Shown: piece after piece, positions 1-64,000 of the stretch | Position numbering within the stretch: position 1 is the first letter of the stretch | How the letters are laid out: the number at the start of each line of letters is the position of its first letter | Assembly (NCBI RefSeq): GCF_016860525.1 | Contig: NZ_BNEA01000001.1 | Span: 124,001-188,000, forward strand | DNA: 64,000 nt | Origin: Streptomyces rubradiris | GTDB lineage: Bacteria; Actinomycetota; Actinomycetes; Streptomycetales; Streptomycetaceae | Reading direction: 5' to 3' | Made by a program: the position numbers and the translations under genes | Notes under the pieces: model-generated | The model's input: only the letters and a program-made list of their open reading frames with translations | Database searches by the model: none | What the model was told of the DNA's origin: nothing

Positions 1-450
1 CGGGTAGGAGAACCAGCCGGCGGCGTGCGCGCCGGTCGGGGTGGCGAAGCCGGCGAGCAGGGTGAGGGCGCCGAACGCGTAGAGCCAGTAGCCGAGGAGG
101 GTGAGCCGGGGCAGGGCGATGCCGGGGGCGCCGGTCTGCAACGGCACCAGATAGACGCCGAGGCCCAGCGCGAACGGCGTCATGACCAGGTAGATCATCC
201 CGGAGCCGTGGACGGTGAAGACCTGGTCGTACAGGTGCGGGCCGAGGAAGGTCTCCTCGGGGCGGGCGAGCTGGGCGCGCATCAGCAGCGCGAGGACGCC
301 CATGAGCAGCAGGAGGACCAGGGAGGTGCCGGCGGTGAGCAGGCCGACGCGCTTGTGGTCGGTGGTGGAGATCCAGCCGAGCCAGCCGCCCGGCGGGACG
401 CTCCGGCCGGAGTCGTCCGGCCGGGGCCGGGCGGGTGGCGCGACCGTCAT
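1..450 (-). CDS. ctaD: Cytochrome c oxidase subunit I, N-terminal part (cut by window edge)
   Basis: Subunit I of the aa3-type terminal oxidase, the membrane subunit that reduces oxygen and pumps protons. The 150 codons present begin at an ATG that overlaps the ctaC stop (ATGA), so the two are translationally coupled. Near the N-terminus is the family signature ISTTDHKRVG, followed by a first membrane span. A second segment with VHGSGMIYL and PFALGLGVYLVPLQTG matches the heme-ligand helix region, though more divergent than the usual HGTIM form. The C-terminal catalytic core lies outside the window. The divergence suggests a secondary rather than the main housekeeping oxidase (inference). Confidence 0.9.
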   Translation of the reverse strand, partial: MTVAPPARPRPDDSGRSVPPGGWLGWISTTDHKRVGLLTAGTSLVLLLLMGVLALLMRAQLARPEETFLGPHLYDQVFTVHGSGMIYLVMTPFALGLGVYLVPLQTGAPGIALPRLTLLGYWLYAFGALTLLAGFATPTGAHAAGWFSYP

Positions 451-1088
451 GCGGTGGCCGTCCCGCCGTGCGCCCAGCGGTCGTACGCGCGCGGCGGCAC
501 GGCCTTGATCCAGAAGTCCATGGTGTGGTGGCGCCGGCCGCAGAACTCGGCGCACCGGCCGCGCCAGCGGCCCGCCCGGTCCAGGGTGAGGGTGAGGGTG
601 TTCACGTGGTGCGGGAAGGCGTCGGTCTTGTAGCGCAGGCCGGGTACCCAGAGGGAGTGGACGACGTCCCGGGAGGTGAGCCGGAGCTGGACGGTCCGGC
701 CGGCCGGCACGACGAGGGTGGGCATGTCGCGGCCCTTGCAGGTGCCGGTGACGCTGCGGTGGGCCGGGGAGCCCGGGTAGCGGAAGGTCCAGCACCACTG
801 GAAGCCGGTGACGTCGACGCGCAGCGGGCGCGGGCCCGCCGCGGGGTGCTCCCGGTGGTTCTGCCAGGCGGTCCAGGCCACGAGGAAGACCGCGAAGGCG
901 GCCAGGGCGCCGACGTAGTACGCCTCCAGGCGGGGCCGTTCGGCACGCTCGGCGGCGCGGGCCGGGGGGTGGCCGCCCCGGTGGCGCAGGAGCGTCCAGG
1001 CGAGCAGGCCGAGGACGGCGAGGAACACGGCACCGGCGATGGCCGCCTCCACCGTGAACACCGTGCCGAAGATGTGACGCTGCCTCAC
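447..1088 (-). CDS. ctaC: Cytochrome c oxidase subunit II
   Basis: Subunit II carries the CuA centre that takes electrons from cytochrome c and passes them to subunit I. The 213-residue protein has two N-terminal membrane spans (about residues 12-34 and 57-75) and a periplasmic cupredoxin domain. The CuA ligands are complete: H144, then C179, E181, C183, H187 and M190 in CAEFCGRRHHTM. There is no fused cytochrome c domain. It is short for the family because the N-terminal hairpin is compact and the C-terminal tail is absent. It lies upstream of ctaD in the same operon with a 4-base overlap. Confidence 0.93.
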   Translation of the reverse strand: MRQRHIFGTVFTVEAAIAGAVFLAVLGLLAWTLLRHRGGHPPARAAERAERPRLEAYYVGALAAFAVFLVAWTAWQNHREHPAAGPRPLRVDVTGFQWCWTFRYPGSPAHRSVTGTCKGRDMPTLVVPAGRTVQLRLTSRDVVHSLWVPGLRYKTDAFPHHVNTLTLTLDRAGRWRGRCAEFCGRRHHTMDFWIKAVPPRAYDRWAHGGTATA

Positions 1089-1291
1089 GGCGCCACCGCC
1101 TTGGCCCCGCCGCCCCTGACCGTCATCCGATCGCTCCCGTCACTCGCCCGGAGACCGCGACCAACCGGACATTACGGGCAGCTCGTGCGGTCCTCGTGCC
1201 GACACACCGCAGCGGCACGGTCCCCCGCGGCCGGGATGCCGTACGCGCCGGGCGGCGGGACAATCGAGGCACCCGAGCGGGAGGAGGAGCC

Positions 1292-4200
1292 GTGGGCGTA
1301 CGCACCTGGATCGACTCCTGGCCGGTCTACCGGCAGCTCACCGGCACGGATCCGCTGGGCCGGGGGGCGGCCGCCAAGAGCGCGGCGAGCGCCCGGCTCG
1401 CGCCCCGGGTGGCCACGGCCGACCGGGTGGTGAAGTCCGTCTGCCCGTACTGCGCGGTGGGCTGCGGCCAGAACGTGTACGTCGAGGACGGCCGGGTCAC
1501 CCAGATCGAGGGCGACCCGGACTCGCCCGTCTCCCGCGGCCGGCTGTGCCCCAAGGGCGCGGCCAGCCTCCAGCTGACCACCGGGGACGCCCGCGAGCGG
1601 CAGGTCCTCTACCGGCGCCGGTACGGCACCGAGTGGGAGCGGCTGGACCTGGACACGGCGATGGACATGATCGCCGACCGGGTGATCGAGGCCCGCCGGG
1701 CCGGCTGGCAGTGGGAGGTCGACGGGACCCGCACCCGGCGCACCCTGGGCATCGCGAGCCTCGGCGGCGCCACGCTCGACAACGAGGAGAACTACCTGCT
1801 GAAGAAGCTGTTCACCGCGCTGGGAGCGATCCAGATCGAGAACCAGGCGCGCGTTTGACACTCCTCCACCGTTCCCGGTCTGGGAACCTCGTTCGGCCGC
1901 GGCGGCGCGACCACCTTCCAGCAGGACCTCCAGCACGCGGACTGCGTCGTCATCCAGGGCTCGAACATGGCCGAGTGCCATCCGGTCGGGTTCCAGTGGG
2001 TGATGGAGGCCAAGGCCCGCGGCGCCCAGGTGATCCACGTCGACCCGCGGTTCACCCGCACCAGCGCGCTCGCCGACCTGCACGTGCCGCTGCGCGCGGG
2101 TACGGACATCGCCTTCCTCGGCGGGATCGTCAACTACGTGCTCCGGCACGAGAAGTACTTCCGCGAGTACGTCGTGGCGTACACCAACGCCCCGGTGATC
2201 CTGCGGGAGGACTTCCGGGACACCGAGGACCTGGCCGGTGTCTTCTCCGGCCTGGACCGTGACAACCGCAGCTACGACAACGCCAGTTGGCAGTACGAGG
2301 GCACCGAGGTGCAGGCGGCCACCGGCGAGCGGGACGAGGAGTACGAGGAGCGCACCCGGGGCGGCGCGTCCGTGACGGAGGCCGCGCGCGGCGAGGCCCA
2401 CGGCTCCGGTGGCGCGGTGCTCGGCGAGGGCGAGCCGGAACGGGACGCGACGCTGTCCCACCCCCGCTGTGTCTTCCAGGTGCTCAGGCGGCACTACGCC
2501 CGCTACACCCCGGAACTGGTCGAGCGGGTCTGCGGCGTGCCGCGGGAGCTGTTCCGGCGGGTGTGCGAGCTCGTCACGGAGAACTCCGGACGCGACCGGA
2601 CGACGGCCTTCGCCTACGCGGTCGGCTGGACCCAGCACACGGTGGGCGTGCAGAACATCCGGGCCGCCTCCGTCCTGCAACTGCTGCTCGGCAACATCGG
2701 CCGGCCGGGCGGCGGCATCCTGGCGCTGCGCGGCCACGCCTCCATCCAGGGCTCCACGGACATCCCGACCCTGTTCAACCTGCTGCCCGGCTACATCCCG
2801 ATGCCGCACGCGCACCAGGACCAGAACCTGGACGCCTTCGTCGCCGCCGAGGCCGCGCACAAGGGCTACTGGGGCGACATGCGGGCGTACCTGGTGAGCC
2901 TGCTCAAGGCCTACTGGGGTGACGCGGCGAACGCGGAGAACGACTACTGCTTCGACTACCTGCCCCGGCTGACCGGCTCCCACTCGACGTACGAGACGAC
3001 GACAGCCCAGCTGGAGGGCGTCTGCAAAGGCTACTTCCTGATCGGCGAGAACCCGGCGGTGGGCAACGCGAACTCCAAGCTGATGCGGCTCGGCATGGCG
3101 GGCCTCGACTGGCTGGTGGTCCGGGACTTCTCGCTGATCGAGTCGGCGACCTGGTGGCGGGACGGGCCGGAGACCGAGACCGGCGAGCTGCGCACCGAGG
3201 ACATCCGCACGGAGGTGTTCTTCCTGCCGGCCGCCGCGCACACCGAGAAGGACGGCAGCTTCACCAACACCCAGCGGCTGCTCCAGTGGCACCACCAGGC
3301 GGTCGAACCTCCCGGCGAGGCGCGCAGCGACCTGTGGTTCGCCTACCACCTGGGCCGGATCATCCGGGCGAAGCTCGCCGGGTCCGCCGACGAGATGGAC
3401 CGGCCGGTGCTCGACCTGGCCTGGGACTACCCGACGAAGGGCCCGCTCGCCGAGCCGGACGCGGAGGCGGTCCTCGCCGAGATCAACGGCCGTGCCGCGG
3501 ACGGCAGTTTGCTGTCCTCGTACGAGGAGCTGAAGGACGACGGCTCGACGGCCTGCGGCTGCTGGATCTACTGCGGGGTCTACGCCGGCGGCGTCAACCA
3601 GGCGGCCCGCCGCAAGCCGGGCCGGGAACAGGACTGGGTGGCGGCCGAGTGGGCGTGGGCCTGGCCGGCCAACCGGCGAATCCTGTACAACCGCGCCTCG
3701 GCCGACCCCGAGGGCCGGCCGTGGAGCGAGCGGAAGGCGCTGGTGTGGTGGGATCCGGAGCGCGGCGAGTGGACGGGACACGACGTCCCCGACTTCCAGA
3801 AGGACAAGGCGCCGGACCACGTCCCGCCCGAGGGCGCCACGGGACCTCAGGCCCTGTCCGGCACGGACCCGTTCATCATGCAGGCCGACGGCAAGGGGTG
3901 GCTGTACGTCCCCTCCGGGCTCACGGACGGCCCCCTGCCGGCCCACTACGAGCCGCAGGACTCCCCCGTCCCGAACCTGGTCCACGACCAACAGCGCAAT
4001 CCGGTACGGCAGTTGCTGCCGCCGCACCCGGACAACCGCTACCAGCCGAGCGGCGGTGACCCCGGCTCCGCCGTGTTCCCCTACGTGGCCACCACCTACC
4101 GGCTCACCGAGCACCACACGGCGGGCGGGATGTCCCGCTGGCAGCCGTACCTGGCCGAACTCCAGCCGGAGTTCTTCTGCGAGGTGTCCCCCGAGCTGGC

Positions 4201-4552
4201 CGCCGAGCGGGGCCTCGCGCACACCGGGTGGGCGACGGTCGTCAGCGCCCGGGGCGTGATCGAGGCGCGGGTGCTGGTCACCGCCCGGCTGACCCCGCTG
4301 ACCGTGCGCGGGCGCCCGCTGCACCAGGTGGGGCTGCCCTATCACTGGGGTCCGAACGGCTACAGCACCGGGGACGCGGCCAACGAGCTGCTGCACCTGT
4401 CCCTGGACCCCAACACGCACATCCAGGAGACGAAGGCGTTCGCCGTCGACATCCGCCCGGGACGGCGCCCACGGGGCGAAGCGGCCCTGGCGCTGGTGCG
4501 GGCGTACCGGATCCGCGCGGGCATCGACGAACGGACCGGGACCGAGCCGTGA
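1292..4552 (+). CDS. fdhA: Selenocysteine-containing formate dehydrogenase, catalytic alpha subunit
   Basis: Molybdenum/tungsten bis-MGD enzyme oxidising formate to CO2. The GTG at 1292 follows a strong GGAGGAGG site. The 4Fe-4S cysteines are C51, C54, C58 and C86 (CPYCAVGCG ... RGRLCPKG). The in-frame TGA at 1856-1858 is residue 189, in the context NQARV-U-HSS. This matches the active-site Sec-His of enterobacterial FdnG/FdhF. The same frame continues without interruption to 4552, giving 1086 residues. A SECIS-like hairpin follows the TGA, and selD, selC, selB and selA lie directly downstream. There is no Tat signal, so it is probably cytoplasmic. No iron-sulfur beta subunit, membrane gamma subunit or fdhD is visible nearby. 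Confidence 0.95.
1856..1887 (+). promoter_or_regulatory. Sec UGA codon and bacterial SECIS hairpin
   Basis: The TGA at 1856-1858 is followed after 12 bases by a perfect 6-bp stem (GTTCCC 1871-1876 with GGGAAC 1882-1887) closing a GGTCT loop (1877-1881). The E. coli fdhF SECIS also presents GGUCU in its apical loop, starting 19 bases after UGA as I recall it, and the spacing here is identical. This is where the SelB-GTP-Sec-tRNA complex would bind within the coding sequence. Confidence 0.88.
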
Positions 4553-4605
4553 CCGCTGCCGCCGACGGGCCGGCGTGACCGGTCCTGCGACCGGCCGACG
4601 GACCG

Positions 4606-4655
4606 GCGCAAGCGGTCGGCCGCCGGACGGGCACAAGCGGTCTGCCGCCGGACGG
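4606..4655. repeat. Two imperfect tandem 25-bp units in the fdh-selD convergent junction
   Basis: Units 4606-4630 and 4631-4655 match at 23 of 25 positions and are rich in CCGCCGG. They lie between the ends of the convergent fdh and selD genes and probably act as, or derive from, a bidirectional terminator. Confidence 0.5.
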
Positions 4656-4667
4656 GCGGGCGTGGTC

Positions 4668-5681
4668 CTAGCGCAGGACCAGGGAGTGCGGCCCGCGCGG
4701 TACCAGTTCCCCCACCACCGGCGCTCCGGGCACCTCCCCGGCGACGAGCAGCCCCCCGGAGGTCTGCGCGTCGGCGAGCAGCAGCCGGGTGTCCGCGTCC
4801 GTGTCCCCGAAGTCGGTGTGCGGCGCGACCCACTCCAGATTGCGCCGGGTGCCGCCGCTGACGTACCCGTCCCGCACGGCCCGGCGGGCGCCCTCCAGAT
4901 ACGGCACGGCGGCGGTGTCGACCACGGCCGTCACCCCGGAGGCGCGGGCCAGTTTGTGCAGGTGGCCGAGGAGACCGAACCCGGTGATGTCCGTGGCGCA
5001 CTCGACGCCCGCGGCGAGCGCGGCCTCGGCGGCCTCCCGGTTGAGGGCGGCCATCGTGGCGACGGCGTGCTCGAACCGCTCGCCGGTGGCCTTGTGCCGG
5101 TTGTTCAGCACGCCGGTTCCCAGTGGTTTGGTCAGGGACAGCGGCAGCCCCGGCCGTCCGGCGTCGTTGCGCAGCAGCCGTCCGGGGTCGGCGACACCGG
5201 TGACGGCCATGCCGTACTTCGGTTCCGGGTCGTCGACGCTGTGTCCGCCGCCGACGTGGCAGCCCGCCTCGGTGGCGGTGTCGAGGCCGCCGCGCAGCAC
5301 CTCGCGGGCGAGGTCGAACGGGAGCAGGTCGCGCGGCCAGCCGAGCAGGTTGACGGCGAGCACGGGCCGGCCGCCCATCGCGTACACGTCGGACAGGGCG
5401 TTGGCGGCGGCGATCCGCCCCCAGTCGTAGGGGTCGTCCACGACCGGCGTGAAGAAGTCGGCCGTACACACCACGGCGGTCCCCCGGTGCGTGACCACGG
5501 CCGCGTCGTCGCCGGTGGCGAGGCCGACCAGCAGCGGGGTGTCACCCCCGGCGAGCGGGGGCGCGGTCAGTCCGGCGACCACCTCCTCCAGTTCGCCGGG
5601 CGGGATCTTGCAGGCACAGCCGCCGCCGTGGGCGAACCGGGTGAGGCGTACGGGCTTCTGGCCGGTCGGTGTCGTTGTCAT
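4668..5681 (-). CDS. selD: Selenide, water dikinase
   Basis: SelD makes selenophosphate, the selenium donor for Sec-tRNA, from selenide and ATP. The 337-residue length fits the family. The glycine-rich N-terminus contains the catalytic pair C22 and K25 in GGGCACKIPPGEL; SelD here is a Cys form, not itself a selenoprotein. Further AIRS/PurM-like signatures are LVGLATGDDAAV, a VYAMGG block and VGGGHSVDDPEPKYG. The ATG at 5679-5681 has a GAGGAG site. It is divergent from selC with only 36 bp between them and convergent with fdh. Confidence 0.95.
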   Translation of the reverse strand: MTTTPTGQKPVRLTRFAHGGGCACKIPPGELEEVVAGLTAPPLAGGDTPLLVGLATGDDAAVVTHRGTAVVCTADFFTPVVDDPYDWGRIAAANALSDVYAMGGRPVLAVNLLGWPRDLLPFDLAREVLRGGLDTATEAGCHVGGGHSVDDPEPKYGMAVTGVADPGRLLRNDAGRPGLPLSLTKPLGTGVLNNRHKATGERFEHAVATMAALNREAAEAALAAGVECATDITGFGLLGHLHKLARASGVTAVVDTAAVPYLEGARRAVRDGYVSGGTRRNLEWVAPHTDFGDTDADTRLLLADAQTSGGLLVAGEVPGAPVVGELVPRGPHSLVLR

Positions 5682-5717
5682 CGCGGTGGTCTCCTCGGGC
5701 GTAGCCTGACGGGCGGT

Positions 5718-5810
5718 GGAGACGTGTGGGTGCCTGGTGGCCCTCCCGGTCTTCAAAACCGAGGGGCCCGAGGATCTCGGGCCGGCGGGTTCGATTCCCG
5801 TCCGTCTCCG
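5718..5810 (+). tRNA. selC: tRNA-Sec (UCA anticodon)
   Basis: The 93-nt gene has an acceptor stem GGAGACG/CGTCTCC, discriminator G (5810), anticodon TCA at 5753-5755 in loop CTTCAAA, and a long variable arm (CCCGAG/CTCGGG). The T loop is TTCGATT. By hand the T stem pairs over 6 bp (5784-5789 with 5797-5802, one G-T), so acceptor plus T stack totals 13 bp as expected for a bacterial tRNA-Sec, but divided 7+6 rather than the usual 8+5. CCA is not encoded. The 3' half is overlapped antisense by selB. Confidence 0.95.
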
Positions 5811-7600
5811 TTCACCGCGTCTTCTCCGATCACCGGGTCCGTACGGCAGCGCCGGCGCTGTTCGTCCACGCGCTCGGTGTGCCCCCGGGCGTCCAGGAAC
5901 TCCAGCAGCGGTACGGCCACCCGGCGGGTGGTGTCCAGGGCGCGCCGGGCCTCGCTGAGCGTGAACGGCTGGGGCAGCGCGCGCAGCACGGCGGCGGCCG
6001 CGGCGTCCGCGCCGGGCAGCAGCACGATCCCGTCGGCGATCCGCAGCAGCGTCCCGCCGGCCGCCGCGGCGGCCAACGCCCGCCGGTCCAGGCCCAGTTC
6101 GGCGAGCCGCCCGGCCTCGGGGGCGCGGAACGGCGCCTGGGCGAGATCCCGGCGCAGGGCGTCCACGGCGGCCTGTACGGGGGCGGGCAGGGCGGGCCCC
6201 GGGCCGTCGGCGGGGTGCAGCCGGCCCCGGTCGGCGCGCAGCCGGGGCAGCCCCGCGGCGAGCGCGTCGACCAGGGCGCGGTCGGGCAGGCCGAGCAGCC
6301 GGCGGGCGGTCTCGGTGGGCAGGCCGGGGTCCAGCGGATGGGCGCGGGCGTGTTCCCCGGCCCGGGCGACGAGCCGGTCCCGCAGTTCCGCCCAGTGCGC
6401 CGGGTCGGCCAGCCAGTCCCCGGCGACCGGGTCCCCGGGGGCGGGCACGCCCATGGCGCGCAGCTCGGCGCGCCGGACCAGCTTGCGGCGGCGCAGTTCG
6501 GCGGCGGGGTCGGGGCGGCCGGTCATGGTGTCCAGTTCCGCCGCCCGGGCCCGGCCGGCGCCGCGCCGGGACAGCCGGGGCGGCCGTACGTCCAGCACGG
6601 TGACCCCGCGGGGGGTGCGGCCGCCGCCGGGTTCGCGCAGCACCGCGCGGTCGCCCACCCGCAGCGGCAGGCCCCGGCGCAGGGTGAGCCGGGCGGTGTC
6701 CGCGCCGAGCGGGCGGACGGTGACCGGCACGGCGGCCGTACCGATGTGCAGGGTGAGGCACCGGGGCAGGCCGTCCGCGGGTTCCCCGGTGATCCGTACG
6801 TCGGTCACCTCGGCGCACAGCCAGCGGTCGGGGGTCAGCAGCACCTGCCCGCGGCGCAGCGTGCCGTCCCCCGGACCGTGCACGTTGACGGCGACGCGCG
6901 CGACCGCGCCGACGGCGGTCCGCTCCTCGCGCAGGCTCTGCAGGCCGCGCACCCGCAGCGCGGCCGTTCCGTCGGCGGTGACCAGCCGGTCGCCGACCCG
7001 CAGGGTGCCCGCGCCGAGCGTGCCGGTCACCACGGTGCCGTGCCCGCGCACGGTGAACGCCCGGTCCAGCCACAGCCGTACGTCGGCGACGGGGTCGGGG
7101 GCCGGCAACCGGTCGGCGAGCAGGGCCAGTCGGGCGCGCAGGTCGTCCAGGCCGGCGCCGGTGACCGCGCTGACGGCTACGGAGGGGACCGGGCCCAGCG
7201 AGGTGGCGGCCAGGTGCCCGAGGGCGGCGGCGCGCACCGGGGCGGGGTCGGCGAGGTCGCTGCGGGTCACCGCGAGGACGGCGTGCCGGACGCCGAGGGC
7301 GTCCAGGACGGCCAGGTGTTCCGCCGACTGCGGCTGCCAGCCCTGGTCGGCGGCGACCACGAACAGCACGGCGGGCACGGGTCCGACGCCGGCCAGCATG
7401 GTCGGCACGAACCGTTCGTGCCCGGGTACGTCGACGAAGGCCAGGTGGTCGCCGGCCAGCCGGGTCCACACGAAGCCCAGGTCCAGGGTGAGGCCCCGGC
7501 GCCGCTCCTCCTCGTGGCGGTCGGGTTCCATGCCGGTGAGCGCGCGGAGCAGCGTGGACTTGCCGTGGTCGACGTGACCGGCGGTGGCGAGGACCCGCAT
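5753..7600 (-). CDS. selB: Selenocysteine-specific elongation factor SelB
   Basis: SelB is the EF-Tu-like GTPase that delivers Sec-tRNA to UGA codons marked by a SECIS element. The 615 residues show G1 GHVDHGKS (8-15), G3 DVPGHE (57-62) and TRSD (112-115) in place of NKxD, then two beta-barrel domains and a C-terminal run of winged helices that bind SECIS. The ATG at 7600 overlaps the selA stop (TGATG). Normal family sequence ends near FLDARGHTERV. The frame then continues about 30 residues, the last 18 being antisense to selC, and stops at a TGA that is the complement of the UCA anticodon. A shorter protein made by another mechanism cannot be excluded. Confidence 0.93.
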   Translation of the reverse strand: MRVLATAGHVDHGKSTLLRALTGMEPDRHEEERRRGLTLDLGFVWTRLAGDHLAFVDVPGHERFVPTMLAGVGPVPAVLFVVAADQGWQPQSAEHLAVLDALGVRHAVLAVTRSDLADPAPVRAAALGHLAATSLGPVPSVAVSAVTGAGLDDLRARLALLADRLPAPDPVADVRLWLDRAFTVRGHGTVVTGTLGAGTLRVGDRLVTADGTAALRVRGLQSLREERTAVGAVARVAVNVHGPGDGTLRRGQVLLTPDRWLCAEVTDVRITGEPADGLPRCLTLHIGTAAVPVTVRPLGADTARLTLRRGLPLRVGDRAVLREPGGGRTPRGVTVLDVRPPRLSRRGAGRARAAELDTMTGRPDPAAELRRRKLVRRAELRAMGVPAPGDPVAGDWLADPAHWAELRDRLVARAGEHARAHPLDPGLPTETARRLLGLPDRALVDALAAGLPRLRADRGRLHPADGPGPALPAPVQAAVDALRRDLAQAPFRAPEAGRLAELGLDRRALAAAAAGGTLLRIADGIVLLPGADAAAAAVLRALPQPFTLSEARRALDTTRRVAVPLLEFLDARGHTERVDEQRRRCRTDPVIGEDAVNGDGRESNPPARDPRAPRF

Positions 7601-9039
7601 CACGCCCGCCCGTCCACGGTGGGCTCTGCCCTGGATGCGTCTGCCCCGTCCGGCTCCGCCGTGGCGGTCGGGTGCGCGGCGGCTCGGGCCGACCGTACGG
7701 CACGGGCGAGCCGGTCGTCGTCCTCGGGCGGGACCGACCTGAGGTCCAGCAGGCAGCGGCCCGCCTCCAGCCGGCCGACGACCGGGAGGCGGCCGGTGCG
7801 CAGGGCGGCGGCGTACGGCTCGGGCAGGGACAGGGCGGCGCTGGGCAGGGTGACTCCGGGCGCTCCCCCGCCGCCGACGGTGGCGGCGCTCGCGACGGCC
7901 CGTACGTCGGTCCCGTCGGCGGCCAGCGCGGCGGCGAGCCGGTCGGCGCGGGCCCTGAGCCGCTCCGGGCCGGCGGCGAGGGCGCGGGCGGTCGGGGTGG
8001 GCGGGCCGGTGAGGGTGGCCTCCAGCGCGGCGAGGGTCAGCTTGTCGACGCGCAGGGCGCGGGCGAGCGGGTGCCGGGCCAGGGCGCGGAGCAGGTCCTG
8101 ACGGCCGAGGAGGAGCCCGCACTGGGGGCCGCCGAGCAGTTTGTCGCCGCTCGCGGTGACGAGCGCGGCACCGGCGCACAGCTCGCTGTCGGCGTCGGGT
8201 TCGCCGGGCAGGGCCGGGTGCGGGGCGAGCAGCCCGGAGCCGATGTCGACCACCACGGGGACCCCGAGTCCGGTCAGCTCGGCGGTCCGGGCGGACCGGG
8301 TGAAGCCGGTGATACGGAAGTTGGACGGGTGCACCTTCAGCACGAAGGCGGTGTCCGGCCCGATCGCCGCCGCGTAGTCGGCGGGGGTGGTGCGGTTGGT
8401 CGTACCGACCTCGCGGAGCCGCGCCCCGGTCGAGACGAGCAGGTCGGGCAGGCGGAAGCCGTCGCCGATCTCCACCATCTCGCCCCGGCTGACGACGATC
8501 TCCTTGCCGGCGGCGAGCGCGGTGGCCGCCAGGACGAGGGCGGCGGCGCCGTTGTTCACGACGTGCGCGGCGCCGGCGGCCGGCACCCGCTCGCGCAGCG
8601 CGGCGAGCGCGGTGCGGCCCCGGCGGGCCCGTACGCCGGTCGTGAGGTCGAGTTCGACGTCCGTGGGCCCGGACGCCTCCTGGACCGCCTGCCGGGCGGC
8701 GTCCGACAGCGGGGCCCGGCCGAGGTTGGTGTGCAGCAGCACCCCGGTGGCGTTGATCACCGGGCGCAGGCCGCTCGCGGTGCCGGGCAGCAGGTCCAGG
8801 GCCGTGCGCGGGACCTGTTCCGGCGCGATGCCGCCCGCGCGGGCCCGCTCCTGCGCCTGCCGTACGGCGGACTTCACCCGGTGCGCGCCGAGCCGGTCCA
8901 CGGCGGCGGCCAGCCGGGGGTCGCGCAGCAGGGTGTCGGTGCGCGGGATGCGGCGGCGCGCGTCGGCCGTGTCCGGCCGCGGCGGCGCGCCTGCCGGGGT
9001 GTCCCCGGCCGTCCGTCCTGGTGCCGGCCGCTGCTCCAT
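7600..9039 (-). CDS. selA: L-seryl-tRNA(Sec) selenium transferase
   Basis: SelA is the PLP enzyme converting Ser-tRNA(Sec) to Sec-tRNA(Sec) with selenophosphate. The 479-residue product has the conserved PVINATGVLLHTNLGRAPL block (about 93-112) and the PLP-lysine motif SGDKLLGGPQCG (K300). The ATG at 9037-9039 is preferred over upstream in-frame starts because a GGGAGGGAC site precedes it and the N-terminal extension is low complexity. It is first gene of a selA-selB operon with a one-base stop/start overlap. Confidence 0.94.
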   Translation of the reverse strand: MEQRPAPGRTAGDTPAGAPPRPDTADARRRIPRTDTLLRDPRLAAAVDRLGAHRVKSAVRQAQERARAGGIAPEQVPRTALDLLPGTASGLRPVINATGVLLHTNLGRAPLSDAARQAVQEASGPTDVELDLTTGVRARRGRTALAALRERVPAAGAAHVVNNGAAALVLAATALAAGKEIVVSRGEMVEIGDGFRLPDLLVSTGARLREVGTTNRTTPADYAAAIGPDTAFVLKVHPSNFRITGFTRSARTAELTGLGVPVVVDIGSGLLAPHPALPGEPDADSELCAGAALVTASGDKLLGGPQCGLLLGRQDLLRALARHPLARALRVDKLTLAALEATLTGPPTPTARALAAGPERLRARADRLAAALAADGTDVRAVASAATVGGGGAPGVTLPSAALSLPEPYAAALRTGRLPVVGRLEAGRCLLDLRSVPPEDDDRLARAVRSARAAAHPTATAEPDGADASRAEPTVDGRA

Positions 9040-9041
9040 GG

Positions 9042-9087
9042 CGCCCTGTCCCTCCCGGTCCGCCCTGTCCCTCCCGGTCCGCCCTGT
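9042..9087. repeat. 19-bp tandem repeat at the selA ribosome binding site
   Basis: About 2.4 copies of a 19-bp unit (9042-9060, 9061-9079, partial 9080-9087) lie directly upstream of the selA start, so the purine-rich ribosome-binding sequence is present in two copies. It may be simple slippage. Confidence 0.6.
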
Positions 9088-9190
9088 GCCCGTGCGGGTC
9101 CGGCCCATCGTCCCGCGCCGCCCGCGCGGCACCGTCCGACACGCCGGGACGCACGTTGGCGGTGGCCGCCGCCCGGGTACTCGGCGCCGC

Positions 9191-9565
9191 ATGAACGCAC
9201 GCGAACGCGAACACGAGAACGAGCACGACCGCGACCGGCGGCGCGAGGACGCCACGGCGGCCGGGCGGGCCGCACGGCGGCGGCGCGAGGAGGAGCACGA
9301 ACGGGCCGGTGCCGAGCCGTTCGACTACCCGTACCCGGAGCGCCGGGCCGGGGTCCGGGCCCGCCGCCACATCAGCGAGGCGCAGGCCGCCGCGGACACC
9401 CCGCCGGGCATCCCCGGGGGCTACGGCACGACGGGCGGCGGGCAGGCCGGCGCGACCGGCGCCGCCCATCCGCCGGTCCCCGAGCGCCGTACCACCTCGG
9501 CCGGGACCCCGGCCGCCGAGCCCGGCAGCGACGACGAGGGACCGGTGAACCGCTCGGAGCGCTGA
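9191..9565 (+). CDS. Hypothetical highly charged protein
   Basis: A 124-residue frame starting at ATG 9191, divergent from selA. The N-terminal 45 residues are almost entirely Arg, Glu, His and Asp (MNAREREHENEHDRDRR), followed by a short FDYPYPERRAGVRARRHISEAQ segment and a Gly/Pro/Thr-rich disordered tail. Third-position GC is high, as in real genes here. No clear ribosome binding site, signal or domain is seen. I do not recognise it, and it could be a chance frame. Confidence 0.45.
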   Translation: MNAREREHENEHDRDRRREDATAAGRAARRRREEEHERAGAEPFDYPYPERRAGVRARRHISEAQAAADTPPGIPGGYGTTGGGQAGATGAAHPPVPERRTTSAGTPAAEPGSDDEGPVNRSER

Positions 9566-9622
9566 GCCACGGCTCGGGCGGACCGGCACGGGGGTGTCCG
9601 GGGCCCGGACCGGCCGGGCCGG

Positions 9623-10645
9623 TCATGGGATGCCGGACGCGCCGGAGCGGTCGCCGGGGTCGCCGGGGTACGGGCGGGGCCGGGGCGGCGGAGCCTCGCC
9701 CGCGGTGAGGTGTTCGAGGACCTCGACCAGCTCCTGGCATGCCTTCTCCACCGACTCGCGGGTGTTGCGCTGCTCGATGATCACGGCGGACAGCAGCAGC
9801 GCGGTCAGGGCGGTGGTGCCGTTGAACGCCTGGAGTTTCAGCATCACCTCGATCCGGTCGAGCCCGGTGAACGCGCCGACGCCGTCGGTCGCGGCGACGG
9901 TGGACACCACGGAGGTCAGCAGCGCGCAGAGCACGCTGCCCACCAGCTGGAAGCGCAGCGCGGCCCAGATGACGACCGGGTAGACGAGGAAGAGCGTGCT
10001 GATGGGGCTGTAGGCGGCCAGCGGCACCAGCAGGCAGGCGACGACGGCCAGCGCGGTCGCCTCCCGCCAGCGGCCCAGGGGCAGCGGCAGGCGCGCGCGG
10101 TGCAGCGCCAGCAGCAGCGGGGTGACGATGAGGACGCCCATCGCGTCCCCCACCCACCAGGCGAGCCAGACGGGCCAGAAGCTGTGGGCGGGCAGGCCGT
10201 CCGTGAGAACGAGGAAGCCGGCTCCGACGGTCGCGCTGATCAGCGTGGCCGCCAGCGCGGCCAGGAATACCAGGGCGAGGCCGTCGCGTAACCGGCTGAG
10301 GTCGGTGCGGAAGCCGGCCCGGCGCAGCAGGAGCGCCGCGCACAGGGGCGCCGCGGTGTTGCCGGACAGGACCCCGAGGATCTCGATGTCGGGCGTGGTC
10401 AGGGACAGCACGGCGAGGAAGGCGCCGAGCGTGATGCCGGGCCAGCAGCGCAGGCCGAAGATCAGCAGGGCGGCGACGGCGACGCCGGTGGGCGGCCAGA
10501 TGGGGGTGACGACGGCGCCCTCGACGGTCAGCTCGCGCAGCAGGCCGAGCCGGGCCGCCGCGTAGTAGCAGGCGGCGACGGCGACCACCCGGACGGCAAG
10601 GCCGCCCGGCCGGCGCGGCTCCTCGATACCCACCACAGCAGCCAT
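9623..10645 (-). CDS. MASE1-domain integral membrane protein
   Basis: The 340-residue product has about eight hydrophobic spans typical of MASE1, including PIWPPTGVAVAALLIFG and FWPVWLAWWVGDAMGVLIVTPLLLA. MASE1 is normally the membrane-sensing module at the N-terminus of histidine kinases or cyclic-di-GMP enzymes. Here only a short coiled-coil-like tail (EQRNTRESVEKACQELVEVL) follows and no output domain is present. It may be a stand-alone sensor or a truncated kinase. The start at 10645 begins MAAVVGIEEPRRPG. A SpoIIE-type phosphatase lies upstream on the same strand. Confidence 0.8.
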   Translation of the reverse strand: MAAVVGIEEPRRPGGLAVRVVAVAACYYAAARLGLLRELTVEGAVVTPIWPPTGVAVAALLIFGLRCWPGITLGAFLAVLSLTTPDIEILGVLSGNTAAPLCAALLLRRAGFRTDLSRLRDGLALVFLAALAATLISATVGAGFLVLTDGLPAHSFWPVWLAWWVGDAMGVLIVTPLLLALHRARLPLPLGRWREATALAVVACLLVPLAAYSPISTLFLVYPVVIWAALRFQLVGSVLCALLTSVVSTVAATDGVGAFTGLDRIEVMLKLQAFNGTTALTALLLSAVIIEQRNTRESVEKACQELVEVLEHLTAGEAPPPRPRPYPGDPGDRSGASGIP

Positions 10646-10878
10646 CTCACACCGGCGGACCCGGGTCGGCGAGGCGAGCCACGGTCTCGTCGGCCCTATG
10701 GCTGAACACCGGGCCACGACGGAACCCGGCCGACCGAACGGCGGACCGCCGCGTGGCCGGGTCGCTCACCAGCGGCCACGCCGGAGGCCCCGCCATCGCG
10801 GAACCCGGTCGGGGCAACCGTCCACGGGGCACCGGCCACGCCCCGCACCCCGCCGCCACGGGAGCGGGTCAGGTCCGG

Positions 10879-11709
10879 TCAGGCCAGGGTGGAGGGGCCG
10901 TCGAGGCCCACGACCAGGACGGCGGCGTCGTCCTCGTGCCCGACGCTCTCCGCGCCCTTGATCACGGCCGCCGCGAGCGCGTGCGCCTCCAGACCGGCGA
11001 CGGCGGCGATGCCCGCGAGCCGGACCACCTGGTCCAGGCCGTCCTCGATGTTCAGCGAGGGCCCCTCCACGACTCCGTCGGTGACCAGCACGAACACTCC
11101 GCCGGTGGTGAGCCGGTGACGGGTGACCGGGAACTCGGCGCCCCGCTCGATGCCGAGCGGTGGTCCGCCCTCGTCGTCGACCACCCCGGACTTCCCGTCG
11201 GCCGTGGCCCACACGAACGGGATGTGTCCGGCGCGTGCGCTCTCCAGCACCCCGGTGGCCGGGTCGAGCCGCATGAAGGTGCAGGTGGCGAACAGTTCGC
11301 TGCCCAGGGAGAGCAGCAGGTCGTTGGTGCGGGCCAGCAGCTCGCCAGGCTCCCCGGTGACCGAGGCAAGCGCCCGCAGACCGGCCCTGACCTGGCCCAT
11401 GAAGGCCGCGGCCTCGATGTTGTGCCCCTGTACGTCGCCGATGGACAGCCCTATCCGGCCGTCGGGCATGGTGAAGGCGTCGTACCAGTCGCCACCCACG
11501 TTGAGGCCGAGGTTGGCGGGCGTGTACCGCACCGCGACATGGACGCCGGGGGCGTCGGGCAGGTCCCGGGGGAGCATGCCCCGCTGGAGGGCGACGGCCA
11601 GCTCGACCTGCGTGCGCTGGAGCTGGGCACGGCGGCGCGCCTGGGCGGTGAGCGAACCGAGTCGGGCGAGCAACTCGTCGCCTTCGTCCGTGGGGCGCTT
11701 GCGGGGCAT
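10879..11709 (-). CDS. SpoIIE/RsbU-type serine phosphatase
   Basis: PP2C-like phosphatase of the kind that dephosphorylates anti-anti-sigma factors in partner-switching stress signalling. The 276 residues contain a short N-terminal helix, then metal-binding motifs VGGDWYDAF, IGDVQGHNIEAAAFMGQVRAGLR (split here only as description) and LVTDGVVEG. There is no PAS, GAF or membrane sensor, so input must come from another protein. The ATG at 11709 follows a purine-rich site. The AT-rich stretch just upstream (about 11765-11795) is unusual for the region and may hold the promoter. Confidence 0.9.
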   Translation of the reverse strand: MPRKRPTDEGDELLARLGSLTAQARRRAQLQRTQVELAVALQRGMLPRDLPDAPGVHVAVRYTPANLGLNVGGDWYDAFTMPDGRIGLSIGDVQGHNIEAAAFMGQVRAGLRALASVTGEPGELLARTNDLLLSLGSELFATCTFMRLDPATGVLESARAGHIPFVWATADGKSGVVDDEGGPPLGIERGAEFPVTRHRLTTGGVFVLVTDGVVEGPSLNIEDGLDQVVRLAGIAAVAGLEAHALAAAVIKGAESVGHEDDAAVLVVGLDGPSTLA

Positions 11710-11795
11710 CGATCACTTCCGGCGGGGCGGTGACTCTCGGCGGGCCGGCAACCCGAATGTTCAGCAAACGCCTAGATTTTACCTATTTAGGATGA

Positions 11796-12116
11796 TCAGC
11801 GGATCTCGGAGTCGATGCCGGTGACCACCGCGGGTCCGAGCGGCGCGCTGCGCTCGTCGAGTCCCGCGTCCCGCAGCGCGTCGCCGGCGAGCCTGCGGGC
11901 GGCCTCCTCGGCGTGCGGGCGGGTGTCCGCGTCGACGGTCAGGCGCAGGGTGAAGGTGTTGTCGTCGTTGACGCTGAGCACGTCCAGGTCCTCCGCGCTG
12001 CCCATGCGGGTGCCGTGCGGATCGGCGGGTCGGAGCGCCCTGGCCAGCCGGGTGCGGGTGTCGGTCCCGATCCCGGCGGTGAAGGTGCCGGGGACGCTGA
12101 TCACATAGGTCGTCAT
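11796..12116 (-). CDS. Small hypothetical protein
   Basis: A 106-residue soluble protein starting MTTYVISVPGTF at ATG 12116, with a good GGAAAGGAC site. It contains alternating beta-strand and helix patterns (NTFTLRLTVDADTRPHAEEAARRLAGDAL) that suggest a small alpha/beta fold. No signal peptide, catalytic motif or family that I recognise. It is probably first in a transcript with the phosphatase downstream, though about 86 bp separate them. Confidence 0.65.
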   Translation of the reverse strand: MTTYVISVPGTFTAGIGTDTRTRLARALRPADPHGTRMGSAEDLDVLSVNDDNTFTLRLTVDADTRPHAEEAARRLAGDALRDAGLDERSAPLGPAVVTGIDSEIR

Positions 12117-12403
12117 GAGACGGTCCTTTCCTCGGGCGTCCCCCCGTCTACCCCGTTTCCGGGGCTTCGCACGGCCCCGGCGGGGCGACGCGTCCGGCCG
12201 GTCCGCGTACCGCCGTCTCCGCGGGACGCCCGCCGTCACTCGAACGGTGGACCTGCCCGTGTCGGCTCCGGGGGCGGCCCGGCCCGGGGTGGGAGATTAC
12301 GGGGGCGGCCCGGTCCGCGCTCCCCGCCTCCCGGGCCCGCGCTCGCTGTCTTCCTTGTCGTCTTCCGTCGTCCCCCGATCCCGAAGTACCCGAAGGACAA
12401 CCC

Positions 12404-12721
12404 ATGCGTCTGTATCGTCGTCCGCTCGCCGCCGTGCTCGGCGGTCTCGTCCTCGCCCTGACCGCCACGGGCTCCGCGCTCGCCGCCGAGGGCACGTTCG
12501 CCTGGACCGGCCCCGAGGGCAAGACGTACGGCATCCAGAACCCGCCGGACAACAAGTGCTTCGACATGGCCCAGGAGGCGCGCGGGGCGCGCAACGCGAC
12601 GAAGAAGACGCTCGTCGTCTACACCGGGAAGCGGTGCAAGGGAACGGCGACGCGGCTCGCCCCCGGCAAGTCGGCGCCCAGCGGCACCCGCTTCGCCAGT
12701 GTCATCTTCAACCCGCGCTGA
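12404..12721 (+). CDS. Small secreted hypothetical protein
   Basis: A 105-residue protein with a clear Sec signal peptide (MRLYRRPLAAVLGGLVLAL, cleavage after SALAA near residue 28). The mature part is about 77 residues with two cysteines (NKCFDM and GKRCKG), suggesting one disulfide, and a basic C-terminal half. An AAGGAC site precedes the ATG. Similar small exported proteins of unknown role are common in Streptomyces. No enzymatic motif is visible. Confidence 0.8.
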   Translation: MRLYRRPLAAVLGGLVLALTATGSALAAEGTFAWTGPEGKTYGIQNPPDNKCFDMAQEARGARNATKKTLVVYTGKRCKGTATRLAPGKSAPSGTRFASVIFNPR

Positions 12722-12792
12722 CCCGTCCCACCACCTGAACCAGGCCCCCGGCACCACCGGCACCAGGGGCCGTACACCCCCGCGGCCCCCGT

Positions 12793-12822
12793 GCGCGCCA
12801 CCGCGGAAAACCGGTGGCGCGC
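12793..12822. terminator. Perfect 11-bp inverted repeat
   Basis: GCGCGCCACCG (12793-12803) pairs with CGGTGGCGCGC (12812-12822) around an 8-base loop. It probably terminates the small secreted protein gene. Its arms share GCCACCG/CGGTGGC with the downstream terminator, so alternative pairing is possible if both are in one transcript. Confidence 0.6.
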
Positions 12823-12851
12823 CCCTGGGGCCGTGCGTTAGCGTGCCGGAC

Positions 12852-12881
12852 ATGTCCAGCCCCGAGGCATCCAGACACTAG
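12852..12881 (+). CDS. Nine-residue leader peptide upstream of the drug exporter
   Basis: ATG at 12852 encodes MSSPEASRH and stops at TAG 12879-12881. A TAGCGT hexamer (12839-12844) seven bases before the ATG would suit a leaderless transcript, and no Shine-Dalgarno site is seen. The last base of the stop is the first base of a terminator stem, the expected geometry for ribosome-dependent attenuation: a ribosome stalled on this ORF would mask the 5' arm. The peptide is too short for homology, so the call rests on architecture. Confidence 0.55.
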   Translation: MSSPEASRH

Positions 12882-12904
12882 CCACCGGCCGTCCGGTGGC
12901 TTTT
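12881..12904 (+). terminator. Intrinsic terminator, probable attenuator of the MFS gene
   Basis: GCCACCGG (12881-12888) pairs perfectly with CCGGTGGC (12893-12900) around a 4-base loop and is followed by TTTT. It sits 260 bp before the exporter start with no complete gene of its own upstream except the nine-codon ORF, so read-through is needed for exporter expression from that promoter. Confidence 0.75.
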
Positions 12905-13164
12905 CGTCGTTCGCAGGCCACCACCGGGCTGCCGTCCTCCGGGTTCCGGACCGGCACGCACCTCTTTTCTCTCTCCTTGTGCCTCCTCACTCGTCCGTGT
13001 GACGCGTCGCCCCCGTGCGGGCGGCGGTGCCGGCCGGGACCGCACGCGATGCCCCGCGCACTCGGCCGGTAGTCCGTTCCTCCGTTCAGGACCGCACGAC
13101 CGGTCGCGACCGTCGCGCATCCGCGTGCTCGCTACCCGTCCGCGACACGGTGTGTGGAGTCTTG

Positions 13165-14319
13165 ATGCCTTTCGCTCTCTATCTGCTCGGGCTGGCGGTC
13201 TTCGCCCAGGGCACATCCGAGTTCATGCTGGCCGGCCTGGTGCCGGACATCGCCCGCGACCTCGGGGTCTCGGTGCCCACGGCGGGCACGCTCACGTCCG
13301 GCTTCGCCGTCGGCATGGTCGTGGGCGCGCCGGCGGCGGCGCTGCTCGCCCGGCGGCGGCCGAGCCGGCAGTCGCTGCTGGTGTTCCTCGGGGTGTTCCT
13401 GGCCGCCCATGTCGTCGGGGCGCTCACCCCCGACTTCTCCGTCCTGCTCGCGACCCGGGTGGTCGCCGCCCTGGCCAACGCCGGTTTCCTCGCCGTCGGC
13501 CTGACGGCGGCGACCGGCATGGTCGCGCCGGACGCCAAGGGCCGGGCCACCGCCGTCCTGCTCGGCGGCACCACGCTCGCCTGTGTGGCGGGGGTGCCCG
13601 CGGGTGCCGTCCTGGGCCAACTGCTGGGCTGGCGCTCGGCGTTCTGGGCCGTGGCCCTGGTGTCCGCCCCGGCGCTGGTGGCGATCGCCCGGTCGGTGCC
13701 GCGCGGTCCGGCGGCCGGGGGACCCGTCCCGCGCGCGGGGAAGGAACTGCGGGCGCTGCGCCGCCCCCGGCTGCTGTGGGTGCTCTGTCTCGCCGCGCTC
13801 GTCAACGGCGCCACCTTCTGCACGTTCACCTACCTGGCGTCGCTGGTCACGGAGGTAGGCGGACTCGGGGCCGGCTGGGTGCCGGGGGTGCTGGCGCTGT
13901 TCGGCGCGGGGGCGTTCGCCGGGGTGACGGCGGCGGGCCGGCTGGCGGACCGGGACGTCCGGCCGGTGCTGCCCCTCGCCGGCGCCGCGCTGCTCGCCGG
14001 GTGGACCGCGCTGGCGCTGGCCGCCGGGCGGCCCGGCGTGGCCGTCGCCCTGGCTCCGGTCCTCGGCCTGCTGGCCTTCGGGGTCGGCTCCACGCTGGTC
14101 ACACGGGTGCTGTACGAGGCGTCCGACGCGCCCTTGCTGGGTGGCGCGTTCGCGACGTCGGCGCTGAACGTGGGCGCCGCGCTCGGCCCGGTGCTGGGCG
14201 GCGCCGCGCTCGACGGCGGGCTCGGCCACCGCTCCCCGGTGTGGGTCAGCGCGCTGCTGGTGGCCGTCGCGGGCCTGGTCGCCGGCTGCCGGACGCGGCG
14301 GCCGGAACAGCCCGCCTGA
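13165..14319 (+). CDS. MFS drug exporter, Cmx/CmlR (chloramphenicol efflux) type
   Basis: A 384-residue, roughly 12-span transporter of the DHA1 group exporting hydrophobic drugs by proton antiport. The N-terminus FAQGTSEFMLAGLVPDIARD and the following TSGFAVGMVVGAP are characteristic of actinobacterial chloramphenicol exporters of the Cmx/CmrA/CmlR family. The ATG at 13165 follows GGAGT, and an N-terminal extension from an earlier in-frame ATG lacks membrane character. An apparent leader ORF and terminator upstream suggest induction by a translation inhibitor, which fits the family. The exact substrate is inferred. Confidence 0.88.
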   Translation: MPFALYLLGLAVFAQGTSEFMLAGLVPDIARDLGVSVPTAGTLTSGFAVGMVVGAPAAALLARRRPSRQSLLVFLGVFLAAHVVGALTPDFSVLLATRVVAALANAGFLAVGLTAATGMVAPDAKGRATAVLLGGTTLACVAGVPAGAVLGQLLGWRSAFWAVALVSAPALVAIARSVPRGPAAGGPVPRAGKELRALRRPRLLWVLCLAALVNGATFCTFTYLASLVTEVGGLGAGWVPGVLALFGAGAFAGVTAAGRLADRDVRPVLPLAGAALLAGWTALALAAGRPGVAVALAPVLGLLAFGVGSTLVTRVLYEASDAPLLGGAFATSALNVGAALGPVLGGAALDGGLGHRSPVWVSALLVAVAGLVAGCRTRRPEQPA

Positions 14320-14325
14320 CACCGG

Positions 14326-14342
14326 GCGCCGGCACCCGGCGC
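14326..14342 (+). terminator. Short hairpin after the exporter gene
   Basis: GCGCCGG (14326-14332) pairs with CCGGCGC (14336-14342) around three bases, seven bases after the exporter stop. There is no U-tract, as is usual for terminators in high-GC actinobacteria. Confidence 0.5.
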
Positions 14343-14421
14343 GATGGCCCGAAGGGGGCTACAAACCCGCCACATCCGTGTGGTTATCATATGAGCGCTG
14401 CCTAGCTCGAAAGATGGATCT

Positions 14422-15867
14422 GTGACTGTCAACGACGACTCGTTCACCAACTGGAAGATCCGCGAAGAGATCGCGGAGTCGATGATCCCGCTCATCGGGA
14501 AGCTGCACCGCGAACGGGACGTGACCGTCCTGCTGCACAGCCGCTCCCTGGTGAACAAGTCGGTGGTCAGCATCCTGAAGACCCACCGCTTCGCCCGGCA
14601 GATCGCCGGCGCCGAACTGTCGGTCACCGAGACCATGCCGTTCCTCCAGGCCCTGACCACCCTCGACCTCGGGCCGTCCCAGATCGACCTCGGCATGCTG
14701 GCCACCATGTACAAGGCCGACGAACGCGGCCTGAGCGTCGAGGAGTTCACCGCCGAGGCGGTGGCCGGCGCCACCGGCGCCAACAAGATCGAGCGCCGCG
14801 AGCCGCGCGATGTCGTCCTCTACGGCTTCGGCCGCATCGGCCGCCTCGTCGCCCGCCTGCTGATCGAGAAGGCCGGCTCGGGCAACGGCCTCAGGCTGCG
14901 CGCCATCGTCGTGCGCGGCGGCGGCGCCCAGGACATCGTCAAGCGCGCCTCGCTGCTGCGCCGCGACTCCATCCACGGCCAGTTCCAGGGCACGATCACC
15001 GTGGACGAGGACAGCGGCACGATCGTCGCCAACGGCAACGCCATCAAGGTGATCTACGCCGACGACCCGACGTCCGTGGACTACACCGAGTACGGCATCC
15101 GGGACGCCATCCTCATCGACAACACCGGCAAGTGGCGCGACCGCGAGGGTCTGTCCCGGCATCTGCGCCCGGGTATCGAGAAGGTCGTGCTGACCGCGCC
15201 GGGCAAGGGCGACGTGCCGAACATCGTGCACGGCGTCAACCACGACACGGTCAAGCCGGAGGAGCGGATCCTGTCCTGCGCCTCCTGCACCACCAACGCC
15301 ATCGTGCCGCCGCTGAAGGCCATGGACGACGAGTACGGTGTGCTGCGCGGCCACGTGGAGACCGTCCACTCGTTCACCAACGACCAGAACCTGCTGGACA
15401 ATTACCACAAGTCCGACCGCCGTGGCCGCTCCGCGGCGCTCAACATGGTCATCACCGAGACCGGTGCCGCATCCGCCGTCGCCAAGGCCCTGCCCGACCT
15501 GAAGGCGAAGATCAGCGGCAGCTCGATCCGCGTCCCGGTGCCGGACGTCTCGATCGCGATCCTCAACCTCCAGCTGGCCCGCGAGACCACCCGCGAGGAG
15601 GTCCACGACTACCTGCGCGAGGTGTCGCTGACCTCGCCGCTCAAGCGCCAGATCGACTTCATCACGGCGCCCGACGCGGTCTCCAGCGACTTCATCGGCT
15701 CGCGCCACGCCTCGATCGTGGACGCCGGCGCCCTCAAGGTCGACGGCGACAACGCGATCCTCTACCTGTGGTACGACAACGAGTTCGGCTACTCCTGCCA
15801 GGTCGTCCGCGTCGTCCAGCACGTCTCGGGCGTGGAGTACCCGACGTTCCCGGCGACGGCGGTCTGA
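14422..15867 (+). CDS. gap2: Glyceraldehyde-3-phosphate dehydrogenase, long form
   Basis: Oxidises glyceraldehyde-3-phosphate to 1,3-bisphosphoglycerate with NAD(P), or runs in the gluconeogenic direction. The protein is 481 residues; ordinary GAPDH is about 335. The extra 130 residues at the N-terminus are helical and precede the Rossmann motif YGFGRIGR (134-141). The catalytic cysteine is C289 in SCASCTTNAIVP. The conserved WYDNEFGYS block is near the C-terminus. GTG at 14422 is the start, with GAAAGATGG upstream. Long GAPDHs of this type occur in Streptomyces beside the standard enzyme. Confidence 0.93.
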   Translation: MTVNDDSFTNWKIREEIAESMIPLIGKLHRERDVTVLLHSRSLVNKSVVSILKTHRFARQIAGAELSVTETMPFLQALTTLDLGPSQIDLGMLATMYKADERGLSVEEFTAEAVAGATGANKIERREPRDVVLYGFGRIGRLVARLLIEKAGSGNGLRLRAIVVRGGGAQDIVKRASLLRRDSIHGQFQGTITVDEDSGTIVANGNAIKVIYADDPTSVDYTEYGIRDAILIDNTGKWRDREGLSRHLRPGIEKVVLTAPGKGDVPNIVHGVNHDTVKPEERILSCASCTTNAIVPPLKAMDDEYGVLRGHVETVHSFTNDQNLLDNYHKSDRRGRSAALNMVITETGAASAVAKALPDLKAKISGSSIRVPVPDVSIAILNLQLARETTREEVHDYLREVSLTSPLKRQIDFITAPDAVSSDFIGSRHASIVDAGALKVDGDNAILYLWYDNEFGYSCQVVRVVQHVSGVEYPTFPATAV

Positions 15868-16218
15868 TCCGCCCTGTAGGTTCCGCATTCTGATGGACAC
15901 TGTCCATGCGAAATGGACAGCGCTTGGGCACTTTCGCCATTCCGTGGGCACTGGCTGCGGTCAGTAACTACGGTCGACCCTCTGGTTGTTCGGAGTCCAG
16001 AGCGATCCGGCAAGAAGAGCGCGCCCGCCACGGCATCGATCCGGTATGACGACACGTCGGTACGCAAGGTCCCCTTCAGGGATCTGCGTTTGGCGGACTT
16101 CACCTGGTCGGTGCCGTGGCGGAGTTTTCGCTCCGTCCACGGTCAGACGCACCACTCGGGACGATACACATCGACGACGATGGCTGGGCCCGTCGTCTAC
16201 GAGAGCCGATTGGAGTTA
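15868..16218. other. Gene-free stretch at the left edge of a lower-GC island
   Basis: No convincing reading frame on either strand. It contains the palindrome at 15894-15906 and, beyond about 15990, sequence of lower GC with short frames broken by stops. It marks the change from ordinary chromosomal codon use to the degraded island that runs to about 20790. Confidence 0.6.
15894..15919. promoter_or_regulatory. Palindrome TGGACACTGTCCA plus a third half-site
   Basis: TGGACA-C-TGTCCA (15894-15906) is a perfect 13-bp inverted repeat, followed by another TGGACA half-site near 15913. It looks like an operator, but no intact gene now lies immediately downstream, so its target may have been lost. 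Confidence 0.4.
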
Positions 16219-16237
16219 CTGATCGTTTCAGAATGAG
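16219..16237. repeat. 19-bp repeat copy 1, possible IS end
   Basis: CTGATCGTTTCAGAATGAG matches 16885-16903 at 17 of 19 positions in the same orientation. The two copies bracket a 650-bp segment holding a truncated YunG-like gene. Similar GATCGTT-type sequences form the ends of some actinobacterial IS elements, but no transposase is recognisable. Confidence 0.4.
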
Positions 16238-16405
16238 TTCCTGGCCCTGCGCATCGACGGCCTGCGCACGTACCGGCGCTTGCTGCTTGGCCATCTTGCC
16301 GGAGACGACCCGGACGGCCTTTGCCTGCTCCTTCAAGCCCGGCTGAGCCTGGAGGTCTGCCAGTTCCTGGCCGACGCCGCCTGCGTGGTGCTGCCCGGCC
16401 AGTAA

Positions 16406-16774
16406 TGCGAGCACCTCGACCCGGACCGGTTGATCGGCCGGCTCCTCCACTGGCCGCCGTCAGCACGGCCTGGCCCGTCCTGGAGCCAGTGCGGAGTGAC
16501 GGCGCTGGTGGTCCAGGATCTGCTGGGCGGAGACCTGATCCATGGCGAGGTGCACATGAACGGCGCCAAGGCGTGGAACCACTACTGGAACCGGTTGTCT
16601 GACGGTACCGAGGTCGACCTCACGGCCGATCAGTTCCGCGTCCTCAAAGGCGCCAGCGTTGTCAACGGCCAGGTGGTGCATCGGCCGCCAGAGGGACCGC
16701 GGCGGTGCCGCGAGGAGTATGAGTTGCTGCGCGAGCGGGTGCTGGCCGCTTTGTCAGCGGAACGCGCCGAGTGA
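16406..16774 (+). CDS. YunG-family protein, probably N-terminally truncated
   Basis: The reading frame opens after TAA 16403-16405. The first possible start is TTG 16430, giving 114 residues. It contains the YunG core: QCGVTALVVQDLLGGDL, NHYWNRLSDGTEVDLT and a closing REEYELLRERVLAAL. Streptomyces relatives usually carry about 30-40 more N-terminal residues, which are missing or replaced here. In the same frame before the TAA is an unrelated 55-residue remnant ending VVLPGQ. Function of the family is unknown. Confidence 0.55.
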   Translation, partial: CEHLDPDRLIGRLLHWPPSARPGPSWSQCGVTALVVQDLLGGDLIHGEVHMNGAKAWNHYWNRLSDGTEVDLTADQFRVLKGASVVNGQVVHRPPEGPRRCREEYELLRERVLAALSAERAE

Positions 16775-16884
16775 GTCAGTCTCGTCCGGCAGCGTCCTTG
16801 TGACGAGTTCGCGCCGCTACAGCTTCGGGGACCCGCCCAGCCGCCGAGAAAGCAGGCAAGGGCCAGGCCGCGACGCTGGCCTAA

Positions 16885-16903
16885 CTGATCGTTCGAGAAT
16901 GAG
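16885..16903. repeat. 19-bp repeat copy 2, possible IS end
   Basis: CTGATCGTTCGAGAATGAG, direct repeat partner of 16219-16237. The flanks differ (TGGAGTTA versus TGGCCTAA before the repeat), though both begin TGG. Confidence 0.4.
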
Positions 16904-16960
16904 CTGATCCGTAGGTCTTGCCCTCCGCGAACTTGGTCGGCAGGGTGTCGGGGTGAGCCC

Positions 16961-18603
16961 GACGAGCGAATCCCACTCTGGGTCCCCCCGGTTGAGGGCG
17001 AAGCCCTCGACAGCTGGCTAGCGGCGTACTCCCGGCGCGTGTACGGACGGACGTCTCACAGTTCCTCAGTTTCGTCGGCCTGCACGGAGCTCGCCCTAAC
17101 CACATGATTCGCTGTTTGACCGAGCGCGAACGGCAGGTGCTGGCCGAACGCACAGGGCTCGCCCCGGAGGGACTCATGGCGATGACGCTTGAGCCTTGGG
17201 ACGGAGTGGCCGTGACCATCGACCGTCCGACGCGCCGTCTCATCCGCCCGCCGAACTGGCGGCACACTGGCAACACCACCCGCTGCTGTCCCGGTTGCCT
17301 CAACGAATCTGGAGGACGCTGGCAGATCTCATGGCGGCTGCCCTGGTCGTTCGCCTGCACCCGGCATCGAACGCTCTTGCTCGACCGCTGCCCCAAGTGC
17401 GGGCAGCCACCCATGGTCCATGGGCGTCGGAGCCTGCGGGATACACCTCCGGGAGTCTGCCTCTACGGCACAGGCAGCGCTCGTGCCGTTCGCTGCGGCT
17501 TCTTCCTCCCGCACGCTGCCACCCCCCCTACTCCCCAAGGGCTCCCTGGTGATGAAGACCCAGGAGGAGATCAACTCGGAGATCCTGCGGGCCGGGGTCC
17601 ACCGCGAAGTGGCCGCGCAGCGCGGCCGTGAGCTGGCGATGCTTGCCCACTCAGCCCTGCTCAGTCTGCGCAGCTCGTTGGACTCGGCTCCAGCCGTAGT
17701 CCACGCAGTACTCGCAGAGTGCGGAGGCGGCTTGCCTGAAGCGCAGTATCACCACGGCGGAAGCGATTCCCACAACGCCGCCGTCGGCACGGCCATCGCC
17801 GGCATCGCGCTGCACCGAGAACGGGACGACAGCGACGCTGTCCTTTCCTGGCTGATGAGGACTGACCGATTGCGGCGCCACGGTGCGCATCCGACGCCCT
17901 GGCTCGCCAACTGGGCACCAGCCGGACCCGGGGTGACCTCTCGCGCCTTGGCTGTGGTGGCCGATGAGCCGACCTGGATTGCACGGCTACGCTACGGCGC
18001 TGCCACGGCCGCACCGGCCTGGCCAACCCTCACCGACGAAGACGTACAGCGTCGCGCGTCCAGGCTCCCGGCGATGCTGTGGCCGGCCTGGACCATGCGG
18101 ATGCTGCCCCGGCTGCCCAAACCCGTCATCCGGCTCGCAGTGCTTCGCCGGGCATGCGCGACCCTGCTCTTGGTGCCCGGGACATTCTGGGAATACCACC
18201 AAGCCGCCGAACTATTGGGCAACCCTCGTGCATACGCAAACAGGGAAGCACTCGACACCTCACTCGAGAAGCAGCGGCCCAATGAACTTGCTGCCTTCCT
18301 CGTTTTGTTGGCCCGCGCCCTGGACACCCATCCGGCCCCCATCGATTACCATCGGCGGCGGGCTGTCTTCTCCGAAGATAGCGTAAGACTTGACCTGGAC
18401 GCCCTTCAGGAATACTGCCGAAGCCGCGGGCTGCGCAGTGGCCCAGTACACACCAAGAGACTGCGATGGCACCTGCTTAGAATCTTGCTCGGCGCCGATC
18501 CCGGCACCTCATCCCGCACACCAGCCGGAACGCAGACCTTTCACAAAAATTCTCCGGCGAGTTCCGTGATTTTCTGTTTCAGCAGGCGACCGCGAATCTG
18601 AAG
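16961..18603 (+). pseudogene. TniQ-family gene, frameshifted
   Basis: TniQ proteins serve Tn7-like and related transposition systems, often as target-site adaptors. The N-terminal signature VEGEALDSWLAAYSRR lies in one frame (about 16991-17040). The following RTDVSQFLSFVGLHGARPNH and the zinc-binding core (CPGCLNESGGRWQ, ACTRHRTLLLDRCPKCG) are in a second frame. The rest, from PLLPKGSLVMKTQEEI to SRRPRI, is in a third. The shifts fall near 17045 and in a C-run near 17520. No start codon is visible before 16961 in frame. Codon use is less GC-biased than in the flanking genes. Confidence 0.75.
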
Positions 18604-18624
18604 ACCCATGACATCGACGAACCC

Positions 18625-19350
18625 GTGCTCTGGCAGCCACCGCTTACGTGGCTCGACAATGTTGCCTCCCCTGGAGTGGATCCCGACGCAATTGACACTG
18701 CGAAGCTCACCGCGTTGCTAGTCCCAGGCCATCCACTGGCACAGACCGCGGACACTATGGGAATCAGCGAAGATCACATTCAGTTGGGGTGCAGCGACAC
18801 TACCGTCCGCCGGGCTCTCGCCGAGGCCAAAATCTCGACTCGATCGACTCGTGGAATTCCTCCCATCCTGTCGACCAAGATTTCCCGTGAGTGGCTGGAA
18901 ACGGAATATTCGCTCAAGGGTCGCAGCGTCCCCGACATTGCACAGGAGGTTGGAGTCCACAAAGACAGCGTGTCCGATCAGCTCCAACGGTGGGGCATCC
19001 CGCGACGCCCTGAAGGCCCCTATTCGAATCCCTTCGCCTCGCTGAACTTCACTCTCTCGCCAGCAATGCACCGTCTGAGCAGAACTCGAAATTGTCTGAC
19101 ACGGCTACGCAACCTCCTGCACATACCCGGGCACCCGAGCATCACGGCTGCTGCGAAATCGCTCGACATCCCTCCAACCACCCTCCGCAGACAGCTTCGA
19201 GGCATCGAAGCTGTCCTGGGCGCCACCGTGATCGCACACACCAACCCGCTGTCGATCGTTCCGTCGGGAGCTGCCTTCTTCGATGAGGCGCGTCAGCTCA
19301 TTGTCCTTCTCGACAACAGAGCCAAACCGACGCCGGTCCGGCTCGGTTAG
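18625..19350 (+). CDS. Helix-turn-helix protein, perhaps the 3' part of the TniQ gene
   Basis: A 241-residue frame (GTG 18625) with several DNA-binding helices: HPLAQTADTMGISEDHIQLG, SVPDIAQEVGVHKDSVSDQL, and a C-terminal segment ITAAAKSLDIPPTTLRRQLR followed by PLSIVPSGAAFFDEARQL that resembles a LysR N-terminus. The frame is open about 80 bases further upstream with coding-like sequence (SGEFRDFLFQQATANLKTHD), so it may be the tail of the TniQ protein separated by a third frameshift near 18490-18540. GC is low for the region. Confidence 0.55.
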   Translation: MLWQPPLTWLDNVASPGVDPDAIDTAKLTALLVPGHPLAQTADTMGISEDHIQLGCSDTTVRRALAEAKISTRSTRGIPPILSTKISREWLETEYSLKGRSVPDIAQEVGVHKDSVSDQLQRWGIPRRPEGPYSNPFASLNFTLSPAMHRLSRTRNCLTRLRNLLHIPGHPSITAAAKSLDIPPTTLRRQLRGIEAVLGATVIAHTNPLSIVPSGAAFFDEARQLIVLLDNRAKPTPVRLG

Positions 19351-19553
19351 CGGGGGGCGCCGGTGGAGTGGGGACCTGCGTCGGTGCGGCGTGTCGCGGT
19401 TTCCCACGAAATCCGGTGGAGTCTCAGCAGCCGGAAGTGGTTGGGTTCTGCTCAATGCTTCGCTGACACGGCCCAGCATGCGATGCGAGGCGCAAGGTCC
19501 GAATCGTAGGCGCGGTTTAGCCCGCGTGTCGTCGAGTGATGGAGGTTATCGCG

Positions 19554-20318
19554 GTGGCTGGTTATGGGGCGCTTTCCGACGTATACGAGTGGTTGATCGG
19601 GGACGACAGGTTGACCCCCGCCAAGGCAGCCGCGGTTTACTACAGCGATGTCGTGGGATCTCTGCCGCCCAACGCGCGCGTCCTCGACTGCGCGTGTGGA
19701 ACCGGCCAGCTCGCCGTCGGTCTCGCTAGTCTTGGCCTTGACGTTGTCGCCGCAGACGCCAGCAGCGGGATGGTTCGCCGGACCGAGAAGGCCGCCGACG
19801 AGCAGGGTGTCTCGCTTCGAGCCCTCCGCGCGAGCTGGGACGAGCTGCCCGACCACCTGGAGGACTCCACGTTCGATCTGGTGTTCTGCGTCGGCAACTC
19901 GCTCGGACACGCTGAGGGCGCAGCCGGGCGCCTGACCGCACTGGAAGCGATGTCGCGGCTGCTGAATCCGGGCGGACGCCTTGTGCTCCACTCACGCAAC
20001 TGGGAGCTCGTGCGCTCCGCCGGCTCACGGGTAGACGTCCGTGATCGACTCATCCGCCGCGACGAACGCGATGCGGTCGTCAGCTACTACTGGCAGATCG
20101 AGCAGCGCTGGGAGCAGGAACACTTCCTCGAGATCGTGGTCGCCCAGATCGAGCCGGATGGGGCAGTGCGAGCCTGCTCGGAGCGGTTGTCCATCTGGCC
20201 CTACCGGTACGAGGACCTCGTGGCGCAGTTGCGGAGTGTCGGGCTCACGGTGCAGTCCACCACTTTCGACCCCGAGAGCGATGGATACCTGGTGGTCGCC
20301 AGCCGCGACCAGGCGTGA
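19554..20318 (+). CDS. Class I SAM-dependent methyltransferase
   Basis: A 254-residue soluble methyltransferase. Motif I is VLDCACGTGQLAVGLA, motif II VVAADASSGMVRR, and the post-I acidic motif is FDLVFCVGNSLGH, followed by LLNPGGRLVLHSRN. The sequence resembles glycine/sarcosine N-methyltransferase-like enzymes, but the substrate cannot be told. GTG 19554 is chosen because GGAGG (19541-19545) lies eight bases before it, in preference to the ATG at 19539. It lies alone in the low-GC island. Confidence 0.85.
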   Translation: MAGYGALSDVYEWLIGDDRLTPAKAAAVYYSDVVGSLPPNARVLDCACGTGQLAVGLASLGLDVVAADASSGMVRRTEKAADEQGVSLRALRASWDELPDHLEDSTFDLVFCVGNSLGHAEGAAGRLTALEAMSRLLNPGGRLVLHSRNWELVRSAGSRVDVRDRLIRRDERDAVVSYYWQIEQRWEQEHFLEIVVAQIEPDGAVRACSERLSIWPYRYEDLVAQLRSVGLTVQSTTFDPESDGYLVVASRDQA

Positions 20319-20792
20319 GGCACGTCTGAGCCGGCGCGCTGATCCGCCTTTCGTCGTTGTCATTGCCGACCTGCCGGCTCGCGACCGCCTGCAGCGGGTT
20401 CTTCGCGAAGTGTCTCAGCGCTTGAAGCGGTTGCTGCGGGGTGCGTCCTCGCCGTGCTGGCTTCCGACCTGCGGACCGAGGCCTCGTGCGCAAGCTGCGA
20501 TGTTCCACGACTCGCATCACCAGCCTGGTTCAGGCCGTCCTCACCCTGCATCTGACCTGCTCAAACTGATGAAGTTGGAAACAGCTCACTCTATGTTATC
20601 GATCAGACTGAAAGGAGGCTGCCGATTGCTCAGCATCGACCGACGTCTTCACTGCTCAATGCACCTGGATTGCGGCGTTTCCGCAGGAACCCGTGCTCAC
20701 GCAGTTGCGGAACCTACACGCCCGGCCTTGCACAGGTGTGCGGCCGCCGACCGGGCTCTGCGGTCGGCGGTCGTTCCTTGTGGGCGGGTCGG
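20319..20792. other. Gene-free stretch at the right edge of the low-GC island
   Basis: No supported gene. An AT-rich patch near 20575-20620 (TTGGAAACAG ... TATGTTATC) and an AAAGGAGG at about 20612 look like promoter and ribosome-binding sequence, but no good start follows. A terminator hairpin lies at 20744-20770. Confidence 0.5.
20744..20770. terminator. Hairpin at the end of the collagenase gene
   Basis: CCGCCGACCG (20744-20753) pairs perfectly with CGGTCGGCGG (20761-20770) around seven bases, 22 bp beyond the collagenase stop. Confidence 0.65.
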
Positions 20793-22739
20793 TCAGGCCG
20801 GGGCCGGCTCGGCGCACGCGCCCGCGGCGCACGCCGTCAGCCACTGGTCGAAGTCGGCGTCGTAGCGGGTGCCGATGCCGTCGTGGTAGACGGCGTACCC
20901 GCCGGCGTAGTCACCGGCGCGGAAGCGGGCGAGCATCCGCCGGACGTCGTCGGGGTGCCGCTCGACCATGTAGCGCGCGGCGAGGTGGCCCCACGGGTAG
21001 GTGCGGGTCACATCGCTGTTGTCGTAGGTGCTCTCGAACAGCGTGCTCAGCCGGTACGTGTGCCGGCCGGCCTCCTGCACCGCCTGGTCGTCGGTGCGGC
21101 CGCGGTAGCGGTAGGAGACGTACTCGGCGATGCCCTCGATCCACCACACGTCCGGCACCGAGACCTGCCGGTCGAAGTCGCCCCTCATGTCGTCACGGGC
21201 GTCCAGGAAGTGCGTGAACTCGTGGTTCAGGTTCCAGATGCGGGCCGGGAAACCGTCGTCGGACGCTTTCTGGTACATGATCGACATGGGCTGGTTGGCG
21301 GGGTCCGACGGATCGCCGCCCAGGGTCATGCCGCCGTTGTCGGTGCTGATGCCGTACATCGCGCCGGCGTAGGTCTGGTAGTCGGACCTGCTCGCGAACA
21401 CCACCAGGCGGAGGGTGGCGGCGTACTGGCCGGGGATCGGCCCGTCGGACCCCACGACCGAGCGGAAGTAGGCGTCCTGGCCGAGCACGCTCGCGCAGGC
21501 GGCGCCGAGGTCGGCGGCCGTCAGCGCCTGGGCGCGGACGGTGATGTCCGCGTCGCAGCGGTGGGTGACCGGCAGGACGGCCTTGTCGAGCTTGCCCGGC
21601 AGGTCGCAGACGTCGTAGTACGCGCAGTGCGCGCCGTCGTGGTAGGCGGCCTGGGTGGCGACGGCCACCCACAGCGCGGCCGTCGGCCCGGTCATCGCGG
21701 TCCGGTCCAGCAGGTCGCCGGCCAACGGCTGTACTGCGTCGCGTAGTTCAGGGTGTTCGACGTAACGGGCCAGGCTCATCCCGGCGTTGGAGTCCAGGAA
21801 GGCCAGCTCGGTGCCGAGCAGGCCGGTGTGGGCCAGCGCGAAGTCGTGGAGGGTGTCGACGATCCGCGGGTCGTCCCGCACCGCCCGCACGTAGGCCGGG
21901 TTCCAGTTGCCGCGCCACAGCGGGGTGTGGACGTCGTTCACGGCCCGGACCATGCTGTCGACGGCGTCGTAGGAGCTGTCGTAGTCGGTCAGCAGCCGCC
22001 GGTAGACATGCAGATAGCGGCCCTGCTGGTCGGCGCTGTCGGTGAGTATCACCGTCTCGCCGAGGATGTCGCCGTTGGCCTCCGTGACGTCCCGGGAGCG
22101 GGGGCGGGCGAAGAAGGCGTCCAGGCCGCCGGTGACGGCGGTGGTGAGGCGGGAGGAGTACGTGCCCACGTCCTGCGGGTGGTTGAACTGCGCGTAGTAG
22201 CCGGCACGCAGGAACAGGACCAGTTGCAGCAGGCCGCCGGAGTTGTCGCCCTGGTACTCCCCGGCGGTGCCGGTGAACGCGTTCGCCACGGTCAGCATCC
22301 GGTCCTCCCGGAAGACGGCGCGCGCGTCGCCGCCGGTCAGGGCGAAGAGGCTGTTGACGCAGTCCGGGGTCGCGGCCTTGACGTGGGCGACGAGGGCGGG
22401 ACCGGTACGGGTCCCGAAGTCGGCCGGGGCGCAGGGGCCGGCCTTCGCCGCGCGCGGGGCCGGCCGAGTGGACGCCGGCTGCCGCGGCGGCAGTTGGGCC
22501 GGGTGGAGCCGGCCGGCCCGGATCGCGGGTCGCTCGGTGGCGGCGGTGGACGCGGCGGCCGGCGACGGCGTCGGAAGGTGCGTGCGGGGTGGGGCGGCCG
22601 GCCGGGGCGCCGCCTGCGCGGGCGCGGCCGGCGGACCGGCGAGGGCGACGCAGACGGCGGTGGCGACGGCGACGGCACCGGAGATGCGGCCCGCGGCGCC
22701 TCTCGGCACACGGGCGGGCAGCGCGAAGCGATGGCGCAT
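20793..22739 (-). CDS. Secreted microbial collagenase (peptidase M9)
   Basis: Zinc metalloprotease that degrades collagen outside the cell. The 648 residues have a Sec signal peptide ending near AAPAQAA, a Pro/Ala-rich linker, a peptidase M9 N-terminal domain (LFALTGGDARAVF to about residue 380) and the catalytic domain with HEFTH (506-510) and the third-ligand Glu in WWIEGIAEYVS. The ATG at 22739 follows GGAGGAA; longer in-frame extensions lack signal-peptide character. There are no PKD or collagen-binding domains at the C-terminus, so it is shorter than clostridial collagenases. Confidence 0.93.
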   Translation of the reverse strand: MRHRFALPARVPRGAAGRISGAVAVATAVCVALAGPPAAPAQAAPRPAAPPRTHLPTPSPAAASTAATERPAIRAGRLHPAQLPPRQPASTRPAPRAAKAGPCAPADFGTRTGPALVAHVKAATPDCVNSLFALTGGDARAVFREDRMLTVANAFTGTAGEYQGDNSGGLLQLVLFLRAGYYAQFNHPQDVGTYSSRLTTAVTGGLDAFFARPRSRDVTEANGDILGETVILTDSADQQGRYLHVYRRLLTDYDSSYDAVDSMVRAVNDVHTPLWRGNWNPAYVRAVRDDPRIVDTLHDFALAHTGLLGTELAFLDSNAGMSLARYVEHPELRDAVQPLAGDLLDRTAMTGPTAALWVAVATQAAYHDGAHCAYYDVCDLPGKLDKAVLPVTHRCDADITVRAQALTAADLGAACASVLGQDAYFRSVVGSDGPIPGQYAATLRLVVFASRSDYQTYAGAMYGISTDNGGMTLGGDPSDPANQPMSIMYQKASDDGFPARIWNLNHEFTHFLDARDDMRGDFDRQVSVPDVWWIEGIAEYVSYRYRGRTDDQAVQEAGRHTYRLSTLFESTYDNSDVTRTYPWGHLAARYMVERHPDDVRRMLARFRAGDYAGGYAVYHDGIGTRYDADFDQWLTACAAGACAEPAPA

Positions 22740-22964
22740 CGGGGTTTCCTCCACGAAGTAACGTGCCTCTGCGGGGTGTCGAGGCATGTGGGGCACTGTC
22801 TCAGCGCGTGCCGGAACCAACCATGGTGTGTGACATAGCACTATGCCACCGCCGTCCCATAACACCGCTATGGGTACGGATAGTTGAGGGGGGCCGGTGT
22901 CCCTGGTGCCGGGCCGTGCGCCTTCCGCCCGGCCCGGCACGGCAGGGCGGTCAGCCGCCTGTCC

Positions 22965-24326
22965 TCACCACGGGCCGGTCACGGCGAACGTGGTGCCGGG
23001 GGTGTAGCAATTGACGTACATCGTCGCTCCGTCGGGGGCGAAGGTCACCCCGGCGAACTCGCCCCACTCCGGCCTCTGGTCCGTCCCTATGTTCTGCCGG
23101 CCCCGGGCCAGCGCGTACACCTCGCCCCGGCGGGTCAGCCCGAAGACGTGCTGGGCGCCGTTGCCGTCCTCGCAGACCATCAGGCCGCCGCCGGGCGCGA
23201 GGCAGATGTTGTCCGGGGACTCGCCAGGCAGCCGTACGTCGGTGTCCGGGCCGAACACGACGGCCAGGGTCAGCCTGCGGTGCGCCGGGTCGTAGCGCCA
23301 GACCTGGCCGTAGTGGTCGGCCGCGGAGCCGTCGGCGCCGCGCGCGAAGGACGACACGAAGTACACGCCGCCACCGCCCCAGTAGCAGCCCTCCAGCTTC
23401 TGCGCGTGGGTGATGCCCCCGGGGCCGTAGTCCTGGAACCTGGTCGGCGTGACGGCGGCCAGCGGATCGGGTACGTCCACCCACTCGATGCCGTCGAAGC
23501 GCGCCCCGGTCTCCCGGACCGCCGACAGGTCCGCCACTCCGGGCACCCGCATCGCCTGGAGCCGGCCGCCCGCACGCAGCGAGCCGACGCCGCCCAGCGG
23601 CCGGTGCGGCAGGAAGCGGTAGAAGAGGCCGAACGGCTTCTGGAAGGCGTCCTCCGTCTCGTAGAGGACGCCGTCGCGCGGGTCGATCGCGACCGCCTCG
23701 TGCTGGAAGCGGCCCAAAGCGGTCAGCGGTACGGCGCCGGTGCGGTGCGGGTCGGTGGGGTGCACCTCGAAGACGAAGCCGTGGTCCTTGGTGTAGCCGT
23801 TGGTGCCGGCTCTGTCCTCGGTCTCCTCGCAGGTCAGCCAGGTGCCCCAGGGGGTCGGACCGCCCGCGCAGTTGACGGCGGTACCGGCGATGGCGACCCG
23901 CTCGGAGAGCACCCGCTGGTGCCGGTCGAGCGTCAGGGCCGTACAGCCGCCCTTGCCCGCCGGGTCGTAAGTGAGGCCGCTGACGGCCGGGACCGGGATA
24001 CGCGCGGTCGCCCCGTTCTCGTGGTTGCGGACGAGGTGGGTACGGCCCGCTCTGCCGGCGAAGGCGGCCATGCCGTCGTGATGGGAGGGCACCGGGCCCT
24101 CTCCGGAGCGGAGCCGGTCGCCCTCGCGGGACAGCACGGTATAGCGGAAACCTTTCGGCAGATCGAGCAGACCGTTCGGATCGGGCACGAGCGGGCCATA
24201 GCCGGTGTGGCCCAGGCTCTGCGCCGCGGCCGTACCCGCGAAGACCTCGGACAGGGTCCCGGTGAAGGCGATGCCCGCTCCCAGGGCGCTGGCAGCGGAC
24301 AGGAACTGACGGCGTGTTGCAGACAT
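22965..24326 (-). CDS. PhoX-like phosphatase (DUF839), Tat-exported
   Basis: The 453-residue product begins with a twin-arginine signal (TRRQFLSAASALGAGIAF). The DUF839 beta-propeller contains family blocks GPVPSHHDGMAAFAG, LVRNHE, NCAGGPTPWGTWLTCEE and CLAPGGGLMVCEDGNG. PhoX enzymes are calcium/iron phosphatases releasing phosphate from organic esters outside the cell. The conserved TCEET and HE(A/N) residues are present. The ATG at 24326 follows AGGAAGG. A GGTCACGGTTC element upstream weakly resembles half of a PHO box, not enough to claim PhoP control. Confidence 0.88.
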   Translation of the reverse strand: MSATRRQFLSAASALGAGIAFTGTLSEVFAGTAAAQSLGHTGYGPLVPDPNGLLDLPKGFRYTVLSREGDRLRSGEGPVPSHHDGMAAFAGRAGRTHLVRNHENGATARIPVPAVSGLTYDPAGKGGCTALTLDRHQRVLSERVAIAGTAVNCAGGPTPWGTWLTCEETEDRAGTNGYTKDHGFVFEVHPTDPHRTGAVPLTALGRFQHEAVAIDPRDGVLYETEDAFQKPFGLFYRFLPHRPLGGVGSLRAGGRLQAMRVPGVADLSAVRETGARFDGIEWVDVPDPLAAVTPTRFQDYGPGGITHAQKLEGCYWGGGGVYFVSSFARGADGSAADHYGQVWRYDPAHRRLTLAVVFGPDTDVRLPGESPDNICLAPGGGLMVCEDGNGAQHVFGLTRRGEVYALARGRQNIGTDQRPEWGEFAGVTFAPDGATMYVNCYTPGTTFAVTGPW

Positions 24327-24648
24327 ACGGCGGTGACCTTCCTGCTGGCGGACAGGAACCGTGACCCCGCCGTGTCTACCACCTGGTGCGGGCGACGTGA
24401 ACCACGCGCGGCGCATGGACCCCGCCGTTCGGGGGACCGCCGGTTCTCGCGCGTCCGGGAGGGAAGCCGGGTGCGGGAAGGAAGCCGGATGGGGGAAGGA
24501 AGCGTGTGCGGGATGCCGGTGGCCGGGGTGGGCCGGGGTGCTCGGCGTGGGGCCGGGTGATCGGCGAGGGCGGCCGGTGGCGGGGTACGGCCGGGTGGCC
24601 GGTGCGGATTCCGGGCGCCGGGTACGGCCGCGTGCTCGGCGTGCGCTC
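24327..24648. other. Gene-free spacer with short GC-rich repeats
   Basis: Between the PhoX-like gene and the LysR regulator, both on the minus strand. It contains short imperfect repeats of GGGAAGGAAGCCGG and GGCCGGGGTG between about 24455 and 24620 and no coding-like frame. Confidence 0.5.
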
Positions 24649-25602
24649 CTACCCCCCGGTGGCGCTCCAGGTGCGGGAGGCCCAGGTACGCAGGTGGGGG
24701 GCCTGGGCCACGAGGTCGCGGTAGGCGTCCGTGGCGGACCGGACCACGGTCTCCACGACGTCGTCGGTGACGGTGTCCGGCCGCCAGGCCAGCACATAGC
24801 GGCACCACAGCGGGGACCCCGCCAGCGGCTTGACCACGACGTGCGGGATCGGCCGCAGCGTCGGCTGCACGAGGGACACCCCGAGACCGTCGGCGATCAT
24901 GCTCTGCAACTGGGTCTGGTCGCCGAGCCACTCGTGCACGGTACGCGGGCTGAACCCGGCCGCCGCGCAGGCGTCGTAGAACACTCCCGGCCAGCCGGCG
25001 CCGTCGTCCGGGGTCACGAACCAGGCGTCCTCGGCGAGGTCGGCGAGCTGCACCTGGGGGCTCTGCCGCAGCCGGTGCCGGGCGGGCAGGGCGACGAAGG
25101 TGGGCTCGGTGACGATCCCGCGGTGCCGTACGGCGGCCGAGTGCCGCAGCTCCATGCCCGGGTAGTCGGCGGCGATGGCCGCGTCCACCGCGCCGTCCTC
25201 CAACAGCTCCACGATCCGCGAGGACGCGTAGACGCTGGTGACGGCCGGGGTCAGTTCGGGCAGCCGGGCGCGGACCCGGGAGACCGTACCGGATAGCATG
25301 GGCGAGTTGGTCGCGGCCAGCCGCAGGGTGCGACGGGGGCGGGCGGCGGGCGGCCGGTGCCCGATCGCGGCGGCCCGCGCGAGCACGTCCCGGGCCTGCT
25401 CGACGACCTCGGCGCCGTACCGGGTCGGCCGGACCCCGCCCGGTCCGCGCTCGAACAGCGGCTCGCCCAGGTGCCGTTCGATGCGCCGGAGCTGGGTGCT
25501 CACGGCGGGCTGCGAGTAGCCCAGCTGGGCTGCGGCCCGGCCCACGCTGCCCGCGTCGGCGATCGCGCACAACACCCGCAGGTGCCGCAGTTCCAGCTCC
25601 AT
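24649..25602 (-). CDS. LysR-family transcriptional regulator
   Basis: A 317-residue regulator with the N-terminal winged helix (LRHLRVLCAIADAGSVGRAA, then PAVSTQLRRIERHLGEPLFE) and a periplasmic-binding-like effector domain starting near residue 90 (TLRLAATNSP). The effector is unknown. No divergent target gene lies next to it: upstream is a 370-bp gap and then an LLM enzyme on the same strand. It may regulate itself or a distant gene. Confidence 0.92.
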   Translation of the reverse strand: MELELRHLRVLCAIADAGSVGRAAAQLGYSQPAVSTQLRRIERHLGEPLFERGPGGVRPTRYGAEVVEQARDVLARAAAIGHRPPAARPRRTLRLAATNSPMLSGTVSRVRARLPELTPAVTSVYASSRIVELLEDGAVDAAIAADYPGMELRHSAAVRHRGIVTEPTFVALPARHRLRQSPQVQLADLAEDAWFVTPDDGAGWPGVFYDACAAAGFSPRTVHEWLGDQTQLQSMIADGLGVSLVQPTLRPIPHVVVKPLAGSPLWCRYVLAWRPDTVTDDVVETVVRSATDAYRDLVAQAPHLRTWASRTWSATGG

Positions 25603-25971
25603 CGGTCCGCTTCCCCCCGTTCGTTCCTACGGCCGTCCCGGCGGCGGGGCCTGCGCGCGCCGGGACCGGGGCCTGCGCACCGCCCGGTGGCACGGCCTCC
25701 GCCCCGCCACGGGGCCTGGCGCGCCCGGGACCGGGGCCTCCGCCCCGCCCCGGGCCCCGTGCCCCTTCGAGGTCCGCGCACGGCCCGTCATCCGCACGCC
25801 GTGGGGACCGGGCCCGGTGGCGACCGGCGGACCGAAGCGTTCCATGGCGTCCGGCGCGGCACAAGTCGCAGGTCCGCCGGGGTGTGGGCGGGCGGGCGCC
25901 GGTCCGCCGGGGTGCGGGCGGTCAGTCGCGGGACCGCCAGGGTGCGGGCGGGCGTCTGTCCAGCGGGCGGC
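25603..25971. other. Gene-free GC-rich repetitive spacer
   Basis: Two families of short direct repeats: CCGGGACCGGGGCCT-like units at about 25655-25745, and GTCCGCCGGGGTGYGGGCGG-like units at about 25868-25960, three imperfect copies. No gene is supported on either strand. Confidence 0.5.
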
Positions 25972-26880
25972 TCACCGCGAAAGGTGGGCGAGGCTGCGCC
26001 ATTGGTCCAGCGGGAGAGTGGCCGGATCGGCAGGCAGTGCCTGGAGGCACACATGGTCGGCCCCCGCCGCCAGGTGGGCGTTCACCCGCTGTGCGATCTC
26101 CTGCTCGCCGATCGCGACGAGCGCGTGGACCAGGCGGTCGCTTCCGCCGTCGGCGAAGTCCGCGTCGCCGAAGCCGAGGCGCCGCCAGCTCGCCCGGTAC
26201 GGTGCCGCGGGCAGGTACCCGGCGATGTGGCCGCGTGCCCTGTTCCGTGCCTCGTCGGTGCCGAGCCCGGTGACCACGGCTTGTTCGACGATCAGCAACC
26301 GGTCGGGTCCGAGCGCCGCACGGGCCTCGGCCGTGTGCTCGGGCGTGACGAGGTAGGAGAACGCGCCGGCCGACCGGTCCCGGGCCAGGTCGAGGGCGCG
26401 TGGGCCCAGCGCGGCGAGCACCCTGGGCGCCCGGGGCTCCGGGCCGTCCGCGATCCCCGCCAGCCGGAGGACGGCGTCGGGTTCGTCGAGGCGGTCGAGG
26501 TGTTCGCGCAGCGCGGTGAGGGGCCGTTCATAGCGGAGGCCCAGCACGCCCTCGACCATCCGCGCGTGGGAGGTGCCGAGGCCGAGCACGAACCGGCCGG
26601 GATGGGCGTCCAGCAGAGCCCGGGCCTGCGCCCTGATCACACGGGGATGACGCCCCCAGATCACCGCGATGCCCGTGCCCACGACCAGTGAACGGGTGGC
26701 GCCCAGCAGCGTGGCCGCCTCCATGAACGGGTCGCGGACCAGCCCCTCGCTGAGCCACAGCGCGCCGTATCCGAGTGCCTCGATCTCGGCGGCCGCCTCG
26801 GCGGACTCGGCCGGTGGCCGCAGATCCATTCCGGGAACCCACAGACCTACCGTGCCGATCGACGGCATAGCCGACTCCAT
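25972..26880 (-). CDS. LLM-class F420-dependent oxidoreductase
   Basis: A 302-residue luciferase-like TIM-barrel enzyme. The first strand (GTVGLWVPGMD), LWLSEGLVRDPFMEAATLLG and the FVLGLGTSHARMVEG block fit the actinobacterial F420-dependent subfamily. The substrate is unknown. It is divergent from a TetR gene across an 87-bp region holding two palindromic operators, so the pair is probably a repressor and its regulated enzyme. The start at 26880 (MESAMPSIGTVG) lies just outside the first operator. Confidence 0.88.
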   Translation of the reverse strand: MESAMPSIGTVGLWVPGMDLRPPAESAEAAAEIEALGYGALWLSEGLVRDPFMEAATLLGATRSLVVGTGIAVIWGRHPRVIRAQARALLDAHPGRFVLGLGTSHARMVEGVLGLRYERPLTALREHLDRLDEPDAVLRLAGIADGPEPRAPRVLAALGPRALDLARDRSAGAFSYLVTPEHTAEARAALGPDRLLIVEQAVVTGLGTDEARNRARGHIAGYLPAAPYRASWRRLGFGDADFADGGSDRLVHALVAIGEQEIAQRVNAHLAAGADHVCLQALPADPATLPLDQWRSLAHLSR

Positions 26881-26901
26881 GGCCGACCTCCCCCTCTAGA
26901 A

Positions 26902-26944
26902 TCCGGAGTAGCACTCCGGATAGTACCGGAGTGGCGCTCCGGTA
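26902..26944. promoter_or_regulatory. Two palindromic operators between LLM and TetR genes
   Basis: TCCGGAGT-agc-ACTCCGGA (26902-26920) and TACCGGAG-tggcg-CTCCGGTA (26924-26944) share CCGGAGTRGCRCTCCGG, with centres 23 bp apart, about two helical turns. They lie in the divergent promoter region, the expected place for binding of the TetR protein encoded at 26968. Confidence 0.8.
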
Positions 26945-26967
26945 CGAGTCCGAGGAGAGACCACGCC

Positions 26968-27531
26968 ATGACCGGCCACCCCAGACGCAGCGATGCCCTT
27001 CACAACCGGGCCCGCCTGATCGAGGCAGCGAGGGCGCTCTTCGACGAGGTCGGAACGGACGCCGCGTCGATGAACGACATCGCCCGGCGAGCGGGGGTCG
27101 GCCCGGGGACCTTGTGGCGTCACTTCCCCGACAAGGAGGCACTGACGGCCGAGGTCGTCGGCCGGAGTCTGGACGGGCTCGCGGCCCTGGCCGCCGAACT
27201 GCTCGACGGCCCCGGCAGCCCGGACTTCCTGCGGGAGTGGGTGTCCACGCTCGTGCGTCACATCACCCGGTACCGCGGGCTCGCCGTCAGCTACGCCCAG
27301 GCCGCACGCAGCGGCGACGGCCCCCTGGGCGCGCGTTGCCGAGCCGTCGAGGAAGCCGCCGCCCGACTGGTGGAACGGGCGCGGGAACGCGGACAGGTGC
27401 GAGCCGACCTGACCGCGCCCGAGCTGATCCGGCTCGCCACCGCCGTCGCCTGGGCCTGCGAGACGACCGCCGCGCCGGACACCACCACCCGCCTCCTCGA
27501 CCTTCTCTTCGAGGGCGTGCGTCCCCGCTGA
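26968..27531 (+). CDS. TetR-family transcriptional repressor
   Basis: A 187-residue regulator with the N-terminal helix-turn-helix (ARALFDEVGTDAASMNDIAR, then VGPGTLWRHFPDKEAL) and a helical C-terminal ligand domain. It is divergent from the LLM oxidoreductase gene with two palindromes between, and probably represses both. The ligand is unknown. Confidence 0.92.
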   Translation: MTGHPRRSDALHNRARLIEAARALFDEVGTDAASMNDIARRAGVGPGTLWRHFPDKEALTAEVVGRSLDGLAALAAELLDGPGSPDFLREWVSTLVRHITRYRGLAVSYAQAARSGDGPLGARCRAVEEAAARLVERARERGQVRADLTAPELIRLATAVAWACETTAAPDTTTRLLDLLFEGVRPR

Positions 27532-27688
27532 GCGGGTCACGGGCCACGGCCGTGAAGGGCCGGCCCCGCTGAGCCTGGCGGCCCGCCCCGCTGAGCCTGG
27601 CGGCCGACCCCGTGTCCCGGGCGGCCGGCCCACACACACCCCGACCAGCCGAGCCCGCCCGCCCCGCCTAGATCAGTACGGCCCGGGA

Positions 27689-28576
27689 TCAGTGCCGCCC
27701 CAGCATCTCCGCCACCCGCATGAACCCGTCCGTGCCGTGCCCCAGCCCGATGACGCGGCGGGCCAGTCCCTCCACGGAGCGCATCACGCCCGCGTCGATG
27801 CCGTGGGACTCGGAGACGTCGATGACGTGGGCCATGGTGGAGGCGGCCGAGGTGATGGGGTTGATCTCACCGGAGTAGGTGCCGTCGTCGGTGTCCCGCG
27901 CGAACTCCTCGAACAGGGGCGGCAGGATCGTGGCGATGCCCTGGGCGAACGGGGCCAGTTCCCCCGCGGTGACGCCCTCCGCCCGGGCGATCGCCACGGC
28001 GTGCGCGTAACCCGCCATCGCGGTCCAGAAGATGTCGAGCAGCGCGATGTCGAAGGTGGCCGCGCGCCCGATCTCCTCCCCCAGGTGGGTGTGCGTCCCG
28101 CCGAGCGCCTCCAGCACCGGCAGGTACTGCTCGTACAGGTCGCGCGGTCCGCTGTGCAGGAAGACGGCCTCCGGGGTGCCGATGCTGGGGGCCGGCGTCA
28201 TGATCGCGCCGTCCAGGTAGCCGATGCCGTGGGCCGCCGCCCACTCGGCGGTGTCCCGGGCCCGGGCCGGGGTGTCGGCGGTCAGGCTGACGACGGTACG
28301 GCCCTTCAGCGCGCGGGTGACGTCGTCGCTGCGCAGGATCGCGTCGGAGGCGTCGTAGTTCACCACGCAGATGACGGTCAACTCCGAGGCGGCCACGGCC
28401 TCTTCGGCCGTCGCCGCGGCGACCGCGCCCTGCTCGGTCAGTTCCCGGTCCTTGCCGGGCGTGCGGTTCCAGACCGTGGTCCGCAGGCCGGCCCTGAGGA
28501 ACGCGCCCGCCAGCGAGCGGCCCATCGGGCCGAGGCCGAGCACGGTGACGGCAGGAAGATTCACGGCTGTTGACAT
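27689..28576 (-). CDS. NADPH-dependent imine-reductase-like oxidoreductase
   Basis: A 295-residue enzyme of the 6-phosphogluconate/beta-hydroxyacid dehydrogenase superfamily. The nucleotide-binding motif is LGLGPMGRSLAGAFLRAG, followed by TTVWNRTPGK. The blocks VSLTADTPARARDTAEWA, YLDGAIMTPAPSIGTP and GRAATFDIALLDIFW are the pattern of bacterial imine reductases. The ATG at 28576 follows GGGAG. It is divergent from an HxlR regulator, which probably controls it. The natural substrate is unknown. Confidence 0.85.
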   Translation of the reverse strand: MSTAVNLPAVTVLGLGPMGRSLAGAFLRAGLRTTVWNRTPGKDRELTEQGAVAAATAEEAVAASELTVICVVNYDASDAILRSDDVTRALKGRTVVSLTADTPARARDTAEWAAAHGIGYLDGAIMTPAPSIGTPEAVFLHSGPRDLYEQYLPVLEALGGTHTHLGEEIGRAATFDIALLDIFWTAMAGYAHAVAIARAEGVTAGELAPFAQGIATILPPLFEEFARDTDDGTYSGEINPITSAASTMAHVIDVSESHGIDAGVMRSVEGLARRVIGLGHGTDGFMRVAEMLGRH

Positions 28577-28658
28577 GTTGCGACTCCCGTATGTGGTGAT
28601 CGTAAGCAGTGGAAAAAGAGCGGCCGGAGCGGCCGTGGGGACAACGAAAAGGACGACG

Positions 28659-29009
28659 ATGACGCGCAGCCGTGCCCAGGACCCGACCGTCTGTGGAGTG
28701 ACCGCCGCGATCGCGGTGATCGACGGCAAGTGGAAGACGTCGCTGTTGTGGCTGCTGGAGTCCGGCCCGCAGCGGCCCGGCGAACTGCGCCGCCGGCTGG
28801 CCGGGTTGAGCGAGAAGGTGCTGACCCAGGCGCTGCGCGAGATGGAGCAGGACGGCCTGGTGCACCGGGAGGTGCACGATGTGCTGCCGCCGAAGACCGT
28901 GTACTCGCTGACCGCGTTCGGCCGCGACCTCGCCAAGGCACTGGACCCGCTGGCCGAGTGGGGGCACCGCCGTCTGGACCTGCTTCGCGCGAGCGAGGCG
29001 GCGTCCTGA
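28659..29009 (+). CDS. HxlR-family transcriptional regulator
   Basis: A 116-residue winged-helix protein: AVIDGKWKTSLLWLLESG, RPGELRRRLAGLSEKVLTQA and YSLTAFGRDL match HxlR. The single N-terminal cysteine (TVCGVTA) is at the position used for redox or aldehyde sensing in some members. The ATG at 28659 follows AAAAGGAC. It is divergent from the imine-reductase-like gene with 82 bp between them and is the likely regulator. Confidence 0.9.
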   Translation: MTRSRAQDPTVCGVTAAIAVIDGKWKTSLLWLLESGPQRPGELRRRLAGLSEKVLTQALREMEQDGLVHREVHDVLPPKTVYSLTAFGRDLAKALDPLAEWGHRRLDLLRASEAAS

Positions 29010-29099
29010 CGGGCCTTCGGCTGTCACCTCCTCCGTCCGTTCGCCGACAGCCCCTGACCTCGGGAAACAGCTTCTCCCGGACGGCCGGGGCTGCCAAGT

Positions 29100-29117
29100 A
29101 CCCACAAAAAAGTGGGT
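29100..29117. promoter_or_regulatory. Inverted repeat ACCCAC-AAAAAA-GTGGGT
   Basis: A perfect 6-bp inverted repeat separated by six A residues, conspicuous in GC-rich DNA, 90 bp after the HxlR stop and 74 bp before the GH27 remnant. It may be an operator or a remnant of the lost gene's promoter. Confidence 0.4.
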
Positions 29118-29190
29118 GTCAGGCAGCTCCACCGCGCTCCTTCGTCACCGTCCGGGCCGCCTCCGGCGGCCGGACCGAGAGGACACCACC

Positions 29191-29554
29191 GTGGGCCGGC
29201 CCCTCCCTCCGCGTCGGCTGCGGCCGCCGATGGGCTGGAACAGCCGGGACTGCTACGGACCCACCGTCACCGAGCAGGAGGTGCTCGCCGTACCGACGTC
29301 TCCCTGGCCCGCCTGGACGTGGACCGCCCGGGACACCGACGGCCGTGCCCGGTACGCCGCCGTCTTCTCCCTGGCCGGCGAACCCCGCCGGTACGGGGTG
29401 CCGCTCGGCTCGGTCGGTGCCCGCCCCCGCCGACCGAATCCGCGAGCTGTGGACCCACGCCGGCGGCCCGCACGACGGCCGGCACCTCACCGTGGACCTG
29501 CCCGCCCACGGCGCCGCCCTCTTCCGCCTCAGGGAGGACGGCGGGCGGGAGTGA
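29191..29554 (+). pseudogene. GH27 alpha-galactosidase remnant
   Basis: The first residues after GTG 29191 include PPMGWNSRDCYGPTVTEQEV, the GH27 start signature (normally MGWNSWD, here W replaced by R). The catalytic barrel is missing: sequence jumps straight to a C-terminal beta-domain (ARYAAVFSLAGEPRRYGVPL), and a frameshift near 29426 puts the final block (RIRELWTH ... HLTVDLPAHGAALFRL) in another frame. About 120 of the usual 400 or more residues remain. A GAGAGGAC site still precedes the GTG. Confidence 0.75.
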
Positions 29555-29592
29555 GCGCGGCGACCACCGCGCCTAATCATTGATCGCGTTTG

Positions 29593-29607
29593 CCTAAAGC
29601 CTTTAGG
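29593..29607. promoter_or_regulatory. Palindrome CCTAAAG-C-CTTTAGG
   Basis: A perfect 15-bp inverted repeat 37 bp before a TetR gene start. It is AT-rich relative to its surroundings and is the likely autoregulatory operator. Confidence 0.65.
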
Positions 29608-29643
29608 AAGTTCCATACTCCTCTCCGACGGACAGGAGAGAAG

Positions 29644-30219
29644 ATGATGGCGCGTGCGGGCCTGACCACCCAGCGACTGGTCCGGGCCGGGGCGGAACTC
29701 GCCGACGAGGTCGGCTTCGACCAGGTGACGGTCTCGGCGCTGGCCCGGCGGTTCGACGTGAAGGTCGCGAGCCTGTACTCGCACCTGCGCAACTCCCAGG
29801 ACCTGAAGACGCGGATCGCGTTGCTCGCCCTGGAGGAGATGGCCGACCGCACCGCCGAGGCACTGGCCGGCCGGTCCGGCAAGGACGCCCTCACCGCCTT
29901 CGCGAACGTCTGCCGGGACTACGCCCGCGCCCACCCCGGCCGCTACACGGCGGCCCGCCACCCGCTGGACGACGCCACGGCGGCCGGCAGCGCGGGCGTC
30001 CGCATCGCCCAGCTGACCCGGGCCGTCCTGCGCGGCTACGACCTCGCCGAACCGGACCAGACGCACGCCGTACGCCTCCTCGGCAGCGTCTTCCACGGCT
30101 ACGTCAGCCTGGAGACGGCCGGCGGCTTCGCCCACAGCACCCCCGGCTCCGAGGAGTCCTGGGCCCGCATCCTGGACGCCCTCGACTCCCTGCTGCGCAA
30201 CTGGCCCGCCCACCCCTGA
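29644..30219 (+). CDS. TetR-family regulator
   Basis: A 191-residue regulator. The N-terminal helix-turn-helix is VTVSALARRFDVKVASLYSH, with the C-terminal domain of the WHG/TetR_C_33 type (RDYARAHPGRYTAARHP, then LGSVFHGYVSLETAGGF). ATG 29644 is chosen over 29647 by the GGACAGGAGAG site. The next gene begins six bases after its stop, so regulator and SGNH hydrolase form an operon under the 15-bp palindrome. Confidence 0.9.
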   Translation: MMARAGLTTQRLVRAGAELADEVGFDQVTVSALARRFDVKVASLYSHLRNSQDLKTRIALLALEEMADRTAEALAGRSGKDALTAFANVCRDYARAHPGRYTAARHPLDDATAAGSAGVRIAQLTRAVLRGYDLAEPDQTHAVRLLGSVFHGYVSLETAGGFAHSTPGSEESWARILDALDSLLRNWPAHP

Positions 30220-30225
30220 GACCCC

Positions 30226-31413
30226 ATGGCAGACACGATGCACACCATTGACCTCACCGCCGGCCTGATCCGCGGCGCCCTCGAACTGGAGCGCACCGCG
30301 CGCGGGCTGCTGCCGCACCGGCTGCCCGCCCGGGCCCGCGCCCAGTGCGCCGACCCGCAGCTGGCCCTGGCCGAGTCCCAGCCCTCCGGCGTACGGCTGG
30401 TCCTCCGCACCCGCGCCACCGCCGTCGAGCTGGACACCGTGCCGGTCAAGCGCGTCTACACCGGCGCACCGCCCCGCCCGGACGGCGTCTACGAGCTGCT
30501 GGTGGACGGCCGCCCGGCCGGCCGCGCCTGCCTCACCGAGGGCGACACCCTCACCGTCGACCTGGCCACCGGCTCCGCCGAGCACCGGCCCGGCCCCGTG
30601 GGCACCGTGCGTTTCGCCGGGCTGCCGGACACCGTCAAGGACCTGGAGATCTGGCTGCCGCACAACGAGACCACCGAACTCGTCGCGCTGCGCGCCGACG
30701 CCCCCGTGGAGCCCGTACCGGACCGGGGCCGCCGGGTGTGGCTGCACCACGGCAGCTCGATCAGCCACGGTTCCGACGCGGCGAGCCCCACCACCACCTG
30801 GCCGGCGCTCGCCGCGGCCCTGGGCGGAGTCGAGCTGATCAACGTGGGGCTGGGCGGCAGCGCGCTGCTCGACCCGTTCACCGCCCGCGCCCTGCGCGAC
30901 ACGCCCGCCGACCTGATCAGCGTCAAGCTCGGCATCAACGTGGTCAACTCCGACCTGATGCGGCTGCGCGCCTTCGGCCCCGCCGTGCACGGCTTCCTCG
31001 ACACCGTCCGCGAGGGCCACCCCGACACGCCGCTGCTCGTGGTCTCGCCGGTCCTGTGCCCGATGCACGAGGACACGCCCGGCCCCACCGCCATGGACCT
31101 GGCGGCCCTGGGCGAGGGACGGCTGCGGTACCGGGCCACCGGGGACCCCGCCGAGCGGGCGGCCGGGAAGCTCACCCTGGGGGTCGTCCGGGAGGAGCTG
31201 GCCCGGATCGTGCGCGAACGGGCCGCCGAGGACCCCCGGCTGCACTACCTGGACGGCCGGGAGCTGTACGGCGAGGCCGACTTCGCCGAGCTGCCGCTGC
31301 CCGACGGCCTCCACCCGGACACCGCCGGCCACCGCCGGATCGGCGAACGGTTCGCGGCGCTGGCGTTCGCCCCGGACGGACCCTTCACGGCCGGCCCGGC
31401 CGCCCGGCCGTAG
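30226..31413 (+). CDS. SGNH/GDSL-family hydrolase
   Basis: A 395-residue cytoplasmic esterase/lipase-like enzyme. An N-terminal beta-rich domain (to about residue 160) precedes the SGNH core: block I HHGSSISHGSDA with the serine nucleophile, block II GLGGSALL, block III KLGINVVN and block V DGLHPDTAGH with the catalytic Asp-His. It has no signal peptide. It is co-transcribed with the upstream TetR gene. The substrate is unknown; acyl groups on sugars or small lipids are plausible. Confidence 0.88.
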   Translation: MADTMHTIDLTAGLIRGALELERTARGLLPHRLPARARAQCADPQLALAESQPSGVRLVLRTRATAVELDTVPVKRVYTGAPPRPDGVYELLVDGRPAGRACLTEGDTLTVDLATGSAEHRPGPVGTVRFAGLPDTVKDLEIWLPHNETTELVALRADAPVEPVPDRGRRVWLHHGSSISHGSDAASPTTTWPALAAALGGVELINVGLGGSALLDPFTARALRDTPADLISVKLGINVVNSDLMRLRAFGPAVHGFLDTVREGHPDTPLLVVSPVLCPMHEDTPGPTAMDLAALGEGRLRYRATGDPAERAAGKLTLGVVREELARIVRERAAEDPRLHYLDGRELYGEADFAELPLPDGLHPDTAGHRRIGERFAALAFAPDGPFTAGPAARP

Positions 31414-31438
31414 CCCGGACACCGGTGGCCGCGGCGGT

Positions 31439-32101
31439 TCAGACCAGGTGGGCGAAGACGACCAGGTTGTCGGTGTAGTCGCGCACCGTACGGTCGTAGT
31501 CCCCGGCGCAGGTGATGAGCCGGGCCTCGGGGCGGTCGGCGTCGGCGTACACCCGCTCGCTGGGGAAGTCGTCCTTGGCGAAGGTCTCGGTGCTGTCGAC
31601 GACGAACTCCGCCGTACGCCCGTCGGCCCGCTCCACGGAGAACCGGTCGCCGGCCTCCAGCCGGTCCAGGTTGGCGAACACGGCCGCCGACGTGACCGTG
31701 TCGACGTGCCCGGCGATGATCGCGGTGCCCCGCTCACCGGGCGCGACACCGTCGGCGTACCAGCCGACGAGGTTGGTGTCGCCCGCGGGCGGCGGCTCCA
31801 GCTGGCCCGAGGGGCCGAGGGCCAGGGTGGTGAACGGGGCGTCCACGGAGATCGCCGGGATGCGCAGCCGGGTCGGCGCGGACCGGGACAGCGGCTCGCC
31901 CGGCTGCCGGGGGCCGGCCGAGGCGGCGGCGCCGGCACCCGAGGTCCGGGGCGGTCCGGGCTCACCGGCCGGCTGGTGACCGCCGAACAGGCTGACGGCG
32001 AGGAGGACCGCCGCCACCCCCCACAGCGTCAGCCGTCCGCCGTGACCGGAGCGCCGGTCGTCCGCCGGCGCCGGGGGGGCCGCGGAAGGATCTGCTGCCA
32101 T
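31439..32101 (-). CDS. Class F sortase
   Basis: A 220-residue membrane-anchored transpeptidase that would attach surface proteins to the cell envelope. There is one N-terminal span (about 24-40), a Pro/Ala linker, then the sortase beta-barrel: RLRIPAISVDAPF, NLVGWYADG, the catalytic His in IAGHVDT and the catalytic Cys in LITCAGDYD. Class F members are typical of actinobacteria and their substrates are poorly known. The neighbouring upstream gene encodes a secreted protein with a tripartite anchor-like tail and is the obvious candidate partner. Confidence 0.9.
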   Translation of the reverse strand: MAADPSAAPPAPADDRRSGHGGRLTLWGVAAVLLAVSLFGGHQPAGEPGPPRTSGAGAAASAGPRQPGEPLSRSAPTRLRIPAISVDAPFTTLALGPSGQLEPPPAGDTNLVGWYADGVAPGERGTAIIAGHVDTVTSAAVFANLDRLEAGDRFSVERADGRTAEFVVDSTETFAKDDFPSERVYADADRPEARLITCAGDYDRTVRDYTDNLVVFAHLV

Positions 32102-32638
32102 CGGACACCACCTCACTCGGACACGGCAGCACGGGATCGGGACAGTGAGCACACCGGCGGAGACGGCGCGGTGGCGGTGCGGTCGGTACATCGGCGGAGC
32201 GCCGCCGCGGACGGAGACGGGCGATGGTGGCCCGGCGCGGCACGGGGCGCGGGCCGCCACCGACGGAGCCGGCCCGCGCAGAGGCGACGGTGGCCATCCC
32301 GGCCCCGTACGGGCAGCGCAAGCCACCAACGGGACACCACCGCACGCGGAGACGGGCGATGGCCGTCCGGCGCACGGGTCGGGCAGGACGGGCCGCCGGC
32401 ACGGCTCCGGCACACGCAGGCAGGCGGTGGCGACCCCCGCACGGCACGGGCCGGCCGGGACGCCGGCGCACCGGCGCACCGGCGCACGCAGGCGGGCGGT
32501 GGCGATGCGGCGCGCGGGCCGCCGACGGGACACCGCCGCGTGCGGCGACGGGGCAGCGGTGGTCCCGGTGCGGTGCGGAGGCGCGGGCCGCCGGCGCGGC
32601 GGCGGTGTCCGCGGCCCCTGGCGCACGGCGGCGGCCCG
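32102..32638. other. Gene-free repetitive GC-rich spacer
   Basis: This 537-bp gap between the sortase and its presumed substrate holds at least four imperfect copies of a unit resembling CGCACGCAGGCGGGCGGTGGC, spread over about 32205-32520. Long open frames on both strands are artefacts of base composition. No gene is supported. Confidence 0.55.
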
Positions 32639-33229
32639 TCAGGACGCCGGGCCGGTGGCCTTCTTGCGGCGCAGCGTGTACGCGCCGGTGGCGGCCACGG
32701 CCAGCGCGGCGAGACCGCCCGCGGTGACACCGGGCGTGGCGAGCCCGCCGCCACCGGTGTGCATGCCGCCGCGCGGCTTGTCGTGCTCCTCGTCCTCGCC
32801 CCACTCGCTCTTGCCGCTCCGGCCACCCTTGCCCTTGCCGCCGCCCTGTTCCTCCTTGCCGCCCTTCTCCTCGCCGTCGTCCTCCTCCTCGCCCTTGTCG
32901 CGGTAGCTCTCGGGGTCGAACTTGCTGTCCTCGCCCTCCGAGCCCCAGCCGCCGCTGCGCACCGCGGCGAGGGCTCCGCCACCCGTGTGCATTCCACCGC
33001 GCGGTCCGTCGTGTTCCCCTCCCCCGTCGCGCTTGTTGCCGTATTCGTTGTCGTCGTCGCTGTCGGATCCCTTGTCACGGCCGGAGTCGCTGTCGTGCTC
33101 CCTGCTGTACGAGGAGTCGTCACGACCGCTGTCGTGTTCGCCCGGTACGGCGAACGCGGCTCCGGGCGTCGCGCAGGCGAGGGCGGCCGTGGTGGCCGCC
33201 GTCGCCAGGAGCATGCGGGCAGAGCGCAT
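32639..33229 (-). CDS. Secreted charged surface protein with LPXTG-less anchor tail
   Basis: The 196 residues comprise a signal peptide (cleaved near AAFA, residue 27), a long low-complexity Asp/Glu/Lys/Gly region, and a C-terminal hydrophobic helix (about 165-185) followed by RRKK. The motif PRGGMHTGGG occurs twice, at 76-85 and at 152-161 directly before the helix, where a sortase recognition motif would sit. There is no LPXTG or LAXTG. The ATG at 33229 follows GGAAGGAC. The function of the charged region is unknown; flexible spacer or ion binding are possible. Confidence 0.85.
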   Translation of the reverse strand: MRSARMLLATAATTAALACATPGAAFAVPGEHDSGRDDSSYSREHDSDSGRDKGSDSDDDNEYGNKRDGGGEHDGPRGGMHTGGGALAAVRSGGWGSEGEDSKFDPESYRDKGEEEDDGEEKGGKEEQGGGKGKGGRSGKSEWGEDEEHDKPRGGMHTGGGGLATPGVTAGGLAALAVAATGAYTLRRKKATGPAS

Positions 33230-33536
33230 AGTGATGTCCTTCCGCCGTGACCGGGCAGCGGACACCTCATCAGCTGGATGGACCCGGTCCCGACATGAAC
33301 CACCGTCAGTGAGGCCCCCGGCGCACACCATCCGAGCCGCCCAGCCGGGTCACCATGCCACCCGTCTGCCTCAGCGCGCCCGCTTGGCGACCCCTCGTAC
33401 GGGTCAATCACCGGCGCGTCCGCCGCGTCCGGACCGGCGGGCCGGCTCCCGATGACGCCGGCCCCCTTGTTATGACCGGCGTCATAACGCACGCTGGTGC
33501 CGACAGCACGGCAGGACAACGCGACGGGAGGCAGCG
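33230..33536. promoter_or_regulatory. Divergent intergenic region with palindrome at 33469-33488
   Basis: A 307-bp gap between the surface protein and the SCO6745-like gene. GTTATGAC-cggc-GTCATAAC (33469-33488) is a perfect 8-bp inverted repeat about 48 bp before the SCO6745-like start, a likely operator of a MarR- or TetR-type regulator. No gene is seen in the gap. Confidence 0.65.
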
Positions 33537-34415
33537 GTGGCGGACGGAAGGGCGCGCGCCCTGTGGGAGCGGTACGAGCCGGTGCACGACCTCGTGTACT
33601 TCGCGCCGGAGGCGCACCGGGCGGCGGACGCCCTCGGGCTGCGCGGGCCCTGGATGGGGTACTTCGCACTGCGCGCCGCCCCGCTCGGCGCGGTGTCCCC
33701 GTCGGTGGTGACGAGCTGCTTCTACGTCTACCACCCCTCGCGGGTGGGCCGGGCGCTGCCCGACGCCTGGGCGTACGCGGCTCCCGAGGAGGTGCTGGCG
33801 GCCCGCCTGGAGGCGATGGACGCGGCGATGTCCCATCTGTTCGGGAAGGACGTCGTCGGCGCCGCCGCCTTCACGGAGGCCGCGGACCTCGCGTGGGAGG
33901 CCGCCGCCGCGGCGGACACCACGGGCAGGGTGCTGGGCGCCGCCAACCAGGCGCTCGACCGGCCTGAGCGGCCCGCCGCCCGGCTGTGGCAGGCCCTGAC
34001 GACCCTGCGCGAGCACCGGGGCGACTCCCACGTGGCGGTGCTGGTCGGCCTGGGGCTGGGGCCGGTGGAGGCCATGGTGCTCAAGGCGGCGGCCGGGGAG
34101 TCCGACGGGGACCTCCTGCGCGAGATGCGGAACTGGCCGCGGGAGGAGTGGGCGGCGGCCGAGGCACGGCTGCGCGCGGACGGCCGGCTCGCGGCGGACG
34201 GCTCGCTCACCCCGTCGGGCGCGGCCCTGCGCGCGGAGACCGAGGCGCTGACCGACGCGGCGGCCGAGCGGCCGTGGACCGTGCTGGGTGCCGAGCGGAC
34301 CGAGCGGCTGGCCGCGCTGCTGGAGCCGATGGCCGGCGCGGTGGCGGAGTCGGGGCTGTTGCCGGCCGGGAATCCGATGGGGGTGACCCGGGGGACGCAC
34401 CCCCTCGGGCGCTGA
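33537..34415 (+). CDS. SCO6745-family protein
   Basis: A 292-residue protein of a family common in actinobacteria and sometimes named SalK. The opening LWERYEPVHDLVYFAPEA, then RGPWMGYFALRAAPLGAVSP and the C-terminal winged-helix-like half (MRNWPREEWAAAEARLRADG) are typical. Its biochemical role is not established. GTG 33537 has a GGGAGG site five bases upstream. A perfect palindrome precedes the gene. Confidence 0.85.
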   Translation: MADGRARALWERYEPVHDLVYFAPEAHRAADALGLRGPWMGYFALRAAPLGAVSPSVVTSCFYVYHPSRVGRALPDAWAYAAPEEVLAARLEAMDAAMSHLFGKDVVGAAAFTEAADLAWEAAAAADTTGRVLGAANQALDRPERPAARLWQALTTLREHRGDSHVAVLVGLGLGPVEAMVLKAAAGESDGDLLREMRNWPREEWAAAEARLRADGRLAADGSLTPSGAALRAETEALTDAAAERPWTVLGAERTERLAALLEPMAGAVAESGLLPAGNPMGVTRGTHPLGR

Positions 34416-34542
34416 GGTCCGGCGGTCGCCGACGGCGGCTGGATTCCCTCGCCGGTGACCTCATCCGTTTGTCCGACATCAGTCGTATCAATCGTTGAAC
34501 TGCCTGACTGGGCATCCTTGTTGGGGGCCTTACCCTGGGGCC

Positions 34543-35409
34543 GTGGTCAACCGTGAAGAGGATCCAGGACAGGTGGCGTCCCGGCTCACCGGGCGCACCG
34601 CCACCGGGACCCGGCCGTCGTCCGGCTCGCCCGCCGAGGTGCTGCTGGACGACGGGACACCGGTGATGGTCAAGCGGGGCGACAGCCCCGGGGCGGTCCG
34701 CGCCGAGGTGGCGGGGCTGCGCTGGCTGGGTGCCGCGGGCGCGGTCCGGGTGCCGGCGGTGCTGGGGTACGACGAGCACTGGATGGTGACCGAGCGGGTG
34801 CCGACCGGCTCCCCCGGCCCCGACGCGGCGCTGCGTTTCGGCCGGGCCCTCGCCGCCCTGCACAAGGCGGGCGCGCCGCACTTCGGGGCGGCGCCGCCCG
34901 ACGGGCCCGAGGACGCCCGCATCGGCCTGGCCCCCATGCGCAACGCGCCGGGCACCGACTGGCCGTCCTGGTACGCCGAGCACCGCGTGCTGCCCTATGT
35001 GCGCGGCGCGGTCGACCGCGGCACGCTCCGCCCGGCCGAGGCAGGCGTGTTCGAGCGGGTCTGCGCGCGGCTGCCGGAGGTGGCGGGTCCGGCCGAGCCG
35101 CCCGCCCGGCTGCACGGCGACCTGTGGAACGGCAATGTGCTGTGGGGCGCCGACGGCGAGGTCCGGCTCATCGACCCGGCCGCGCACGGCGGACACCGGG
35201 AGACGGACCTGGCGATGCTCCACTTGTTCGGCTGCCCGCACCTGGACCGGGTGCTGGCCGGCTACCAGGAGGCGGCCCCGCCGGCCCCCGGCTGGCGGGA
35301 CCGGGTACGTGTGCACCAGTTGTTCCCGTTGCTGGTGCACGCGGTGCTGTTCGGGCGCGGGTACGCCGAACAGGCCCTGACGGCGGCGCGGGAGACACTC
35401 GCGCAGTAG
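34543..35409 (+). CDS. Fructosamine-kinase / APH-fold kinase
   Basis: A 288-residue small-molecule kinase. The catalytic loop HGDLWNGNVLWG and metal-binding LIDPAAHGGHRETDLAM are diagnostic of the fructosamine kinase family, which removes sugar adducts by phosphorylating ketoamines. The N-terminal lobe contains VMVKRG as the ATP-binding lysine. GTG 34543 is the likely start. There is no Shine-Dalgarno site and a TACCCT hexamer lies just upstream, so it may be leaderless. A strong hairpin follows. Confidence 0.88.
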   Translation: MVNREEDPGQVASRLTGRTATGTRPSSGSPAEVLLDDGTPVMVKRGDSPGAVRAEVAGLRWLGAAGAVRVPAVLGYDEHWMVTERVPTGSPGPDAALRFGRALAALHKAGAPHFGAAPPDGPEDARIGLAPMRNAPGTDWPSWYAEHRVLPYVRGAVDRGTLRPAEAGVFERVCARLPEVAGPAEPPARLHGDLWNGNVLWGADGEVRLIDPAAHGGHRETDLAMLHLFGCPHLDRVLAGYQEAAPPAPGWRDRVRVHQLFPLLVHAVLFGRGYAEQALTAARETLAQ

Positions 35410-35411
35410 GA

Positions 35412-35436
35412 GTCCACGGCGCCCCGCGCCGTGGAC
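35412..35436 (+). terminator. Strong hairpin after the kinase gene
   Basis: GTCCACGGCGC (35412-35422) pairs perfectly with GCGCCGTGGAC (35426-35436) around CCC, two bases after the stop. It separates the kinase from the graspetide locus. A further GAGTGA/TCACTC inverted repeat (35442-35462) lies just downstream in the promoter region of the precursor gene. Confidence 0.75.
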
Positions 35437-35506
35437 ACGGAGAGTGAGGCAACCAATCACTCATTCGCTTCGTATAAGGACGTGAAAGCCTAATCAGGGA
35501 GAGACC

Positions 35507-35698
35507 ATGCAACCGTTCACGCTCAACTACGCGCGCCCCGCTGTGCAGTTGGACGTCACCACGCCGTATGCGTACGACTCCGGACTGCAACTGAACGTCC
35601 TCCCGGACGGGCGGATCGCCGCGACCGACCACGCTACCCTGCGAGCACTGGGGACCACGACCTCGACCGCCGGTTCCAAGACACACTTCGACGACTGA
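35507..35698 (+). CDS. Graspetide (ATP-grasp RiPP) precursor peptide
   Basis: A 63-residue peptide directly before an ATP-grasp gene. The leader contains YAYDSGLQLN and VLPDGRIAA, matching the YxYD...Q...V..DGR pattern I recall for ATP-grasp-modified RiPP precursors (TIGR04186 type). The probable core is the tail T50 to D63: Thr/Ser residues (TTTSTAGSKT) followed by HFDD. In graspetides the ATP-grasp enzyme joins Thr/Ser hydroxyls or Lys to Asp/Glu side chains, and the tail offers T50, T51, T52, S53, T54, S57, T59 and K58 against D62 and D63. ATG 35507 follows GGGAGAG; TATAAG at about 35473 may be the -10 element. Confidence 0.85.
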   Translation: MQPFTLNYARPAVQLDVTTPYAYDSGLQLNVLPDGRIAATDHATLRALGTTTSTAGSKTHFDD

Positions 35699-35715
35699 GC
35701 CACGGATCTCCACAG

Positions 35716-36699
35716 ATGACCGTACTCATCCTGACCAGTGAGGAAGACGTGACGGCGGACATGGTGGTCCTCCGGCTGGGCGAGGCCGGCGTGCCCGTCG
35801 TCCGGCTCGACCCCGCCGATCTGACCAACGGGGTGGCGCTGTCGGGCGAGTACGTACGGGGCGCTTGCCGGGGGCATCTGTCCGTCGGCGGGCGCCTGGT
35901 GAGCATGGACGGTCTGCGCTCCGTCTGGGTGCGCAGACCGGGCACCCCGGCCGCCCGTGCCGCACAGCCCTCCGCCTGGCTGACGGAGGAGTCGTCGCAA
36001 GCGCTGTACGGCATGCTGCGGTGCGGTGACGCCCGCTGGATGAACCATCCGGACGCCGCCCGCCGCGCCCGGCACAAGCCCTGGCAGCTGGGCCTGGCCC
36101 AGCGCAGCGGCCTCGCGGTGCCGGCCACCCTCATCACGACGTTCCCGCAGGCGGCGCGGGAGTTCGCGGAACGCTTCCCGGACCTGGTGGTCAAACCGGT
36201 CTCCGGGGCGCATCCGCAGGAGCCGCCCCGGTCCGTGCCGACCAGCCGGGTCGCGCCGGACACCGACTTCACCGCGGTGGCCTACGGACCGACCCTGCTG
36301 CAACGGCGGATCGCCAAACGGGCCGACATCCGGCTCACCGTCGTCGGCGACACGCTGCTGGCCGCCCGTAAACCCGCCGACCCGGACGCCCACCCGGACG
36401 ACGTGGACGTCCGTTTCGCCCCGTCGGTCGCTCCCTGGCTGCCCGCGGACGTGCCCGCGCGCGTCACCGAGGGCGTGCTGCGGTACATGGCGGGCGCGGA
36501 ACTGGCGTACGGCGCCTTCGACTTCGCGGAGGACGCGGACGGCGTCTGGTGGTTCCTGGAGTGCAACCAGTCCGGCCAGTTCGGGTTCGTGGAGATGGAC
36601 ACCGGGCAGCCGATCGCCGCCACCATCGCCAAGTGGCTCGCGGGGCACGTACCCACGGGCGGCGGGTGTGGGCGGGGCGAGCGCGGCGCACCATCCTGA
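35716..36699 (+). CDS. ATP-grasp peptide maturase
   Basis: A 327-residue RimK-like ATP-grasp ligase 17 bp after the precursor gene. The N-terminal half begins MTVLILTSEEDVTADMVV; the central ATP-binding strand is LVVKPVSGA; the metal-binding motif is WWFLECNQSGQFGFVEMDTG, followed by PIAATIAKWL. This is the pattern of the SAV_5884-type maturases (TIGR04187). It would activate acidic side chains of the precursor with ATP and form ester or amide cross-links. No O-methyltransferase, the usual third gene, follows. Confidence 0.9.
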   Translation: MTVLILTSEEDVTADMVVLRLGEAGVPVVRLDPADLTNGVALSGEYVRGACRGHLSVGGRLVSMDGLRSVWVRRPGTPAARAAQPSAWLTEESSQALYGMLRCGDARWMNHPDAARRARHKPWQLGLAQRSGLAVPATLITTFPQAAREFAERFPDLVVKPVSGAHPQEPPRSVPTSRVAPDTDFTAVAYGPTLLQRRIAKRADIRLTVVGDTLLAARKPADPDAHPDDVDVRFAPSVAPWLPADVPARVTEGVLRYMAGAELAYGAFDFAEDADGVWWFLECNQSGQFGFVEMDTGQPIAATIAKWLAGHVPTGGGCGRGERGAPS

Positions 36700-36733
36700 A
36701 GAGGCGGGGAACGGCTGCCGGAAGGGAACGGAC

Positions 36734-37621
36734 ATGCGCATCGGACTGCTGGGGACGGGCCCATGGGCGCGGGCGACGTACGCCCCCGCCCTCGCGGAAC
36801 ACACCGGCCTGGAGTTCACCGGGGTCTGGGGCCGCCGGCCGGAGGCCGCCGCGGAGCTGGCGGACCGGTACGGGGTCACCCCGTACGCCGAGGTGGACGC
36901 GCTGCTGGCCGACGTGGACGCGGTGGCGGTGGCCCTGCCGCCCTCGGTGCAGGCGGAGTTGGCGGTGCGGGCGGCCGGGGCGGGCCGTCATCTGCTGCTG
37001 GACAAGCCGCTGGCGGTGTCGGCCGCCGAGGGACGGGCCGTGGTGGAGGCGGTGGAACGCGCCGGGGTGGCGTCGGTGGTGTTCTTCACCGCGCGCTTCC
37101 AGAAGGAACCGGATGCCTGGATCGAGGAACAGGCCGCCGTGGCGGGCTGGTTCACGGCGCGGGCGCACTGGCTGGGCGCGGTGTTCACGAGTGACAGCCC
37201 GTTCGCGGCCTCGCCGTGGCGGCGGGAGAAGGGCGCGCTGTGGGACGTCGGCCCGCACGCCCTGTCGGTGCTGCTGCCGGTCCTCGGCGACGTACGGCAG
37301 GTGGTGGCGGCGGCGCACGGTCCCGCGGACACCGTCCATCTGGTGCTCGACCACGCCACCGGCGCGTCCAGCTCCCTGACGCTGAGCCTGACGGCCCCGC
37401 CGGCGGCGGCCGGTGCCGAGGTGGAACTGCGGGGCGAGGCGGGGGTGTCGGTGATGCCCGGGAGTTCGGAGGGAGCGGTCGCCGCGCTCTCCCGGGCCGT
37501 CGACGCGCTGGTGCGGGCCGCCGGCACGGGCCGCCCGCACTCCTGCGATGCCGCGTTCGGTCTCCGGGTCACCGAGATCCTGGCCACGGCTCAGGCCCGG
37601 CTTACGGCCGCCAGGACGTAG
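36734..37621 (+). CDS. Gfo/Idh/MocA-family oxidoreductase
   Basis: A 295-residue NAD(P)-dependent dehydrogenase of the sugar/inositol dehydrogenase superfamily. The Rossmann motif is IGLLGTGPWARATYAPAL and the catalytic-lysine motif is LLLDKPLAVSAAEG (the EKP block, here DKP). The C-terminal beta-sheet domain has the WDVGPHALSVLLPVLG signature. The start at 36734 follows GAAGGGAACGGAC. It is 34 bp after the ATP-grasp gene in the same direction and may be co-transcribed, but a role in peptide maturation is only a guess. Confidence 0.88.
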   Translation: MRIGLLGTGPWARATYAPALAEHTGLEFTGVWGRRPEAAAELADRYGVTPYAEVDALLADVDAVAVALPPSVQAELAVRAAGAGRHLLLDKPLAVSAAEGRAVVEAVERAGVASVVFFTARFQKEPDAWIEEQAAVAGWFTARAHWLGAVFTSDSPFAASPWRREKGALWDVGPHALSVLLPVLGDVRQVVAAAHGPADTVHLVLDHATGASSSLTLSLTAPPAAAGAEVELRGEAGVSVMPGSSEGAVAALSRAVDALVRAAGTGRPHSCDAAFGLRVTEILATAQARLTAART

Positions 37622-37826
37622 GCGGCCGCTCCCCGGGCCCTCGCTCCCGAGCGCCCGGGTGCGCTCCGCACCGGTCACCGGCGACGCGGGGCGGCCCCGG
37701 CGCCCGGCACCGTCAGGACCGCACCGGTCGTCGGCCCACGTGCCCGGCACCAAGGCTCAGCGCCGTCGGAACCGCACGGTCAGCGGCGAACCGGGGCGCG
37801 GTCGCAGCGCTCGGTGCCTCGGGCCG

Positions 37827-38729
37827 TCACCGGGTACCGGGCGTGGTCCAGTAGTTGACGCGTTCGTGTACGACGGGGTAGCCGGCCGTGGTGAAGTGCG
37901 CGGCCATCGGGAGGTTGCCCTGGTCGGTGGCCGCGGCGATGAACCGCGCGCCCTGTCCGACCAGGAAGTGGGTGCAGTCGGCGAGCAGGTCGTAGGCGTA
38001 GCCGTGGCCGCGTTGTTCCGGCACCACTCCGACGAAGCCGACGCAGGGTCCCGAGGGGTTGCGGGCCGGGATGTGGATGCCGACCGGCTCGCCCGCCGGG
38101 GTGCGGGCGATCCGCCACCAGTCGCGGGGGGAGGGGAACCAGTGGAAGATGTCCAGATCCTCCTGGGCCGCCCGGTCCACGCCGTGCTGTTCGGCGGCCC
38201 GGCGGGCGTGGGCGTCGAGGGTGCCGCGGTGGATGCGGCGCAGCAGGTCGTAGAAGACGGTGTCGTCCGGTTCGGCGGTGAACACGAGCCGTCCGGGCCG
38301 CTCGGGCAGACCCCGGTCGGGGGTCCAGCGGTAGACGAAGCGTTCCACCAAGGGGGTGTAGCCGGCCCGGCGCGCGGCGGCGGCGCGGGTGTCGGCCGCC
38401 GCCCGCAGGCACGGGTCGTCCCGCCAGCCGGGAGGCAGGTCGAGTTCGAGCTCGGGGGTCCGCCAGGGCGCCGTCCGCAGCAGTGCGGCGCCCGCCTCCT
38501 GCTCGCCCTCGGCGACGTCGAACCAGTTGATCACCAGGGGCTCGGGGTCCTCCGGCCGGGCCCACCAGGCGGCGCGTGCCACGGTGCGGCCGTCGCGCAG
38601 GGCGACGCGCTGCCAGTCGGGGCGGTAGCGGGTACGGCGGTGCCGGTCGCCCAGGGCGAGCGGGTCGGGCATGGTGTGGAACAGGTGCGCGCTGCTGTCG
38701 TCGAGCGCGCGGATGACCAGACCGGTCAT
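37827..38729 (-). CDS. GNAT-family N-acetyltransferase
   Basis: A 300-residue protein with a C-terminal GNAT acetyl-CoA site (CVGFVGVVPEQRGHGYAYDL, where EQRGHG is the pyrophosphate-binding loop) and an N-terminal degenerate GNAT half, i.e. a tandem arrangement. The ATG at 38729 has a GGAGGAA site. A 19-residue ORF with an ideal ribosome binding site lies 61 bp upstream. The acceptor substrate is unknown. Confidence 0.85.
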   Translation of the reverse strand: MTGLVIRALDDSSAHLFHTMPDPLALGDRHRRTRYRPDWQRVALRDGRTVARAAWWARPEDPEPLVINWFDVAEGEQEAGAALLRTAPWRTPELELDLPPGWRDDPCLRAAADTRAAAARRAGYTPLVERFVYRWTPDRGLPERPGRLVFTAEPDDTVFYDLLRRIHRGTLDAHARRAAEQHGVDRAAQEDLDIFHWFPSPRDWWRIARTPAGEPVGIHIPARNPSGPCVGFVGVVPEQRGHGYAYDLLADCTHFLVGQGARFIAAATDQGNLPMAAHFTTAGYPVVHERVNYWTTPGTR

Positions 38730-38790
38730 GGATTCCTCCGGGATGCGTGGGATGGGCGACGCTCCCGGTCGGATCATCAGATCCTGGAAA

Positions 38791-38850
38791 TCAGACGTGA
38801 CACGCCCGGGGCACGGGGAGGGGGGAGCGCCGACTGCTGCTGTCCTGCAT
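38791..38850 (-). CDS. Small ORF (19 residues) upstream of the acetyltransferase
   Basis: ATG 38848-38850 is preceded by AAGGAGG at optimal spacing and encodes MQDSSSRRSPLPVPRACHV. A ribosome binding site this strong for 19 codons suggests it is translated. It ends 61 bp before the GNAT gene on the same strand. It could be a regulatory leader peptide or a free small protein. No homologue is known to me. Confidence 0.5.
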   Translation of the reverse strand: MQDSSSRRSPLPVPRACHV

Positions 38851-38974
38851 GACACTCGCCTCCTTCTTCCGTCCGGCTCGGGCGTGGCGGGCCCAGGCTA
38901 GACGGGCGGCCGGGCGGTCGTCCACCGGTTTTCCGCGCGGGCGCCCGAAGCCGGCGGCGGCGTAGCTTGGGAAT

Positions 38975-40108
38975 GTGGGATCGGTGCGCGGCCGGTGGTC
39001 GCGCGGGAACCGGGAGGAGCGCGGCTGGCTGCGGGGCGCGCCACCGCCGTGGTGGGTCCGCGTGCTGCCCGTCCTGCTGCTCGCCGCCGTCGGCTCGGCC
39101 ACGCTGATCACACCCCACGCACGCGACCTCGGCTTCCTGCTGGGGGCGATCCCGCCGCTGGCGGTCCTGTCGTACGGCCCGCTGACCACCGGGGTGCTCG
39201 GCGTGGGCGTGGTCGCGGTGCTCACCGTGCCGGTCACGCATCTGGACCGCCCCGGCGACACCGACCTGCTGACGGTCGTGTTCGTGGCCGCGCTGAGCGT
39301 GTTCGTCTCCTATGTGCGCAGCCGCCGGGACGCCCAGCTGGACACCGAGCGGGCGATCGGCGAGGCGGTGCAGCGGGCCGTGCTGCCGCCGCTGCCGGAC
39401 CGGGTCGGGCGGGTCGGGTGCGCGGCGCACTACCGGGCGGCGCAGGACGGGACGCTGGTGGGCGGGGACTTCTTCGACGTGCGCGCGGGGCCGCACGGGG
39501 TACGGGCGGTGCTGGGCGACGTACAGGGGCACGGGCTGTCGGCGGTGGCCACGGTGGTGTCGCTGCTGGGGGCGTTCCGGGAGGCCGCGCTGGACCAGCC
39601 GGACCTGGGGTCGGTGGCGGCGCGGCTGGACCGGCGGCTGGCGGTGGACTCGGCGGACGCGGGGCGCCCGGAGCTGTTCGCGACGGCCCTGCTGCTGGAG
39701 TTCACCGACGGCACGGCCGTACGCGTGATCGCCTGCGGGCATCCGGCGCCCGTGCTGGTGCGCCCCGGAGCGGCCCGGGAGGTGGGTGTCGTGCCCGCGC
39801 CGCCGCTGGGCATCGGGCTGGCCGGCGTCGGCCCGCCGAAGGAGGTCACCGTGCCGCTCCGTCCGGGTGACCTGCTGTTCCTGGCCTCCGACGGCGTGTG
39901 GGAGGCCCGGGACGCCGCCGGTGCCTTCTACCCGCTGCCCGAGCGGCTGACCGCCCTGGCCGGCACCCCCTCCGCCGAGCTGCCCGGCGCGGTGTGGGCG
40001 GACCTGGTACGACGCCGCTACCGCGTCCGCGACGACGCCACCATGCTGGTGCTGACGCCGGGGGCCGGAGCGGCGCGGGGGGCCGGTGAGGGGCCGAACT
40101 CGGCCTGA
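38975..40108 (+). CDS. Membrane-anchored SpoIIE-type PP2C phosphatase
   Basis: A 377-residue protein with three or four N-terminal membrane spans (about residues 27-47, 53-70, 73-92 and 100-112) and a cytoplasmic PP2C domain: VQRAVLPPLPDRVG, VGGDFFDVR, LGDVQGHGLSAVATV and LFLASDGVWEARD supply the metal ligands. Such proteins dephosphorylate anti-anti-sigma factors. GTG 38975 follows GCGTAGCTTGGGAAT, which suggests a leaderless transcript. An anti-sigma-type ATPase is encoded at 62083, far away; no partner lies adjacent. Confidence 0.9.
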   Translation: MGSVRGRWSRGNREERGWLRGAPPPWWVRVLPVLLLAAVGSATLITPHARDLGFLLGAIPPLAVLSYGPLTTGVLGVGVVAVLTVPVTHLDRPGDTDLLTVVFVAALSVFVSYVRSRRDAQLDTERAIGEAVQRAVLPPLPDRVGRVGCAAHYRAAQDGTLVGGDFFDVRAGPHGVRAVLGDVQGHGLSAVATVVSLLGAFREAALDQPDLGSVAARLDRRLAVDSADAGRPELFATALLLEFTDGTAVRVIACGHPAPVLVRPGAAREVGVVPAPPLGIGLAGVGPPKEVTVPLRPGDLLFLASDGVWEARDAAGAFYPLPERLTALAGTPSAELPGAVWADLVRRRYRVRDDATMLVLTPGAGAARGAGEGPNSA

Positions 40109-40208
40109 TCGGTGACCTGATGCCTTCGAAGCGGTGTGCACGCGGCCGGTGACGCGATGTACTGGACCGGGACCGCCTCAGGCAAGGCCGACCAGTGTGG
40201 AGACCGTC

Positions 40209-41441
40209 GTGACCGTCACCGACCGCATCGCCCTCGACCCCTTCGGCTCCGACATCGCCGCGGAGAGCGCCCGGCTGCGCACCCTCGGCCCCGTCGTGCC
40301 CGTGGAGCTGCCCGGCGGCATCCCCGCCTGGGCCCCCACCGGTTACGACACCCTCAAGACCCTCATCCTGGACTCCCGGGTCAGCAAGGACGCCCGCCGG
40401 CACTGGCGGCTGTGGCCGGAGCTGGACAAGCATCCGTCCTGGGGCTGGATGGCCAACTGGGTGGGCGTGGTCAACATGCTGACCACCTACGGCACCGACC
40501 ACACCCGGCTGCGCAGGCTGGTGGCGCCGAGCTTCACCCACCGGCGCACCGAGGCGATGCGGCCCCGGGTGGCCGCGCTGACGGCCGAGCTGCTGGACGC
40601 GCTCGAGGCCGCGGGGGCCGACGGCGGCGTGGTCGACCTGCGCGACGGGCTCGCGCATCCCCTGCCGATGCTGATGATCTCCGATCTCCTGGGCGTGCCC
40701 GAGGAGTTGCGGTCGGAGGCGGCGCGTCTCATCGCCGACTTCATGGACACCTCCGACCCGAGCCCCGAGTTCGCGGCCTCCGTGCGCGAACGCGTCGGCT
40801 CGGTGCTCGGCGCGCTCATCGCGTACCGGCGGGCCCGCCCGGGCGACGACATCACCACGGAGCTGATCCGGATGCGGGACGAGGACGGCGACCGGCTCTC
40901 GGACGAGGAACTGCTGCACACGCTGCTGCTGGTGGTCGGCGCCGGGTTCGAGACCACCGTCAATCTCATCGGCAACGCGGTGGTCGCCCTGCTGACCGAT
41001 CCGAGGCAACTCGCCGCGGTGCGCGCCGGGGAGACCGGCTGGGGCGCGGTGGTCGACGAGACGCTGCGGGTGCATCCGTCCATCGCCGCGCTGCCGTTGC
41101 GGTTCGCGGTGGAGGAGCTGACGGTCGCGGGCGTGACGATTCCGGCCGGGGACGCGATCATCACGACGTACGCCGCCTCGGGCCTGGACCCGGCGCACTA
41201 CGGCCCGGACGCGGCGGTCTTCGACGCGGCGCGGGCGGCCGAGGACCATCTGGCGTTCGGCGTCGGCGTGCACCGCTGCATCGGGGCACCGCTGGCCCGG
41301 CTGGAGGCGCTCACCGCGCTGCCCGCCCTGTTCTCCCGCTTCCCCGCCCTGCGCCTGGCCCGCCCGGCCGGCGAACTGCGCCACGTGCCGTCGTTCATCT
41401 CCCACGGCTGGCAGGAGATCCCGGTGCGGCTGGGGAGTTGA
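40209..41441 (+). CDS. Cytochrome P450
   Basis: A 410-residue bacterial class I P450. The I-helix oxygen-binding motif is VGAGFETTVNL (usually AGxET), the K-helix ExxR is VVDETLRVHP, and the heme-cysteine loop is FGVGVHRCIGAPLARLE. GTG 40209 is chosen because GGAG (40199-40202) precedes it; in-frame GTG 40197 is also possible. The sequence is CYP107-like in feel, but the family is uncertain. No ferredoxin or reductase is adjacent and the substrate is unknown. Confidence 0.92.
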   Translation: MTVTDRIALDPFGSDIAAESARLRTLGPVVPVELPGGIPAWAPTGYDTLKTLILDSRVSKDARRHWRLWPELDKHPSWGWMANWVGVVNMLTTYGTDHTRLRRLVAPSFTHRRTEAMRPRVAALTAELLDALEAAGADGGVVDLRDGLAHPLPMLMISDLLGVPEELRSEAARLIADFMDTSDPSPEFAASVRERVGSVLGALIAYRRARPGDDITTELIRMRDEDGDRLSDEELLHTLLLVVGAGFETTVNLIGNAVVALLTDPRQLAAVRAGETGWGAVVDETLRVHPSIAALPLRFAVEELTVAGVTIPAGDAIITTYAASGLDPAHYGPDAAVFDAARAAEDHLAFGVGVHRCIGAPLARLEALTALPALFSRFPALRLARPAGELRHVPSFISHGWQEIPVRLGS

Positions 41442-41852
41442 GGAGCGGGGCCCGTCGGGTCCCTTGAGATCGAGGGGCCCGCATGTCCGGCGGATACTTC
41501 GGCTCGCTCGGTCAAGTCCGTCTGACCCGAGGGCGATCGGCGCCGGACACGGCTCCGCCGCCGGCCCGGGGGGACGGGGCCGGCGGCGGAGACGCCGCGC
41601 CCGGGGTGGGGGGGATCCCCGGGCGTCTCAGGGCTCGGATGCCCCGGATCACGGGATGTACGCAGCCGAATTCCGGCCGATCCGGAAAACTTCCGGAGCC
41701 GGTCTCCCCCCTCCTCCGTCCGCGCCCCCGCTCCGCGCCCCGGCCGCCGCGAGGGCCGCGCCCAGCAGGCGGAGGACGCCGGTGGCCCCCGCGGGCGCTG
41801 ATGACGGAGTCCGGTGACGTCCCGCCGGGGAGCGCCGGTTCCAGACATCCCT
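41442..41852. other. Gene-free spacer after the P450
   Basis: Highly GC-rich, with a GGGGCCC/GGGGCCC pairing at about 41446-41480 that could terminate the P450 transcript and a G-tract near 41605-41620. No coding-like frame was found. Confidence 0.5.
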
Positions 41853-41903
41853 TCACGGGAATGGGTATGGCGCCATACCCATGGTAAGCAGGTATGTTTT
41901 CAT
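41853..41903 (-). CDS. Candidate 16-residue peptide with ribosome binding site
   Basis: ATG 41901-41903, preceded by GGAAGG with a 5-base spacer (TACCT), encodes MKTYLLTMGMAPYPFP and stops at 41853-41855. The local sequence is unusually AT-rich. The coding segment includes a perfect 22-bp palindrome, so it may instead be an operator region with a chance ORF. No downstream gene on this strand depends on it. Confidence 0.3.
   Translation of the reverse strand: MKTYLLTMGMAPYPFP
41861..41882. promoter_or_regulatory. Perfect 22-bp palindrome upstream of the YciO-like gene
   Basis: ATGGGTATGGCGCCATACCCAT reads the same on both strands (41861-41882). Nearby TATG-TTTT-CATA (41893-41904) repeats the GGTATG theme. 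This is probably a binding site for a dimeric regulator in the 540-bp region between P450 and YciO-like genes. Confidence 0.55.
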
Positions 41904-41980
41904 AGGTACCTTCCAGGACTCGGGGCCGGCCGGTTGCCTGTGAGGCGCGTGTGGCCCGCGGGACGACATAAGCTCGACGG

Positions 41981-42601
41981 GTGGCGAAGTACTTCGACGT
42001 GCACCCCGACAACCCGCAGCCGCGCAGCATCACCCAGATCGCCGACGCGGTGCGCTCGGAAGCGCTCATCGCGTATCCGACCGACTCCTGTTACGCGCTC
42101 GGCTGCCGACTGGGCAGCAAGGACGGCATGGACCGGATCCGTGCCATCCGCCGGCTGGACGACCGGCACCACTTCACGCTGATGTGCCGGGACTTCACAC
42201 AGCTCGGCCAGTTCGTCCGGGTCGACAACGACGTCTTCCGGGCGGTGAAGGCGTCCACCCCCGGCAGCTACACCTTCATCCTCCCGGCCACCCGCGAGGT
42301 GCCGCGCAAGCTGCTGCACCCGCGGAAGAGGACCGTGGGCGTGCGCATCCCGGACCACGTGGTCACCCAGGCGCTGCTGGCGGAGCTGGGCGAGCCGCTG
42401 CTGTCCAGCACGCTGCTGCTGCCGGACGAGGAGGAGCCGCTGACCCAGGGCTGGGAGATCAAGGACCGGCTCGACCACGTGGTGGACGCGGTGGTCGACT
42501 CGGGCGACTGCGGCACCGAGCCGACGACGGTGATCGACTTCTCCGGCGGCGAGGCGGAGATCGTGCGGCGGGGCGCGGGCGACACCAGCCGCTTCGAGTG
42601 A
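41981..42601 (+). CDS. Sua5/YciO/YrdC-family protein (YciO-like)
   Basis: A 206-residue dsRNA-binding-fold protein related to threonylcarbamoyl-AMP synthase, which starts t6A tRNA modification. Family blocks are ALIAYPTDSCYALGC, HHFTLMCRDFTQLGQF, GSYTFILPAT and RTVGVRIPDH. It resembles YciO more than TsaC, and YciO has not been shown to replace TsaC, so the role is uncertain. GTG 41981 with a CATAAG hexamer just upstream and no Shine-Dalgarno site suggests leaderless translation. Confidence 0.88.
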   Translation: MAKYFDVHPDNPQPRSITQIADAVRSEALIAYPTDSCYALGCRLGSKDGMDRIRAIRRLDDRHHFTLMCRDFTQLGQFVRVDNDVFRAVKASTPGSYTFILPATREVPRKLLHPRKRTVGVRIPDHVVTQALLAELGEPLLSSTLLLPDEEEPLTQGWEIKDRLDHVVDAVVDSGDCGTEPTTVIDFSGGEAEIVRRGAGDTSRFE

Positions 42602-42740
42602 GCGCCGGGCACGGAGCCCGCTCACCGCTCACCACGCCCGGCACCGGCCGGCGCGGCGCCGATCTTGCGTGACAGCATGGTCGTAGCCATGGCGCCGGGA
42701 GCCACCGCCGCCCGTTGTCCCGAGGGAGGGCCTGTCCACC

Positions 42741-43496
42741 ATGACCGACGTCCAGCGTGACGATGTCGACATCCCGACCGAGGACGGCGTCGCCGACGCC
42801 TGCCTCGTCCGCCCCGCCGACGGCCGCCCCCGTCCGGGCGTGCTGTTCTACCAGGACGCCTACGGCCCGCGACCGCACCTGAAGTCGATGGCCGACCGGC
42901 TGGCCGCGGCCGGCTACACCGTGCTGCTGCCGAACGTGTTCTACCGGCTCGGCCGGGCGCCGGTCGTGGACCTGCCGGAGTTCATCGACCCGGCCGCCGA
43001 CCCGACCATCTGGGAGCGGCTCGGCCCGATGCTGGCCGGCCTGACGTCGGACCTGGTCAAGCGGGACGCGGGCGCCTATCTGCGCTGGCTGGCCGACAGC
43101 CCGCTGGTGGCGGACGGCCCGGTCGCGCTGACCGGCTACTGCATGGGGTCCCGGCTCGCGCTGTGGACGGCGGGCGCCCACCCGGACCGGGTCGCGGCGG
43201 CGGCCGGTTTCCACGGCGGGGGCCTGGCCACCGACGCCCCGGACAGCCCGCACCTGGAGGCCCCGCGGATCACCGCCGAGCTGTACTTCGGGCACGCCGA
43301 CGAGGACGCGTCGCTGCCCCCGGCGCAGATCGCGCGCTTCGAGGAGGCGCTGACCGCCGCCGGCGTGCGCCACACCTGCGAGGTCTACACCGGCGCCCAC
43401 CACGGCTACACCCAGGCGGACACCCCCGCCTACCACCGGGAGGCCGACGAGCGGCACTGGGCGGCCCTGCTCGACCTGCTCAAGCGCACGTTCTGA
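42741..43496 (+). CDS. Dienelactone-hydrolase-family protein
   Basis: A 251-residue alpha/beta hydrolase of the carboxymethylenebutenolidase type. The nucleophile elbow is TGYCMGSRLAL (Cys nucleophile). The catalytic His lies in GAHHGYTQAD and the acid residue around GHADEDASLP. The classical role is opening of dienelactone in the ortho-cleavage of chloroaromatics, but stand-alone members act on varied esters. The ATG at 42741 follows GAGGGAGGG. Confidence 0.9.
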   Translation: MTDVQRDDVDIPTEDGVADACLVRPADGRPRPGVLFYQDAYGPRPHLKSMADRLAAAGYTVLLPNVFYRLGRAPVVDLPEFIDPAADPTIWERLGPMLAGLTSDLVKRDAGAYLRWLADSPLVADGPVALTGYCMGSRLALWTAGAHPDRVAAAAGFHGGGLATDAPDSPHLEAPRITAELYFGHADEDASLPPAQIARFEEALTAAGVRHTCEVYTGAHHGYTQADTPAYHREADERHWAALLDLLKRTF

Positions 43497-43579
43497 CGGT
43501 GCGGCCCGGCGCCCTCCGACCGGTGGGCGCCGGGCCGATCCGGTCCCGGTCATTGACATGAACTCGTCGTGGCTGGAAT

Positions 43580-43595
43580 CTGAGAGCGCTCTCAG
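43580..43595. promoter_or_regulatory. LacI-type operator CTGAGAGCGCTCTCAG
   Basis: A perfect 16-bp palindrome 53 bp before the GH64 start. It matches the TGNGAGCGCTCNCA form used by CebR and other LacI-family repressors of polysaccharide genes in Streptomyces. The cognate repressor is not in the window. Confidence 0.8.
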
Positions 43596-43647
43596 AACTG
43601 GTACGGACCATATCCGTACGACCCCGACCCCCACACGGAGGTGGAGA

Positions 43648-44847
43648 GTGCCTCACACGCTCACCCGGGGCGCGCTGCCCCTGGCCGCCGCGGCGACGCT
43701 GCTCGGCGGACTGCTCGCGCTCGGCTCCCCCGGCCGCGCCGACGCCGCCGTCCCCGACACCATCCCCCTGAAGATCACCAACAACTCGGGCCGTTCCGAA
43801 CCGGTCTACGTCTACGACCTCGGCACCCAACTGTCCTCGGGACGGCAGGGCTGGGCCGACGCGGACGGCGTCTTCCACGCCTGGCCGGCCGGCGGCAACC
43901 CGCCCACCCCCGCGCCGGACGCGGCGATACCCGGCCCGGCCGCCGGCCAGTCCAAAACCATCCGCATCCCGAAGTTCTCCGGCCGGATCTACTTCTCCTA
44001 CGGCCGCAAACTGGACTTCCGGCTGACCACCGGCGGACTGGTCCAGCCGGCCGTGCAGAACCCGTCCGATCCCAACCGCGACATCCTCTTCAACTGGTCG
44101 GAGTACACCCTCAACGACGCCGGGCTGTGGCTCAACAGCACCCAGGTGGACATGTTCTCGGCGCCGTACGCCGTCGGGGTGCAGCGCGCCGACGGCGGGG
44201 TGACCACCACCGGGCACCTCAAGTCCGGTGGCTACAGTGGCTTCTTCGCCGCGCTGCGCGCCCAGCCGGGCGGCTGGGGGAACCTCGTCCAGACCCGTTC
44301 CGACGGCACGGTGCTGCGCGCACTGTCCCCGCTGTACGGCGTGGAGACCGGGGCGCTGCCGGCGAACGTGATGGACGACTACGTGAACCGGGTCTGGCAG
44401 AAGTACTCGACGTCGACGCTGACCGTCACACCGTTCGCGGACCAGCCGAACACCAAGTACTACGGCCGGGTCTCGGGCAACGTCATGAACTTCACCAACT
44501 CCGCCGGCACGGTCGTCACCAGTTTCCAGAAGCCCGACGCGTCCAGCGTCTTCGGCTGCCACAAGCTGCTGGACGCGCCCAACGACACCGTGCGCGGGCC
44601 CATATCCCGTACGCTGTGCGCCGGTTTCAACCGGTCCACCCTGCTGGTCAACCCCAGTCAGCCGGATGCCACGCCGGACGGCTTCTACCGGGACGCGGTG
44701 ACCAACCAGTACGCGCGCGCGGTGCACGCGCAGATGGCCGACGGCAAGGCCTACGCGTTCGCCTTCGACGACGTCGGCCACCAGGAGTCGCTGGTGCACG
44801 ACGGCAGCCCGCAGCAGGCGTATCTCACGCTGGACCCGCTCACCTGA
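43648..44847 (+). CDS. Secreted GH64 beta-1,3-glucanase
   Basis: A 399-residue extracellular enzyme releasing oligosaccharides (typically pentaose) from beta-1,3-glucans such as laminarin and fungal walls. After the signal peptide (cleaved near RADAA) the GH64 domain begins PLKITNNSGRSEPVYVYDLG, continues GRIYFSYGRKLDF and ILFNWSEYTLNDAG and ends QQAYLTLDPL. There is no carbohydrate-binding module. GTG 43648 follows GGAGG. The LacI-type operator upstream suggests induction by glucan breakdown products. Confidence 0.92.
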   Translation: MPHTLTRGALPLAAAATLLGGLLALGSPGRADAAVPDTIPLKITNNSGRSEPVYVYDLGTQLSSGRQGWADADGVFHAWPAGGNPPTPAPDAAIPGPAAGQSKTIRIPKFSGRIYFSYGRKLDFRLTTGGLVQPAVQNPSDPNRDILFNWSEYTLNDAGLWLNSTQVDMFSAPYAVGVQRADGGVTTTGHLKSGGYSGFFAALRAQPGGWGNLVQTRSDGTVLRALSPLYGVETGALPANVMDDYVNRVWQKYSTSTLTVTPFADQPNTKYYGRVSGNVMNFTNSAGTVVTSFQKPDASSVFGCHKLLDAPNDTVRGPISRTLCAGFNRSTLLVNPSQPDATPDGFYRDAVTNQYARAVHAQMADGKAYAFAFDDVGHQESLVHDGSPQQAYLTLDPLT

Positions 44848-44931
44848 CACGGCGCGGTCCCGCACCCGGTGCGCCGGGTGCGGGACCGCGAGCGGTGTCG
44901 TGTGATCAGCCGGTCGAACATGCCTCCGCCG

Positions 44932-47156
<2,225 letters not shown>

Positions 47157-47178
47157 GGGACTCCTCGGCCATACCGGC

Positions 47179-47194
47179 GAGACACATGTGTCTC
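47179..47194. promoter_or_regulatory. Palindrome GAGACACATGTGTCTC
   Basis: A perfect 16-bp inverted repeat 23 bp before the IclR gene start, with a further ATGTGT half-site at about 47209. It is a likely IclR binding site for autoregulation and control of the divergent catabolic genes. Confidence 0.7.
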
Positions 47195-47412
47195 GTACGT
47201 CGGAGCCCCATGTGTAACCCAAGTCACGCGGTAAGCGCCAGTCTTGTACGTTGCGGCCGGCCGGTGGGCTGTGTTCCGCCGCCGGTGTCCCGTTCAGCGG
47301 GAGCCTCTCTGGTGAGCCGCGAAGCGCCGCCCGAGACTCTGGCGCACCGGCATCCGAGCCGGCGCCGCGGCTGACGGCCGGCCGACGGCGCGGAGTCAGG
47401 AGAGGACGTCCC

Positions 47413-48243
47413 ATGAGTGCCCCCGGCGCCACGGAGCACGCGGTCGGAACCATCGAGGCGGGAAGCCCCCGGAGCGTTCCGCGCCCTCTGGTACGACCCC
47501 GAGGGCGCGCCCCCGCCGGAGGCCGTCACGATCCCGCGCATCGAGGGCGCGTTCAGCGACGAGTGGAGCGACCGGACCTGGCACTCGCTGCGCATCGACG
47601 GCTCCCACTGCCGCGAGATCGTCGACATGGCGCACTTCTTCTATGTGCACAGCACCACTCGGTGCCGACCGGTTCACCACCGTCTTCGAGGGCCATGTCG
47701 CCGCGATGTACGTGGAGAGCACCCCGCGCCGGGACTCCGGCATGGAGCTGATCGGCGCCGATCTGAGTCCGCGCCCGGACGCCGCCTGCTACGGCCCCTC
47801 CTACATGATCGACCGCATCTGGCCGCCCCTGCGGCGACGGCACGGAGGCGGAGACCGTCCTCGTCAACTGCCACTACCCGGTCACCGCGGACAGCTTCGT
47901 GCTGATGTACGGCGTCAGGGTCCGCAGGCTCCCGGGGACGACCGCCCGGCAGGCCGCGGACATGGCCGAGCGGACCGCCCGGGGCATGCGGGTGGCCTTC
48001 GACCAGGACCTCGGGATCTGGCGGCACAAGACGCGTGTCGACAGCCCGTCGCCGTCGGACGGCGGCGGGCCCGTCCACCAGCTCCGCCGCTGGTACGAGC
48101 AGGTCCGCGTGGAAGTGGCCGGGGTCCGGCCGGAGACGACGGACCGGTTCGAGTTCGAGGTGGACACCCGGCGCGCCGGTGCGGCGTGGGAGCGGGAGAT
48201 GGCCGCCGGCCTCGCCCGGACCGGCGCGCCCGGCACTCCCTGA
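47413..48243 (+). pseudogene. KshA-like Rieske oxygenase (3-ketosteroid 9-alpha-hydroxylase), degraded
   Basis: KshA with its reductase opens steroid ring B. Three frames carry consecutive pieces of a KshA-type catalytic domain: AFSDEWSDRTWHSLRIDG and VDMAHFFYVHS in the first; FEGHVAAMYVES and CYGPSYMIDRIWPP in the second (from about 47650); VNCHYPVTADSFVLMYGVRV, IWRHKTRVDSPSPSDGGG, QLRRWYEQVRVEV and TDRFEFEVDT in the third (from about 47850). The N-terminal Rieske 2Fe-2S domain is missing altogether between ATG 47413 and the first piece. It cannot be functional. Confidence 0.8.
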
Positions 48244-48297
48244 ACGCCTCCGGCACCGCTCCCCCAAGGCCCCCGACCGCCCTGGAAAGGAACCCGC

Positions 48298-48783
48298 ATG
48301 TCCCCACTGATCGAGGAGTCCGCACTGCGTGACGCGGCGTCGACGTTCGGCACCGGCGTGGCGGTCATCACCGCCCAGGGCCCGGACGGCCCGGCGGGCA
48401 TGGCCGTGCAGTCCTTCGCCTCGCTCTCGCTGGACCCGCCGTACATCACCTTCTCCCCGGCCCGTACCTCCCGCAGCTGGCCGCTGATCCGTGCGGCGGG
48501 CCGGCTGGCGGTGAACGTGCTCGCGGCCGACCAGTGCGAGCTGTCCCGGTGCTTCGCCGCCAGCGGAGGGGACAAGTTCGCGGGGACCGCGTGGCAGCCG
48601 GGCCACAACGGCGCACCGGTCCTGGAGGGTGTCCTCGCCTGCTTCGAGGCGGACATCGAGGACGAACTCCCGGGCGGCGACCACACGATCGTGATCGGCC
48701 GGGTCACCCGGGCCCGGTCCCTGCGCGACGCCGACCCCCTCCTCTACTTCCGCCGGACGTACCGGCGGCTCACCCCCGCCTGA
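48298..48783 (+). CDS. Flavin reductase (HsaB-like, two-component monooxygenase partner)
   Basis: A 161-residue FMN-binding split-barrel protein of the HpaC/HsaB type, which supplies reduced flavin to a monooxygenase. Conserved stretches are ASTFGTGVAVITAQGPDGPAG (21 as written in the family, split here), SLSLDPPYITFSPARTSRSW and LAVNVLAADQCELSRCFA. It lies between a KshA remnant and an intact LLM monooxygenase and probably serves the latter. The ATG at 48298 follows GAAAGGAAC. Confidence 0.88.
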   Translation: MSPLIEESALRDAASTFGTGVAVITAQGPDGPAGMAVQSFASLSLDPPYITFSPARTSRSWPLIRAAGRLAVNVLAADQCELSRCFAASGGDKFAGTAWQPGHNGAPVLEGVLACFEADIEDELPGGDHTIVIGRVTRARSLRDADPLLYFRRTYRRLTPA

Positions 48784-48830
48784 ACAGCCCCGGCCCGCCC
48801 CGCCCACCTCGCGAAGAAGGAAGCAGGAAC

Positions 48831-49955
48831 GTGAAGTTCTCCATGATCTTCGAGGCCCAGATGGCCGATCCCACCCCGGAACACGAGCGCCAGGTCCTCC
48901 ACGACTGCGTGGAACAGGCCGTGTTCGCCGAAGAGATGGGCTTCGACCGGATCTGGGCCGTCGAGCACCACGCGCTGAAGTGGTACGCGCACATGAGCGC
49001 CTCCGAGATCTTCCTCACCTGGGTCGCCGCCCGCACCTCCAGAATCCGTATCGGCCACGGCGTGGTCACCATGCCCTTCGGCTACCAGCATCCGGTACGG
49101 GTCGCCGAGCGCGCCGCCATGCTCGACGTGCTCTCCGGCGGCCGGGTCGACATCGGCTCCGGGCGCGGCGCCACGCGGCAGGAGATGTCCATGTACGGCG
49201 TCCGTCCGGAGGACACCCGCCCGCAGATGGAGGAGGCCCTGCGCATCTTCGCGAGCGCCTGGCGCGAGGAGCGGTTCGAGTGGCACGGCTCGCTCGACAT
49301 CGGCCCCGGCGCGATCCTGCCCAGACCGGTGCAGGCCCCGCACCCTCCCCTGTTCATGGCCTGCTCCAAGGACGAATCCCTGCGCCTGGCGGCCGAGTAC
49401 GGGATCGGGGCGCTGGTCCTCGGTTTCGCCGGTGCGCACAACATCCGGCACCTGCGCGGGATCTACGACGCCGCCATCGCGGGGCGCTCCGGCGAGCGGC
49501 TGGTCTCCACCGAGATCAACGACCACTTCGCCGCGCTCTGCCCGACGATCGTGCTGGACGACGCCGAGCGGGCCCGCCGGATCGGCATGCGCGGCCAGCG
49601 CTACTTCGCCGAGTCCATCGCCCACTGGTACGGCGACGGCCCCGTGCCCGACCAGCGTACGGAAGCGGGCGATGAGGCCGCCGCCCTGGAGCGGGGCCGC
49701 GAGCGCCTGGTCGCGAAGCTCCACGAGGCGGAGATACCGGTCACGCCCAGCGACACCGGCACCTACAACGCCGACCACGCCTACGGCTCCGCCGAGGACG
49801 CCATTACCTACGTCGAGGAGTTGCGCCGGATCGGCGTGGACGAGGTGATGTGCCTGATCCAGATGGGCACCGTGCCGCAGGAGGCGTGCATGGAGACCAT
49901 CCGCCAGTGGGGCGAGAAGGTCATTCCCCACTTCCGCGCGGCGGGGGGCGAGTGA
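48831..49955 (+). CDS. LLM-class flavin-dependent monooxygenase
   Basis: A 374-residue bacterial-luciferase-like enzyme. Characteristic blocks are MGFDRIWAVEHHALKWY, SRIRIGHGVVTMPFGYQHPV, GGRVDIGSGRGATRQEM and LFMACSKDESLRLAAEYG. GTG 48831 follows AAGGAAGCAGG. It is 47 bp after the flavin reductase gene, a typical two-component oxygenase pair. The substrate may be a product of the pathway to which the KshA- and KstD-like remnants belonged, but this is inference. Confidence 0.9.
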   Translation: MKFSMIFEAQMADPTPEHERQVLHDCVEQAVFAEEMGFDRIWAVEHHALKWYAHMSASEIFLTWVAARTSRIRIGHGVVTMPFGYQHPVRVAERAAMLDVLSGGRVDIGSGRGATRQEMSMYGVRPEDTRPQMEEALRIFASAWREERFEWHGSLDIGPGAILPRPVQAPHPPLFMACSKDESLRLAAEYGIGALVLGFAGAHNIRHLRGIYDAAIAGRSGERLVSTEINDHFAALCPTIVLDDAERARRIGMRGQRYFAESIAHWYGDGPVPDQRTEAGDEAAALERGRERLVAKLHEAEIPVTPSDTGTYNADHAYGSAEDAITYVEELRRIGVDEVMCLIQMGTVPQEACMETIRQWGEKVIPHFRAAGGE

Positions 49956-51177
49956 CCGCCGTGTCGGACAAGCCCTGCTGTTCAACGCGTTCACCATGAA
50001 CTGCGTCTCCTTCATCAACCACGGCCTGTGGCGGCGTCCCGCGACCCGGCAGACCGGCTACACCGGCCTGGACGCCTGGACCGAGCCGGCCCGCATGCTG
50101 GGACGGGGCCGCTTCGACACGCTGTTCTTCGCCGACGTCATCGGTACATACGACGTCTACCGGGGCGGCCTCGACACCGCGGTCCGCGAGGCCACCCAGT
50201 TCCCCGACAACGATCCGTCCGTCCTCGTACCGGCGCTCGCCCACGCCACCGAACACCTGGACTTCGCCTTCACCGGCTCCGTCTCCAGGAGCACCCCTTC
50301 GCCTTCGCCCGGAAGGCGACGACGCTCGACCCCCTCACCAAGGGGCGGATCGCCTGGAACATCGTCCGCGACAAGGAGAACGGCGTCCACGCCGATCCCG
50401 CCCGGGTCCACCCGGTCGACCACACCGGAGCCCGCTACCGCGTCGCCGGGCCGCACCTCTCCGAGCCCTCGCCGCTGCGCACCCCGCTGCTCTTCCAGGC
50501 CGGCTCCTCGGGGCCGGCCGCTCCTTCGCGGCCCGGCACGCCGAGGGCACCTTCATCCTCGCCCCCAACCCGCCGACGGCCCGGACCGACATCGAGGACG
50601 TACGGGCCAGGGCGGTCGCCGCCGGCCGCCGACCGCCGACCGCCGGGCCGACGACATCGCGTTCTTCCAGGGTCTGTCGTTCGTCGTGGGCAGCACGGAG
50701 GAGGAGACCAAGCGCAAGAACGACGAGATCGACGACCACATCAGCGTCGAGGGTCTGATGATCCGCATGAGCGGCAACATCGGGGGGACCTGAGCGCCAT
50801 CGACCCGGAGAAGCCGCTGAACGAGCTGCGCACGGAGGTCGCGCACGGTGCCGTCGGGGCATCGTCGAAGGCGCTCCCGACCAGACGCGGGCGTTCGCCG
50901 GCCTGGCCCGGCTGATCACCACCACACGCGTCGTGGGCACCCCCGAGCAGGTCGCCGACGAGCTGGGCACCTGGGCCGCCGCCGGAGTCGACGGCTTCGA
51001 CATCACCTACGTCATCACCCCCGGCACCTTCGAGGACTTCATCGACCACGCGGTGCCCGTGCGCCAGGAGCGCGGACTCACGCGCCGCGGGTACGGGCCG
51101 GGGACCCTCCGCGAGCAGCTGGGTCGGGGCCCCGGCTCCCTGGGCGTCACCCCGCGGCCTCGTACCGCCGCACAAAA
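49955..51177 (+). pseudogene. NtaA/SnaA/DszA-type FMN monooxygenase, multiply frameshifted
   Basis: Pieces of one protein of about 430 residues follow in order but in changing frames: INHGLWRRPATRQTGYTGLD and RFDTLFFADVIGTYDVYRGG; then EHPFAFARKATTLDPLTKGR; then AEGTFILAPNPP; then FFQGLSFVVGSTEEETKRKN; then DLSAIDPEKPLNELRTE; then VVGTPEQVADELGTWAAAGV and FDITYVITPGTFEDFIDHAV. At least five shifts occur between about 50283 and 50930. The block linking the second and third pieces is short, implying deletion as well. Confidence 0.8.
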
Positions 51178-51180
51178 AAC

Positions 51181-51237
51181 AGAGAGAATTTCTCCGTTTA
51201 GCTCTATGCCTCGGCGAAGAGGAGAGATATTCTCCGT
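51181..51237. promoter_or_regulatory. Direct-repeat operator upstream of the TetR gene
   Basis: AGAGAATTTCTCCGTTT (51181-51197) and AGAGATATTCTCCGTTT (51221-51237) match at 15 of 17 positions, 40 bp apart (about four helical turns). Each contains an inverted GAGAA/TTCTC core. The patch is strikingly AT-rich and lies 47 bp before the TetR start. Confidence 0.75.
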
Positions 51238-51283
51238 TTGTAGGTCGCGGTTCCATGCGCGGGGCCGAGCGGAGAGGGGCAGG

Positions 51284-51997
51284 GTGAGCGTGATGGCGGA
51301 CGATGTCGCCGGTGCGGTGCGGACCCGGGAGGCGAAGCCCGTACGGCGGGCCGATCAGGCCCGCAACAGGGAGCGCATCGTCGCCGCCGCGCGCGAGGTC
51401 TTCGCCGTCCGGGGGACGGGCGCCCCGATGGACCTGATCACCCGCACGGCGGGAGTCGGCAGCGCCACGCTCTACCGCCACTTCCCCGACCGGGACACCC
51501 TGGTGCACGGCGTCTGCCTCGATGTCGCCGACCGGATCTCCGAGCGGGGCCGGGCCGCCCTCGACGAGGAGGCCGACCCCTTCGAGGCGCTGCGCCGCTT
51601 CGCTGTCGGCGCGGTGGAGGAGGGCATCGGCGCACTGTGCCTGATGCTCCCCGACCACCTGTGGGTGGACGACGCCGAACTGCACGCGGCCCGGCGGCGC
51701 GTGGACGCGGTGGCCGAGGAGGCGGTGCGGCGGGCGCAGCGGGCCGGCCGCATGCGGCCCGACGTCGGGGTCGGCGATGTGATGGTGGCCCTCAGTCAGC
51801 TCGCCCGTCCGCTCCCCGAGGGCGTCCGCGCCGGCAACGAGCGCCTCACGGAGCGCCATGTCCGGCTCTTCCTGGCCGGTCTCGAACTCCCGGGCGGCGG
51901 GCTGCCCGACGGTGGCGGGCTGCCGGACGGCGGGCCCGGGTGGCCGAGCGCCGAACTGCCGGGCCGCCCGGCGACCCTGGAGGACCTCCGCCGCTGA
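51284..51997 (+). CDS. TetR-family regulator
   Basis: A 237-residue regulator: helix-turn-helix GAPMDLITRTAGVGSATLYR then HFPDRDTLVHGV, and a C-terminal domain ending in a GGLPDGGGLPDGG repeat. GTG 51284 has GGAGAGG at good spacing; ATG 51293 is an alternative. The direct-repeat operator is immediately upstream, and an MFS exporter gene follows 168 bp downstream on the same strand, a usual repressor-exporter arrangement. Confidence 0.9.
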   Translation: MSVMADDVAGAVRTREAKPVRRADQARNRERIVAAAREVFAVRGTGAPMDLITRTAGVGSATLYRHFPDRDTLVHGVCLDVADRISERGRAALDEEADPFEALRRFAVGAVEEGIGALCLMLPDHLWVDDAELHAARRRVDAVAEEAVRRAQRAGRMRPDVGVGDVMVALSQLARPLPEGVRAGNERLTERHVRLFLAGLELPGGGLPDGGGLPDGGPGWPSAELPGRPATLEDLRR

Positions 51998-52090
51998 AAC
52001 CGGGTCCCCGGAGCGCTGCCTGACGCGGTGCTCCACCGCGAAGTCGTACGCATCCCGCCTCGGGCCGCCGGTCCGGCGGATGCGTCAACC

Positions 52091-52106
52091 TGTCATGCCC
52101 ATGACA
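52091..52106. promoter_or_regulatory. Palindrome TGTCATG-CC-CATGACA
   Basis: A perfect 7-bp inverted repeat 60 bp before the MFS exporter start. It is unlike the AGAGAATTTCTCC element upstream of the TetR gene, so a second regulator or a distinct site may act on the exporter. Confidence 0.6.
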
Positions 52107-52165
52107 TACCTGGTCGACTCCTGGCGTCGACCGTTCCTCTTGTGAAGAGCCGAGGTGGCACAGCC

Positions 52166-53692
52166 ATGTCCGAAACAACGGCATCACCGGTCACACCAAC
52201 CACCCCCGACCCACGGCGCTGGAAGGCCCTCGCCTTCATCGCGATGGCGCAGCTCCTGGTCAACCTGGACACCACCATCGTCAACATCGCCCTACCCTCG
52301 GCCCAGGCCGATCTGGGCATCTCCGACGGCAACCGGCAGTGGATCGTCACCGCCTACGCCCTCACCTTCGGCGGTCTCCTGCTGCTCGGCGGCCGAATCG
52401 CCGACCTGTGGGGCCGCCGCCGCACCTTCCTCACCGGCCTGATCGGCTTCGCCGCCGCCTCCGTCCTCGGCGGCGCCGCCGGCGACCAGATCCTGCTGTT
52501 CGCCGCACGCGCCCTCCAGGGAGCCTTCGGCGCACTGCTCGCACCGGCCGCCCTCTCCCTCCTCGCGGTCCTCTTCACCGACCACCAGGAACGCGGCAAG
52601 GCGTTCGGCCTCTACGCCGCCATCTCCGGCAGCGGCGCCGCCATCGGCCTCCTCCTCGGCGGCGTCCTCACCGAGTACCTCGACTGGCGCTGGACGCTGT
52701 ACGTCCTGGCCCCCGTCGCGCTCCTCGCCGCCGCCGGAGCGGCGGCCGTCATCCGCGAACCGGCCGGCGCCCGCAACCGCTCCCCGCTCGACCTGCCCGG
52801 CGCCGTGCTCTCCACCCTCGGCCTCGCGGGCCTGGTCTACGGCGTCACCCGCGCCGAGTCCCACGGCTGGGACGACGCCACCACCATCGCCCTGCTGGCC
52901 GGCGCAGTGATCGTCCTCGTCCTCTTCGTCGCCCTCCAGGCGAAGGTGAAGGCCCCGCTCCTCCCGCTGCGCGTCGTCACCGACCGCAACCGCGGCGGCG
53001 CCTTCCTCTCCCTGGGCCTGGCCATCATCGGCCTGTTCGGCCTGTTCCTCTTCCTCACCTACTACTTGCAGGTCGTCAAGGGCTACTCGGCCGCCCTGAC
53101 CGGCGTCGCCTTCCTGCCCCTGACGGTGGGCCTGATGGCCGGCTCCACCCAGATCGGTGCCCGCCTGCTGCCCCGCGTACCGCCCCGCCTGATCATGGGC
53201 CCCGGCTTCCTCCTCGCCGCCCTCGGGCTGCTGCTGCTCACCCAGCTCGAAGCGGACAGCGCCTACGCCCTGTTCGTCCTGCCCGGACAGCTCCTGTTCG
53301 GTCTGGGACTCGGTACCGCCATGATCCCCGCCATCTCCCTCGCCACCATCGGCGTACGGCCGGGCGACGCCGGTGTCGCCTCGGCCATGGTGAACACCGC
53401 CCAGCAGATCGGCGGCGCCATCGGCACCGCCCTGCTCAACACCATCGCCGCCGGCGTCACCGCCGCCTACGTCGACGCCCACGCCGGGGAGGAAGCGGCC
53501 CTGTCCGCCGGCATGGTGGACGGCTTCACCACCGCCTTCTGGTGGTCGGTCGGCATCCTGCTCGTCGCGGCCGTCGTGGTCCTCGCCGCGGTCGACGCCC
53601 GCGCACCCGGCGGCCCGGAGGCCGGCCCGCGGGACGCGGAGGCCTCCGCCCCGGCCCCGTCCGGGACGGCGGAACCGGCGCAGCAGGTCTGA
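52166..53692 (+). CDS. MFS multidrug exporter, DHA2 (14-span) family
   Basis: A 508-residue proton-drug antiporter. The start of span 1 (AQLLVNLDTTIVNIALPSAQ), motif A GGRIADLWGRRRTF and motif C-like GSGAAIGLLLGGVLTEYLDW identify the EmrB/QacA group. The C-terminal 30 residues are Ala/Pro-rich and cytoplasmic. The ATG at 52166 follows a GAGGTGG site. Control by the upstream TetR protein is likely. The substrate is unknown. Confidence 0.92.
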   Translation: MSETTASPVTPTTPDPRRWKALAFIAMAQLLVNLDTTIVNIALPSAQADLGISDGNRQWIVTAYALTFGGLLLLGGRIADLWGRRRTFLTGLIGFAAASVLGGAAGDQILLFAARALQGAFGALLAPAALSLLAVLFTDHQERGKAFGLYAAISGSGAAIGLLLGGVLTEYLDWRWTLYVLAPVALLAAAGAAAVIREPAGARNRSPLDLPGAVLSTLGLAGLVYGVTRAESHGWDDATTIALLAGAVIVLVLFVALQAKVKAPLLPLRVVTDRNRGGAFLSLGLAIIGLFGLFLFLTYYLQVVKGYSAALTGVAFLPLTVGLMAGSTQIGARLLPRVPPRLIMGPGFLLAALGLLLLTQLEADSAYALFVLPGQLLFGLGLGTAMIPAISLATIGVRPGDAGVASAMVNTAQQIGGAIGTALLNTIAAGVTAAYVDAHAGEEAALSAGMVDGFTTAFWWSVGILLVAAVVVLAAVDARAPGGPEAGPRDAEASAPAPSGTAEPAQQV

Positions 53693-53912
53693 CGCCCGTA
53701 CCGCTGGAGCTGCCGGCTCCGGGCGGCCGGGGGCCGTGCCGCCGGGGGCGTCGCCTGCCGGTCGGCAACGCCCGTCACCTCCGTCGGCCGCCCCGATGCC
53801 GCAGCGCGCCCCGCCGTTCCGCACCGGCGGGGCGGCGTGGCGCTCAGGCCCCGTACGACGGCCGCGGCGCATCCCACCCACGCCCGCCCGCCCACCGGTT
53901 GGAGTCCCACCC

Positions 53913-54906
53913 GTGACGACCGCCCTGTCGGTCCTCGACCCCACCATCATCCCCAGCGGTCTCACCGCCGCGGACACCGTCGCCGCGAGCGTCGGTCTCG
54001 CCCGGCACGCCGAGGAACTCGGCTACCGGCGGCTGTGGGTGACGGAGCACCACAACCACCCCGGCCTCGCCATGGGGACCCCGCCCGTCCTGATGGCGCA
54101 CCTGGCCGCGCGGACGAACCGGCTCCGCATCGGCTGCGCATCGGTTCCGGTGGCGTCATGCTGCCCCGCCACGCCCCGCTCGCGGTGGCCGAACAGTTCG
54201 CCCTGCTCGCCGCGCTCCACCCCGGCCGGATCGACCTCGGCGTGGGACGCGGGCCGGGCACCGGTCCGGCCACCGCCCGCGCGCTCCGCCGCGCCGACGC
54301 GCACGACTTCCCGCAGGCGGTGACGGAGCTGCAGGCGTTCCTCGGGGAGCGGGAGTGGTCGCCGGGGCACCCGTACGGCACCATCCGCACGGTGCCCGGA
54401 CCGGTCGTGCCCCCGCCCCTGTGGATCCTCGGTTCGAGCACGTACGGCGCACGCCTGGCCGCCGCCGCGGGGCTTCGCTCCGCCTTCGCCCACCACTTCG
54501 GCGGCGGCGACGCGGAGCACGCCCTCCGGCTGTACCGCGACACCTTCCGCCCCTCGGCGGCGCGGGACCGGCCTCGTACCCTCATCACCGTGACCGTGGT
54601 CGCCGCCGACACCGCTGCGGAGGCCCGCCGCCACGCGCCTCCCAGGAACTCGTCCGGCCGCGGATCGCCCGGGGGCTGCCGGACGCGCTGCTGCCCGCCG
54701 ACGAGGCGGCGGCCCGGCTCGACGGCGCCGCCGGCCCGTTCGGCGCCCCGGCCGTCGTCGGTGACCCGTTCACGGTCCGGGAGGAGCTGGGCCGGCTGAT
54801 GAAGTCGACCGGGGCCGACGAACCGATGGTGAACACCTGCGTCCACGACCAGCGGGCCCGCCCGCGCTCCTACGTGCTCGTGGCCGAGGCGATGGCCGCC
54901 GGCTGA
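53913..54906 (+). pseudogene. LLM-class (MsnO8-like) oxidoreductase with two frameshifts
   Basis: GTG 53913 begins a luciferase-like protein ([20 protein letters not shown]). At about 54125-54150 the sequence CGCATCGG is repeated with CTG between, an 11-base insertion that breaks the frame just before the family block [20 protein letters not shown]. Near 54640 a second shift leads to [19 protein letters not shown] and the normal C-terminus. Without these it would be about 330 residues and intact. Its end overlaps the convergent TetR gene by 37 bp. Confidence 0.75.
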
Positions 54907-55535
54907 GGTTCCGGCCGCCGACGTGCCGCCCCGTCGAAGTAGAGGGACGTGACGGACCGCGCGGCCTCTTCCAGCTCCTCGCCGATGAACTGCGGGTACA
55001 GCAGGGCGCCCTGGATCAGGGCGCCGTGCAGCGCGCCGAGCCGCTCCGCCGGGAGGTCGCACCGCAGTACGCCCTCGCGCTGGCCGCGCGCGGCCAGCTC
55101 CGACAGGGGGCGGGCGACGGCCAGTTCGCGCCGTGTCGGCTCGCTCGCCGGCCCGGGCAGGCCGACGACCCAGTACTCGCGTCCCACGGCAAGCAGCGCA
55201 CGGGTCGCGGCCAGGACCGCGTCCCGGACCGGCGCGCCGCAAAGGTCCGCCCGGCGCAGGGCCCGTACGCATTCGTCCGCCGCGAACTGGGTCAGCTCCG
55301 CGAACAGCGCCTCCCGGTCGGCGAAATGGCGGTACAGCGTGGCCCGGCCGACACCGGCGGTCCGGGCGATCTCGGCCATGCCCACGCCGCGGCCGTGCGT
55401 GCGCAGCGCCTGTGCCGCGCCGCGCAGGATCGTCCGGTGCACGCGCCCCTCACCCGGGGAACCGCCGGCACCGGCCGGACCGCTCACGGGAGCGGGGACG
55501 GGGGCGGGGGTGCTGCGCGCTGCCGTGTCACTCAT
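54870..55535 (-). CDS. TetR-family regulator
   Basis: A 221-residue regulator with a 35-residue Ala/Pro-rich N-terminus, then helix-turn-helix GVGMAEIARTAGVGRATLYR and HFADREALFAEL, and a C-terminal ligand domain. Its 3' end overlaps that of the convergent LLM pseudogene. It is not divergent to a likely target; the hydrolase and SDR genes upstream on the same strand are possible regulon members. Confidence 0.88.
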   Translation of the reverse strand: MSDTAARSTPAPVPAPVSGPAGAGGSPGEGRVHRTILRGAAQALRTHGRGVGMAEIARTAGVGRATLYRHFADREALFAELTQFAADECVRALRRADLCGAPVRDAVLAATRALLAVGREYWVVGLPGPASEPTRRELAVARPLSELAARGQREGVLRCDLPAERLGALHGALIQGALLYPQFIGEELEEAARSVTSLYFDGAARRRPEPQPAAIASATST

Positions 55536-55617
55536 CGCGGCAGCGTAACCGCGCGCTTCCCGGGGCGGTACCACACGCCCCCCCCGCAGGAGGCGTGCGG
55601 TCTCGGCGGCCCGTGGT

Positions 55618-56607
55618 TCAGGTGCCCGGCGCCGGGGTGCCGTCGACGCCGAGCCGCTCCCGCAGCCAGGCCACGGCGCGCTCCTGCGCGGCGGCCGCCT
55701 CGGGCAGCTCGTCGGCGAAGTCGATGAAGCCGTGGAACATCCCCCGGGCACGGTGGATCTCGGCCCGGTCGAGCCGGGCCGCGTAGGCCCGCCCCTCGTC
55801 CCGCAGCGGATCGCACTCCGCCTCCACCAGCAGCGCGGGGGGAAGCCCGCCGGTGTCCTCCGCGAGCGCGGGCGCGACCTCCGCGGTCGGCTCGGCGCCG
55901 CCGAGGTACTGCTGCCAGTACCAGCGCATCGCCGCGGCGGTGAGGAAGTGGCCCGTACCGAAGTCCCGCATCGACGCCGTGTCCAGACGCGGGTCGAGCG
56001 CGGGGTAGATCAGCAGTTGGGCGGCGGGCCGGGAGCCGCCCCGGTCGCGCGCCGTCAGGCAGACCGACGTGGCGAGGTTGCCTCCCGAGCTGTCGCCCGC
56101 CACGGCGATCCGCGCGGGGTCGCAGCCGAGGGACGCCGCATGGCGCACGGCCCAGCCGAACGCCGCGCGGGCGTCCCGGACCGCCGCCGGGGCCGGATGC
56201 TCCGGGGCCAGCCGGTAGTCGACGGAGACGACCACGGCGCCGGTCCCGGCCGCCAGCCGACGGCAGAGCCCGTCGTGGCTGTCGAGCCCGCACAGCACGA
56301 ATCCGCCGCCGTGGAAGAAGAGGACGAGCGGGAGCGAAGGGCCCGGCTCGGCCCGCGCCCGGCCGTGTCCCGGCCCGTACGGACGGTAGATCCGTACGGG
56401 CAGCGGCGGGGCCCCCGCCGGGCCGGGGATCGTACGGTCGGTGACCGACGCGAGCGCGGGCCGCCGGGCGGGCGGCCGGGCGATGGCGCGCCGTACGGCG
56501 GCGGCGTCCGTGCCGGGGCCGAGCGCGGGGAAGCCTGCGGTGAGGGCGTCGGCGAGGGCGCGGGCCGCCGGGGTGAGGACGGCCGGGGCCGGGGACGGGT
56601 CGTTCAC
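55618..56607 (-). CDS. HSL-family alpha/beta hydrolase (esterase)
   Basis: A 329-residue esterase of the hormone-sensitive-lipase group. The oxyanion motif is FFHGGGFVLCG, the nucleophile motif GDSSGGNLA, and the catalytic Asp and His lie near ECDPLRDEG and GMFHGFIDF. GTG 56607 overlaps the stop of the upstream SDR gene (GTGA), so the two are coupled. It may hydrolyse esters or lactones produced in the catabolic pathway of this island. Confidence 0.92.
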   Translation of the reverse strand: MNDPSPAPAVLTPAARALADALTAGFPALGPGTDAAAVRRAIARPPARRPALASVTDRTIPGPAGAPPLPVRIYRPYGPGHGRARAEPGPSLPLVLFFHGGGFVLCGLDSHDGLCRRLAAGTGAVVVSVDYRLAPEHPAPAAVRDARAAFGWAVRHAASLGCDPARIAVAGDSSGGNLATSVCLTARDRGGSRPAAQLLIYPALDPRLDTASMRDFGTGHFLTAAAMRWYWQQYLGGAEPTAEVAPALAEDTGGLPPALLVEAECDPLRDEGRAYAARLDRAEIHRARGMFHGFIDFADELPEAAAAQERAVAWLRERLGVDGTPAPGT

Positions 56608-57434
56608 TGCGCCGCCAGCCCGCCGTCGACCGCGAACTCCGCGCCCGTCACATAGGCGGAGGCGTCGGACGCGAGGAAGAGCACCAGGCCGGTGACGTCG
56701 TCGGGCGTACCGATCCGCCGCGCGGGGACGTGCGGCCACTCCTCGCGGGCGGCGTCGCCGGTACCGGTCACCGTGGCGATCATGGGGGTGTCGATCACGC
56801 CGGGGTGGACCGAGTTGACGCGGATGCCCTCGGCGGCCACGTCGAGCGCGACCGACTTGGTCATTCCGCGCAGCCCGGACTTCGTGGCCCCGTAGGCGCT
56901 GTGCCCCGGGATGCCCTTCAGTCCGGCGGTGGAGGAGATGTTGACGATCGACCCGCCGCCCACGGCACGCATGGCGGGCAGCACGGCCCGGATGCCGAGG
57001 AACGGGCCGAGCAGATTCACCGCGAACAGCGTGCGGAACTCCTCCTCGGACTGCTCTGTCACGTGCGCCGTGCGCCACAGCGCGGCGTTGTTGACCAGGA
57101 CGTCCAGCCGGCCGAGGCGTTCCCGGGCGTACGCGACCGCGCGGGCCCAGTCCTCGGCGGACGAGACGTCGTGGCGTACGAAGAGCGCGGCGTCCGCACG
57201 CCCCAGATCGCGGCGGATCGCCTCCGCCTCGGCCGCACCGCCCCGCTCGTCGACATCCGTGAGCACCACCGACGCGCCGGCGGTGGCGAGCGTCCGCGCG
57301 TGCCGCGCCCCCTGGCCGCGCGCGGCACCGGTGACCAGGGCCACCCGCCCGGTCAGGTCGAAAGCGGCCGGGGGCGACGCCCCCACGGGTGACCCGGCCA
57401 CGGGCAGGGTGTCTTCGGGCATCGAGAGCTCCAC
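56604..57434 (-). CDS. SDR-family oxidoreductase
   Basis: A 276-residue short-chain dehydrogenase with a 25-residue N-terminal tail. It shows TGAARGQGARHA, an Asp in VVLTDVDERGG indicating NAD use, NNAA, the catalytic serine in IVNISSTAGLKG and YGATK. It is closely similar in layout to the SDR at 44932, suggesting paralogues acting on related hydroxyl groups. GTG 57434 has GAGGAG upstream. It forms an operon with the downstream esterase. Confidence 0.92.
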   Translation of the reverse strand: MELSMPEDTLPVAGSPVGASPPAAFDLTGRVALVTGAARGQGARHARTLATAGASVVLTDVDERGGAAEAEAIRRDLGRADAALFVRHDVSSAEDWARAVAYARERLGRLDVLVNNAALWRTAHVTEQSEEEFRTLFAVNLLGPFLGIRAVLPAMRAVGGGSIVNISSTAGLKGIPGHSAYGATKSGLRGMTKSVALDVAAEGIRVNSVHPGVIDTPMIATVTGTGDAAREEWPHVPARRIGTPDDVTGLVLFLASDASAYVTGAEFAVDGGLAAQ

Positions 57435-57624
57435 CGGATCTCCTCGGGATTCCTCGGGTTCGACGTTCCTCGGGTTCGACGGGACGGCCGCGCCGCGCGT
57501 CGCGACGGGCGCCCGGAGCCCCGGCGGTCCGGGGCGGAGCCTTCCTAACAGGGCCCGGCGGACGACGGGCCGGGAATCCCGCTCAGCGGGACGAGGACTG
57601 CTCCCGGCGACGCCCGGCCCATCT

Positions 57625-58027
57625 GCCCGCCCACGGCGCCACCATCACCTCCTACGACTTCCGCCACCTGGACATGGCGGCACGGACCTGGGCCGGCCGG
57701 CGCGTCGTGCCGAGGTGGGTCTGCGCGCCGTACGGGACCTGGCCCTCGGCCGAAAACCGGTCGCCCTGGGAGAGGTGCTGGTGGCCCGGCTCCGCCTCGC
57801 CCTGGCCGGGCTCGGCGGCTGCCTCTGGCTCGACGCGCCGCTGGAGGAGCTGCTGTACGACGAGGGCGCGGGCGGCGTCGCGGGCGGTACGGACGTACCG
57901 CGCGGGCCGCCCGGTCGAGGTGCGTGCGCGCCGGGGCGTGGTCCTGGCCTCCGGCGGCTTCTCCAGGAACCGGACGCCGCGGGACCGCTACCTGCCCGCG
58001 CCCACCTCGGCCGGTGCCGGGGCGTAA
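57625..58027 (+). pseudogene. KstD-like FAD-binding dehydrogenase fragment
   Basis: A central fragment of a 3-ketosteroid delta-1-dehydrogenase/fumarate-reductase-type flavoprotein. One frame has ATITSYDFRHLDMAARTW; the next has LALGRKPVALGEVLVARLRL, CLWLDAPLEELLYDEG; then the first frame resumes with GRPVEVRARRGVVLASGGFS and DRYLPAPTSAG before a stop. Both the FAD-binding N-terminus and the C-terminal third are missing. Confidence 0.65.
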
Positions 58028-58106
58028 GTTGGGCACGGGCCGGTCCAGGCCCCTGGGGGAGGGCCGTGGCCGGAACCAGGCCCCGGAGGAGAGAAGGACA
58101 CCACTG

Positions 58107-58904
58107 ATGACCCATCCGGCGTCGCACCCGGCGATCGACACCTCGGTGCCGCACTCGGCCCGCATCTGGAACTACTGGCTGGGCGGGAAGGACAACTACC
58201 CGGTCGACGAGGCGGCCGGCGACGCGTACACCGCCGTCTTCCCCGGCATCGTCGCCATCGCCCGCGGCAGCCGCGCCTTCCTGCGCCGCGCCATCGGCCA
58301 TCTCGTCACCGAGGCGGGCATCCGGCAGTTCCTGGACATCGGCACCGGCCTGCCGACCGCCGAGAACACCCACGAGGTCGCCCAGCGGCTCGCCCCCGAG
58401 GCACGGATCGTCTACGTCGACAACGACCCGATGGTCCTCGCTCACGCCCGGGCGCTGCTCTACTCCTCCCCCGAGGGCGCGACCGCCTACGTCGACGCCG
58501 ATGTGACGGACCCGGACCGCATCCTCTCGATCGCCGCGAAGACGCTGGACCTCGCCCGGCCCACCGCGCTCATCCTCAGCAACATCCTGGGCCACGTCGC
58601 CGACGACGATCAGGCCCGCTCCATCGTGGACCGGCTGATGGGCGCGCTGCCGTCCGGCAGTTACCTGTGTGCCGACGACGGGTCGCTCGGCATCGACCCG
58701 GCTTTCGAGCAGGCCCAGGAGGCCTACAACAACAGCGGCGCGGTCCCGTACAACCTGCGTACCGTGGAGGCGATCACCTCGTTCTTCGACGGCCTGGAGC
58801 TGGTCGAGCCCGGTGTCGTGCCGGTCACCCAGTGGCGCCCCGAACCCGGTGCGCCCGCCCCGGAGGTCGTCGCCGAGCACGGGGGCCTCGCCCGCAAGCC
58901 GTGA
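58107..58904 (+). CDS. SAM-dependent methyltransferase, DUF574 type
   Basis: A 265-residue protein of the Methyltransf_19 (DUF574) family, greatly expanded in Streptomyces. Typical blocks are PHSARIWNYWLGGKDNYPVD, QFLDIGTGLPTAENTHEVAQ, YVDNDPMVLAHARALL and an ILSNILGHV segment. SAM binds at DIGTG. The natural substrates are unknown; some members act in secondary metabolism. The ATG at 58107 follows AGGAGAGAAGGA. Confidence 0.92.
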   Translation: MTHPASHPAIDTSVPHSARIWNYWLGGKDNYPVDEAAGDAYTAVFPGIVAIARGSRAFLRRAIGHLVTEAGIRQFLDIGTGLPTAENTHEVAQRLAPEARIVYVDNDPMVLAHARALLYSSPEGATAYVDADVTDPDRILSIAAKTLDLARPTALILSNILGHVADDDQARSIVDRLMGALPSGSYLCADDGSLGIDPAFEQAQEAYNNSGAVPYNLRTVEAITSFFDGLELVEPGVVPVTQWRPEPGAPAPEVVAEHGGLARKP

Positions 58905-58956
58905 CCCCCGCACGGGCAGCGCCGCGCGCCACCGGGCTCTCCTCGTCGCACGCCTA

Positions 58957-59424
58957 CTAGCGCGTCGCGCCACCGGTGTTGCGGATCATCCGTTGGAGGA
59001 CCTTCACGGTGGTGACGTAGTCGGCGTCGGAGATGCCCTGGTGGATGTGGTCGCGGATCGCGGGAGCGTGCCGCTTGAGGGTGGCGCGGGCCTCCTCCCC
59101 GGCCGCGGTGATCCACAGCCGTCCGTCGCCGTCGCGGGTGAGCCGACCGCGCTCCAGCAGGGTCTCGGCCTCGGCCGCCAGGTCGTCCTCGGGCCTGAGG
59201 TAGGTGCTCATGGTCTGGCGGAGTTCGGCGAGGGTCATCCCGCGGCCGTCGGCCGAGAGGTCGTGCTGCGACAGGTGGCGCAGCAGCCAGTACCCGGGCT
59301 GGGTGAAGCCCAGTTCGGCCTGCCGGGCACGGATGAAGGCGATGAGGGCCTCGTAGGCGATTTTGGTCCAGTACGCGGCCGGCTCGGCGGCGAGTTCGGC
59401 GTCGGTGCGGGGCTGGGCGGACAC
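58957..59424 (-). CDS. MarR-like winged-helix regulator
   Basis: A 155-residue helical protein with a winged-helix core: FTQPGYWLLRHLSQHDL, MTLAELRQTMSTYLRPED, ETLLERGRLTRDGDGRLWIT and AAGEEARATLKRHAPAI. GTG 59424 has AGGAGGT upstream. No adjacent gene is an obvious target. Confidence 0.8.
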   Translation of the reverse strand: MSAQPRTDAELAAEPAAYWTKIAYEALIAFIRARQAELGFTQPGYWLLRHLSQHDLSADGRGMTLAELRQTMSTYLRPEDDLAAEAETLLERGRLTRDGDGRLWITAAGEEARATLKRHAPAIRDHIHQGISDADYVTTVKVLQRMIRNTGGATR

Positions 59425-59863
59425 GGCGGTACCTCCTGCGGACGATCGCTGACCCGGGCACCGTAGAACCTCGACCATGCTTGAGATCAAGGCCGGCCGG
59501 TGTCACGCCGGACGGCAACGGGGCGCGGCCCGGGCCGGCGCCTACCGGCGGCTGACCGGGCCGCGTCGAGCAGTTGTCGCGGCTGAACCCCCGATCCTGT
59601 GGGCCGCCCGCAACGGTGTGCTCGCCTCTTGGTTCGGCGCGGCGACCCGACCGGCCGTACCCACGGCTCGCCGGCGATGTGTCCACCCCGTCGGCAGCGC
59701 CGACGACCACGGCGACGGGCACCCCCGCGCGGGAACCCGATCCGCCCGCCCAGGTCGAGGGCGCGATCCCGTTGCCGGCGGCCCGCACGGATTGATCACA
59801 CGGTTGTCACACTCGCCTGCCAGAATCGTGGCGGAGCCGACACACGACCGCGCTGGAGGACCC
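59425..59863. other. Gene-free region upstream of the LLM gene
   Basis: A 439-bp divergent region between the MarR-like and LLM genes. Open frames here lack starts with ribosome binding sites. TTGATC and TTGTCA hexamers near 59793-59808 could be promoter elements for the LLM gene. Confidence 0.5.
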
Positions 59864-60901
59864 GTGCCGCCCACCTCTCGCCCGCTGCGCAAGCTGGGGT
59901 TCTTGACCATCGGCCTGTTCGACGCGGCGGATCCCGGGCGGGGTCACGAGTCCACGCTGCGCCTCATCGAACTGGGCGAGCGGCTCGGCTTCGACAGCGC
60001 CTGGATCCGCCACCGGCATCTGCAGTACGGCATCTCGTCCCCGGTCGCGGTCCTGGCCGCCGCCTCGCAGCGCACCCGGCGGATCCAGCTGGGCACCGCG
60101 GTGACGCCGCTCGGCTGGGAGAACCCGCTGCGGCTCGCCGAGGACCTGGCGACGGTCGACGTGCTGTCCGGCGGCCGGCTCAACCCGGGCGTCAGCGTGG
60201 GCCCGCCGGCGCACTACGACCGGGTCAAGGGCGCCCTCTACCCGGACACCGCCGACGCGGAGGACTTCGGTTTCGAGCGGGTGCGGCGGCTGCTGGACCT
60301 GGTGCGCGGCAAGCCCGCCACCGACTTCAGCGGGACGGAGGGGTTCGAGGTCTTCTCCGACATCGTCCAGCCGCACTCCCCCGGGCTCGGGGAGCGGATG
60401 TGGTACGGCGGCGGCAGCCTGCGCTCGGCGCGCTGGGCCGGCGAGCACGGCATGAACTTCCTGACCAGCAGCGTGGTGAAGGTGGAGGACACCGGCGGCG
60501 CGGACGGGCCGCCCGACTTCGCGGCGATCCAGTCGTCCCTCATCCGGGAGTTCCGGGCCCACCACCCCGACGGGGAGGCGGCCCGGGTCTCCCACGGGCT
60601 GGTGGTGATCCCGACCGACTCCGCGAGCCCCGCGCAGCGCGCCAAGTACGCGGAGTACGCGGCCCGGCGGCTGCCCCGCACGGCCTCCCCGCAGGGCCCG
60701 GCACGGCAGCTGTTCGCGCCGGACCTGGTCGGCACCTCGGCTGAGCTGGCCGAGCGGCTGCACGCGCACGCCGCCTTCCGCGAGGTCGACGAGGTGGCGT
60801 TCGCCCTGCCGTTCACCTTCGAGTACGAGGACTACGCGCAGATCCTGACGGACATGGCGACGAAGCTCGGACCGGCCCTGGGCTGGCGGCCCGCCGGGTA
60901 A
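59864..60901 (+). CDS. LLM-class flavin-dependent oxidoreductase
   Basis: A 345-residue luciferase-like enzyme. The blocks LGFLTIGLFDAADPGRGHES, GFDSAWIRHRHLQYG, RRIQLGTAVTPLGWENPLRL, and VDVLSGGRLNPGVSVGPP mark the family. GTG 59864 follows CTGGAGG at good spacing, so the much longer in-frame extension upstream is not used. Substrate and cofactor (FMN or F420) cannot be decided from sequence. Confidence 0.9.
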   Translation: MPPTSRPLRKLGFLTIGLFDAADPGRGHESTLRLIELGERLGFDSAWIRHRHLQYGISSPVAVLAAASQRTRRIQLGTAVTPLGWENPLRLAEDLATVDVLSGGRLNPGVSVGPPAHYDRVKGALYPDTADAEDFGFERVRRLLDLVRGKPATDFSGTEGFEVFSDIVQPHSPGLGERMWYGGGSLRSARWAGEHGMNFLTSSVVKVEDTGGADGPPDFAAIQSSLIREFRAHHPDGEAARVSHGLVVIPTDSASPAQRAKYAEYAARRLPRTASPQGPARQLFAPDLVGTSAELAERLHAHAAFREVDEVAFALPFTFEYEDYAQILTDMATKLGPALGWRPAG

Positions 60902-61066
60902 CCCGGGCATCGGCCGTGCCGGGTACCCGGGGCGCCTGGACCGGACGCGGGAAAGGAACCTGGGCGGCACCCCGCTGGTCCTGGACGTCCTGTACGTGCT
61001 GCCGCACGGCTCGCCGTTCTCCGAGGACGCACCGGACCCGGGCTGCCCACGGCCGGTGACCGCCGC

Positions 61067-61534
61067 TCAGCCCCGACGGGCGCGCAGGACGGCGAGGGCG
61101 CGGTCGGCGTGGGTGTTCATGCGCAGCTCGCTGCGGACCACCTCCAGGACGGTACGGTCCCCGGCGATCACGAAGGTGACGCGCTTGGTCGGGGCCAGGG
61201 AGAAGCCCCGCCGGACGCCGAACCGCTCGCGGACCACGCCGTCGGCGTCGGACAGCAGCGGCATGCCGAGCCGGTGCCGGTCGGTGAACTCCCGCTGCTT
61301 GCCGACGGCATCCCCGCTGATGCCGACGGGCCGGGCGCCGAGCGCCGCGAACTCGGCGGCCAGATCCCGGAAGTGGCAGGCCTCGGCGGTGCAGCCGGGG
61401 GTGAGGGCGGCGGGGTAGAAGAAGAGCACGACGGGCCCGTCGGCCAGCAGTCCGGTGAGCCGGCGGGTGGTCCCGGTCTCGTCGGGCAGGGCGAAGTCCT
61501 CCGCCGTGTCCCCGACCGCGAGGGGCCTGGTCAC
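61067..61534 (-). CDS. Peroxiredoxin (AhpC/TSA, BCP-like)
   Basis: A 155-residue thiol peroxidase reducing hydroperoxides. The active-site region FYPAALTPGCTAEACHFRDL has the peroxidatic Cys and, five residues later, the resolving Cys as in atypical 2-Cys BCP enzymes. GTG 61534 overlaps the stop of the upstream DoxX-like gene (GTGA), so the two are translationally coupled and probably cooperate in redox defence. Confidence 0.92.
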   Translation of the reverse strand: MTRPLAVGDTAEDFALPDETGTTRRLTGLLADGPVVLFFYPAALTPGCTAEACHFRDLAAEFAALGARPVGISGDAVGKQREFTDRHRLGMPLLSDADGVVRERFGVRRGFSLAPTKRVTFVIAGDRTVLEVVRSELRMNTHADRALAVLRARRG

Positions 61535-61911
61535 GACCGGCCCTTTCCGCCGCGGGCCACGCCGCGCGCCCACAGCACCAGGGGCACCTGGAGGGGCAGC
61601 CGGGCCAGGGCCGCCGCCCGCAGCGGGGCCGGCCGGTGGCGCCAGTCCACGGCCATCCGGACGTTGGCCGGGAAGACACCGACGAAGAAGGCGGCCGCCG
61701 CCTTCGCGGCCGTCGCGCGGGTGCGCGGCGCGGCGATCCCGGCCGCCAGCGCCAGTTCGACGGCCCCGCTGCCGTAGGTCCAGGCCCGGGGCGGGCCCGG
61801 CAGCGAGTGCGGGATGATCGCGTCGAACTGCCGGGGTACGGCGAAGTGGGCGGCTCCCGCGGCGGCCAGCAGGCCGGCGAGCAGCAGGGGTGAGCGTTCG
61901 GACCGGGGCAC
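61531..61911 (-). CDS. DoxX-like membrane protein
   Basis: A 126-residue protein with four predicted membrane spans (LLLAGLLAAAGAAHFAVP, GAVELALAAGIA, KAAAAFFVGVFPANVRMAVD, LPLQVPLVLWARG). It belongs to the DoxX/YphA-like group, which in actinobacteria is linked to membrane redox protection. GTG 61911 follows AGGAGG. It is first gene of an operon with the overlapping peroxiredoxin. Confidence 0.85.
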   Translation of the reverse strand: MPRSERSPLLLAGLLAAAGAAHFAVPRQFDAIIPHSLPGPPRAWTYGSGAVELALAAGIAAPRTRATAAKAAAAFFVGVFPANVRMAVDWRHRPAPLRAAALARLPLQVPLVLWARGVARGGKGRS

Positions 61912-61976
61912 GGTTCCTCCTGTGGTGGCCTGCCGCCGGATATTACTGGAGCGTAGGACGGCTCGGGGTCCCGGTG

Positions 61977-62117
61977 CCGGGTGGGCCGGGACCGAGCCTG
62001 ACCGGGGCCGCCTCAGGCCGCGACGAGCTCGGCCCAGCGGGTGACCCCGGGTGGGCCGGGACCGAGCCTGACCGGGGCCGCCTCAGGCCGCGACGAGCTC
62101 GGCCCAGCGGGTGACCC
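61977..62117. repeat. Perfect 70-bp tandem duplication at the 3' end of the ATPase gene
   Basis: 61977-62047 is identical to 62047-62117 with a period of 70 bp. The right-hand copy contains the last 11 codons and stop of the ATPase gene (minus strand); the left copy repeats them downstream as non-coding sequence. Perfect identity indicates a recent event. Confidence 0.95.
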
Positions 62118-62508
62118 GTCCGGGGTGGACCCGTATGCCGTGGCGGGTCGCCAGGGCGTGGACGATCGCCTCGCCCCGGCCGTGCTCGTCCGGGTCGATC
62201 CCGGCGCGGGTCGCGCCCGCGGCGGGGTCGGGTCCGGCGTCGGTGACCTCGACGCGCAGGATGGCGGGGTGGTCGCCGCGCAGCCAGGACAGCCGGAGTT
62301 CGGCCGGCGGGCGGGCGTGCACGATGGCGTTGGTGACCAGCTCCGACACCACGAGCAGCGAGTCCTCGACGAGCTCCGGACACACCCTCCACTCGGCGAG
62401 GAGCGCCGCCGCCCGCCGGCGTACGGCGGACACCGCGCCGGCGACGGGAGGCACCGGACACACGTGTTCATGTGCCGCCCGAAGCAGACTGTTGAGCTGG
62501 GCCACCAT
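62083..62508 (-). CDS. Anti-sigma-factor-like ATP-binding protein (HATPase_c)
   Basis: A 141-residue protein of the RsbW/SpoIIAB-like group abundant in Streptomyces, kinases that bind sigma factors or anti-anti-sigma partners. The N-box is SELVTNAIVHARPPAEL; the G1-like region is reduced to VTDAGPDP and the G2-like to HGRGEAIVHALATRHGIR. Start ATG 62508. It could pair with one of the SpoIIE phosphatases in the window, but none is adjacent. Confidence 0.85.
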   Translation of the reverse strand: MVAQLNSLLRAAHEHVCPVPPVAGAVSAVRRRAAALLAEWRVCPELVEDSLLVVSELVTNAIVHARPPAELRLSWLRGDHPAILRVEVTDAGPDPAAGATRAGIDPDEHGRGEAIVHALATRHGIRVHPGRVTRWAELVAA

Positions 62509-62773
62509 GTTCTCTCCCGATGTGCTGCCGGTCTCGCGCGCTTGTCTCGGCGTCTTCCGGGCCTCAGAGCACGTTAGGGAGACAAATCGGGCGGGTCAAT
62601 GAACGCCGGTCGGCATTACCGAACGTCTCCGTCGCCGCCCCGGCCGCGGCCGCGCTCCGGCCCGGACCACCGCGCCTCTCGCCGGGCCACCGGGGCCTGT
62701 CGCCGGGCCGCCGGGCCCCACCGCCGGGCCACCCCGCGGGGCGAAGCCTCCCCGGCGGTAATAGGCTCGCCTC

Positions 62774-63541
62774 ATGGCCGGACCGGTCCAGTCGATCGAG
62801 CGGGCCGCGGCGATCCTGCGGCTGCTCGCCGGCGGGCCCCGCCGACTCGGGCTCGGCGAGGTGGCGTCCTCGCTCGGGCTGGCCAAGGGCACCGCCCACG
62901 GCATTCTGCGCACGCTCCAGCACGTGGACTTCGTGGAGCAGGACGCGGCGACCGGGAAGTACCAGCTCGGGGCCGCCCTGCTGCACCTGGGCACCAGCTA
63001 CCTGGACGTCAACGAACTGCGCTCACGCTCCCTGAACTGGGCCGACGCCCTGGCCGCCCGCAGCGGGGAGGCGGTGCGGCTGGGCACCCCGCTGGAGGGC
63101 AGGGTCCTCGTCGTCCACCACGTGTTCCGGCCGGACGACAGCTTCCAGACCCTGGACGTGGGCGCGCTGCTGCCGCTGCACGCCTCCTCGCTCGGCAAGG
63201 TACTGCTGGCCTTCGGCACGGCGACGGCCGAACCGGACCGGGAGCCGGAGCCGGCGGCGTACACCCGGCACACGCTGGTCGATCCGGAGCGGCTCGCCCG
63301 GGCGCTCGCCGCCGTCCGGGAGGCCGGATGGGCGGCCGAGATCCAGGAGATGAGCATGGGCGAGGCCGGGATCGCCGCGCCGATCCGGGGGCACGGCGGG
63401 CTCGTCGTGGGCGCCATCGGGCTGTCCGGGCCGGTGGAGCGGATCTGCGACGGCCGGGGCCGGCCCCGGCCCGCGCTGATCAGCCTGGTCCGCGAGGCCG
63501 CCCGGGCGATCTCCAGAGACCTGGGAGCCGCCCGCTGGTAG
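62774..63541 (+). CDS. gylR: Glycerol operon regulator (IclR family)
   Basis: A 255-residue IclR-type repressor: the winged helix QSIERAAAILRLLAGGPRRL, LGEVASSLGLAKGTAHGILR and the effector domain (LLPLHASSLGKVLLAFG, IQEMSMGEAGIAAPIRGHGG) match GylR, which in Streptomyces represses glycerol uptake and use and responds to glycerol-3-phosphate. The glycerol kinase gene follows 45 bp downstream, supporting the assignment. Confidence 0.93.
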   Translation: MAGPVQSIERAAAILRLLAGGPRRLGLGEVASSLGLAKGTAHGILRTLQHVDFVEQDAATGKYQLGAALLHLGTSYLDVNELRSRSLNWADALAARSGEAVRLGTPLEGRVLVVHHVFRPDDSFQTLDVGALLPLHASSLGKVLLAFGTATAEPDREPEPAAYTRHTLVDPERLARALAAVREAGWAAEIQEMSMGEAGIAAPIRGHGGLVVGAIGLSGPVERICDGRGRPRPALISLVREAARAISRDLGAARW

Positions 63542-63586
63542 GCGGGACGGCCGCCCCCGGATCTCCGTCGGAAGGCAGACCCGATC

Positions 63587-64000
63587 ATGACGGAACGGTA
63601 TGTGATGTCGGTCGATCAGGGCACCAACTCGACCCGCTGCATCCTCTTCGACCACCGGGGGCGGCTGGTCTCGGTCGCGCAGCGGGAGCACCGGCAGCAC
63701 TTCCCGCGGCCCGGCTGGGTGGAGCACGACGCCGTCGAGATCTGGCAGAACCTGCGCCGGGTGGTGCCCGAGGCGCTGTCCGCCGCCGGCGTCGACAAGG
63801 CTCAGGTCGCCGCGATCGGAGTGGCCAACCAGCGGGAGACGACGGTGCTCTGGGACCGGCGGACCGGCGCCCCGACGGGCCGGGCGATCGTCTGGCAGGA
63901 CACCCGTACCGCGCCGCTGGTCGAGGACCTCCTGCGCGACCCCGGCGAGAGGTTCTTCCTCGACCGGTGCGCCCTGCCGCCCTCCACCTATTTCTCGGCG
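63587..64000 (+). CDS. glpK: Glycerol kinase, N-terminal part (cut by window edge)
   Basis: Phosphorylates glycerol to glycerol-3-phosphate. The 138 codons present show the FGGY-kinase phosphate-binding start YVMSVDQGTNSTRCILFDH, then PGWVEHDAVEIWQNL, AIGVANQRETTVLWDRRTG and AIVWQDTRTAP, all typical of GlpK. The ATG at 63587 follows GGAAGG. It directly follows gylR; the facilitator gene glpF, often between them, is absent here. The rest of the gene lies beyond the window. Confidence 0.95.
   Translation, partial: MTERYVMSVDQGTNSTRCILFDHRGRLVSVAQREHRQHFPRPGWVEHDAVEIWQNLRRVVPEALSAAGVDKAQVAAIGVANQRETTVLWDRRTGAPTGRAIVWQDTRTAPLVEDLLRDPGERFFLDRCALPPSTYFSA

Follow-up and report, generated by a model that had tools for sequence, protein, structure and literature searches.

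Two-gene graspetide locus of Streptomyces rubradiris with a probable link to prunipeptin

A precursor gene and a graspetide synthetase gene

The window analysed here is a stretch of 64,000 nucleotides of Streptomyces rubradiris, in which a short precursor gene is followed on the same strand by the gene of an ATP-grasp enzyme. Read from the open reading frame and its letters, the precursor gene occupies 35507-35698 (+), starts with ATG, stops at 35696-35698 and encodes 63 residues (MQPFTLNYARPAVQLDVTTPYAYDSGLQLNVLPDGRIAATDHATLRALGTTTSTAGSKTHFDD) with GTTTSTAGSKTHFDD at the C-terminus. A putative ribosome-binding site, the purine-rich AGGGAGA at 35496..35502 (+), precedes the start codon, which lies 65 bases 3' of position 35442, where an earlier, sequence-only reading had begun the locus. 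That reading had placed a 63-residue precursor 17 bp ahead of an ATP-grasp maturase, and the open reading frames at 35507-35698 and 35716-36699 bear this out, with a 17-bp gap (35699..35715, +) between precursor stop and maturase start.

The precursor matched the Pfam family PF14404 (Strep_pep) at 127.2 bits (cut-off 25, E 2.6e-37), with residues 1-63 on positions 1-63 of 63, and the NCBIfam model TIGR04186 over its full length at 47 bits against a cut-off of 25. Pfam describes PF14404 as 'Ribosomally synthesized peptide in Streptomyces species', and excerpts of PMC8939145 date the family back to a survey of ATP-grasp enzymes from 2009, so that precursors of this kind have been on record from that year. 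Residues 1-49 (MQPFTLNYARPA...ALG; 35507..35653, +) form the predicted leader, which is covered by both full-length matches and contains a PFxLNYARP motif near-invariant among homologues. By analogy this motif is probably the maturase-binding segment; leader motifs of the form 'Phhx(1,2)h' are proposed to activate the maturase in the available part of PMC8939145. The putative core, TTTSTAGSKTHFDD (residues 50-63; 35654..35695, +), takes its N-terminal boundary at residue 50, a putative cleavage position, from the sequence-only reading. It holds D62 and D63 as acceptors, which are its only acids and stand at the C-terminus as had been claimed, and T50-T52, S53, T54, S57, K58 and T59 as candidate donors, K58 being the sole lysine.

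The second gene (35716..36699, +) starts with ATG and encodes a graspetide synthetase (ATP-grasp ribosomal peptide maturase) of 327 residues. It scored 381.2 bits with TIGR04187 (ATP-grasp ribosomal peptide maturase; cut-off 350), which identifies it as the dedicated maturase of the graspetide class, and 30 bits with the pre-ATP-grasp domain PF21068 (cut-off 27). The best match among solved structures was chain A of 9bou (520 bits, 77% identity across 309 residues), followed by 5ig8, AMdnB (7m4s), CdnC (7mgv), 5ig9 and 7drm, all at 97.5 bits or less. The other marks of the class were also found, namely an adjacent precursor, a conserved leader and a core with donor (S/T/K) and acceptor (D/E) residues. 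Hence the matches to TIGR04187, PF14404/TIGR04186 and 9bou uphold the earlier view that this is a graspetide locus whose ATP-grasp maturase is dedicated to it.

Eight neighbouring genes were annotated. Upstream lie the genes for a sortase-domain protein (31439-32626, -), a protein of 230 residues with no Pfam match (32639-33331, -), a member of the HTH_67/SCO6745 family (33537-34415) and, directly before the precursor gene, a fructosamine-kinase/APH-like protein (34495-35409); downstream follow those for an oxidoreductase of the Gfo/Idh/MocA type (scanned from 36734), a GNAT protein (37827-38855, -), a phosphatase of the SpoIIE type (38975-40108) and a P450 (scanned from 40197). No methyltransferase, maturation protease or transporter occurs among these eight, in agreement with the sequence-only reading, and neither do DUF397/DUF5753 genes, which may go with graspetide groups 11 and 13 according to excerpts of PMC13097080. 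The further claim that the want of tailoring genes sets the locus apart from characterised loci was weakly founded, as three predicted groups (27, 28 and 35) consist of synthetase and precursor only (excerpts of PMC13097080). The 230-residue protein carries the motif RGGMHTGGGxLA twice and a hydrophobic end with RRKK; it resembles a sortase substrate, and the sortase-domain gene follows it.

Related loci and conservation of the core

Related loci were collected from genome contigs as the best 80 of 456 relatives, all 80 of them from Streptomyces. The precursor lay directly upstream of the maturase in every one of these best 80 of 456 loci, its match starting 193-210 bases ahead of the maturase match, and all 80 precursors ended in HFDD. 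A fructosamine-kinase-like gene was found in at least 49 and a Gfo/Idh oxidoreductase in at least 60 of the same 80, these counts being lower bounds because several loci end at contig ends. No single window neighbour, of the eight tested, occurs in all 80 of these best 80 of 456 loci. Precursor and maturase are adjacent throughout and the neighbours are not universal; therefore the two genes are the unit, and the neighbours were dropped as parts of the locus. They are mainly common to closer relatives, and the 80 nearest loci say little on distant ones. Excerpts of PMC13097080 mention phosphotransferases next to two other graspetide groups of actinomycetes, 29 and 37.

Pairwise comparison of the 80 loci (best of 456) gave pS 0.36 and pN 0.110 in the leader, and pS 0.39 and pN 0.005 in the core. 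The core showed some 20-fold fewer amino-acid differences than the leader, while synonymous differences were equally frequent in both, indicating that selection holds the core and that its uniformity is not the recent spread of one DNA copy. The sequence-only reading had named homologues with an ATP-grasp enzyme directed at another substrate as a finding that would overturn it; with the pair adjacent in 80/80 loci (best 80 of 456), none was found to support such a substrate. The corresponding explanation, that the enzyme serves another substrate and the small open reading frame is incidental, drew no support from the loci compared here, and the constant adjacency together with the gap between pN and pS in the core makes it exceedingly improbable. 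A chance open reading frame was ruled out by the PF14404/TIGR04186 matches and the codon constraint.

At the protein level, the last 15 residues were GTTTSTAGSKTHFDD in 112 of 119 full-length close homologues (from the best 120 of 263, one of 81 residues being omitted). A wider set of 279 distinct homologues was pooled from three queries (best 120 of 263, best 120 of 144, and all 47), so that the sizes of groups within it are not frequencies. T51, S53, A55, G56, F61, D62 and D63 were invariant in all 279, and S57, T59 and H60 showed one departure each; T at position 50 was replaced by A, S or M, and T at position 52 by A, V or C. The survey of core variation that had been proposed earlier was thus carried out, and the core hardly varies except at positions 50, 52, 54 and 58.

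Of 61 whole genomes, 20 carried PF14404; all 20 are among the 37 genomes of the same genus (which include the window's own), and the 24 others had none. This distribution agrees with the available text of PMC11888242, where the 'prunipeptin BGC family' numbers 3,589 members, 99.53% of them Streptomyces. With its gene family present in 20/37 sampled genomes of the genus, the window locus is a further copy that matters little by itself. A question it raises is why the core of a secondary metabolite stays nearly unchanged across a genus.

Predicted bonds and lysine variation

For maturation we propose that the PFxLNY segment of the leader would dock on the ATP-grasp enzyme, which would then use ATP to phosphorylate D62 and D63 at their side-chain carboxylates, giving acyl phosphates; acyl-phosphate activation followed by joining to donor side chains is the general graspetide mechanism (excerpts of PMC13097080). 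The two aspartates would be joined to core donors, most likely K58 through an amide and one of T51, S53 and T54 through an ester, with loss of two waters. The leader would be removed by a protease encoded elsewhere; according to the available part of PMC8939145, ATP-grasp loci do not typically contain the gene for the double-glycine peptidase, and which enzyme cleaves graspetides is not known. With two invariant acids, the core could form at most two rings. The ring pattern is not obvious from sequence alone, as had been noted before, and we infer both bond pattern and processing. For the K58 form, the combination of a K58 amide with an ester from T51, S53 or T54 is favoured because it agrees with the structure of prunipeptin, which, as reportedly found by Unno and Kodani in 2021, is closed by an ester bond and an isopeptide bond.

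The same family of graspetide could instead be closed through hydroxyl donors only, for example by T54-D62 and S53-D63 bonds in a hairpin, with K58 free and perhaps serving as the contact residue of a protease inhibitor. An inhibitory role would suit the characterised graspetides, which up to 2022 were all protease inhibitors according to excerpts of PMC8939145. In the pooled 279 homologues, moreover, T51 and S53 never change, position 54 holds T (257) or K (22), and position 58 varies (K 148, Q 77, A 53, R 1). Nevertheless, K58 is the only lysine of the window core and is retained in 80/80 closer loci (best 80 of 456), and an isopeptide bond is reportedly part of prunipeptin, so that closure by hydroxyls only is rather unlikely for the window peptide.

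The amide at K58 thus remains our preferred reading for the window peptide, and the wider family limits how far it extends. K58 is absent from 131/279 homologues; an essential role of this residue therefore does not hold family-wide, and those homologues must use hydroxyl donors or K54. Lysine never stood at both 54 and 58 (0/279), and the last 14 residues of 109/279 were free of it. Judging by the K54 variants, the residue at position 54 may act as a donor. The homologues fall into a main group with K58 and a sister group in which Q or A often stands at 58, many of its precursors lacking a core lysine and others combining K54 with A/Q58; the window locus has the common K58 form. Four of the 61 genomes (G001, G007, G022 and G026) carry one main-group and one sister-group locus. 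In seven sister loci (L010, L018-L022 and L024) Q or A was seen at 58, and L010 has its lysine at 54 instead; the precursors of L025 and L026, weak matches inside long open reading frames, were excluded.

A maturase tree of 54 sequences was examined, comprising 53 of 119 extracted maturases and one outgroup; the window maturase was omitted and L027 (96% identical) stands near its place, and the placement of L132 was ignored, as its branch length of 10 probably reflects a wrong-frame cut. The seven Q/A58 loci, including the one with K54, fell into a well-supported group of nine (98/100), and the other two members, L017 and L023, have K58. Position 58 has therefore changed several times, and K58 was not simply lost once. 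One may tentatively regard the family as a natural donor-switch series in which, on an otherwise identical core, the synthetases would close an amide at 58, an amide at 54 or nothing but esters, and the near-invariance of the core would then speak for a conserved physiological target and against a diversifying weapon; we hold this reading possible and somewhat doubtful. The lysine series of the sister group was not met in the open-licence graspetide papers looked through, with searches not aimed at lysine variation, and might be a side result of specialist interest. It raises the question of how related synthetases manage with the lysine donor lost or placed four positions away.

Comparison with prunipeptin and other graspetide systems

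Loci of the graspimiditide type (TIGR04186 + TIGR04187 + TIGR04188) share the precursor and maturase models of the window locus and differ from it in an adjacent methyltransferase and an unrelated precursor C-terminus. One such locus lies in the same genome outside the window (contig C15, 5707095-5709447; L115, 5096-7448), with a TIGR04186 precursor, a TIGR04187 maturase and a TIGR04188 methyltransferase in a row. Its presence gives some footing to the idea that the window peptide is first closed into rings and then methylated and converted to an aspartimide by a methyltransferase encoded elsewhere in the genome. That methyltransferase, however, has a precursor of its own beside it with an unrelated C-terminus. 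In graspimiditides (group 13) the isoaspartyl-type methyltransferase is 'almost always' adjacent (excerpts of PMC13097080), and no such gene stands among the eight annotated window neighbours. Accordingly, the window locus was rejected as a group 13 locus, and modification by the distant enzyme is very improbable.

The microviridin-type synthetases AMdnB (7m4s), CdnC (7mgv), 5ig8 and 5ig9 are likewise ATP-grasp peptide macrocyclases, although 5ig8 and 5ig9 are annotated merely as 'ATP grasp ligase', and they match the window maturase with E values of 8e-27 to 4e-18. The window maturase nevertheless scored far under the curated cut-offs of the MvdC and MvdD models (125.7 of 425 and 106.5 of 475 bits), and the precursors of microviridin-type systems differ from the window precursor. 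The closest structure, PDB 9BOU, is a 'MvdD-like pre-ATP grasp domain-containing protein' from another species than the window. We take it as possibly PruB of S. coelicolor, an enzyme that Rubin et al. reportedly described with a crystal structure in 2024; a search of the open-licence literature found no paper on 9BOU itself. A genomic maturase 99% identical to 9bou (G271) adjoins a precursor whose core is identical to that of the window, and nine further maturases, 86-98% identical to 9bou, also stand beside the identical core.

The reference list in the available part of PMC13097080 contains the title 'Novel Bicyclic Peptide Prunipeptin', from Streptomyces prunicolor. The genome of S. prunicolor NBRC 13075 holds three TIGR04187 loci, and a TIGR04185 search gave the same three, a count of what these two models detect beside which a synthetase outside both could exist. 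One of them (L100) encodes a precursor (MQPFALNYARPAAQLELSAPYTYDSGLQLNVLADGRVAAHDLALLRELGTTTSTAGSKTHFDD) that closes with the same GTTTSTAGSKTHFDD and so has a core identical to TTTSTAGSKTHFDD of the window. The other two have unrelated precursor C-termini, and next to each maturase lies a TIGR04188-type methyltransferase (cut-off 380), which scored 487.5 bits in L112 and 231.5 bits in L113, the latter for a 200-residue piece only; L100 is the only one of the three without an adjacent methyltransferase. The prunipeptin cluster is said, after Unno and Kodani in 2021, to consist of two genes, pruA and pruB, which again takes away from the supposed contrast between the window locus and characterised loci. 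By elimination among the three loci, together with this reported two-gene cluster, we infer that L100 is the prunipeptin locus of S. prunicolor, the strain with the identical core being probably the source of the described compound.

An open-licence literature search found no published report giving the window core or its product. The available text of PMC13127372 mentions prunipeptin only where antiSMASH had given that label to clusters of other types, and the excerpts of PMC9576775, in which eleven graspetide clusters were expressed, do not name the window core. The suggestion in the sequence-only reading that the product is probably undescribed was rejected, given the identical core in S. 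prunicolor NBRC 13075 and the large prunipeptin family in the excerpts of PMC11888242.

L100 and the window locus resemble each other in the genes that form the unit and differ in their surroundings. Both have a 63-residue precursor, the same gene order and an identical 14-residue core; the precursors are 79% identical, with every difference in the leader, and the maturases 81% identical. None of the eight window neighbours is at home beside L100, and only a 34% SpoIIE match lies 3.7 kb off. The window locus belongs, as an ordinary member, to a two-gene graspetide family (PF14404/TIGR04186 + TIGR04187) that is already known and widespread in Streptomyces, and, judged by its sequence, its product is in all likelihood prunipeptin or a peptide identical to it in the modified core.
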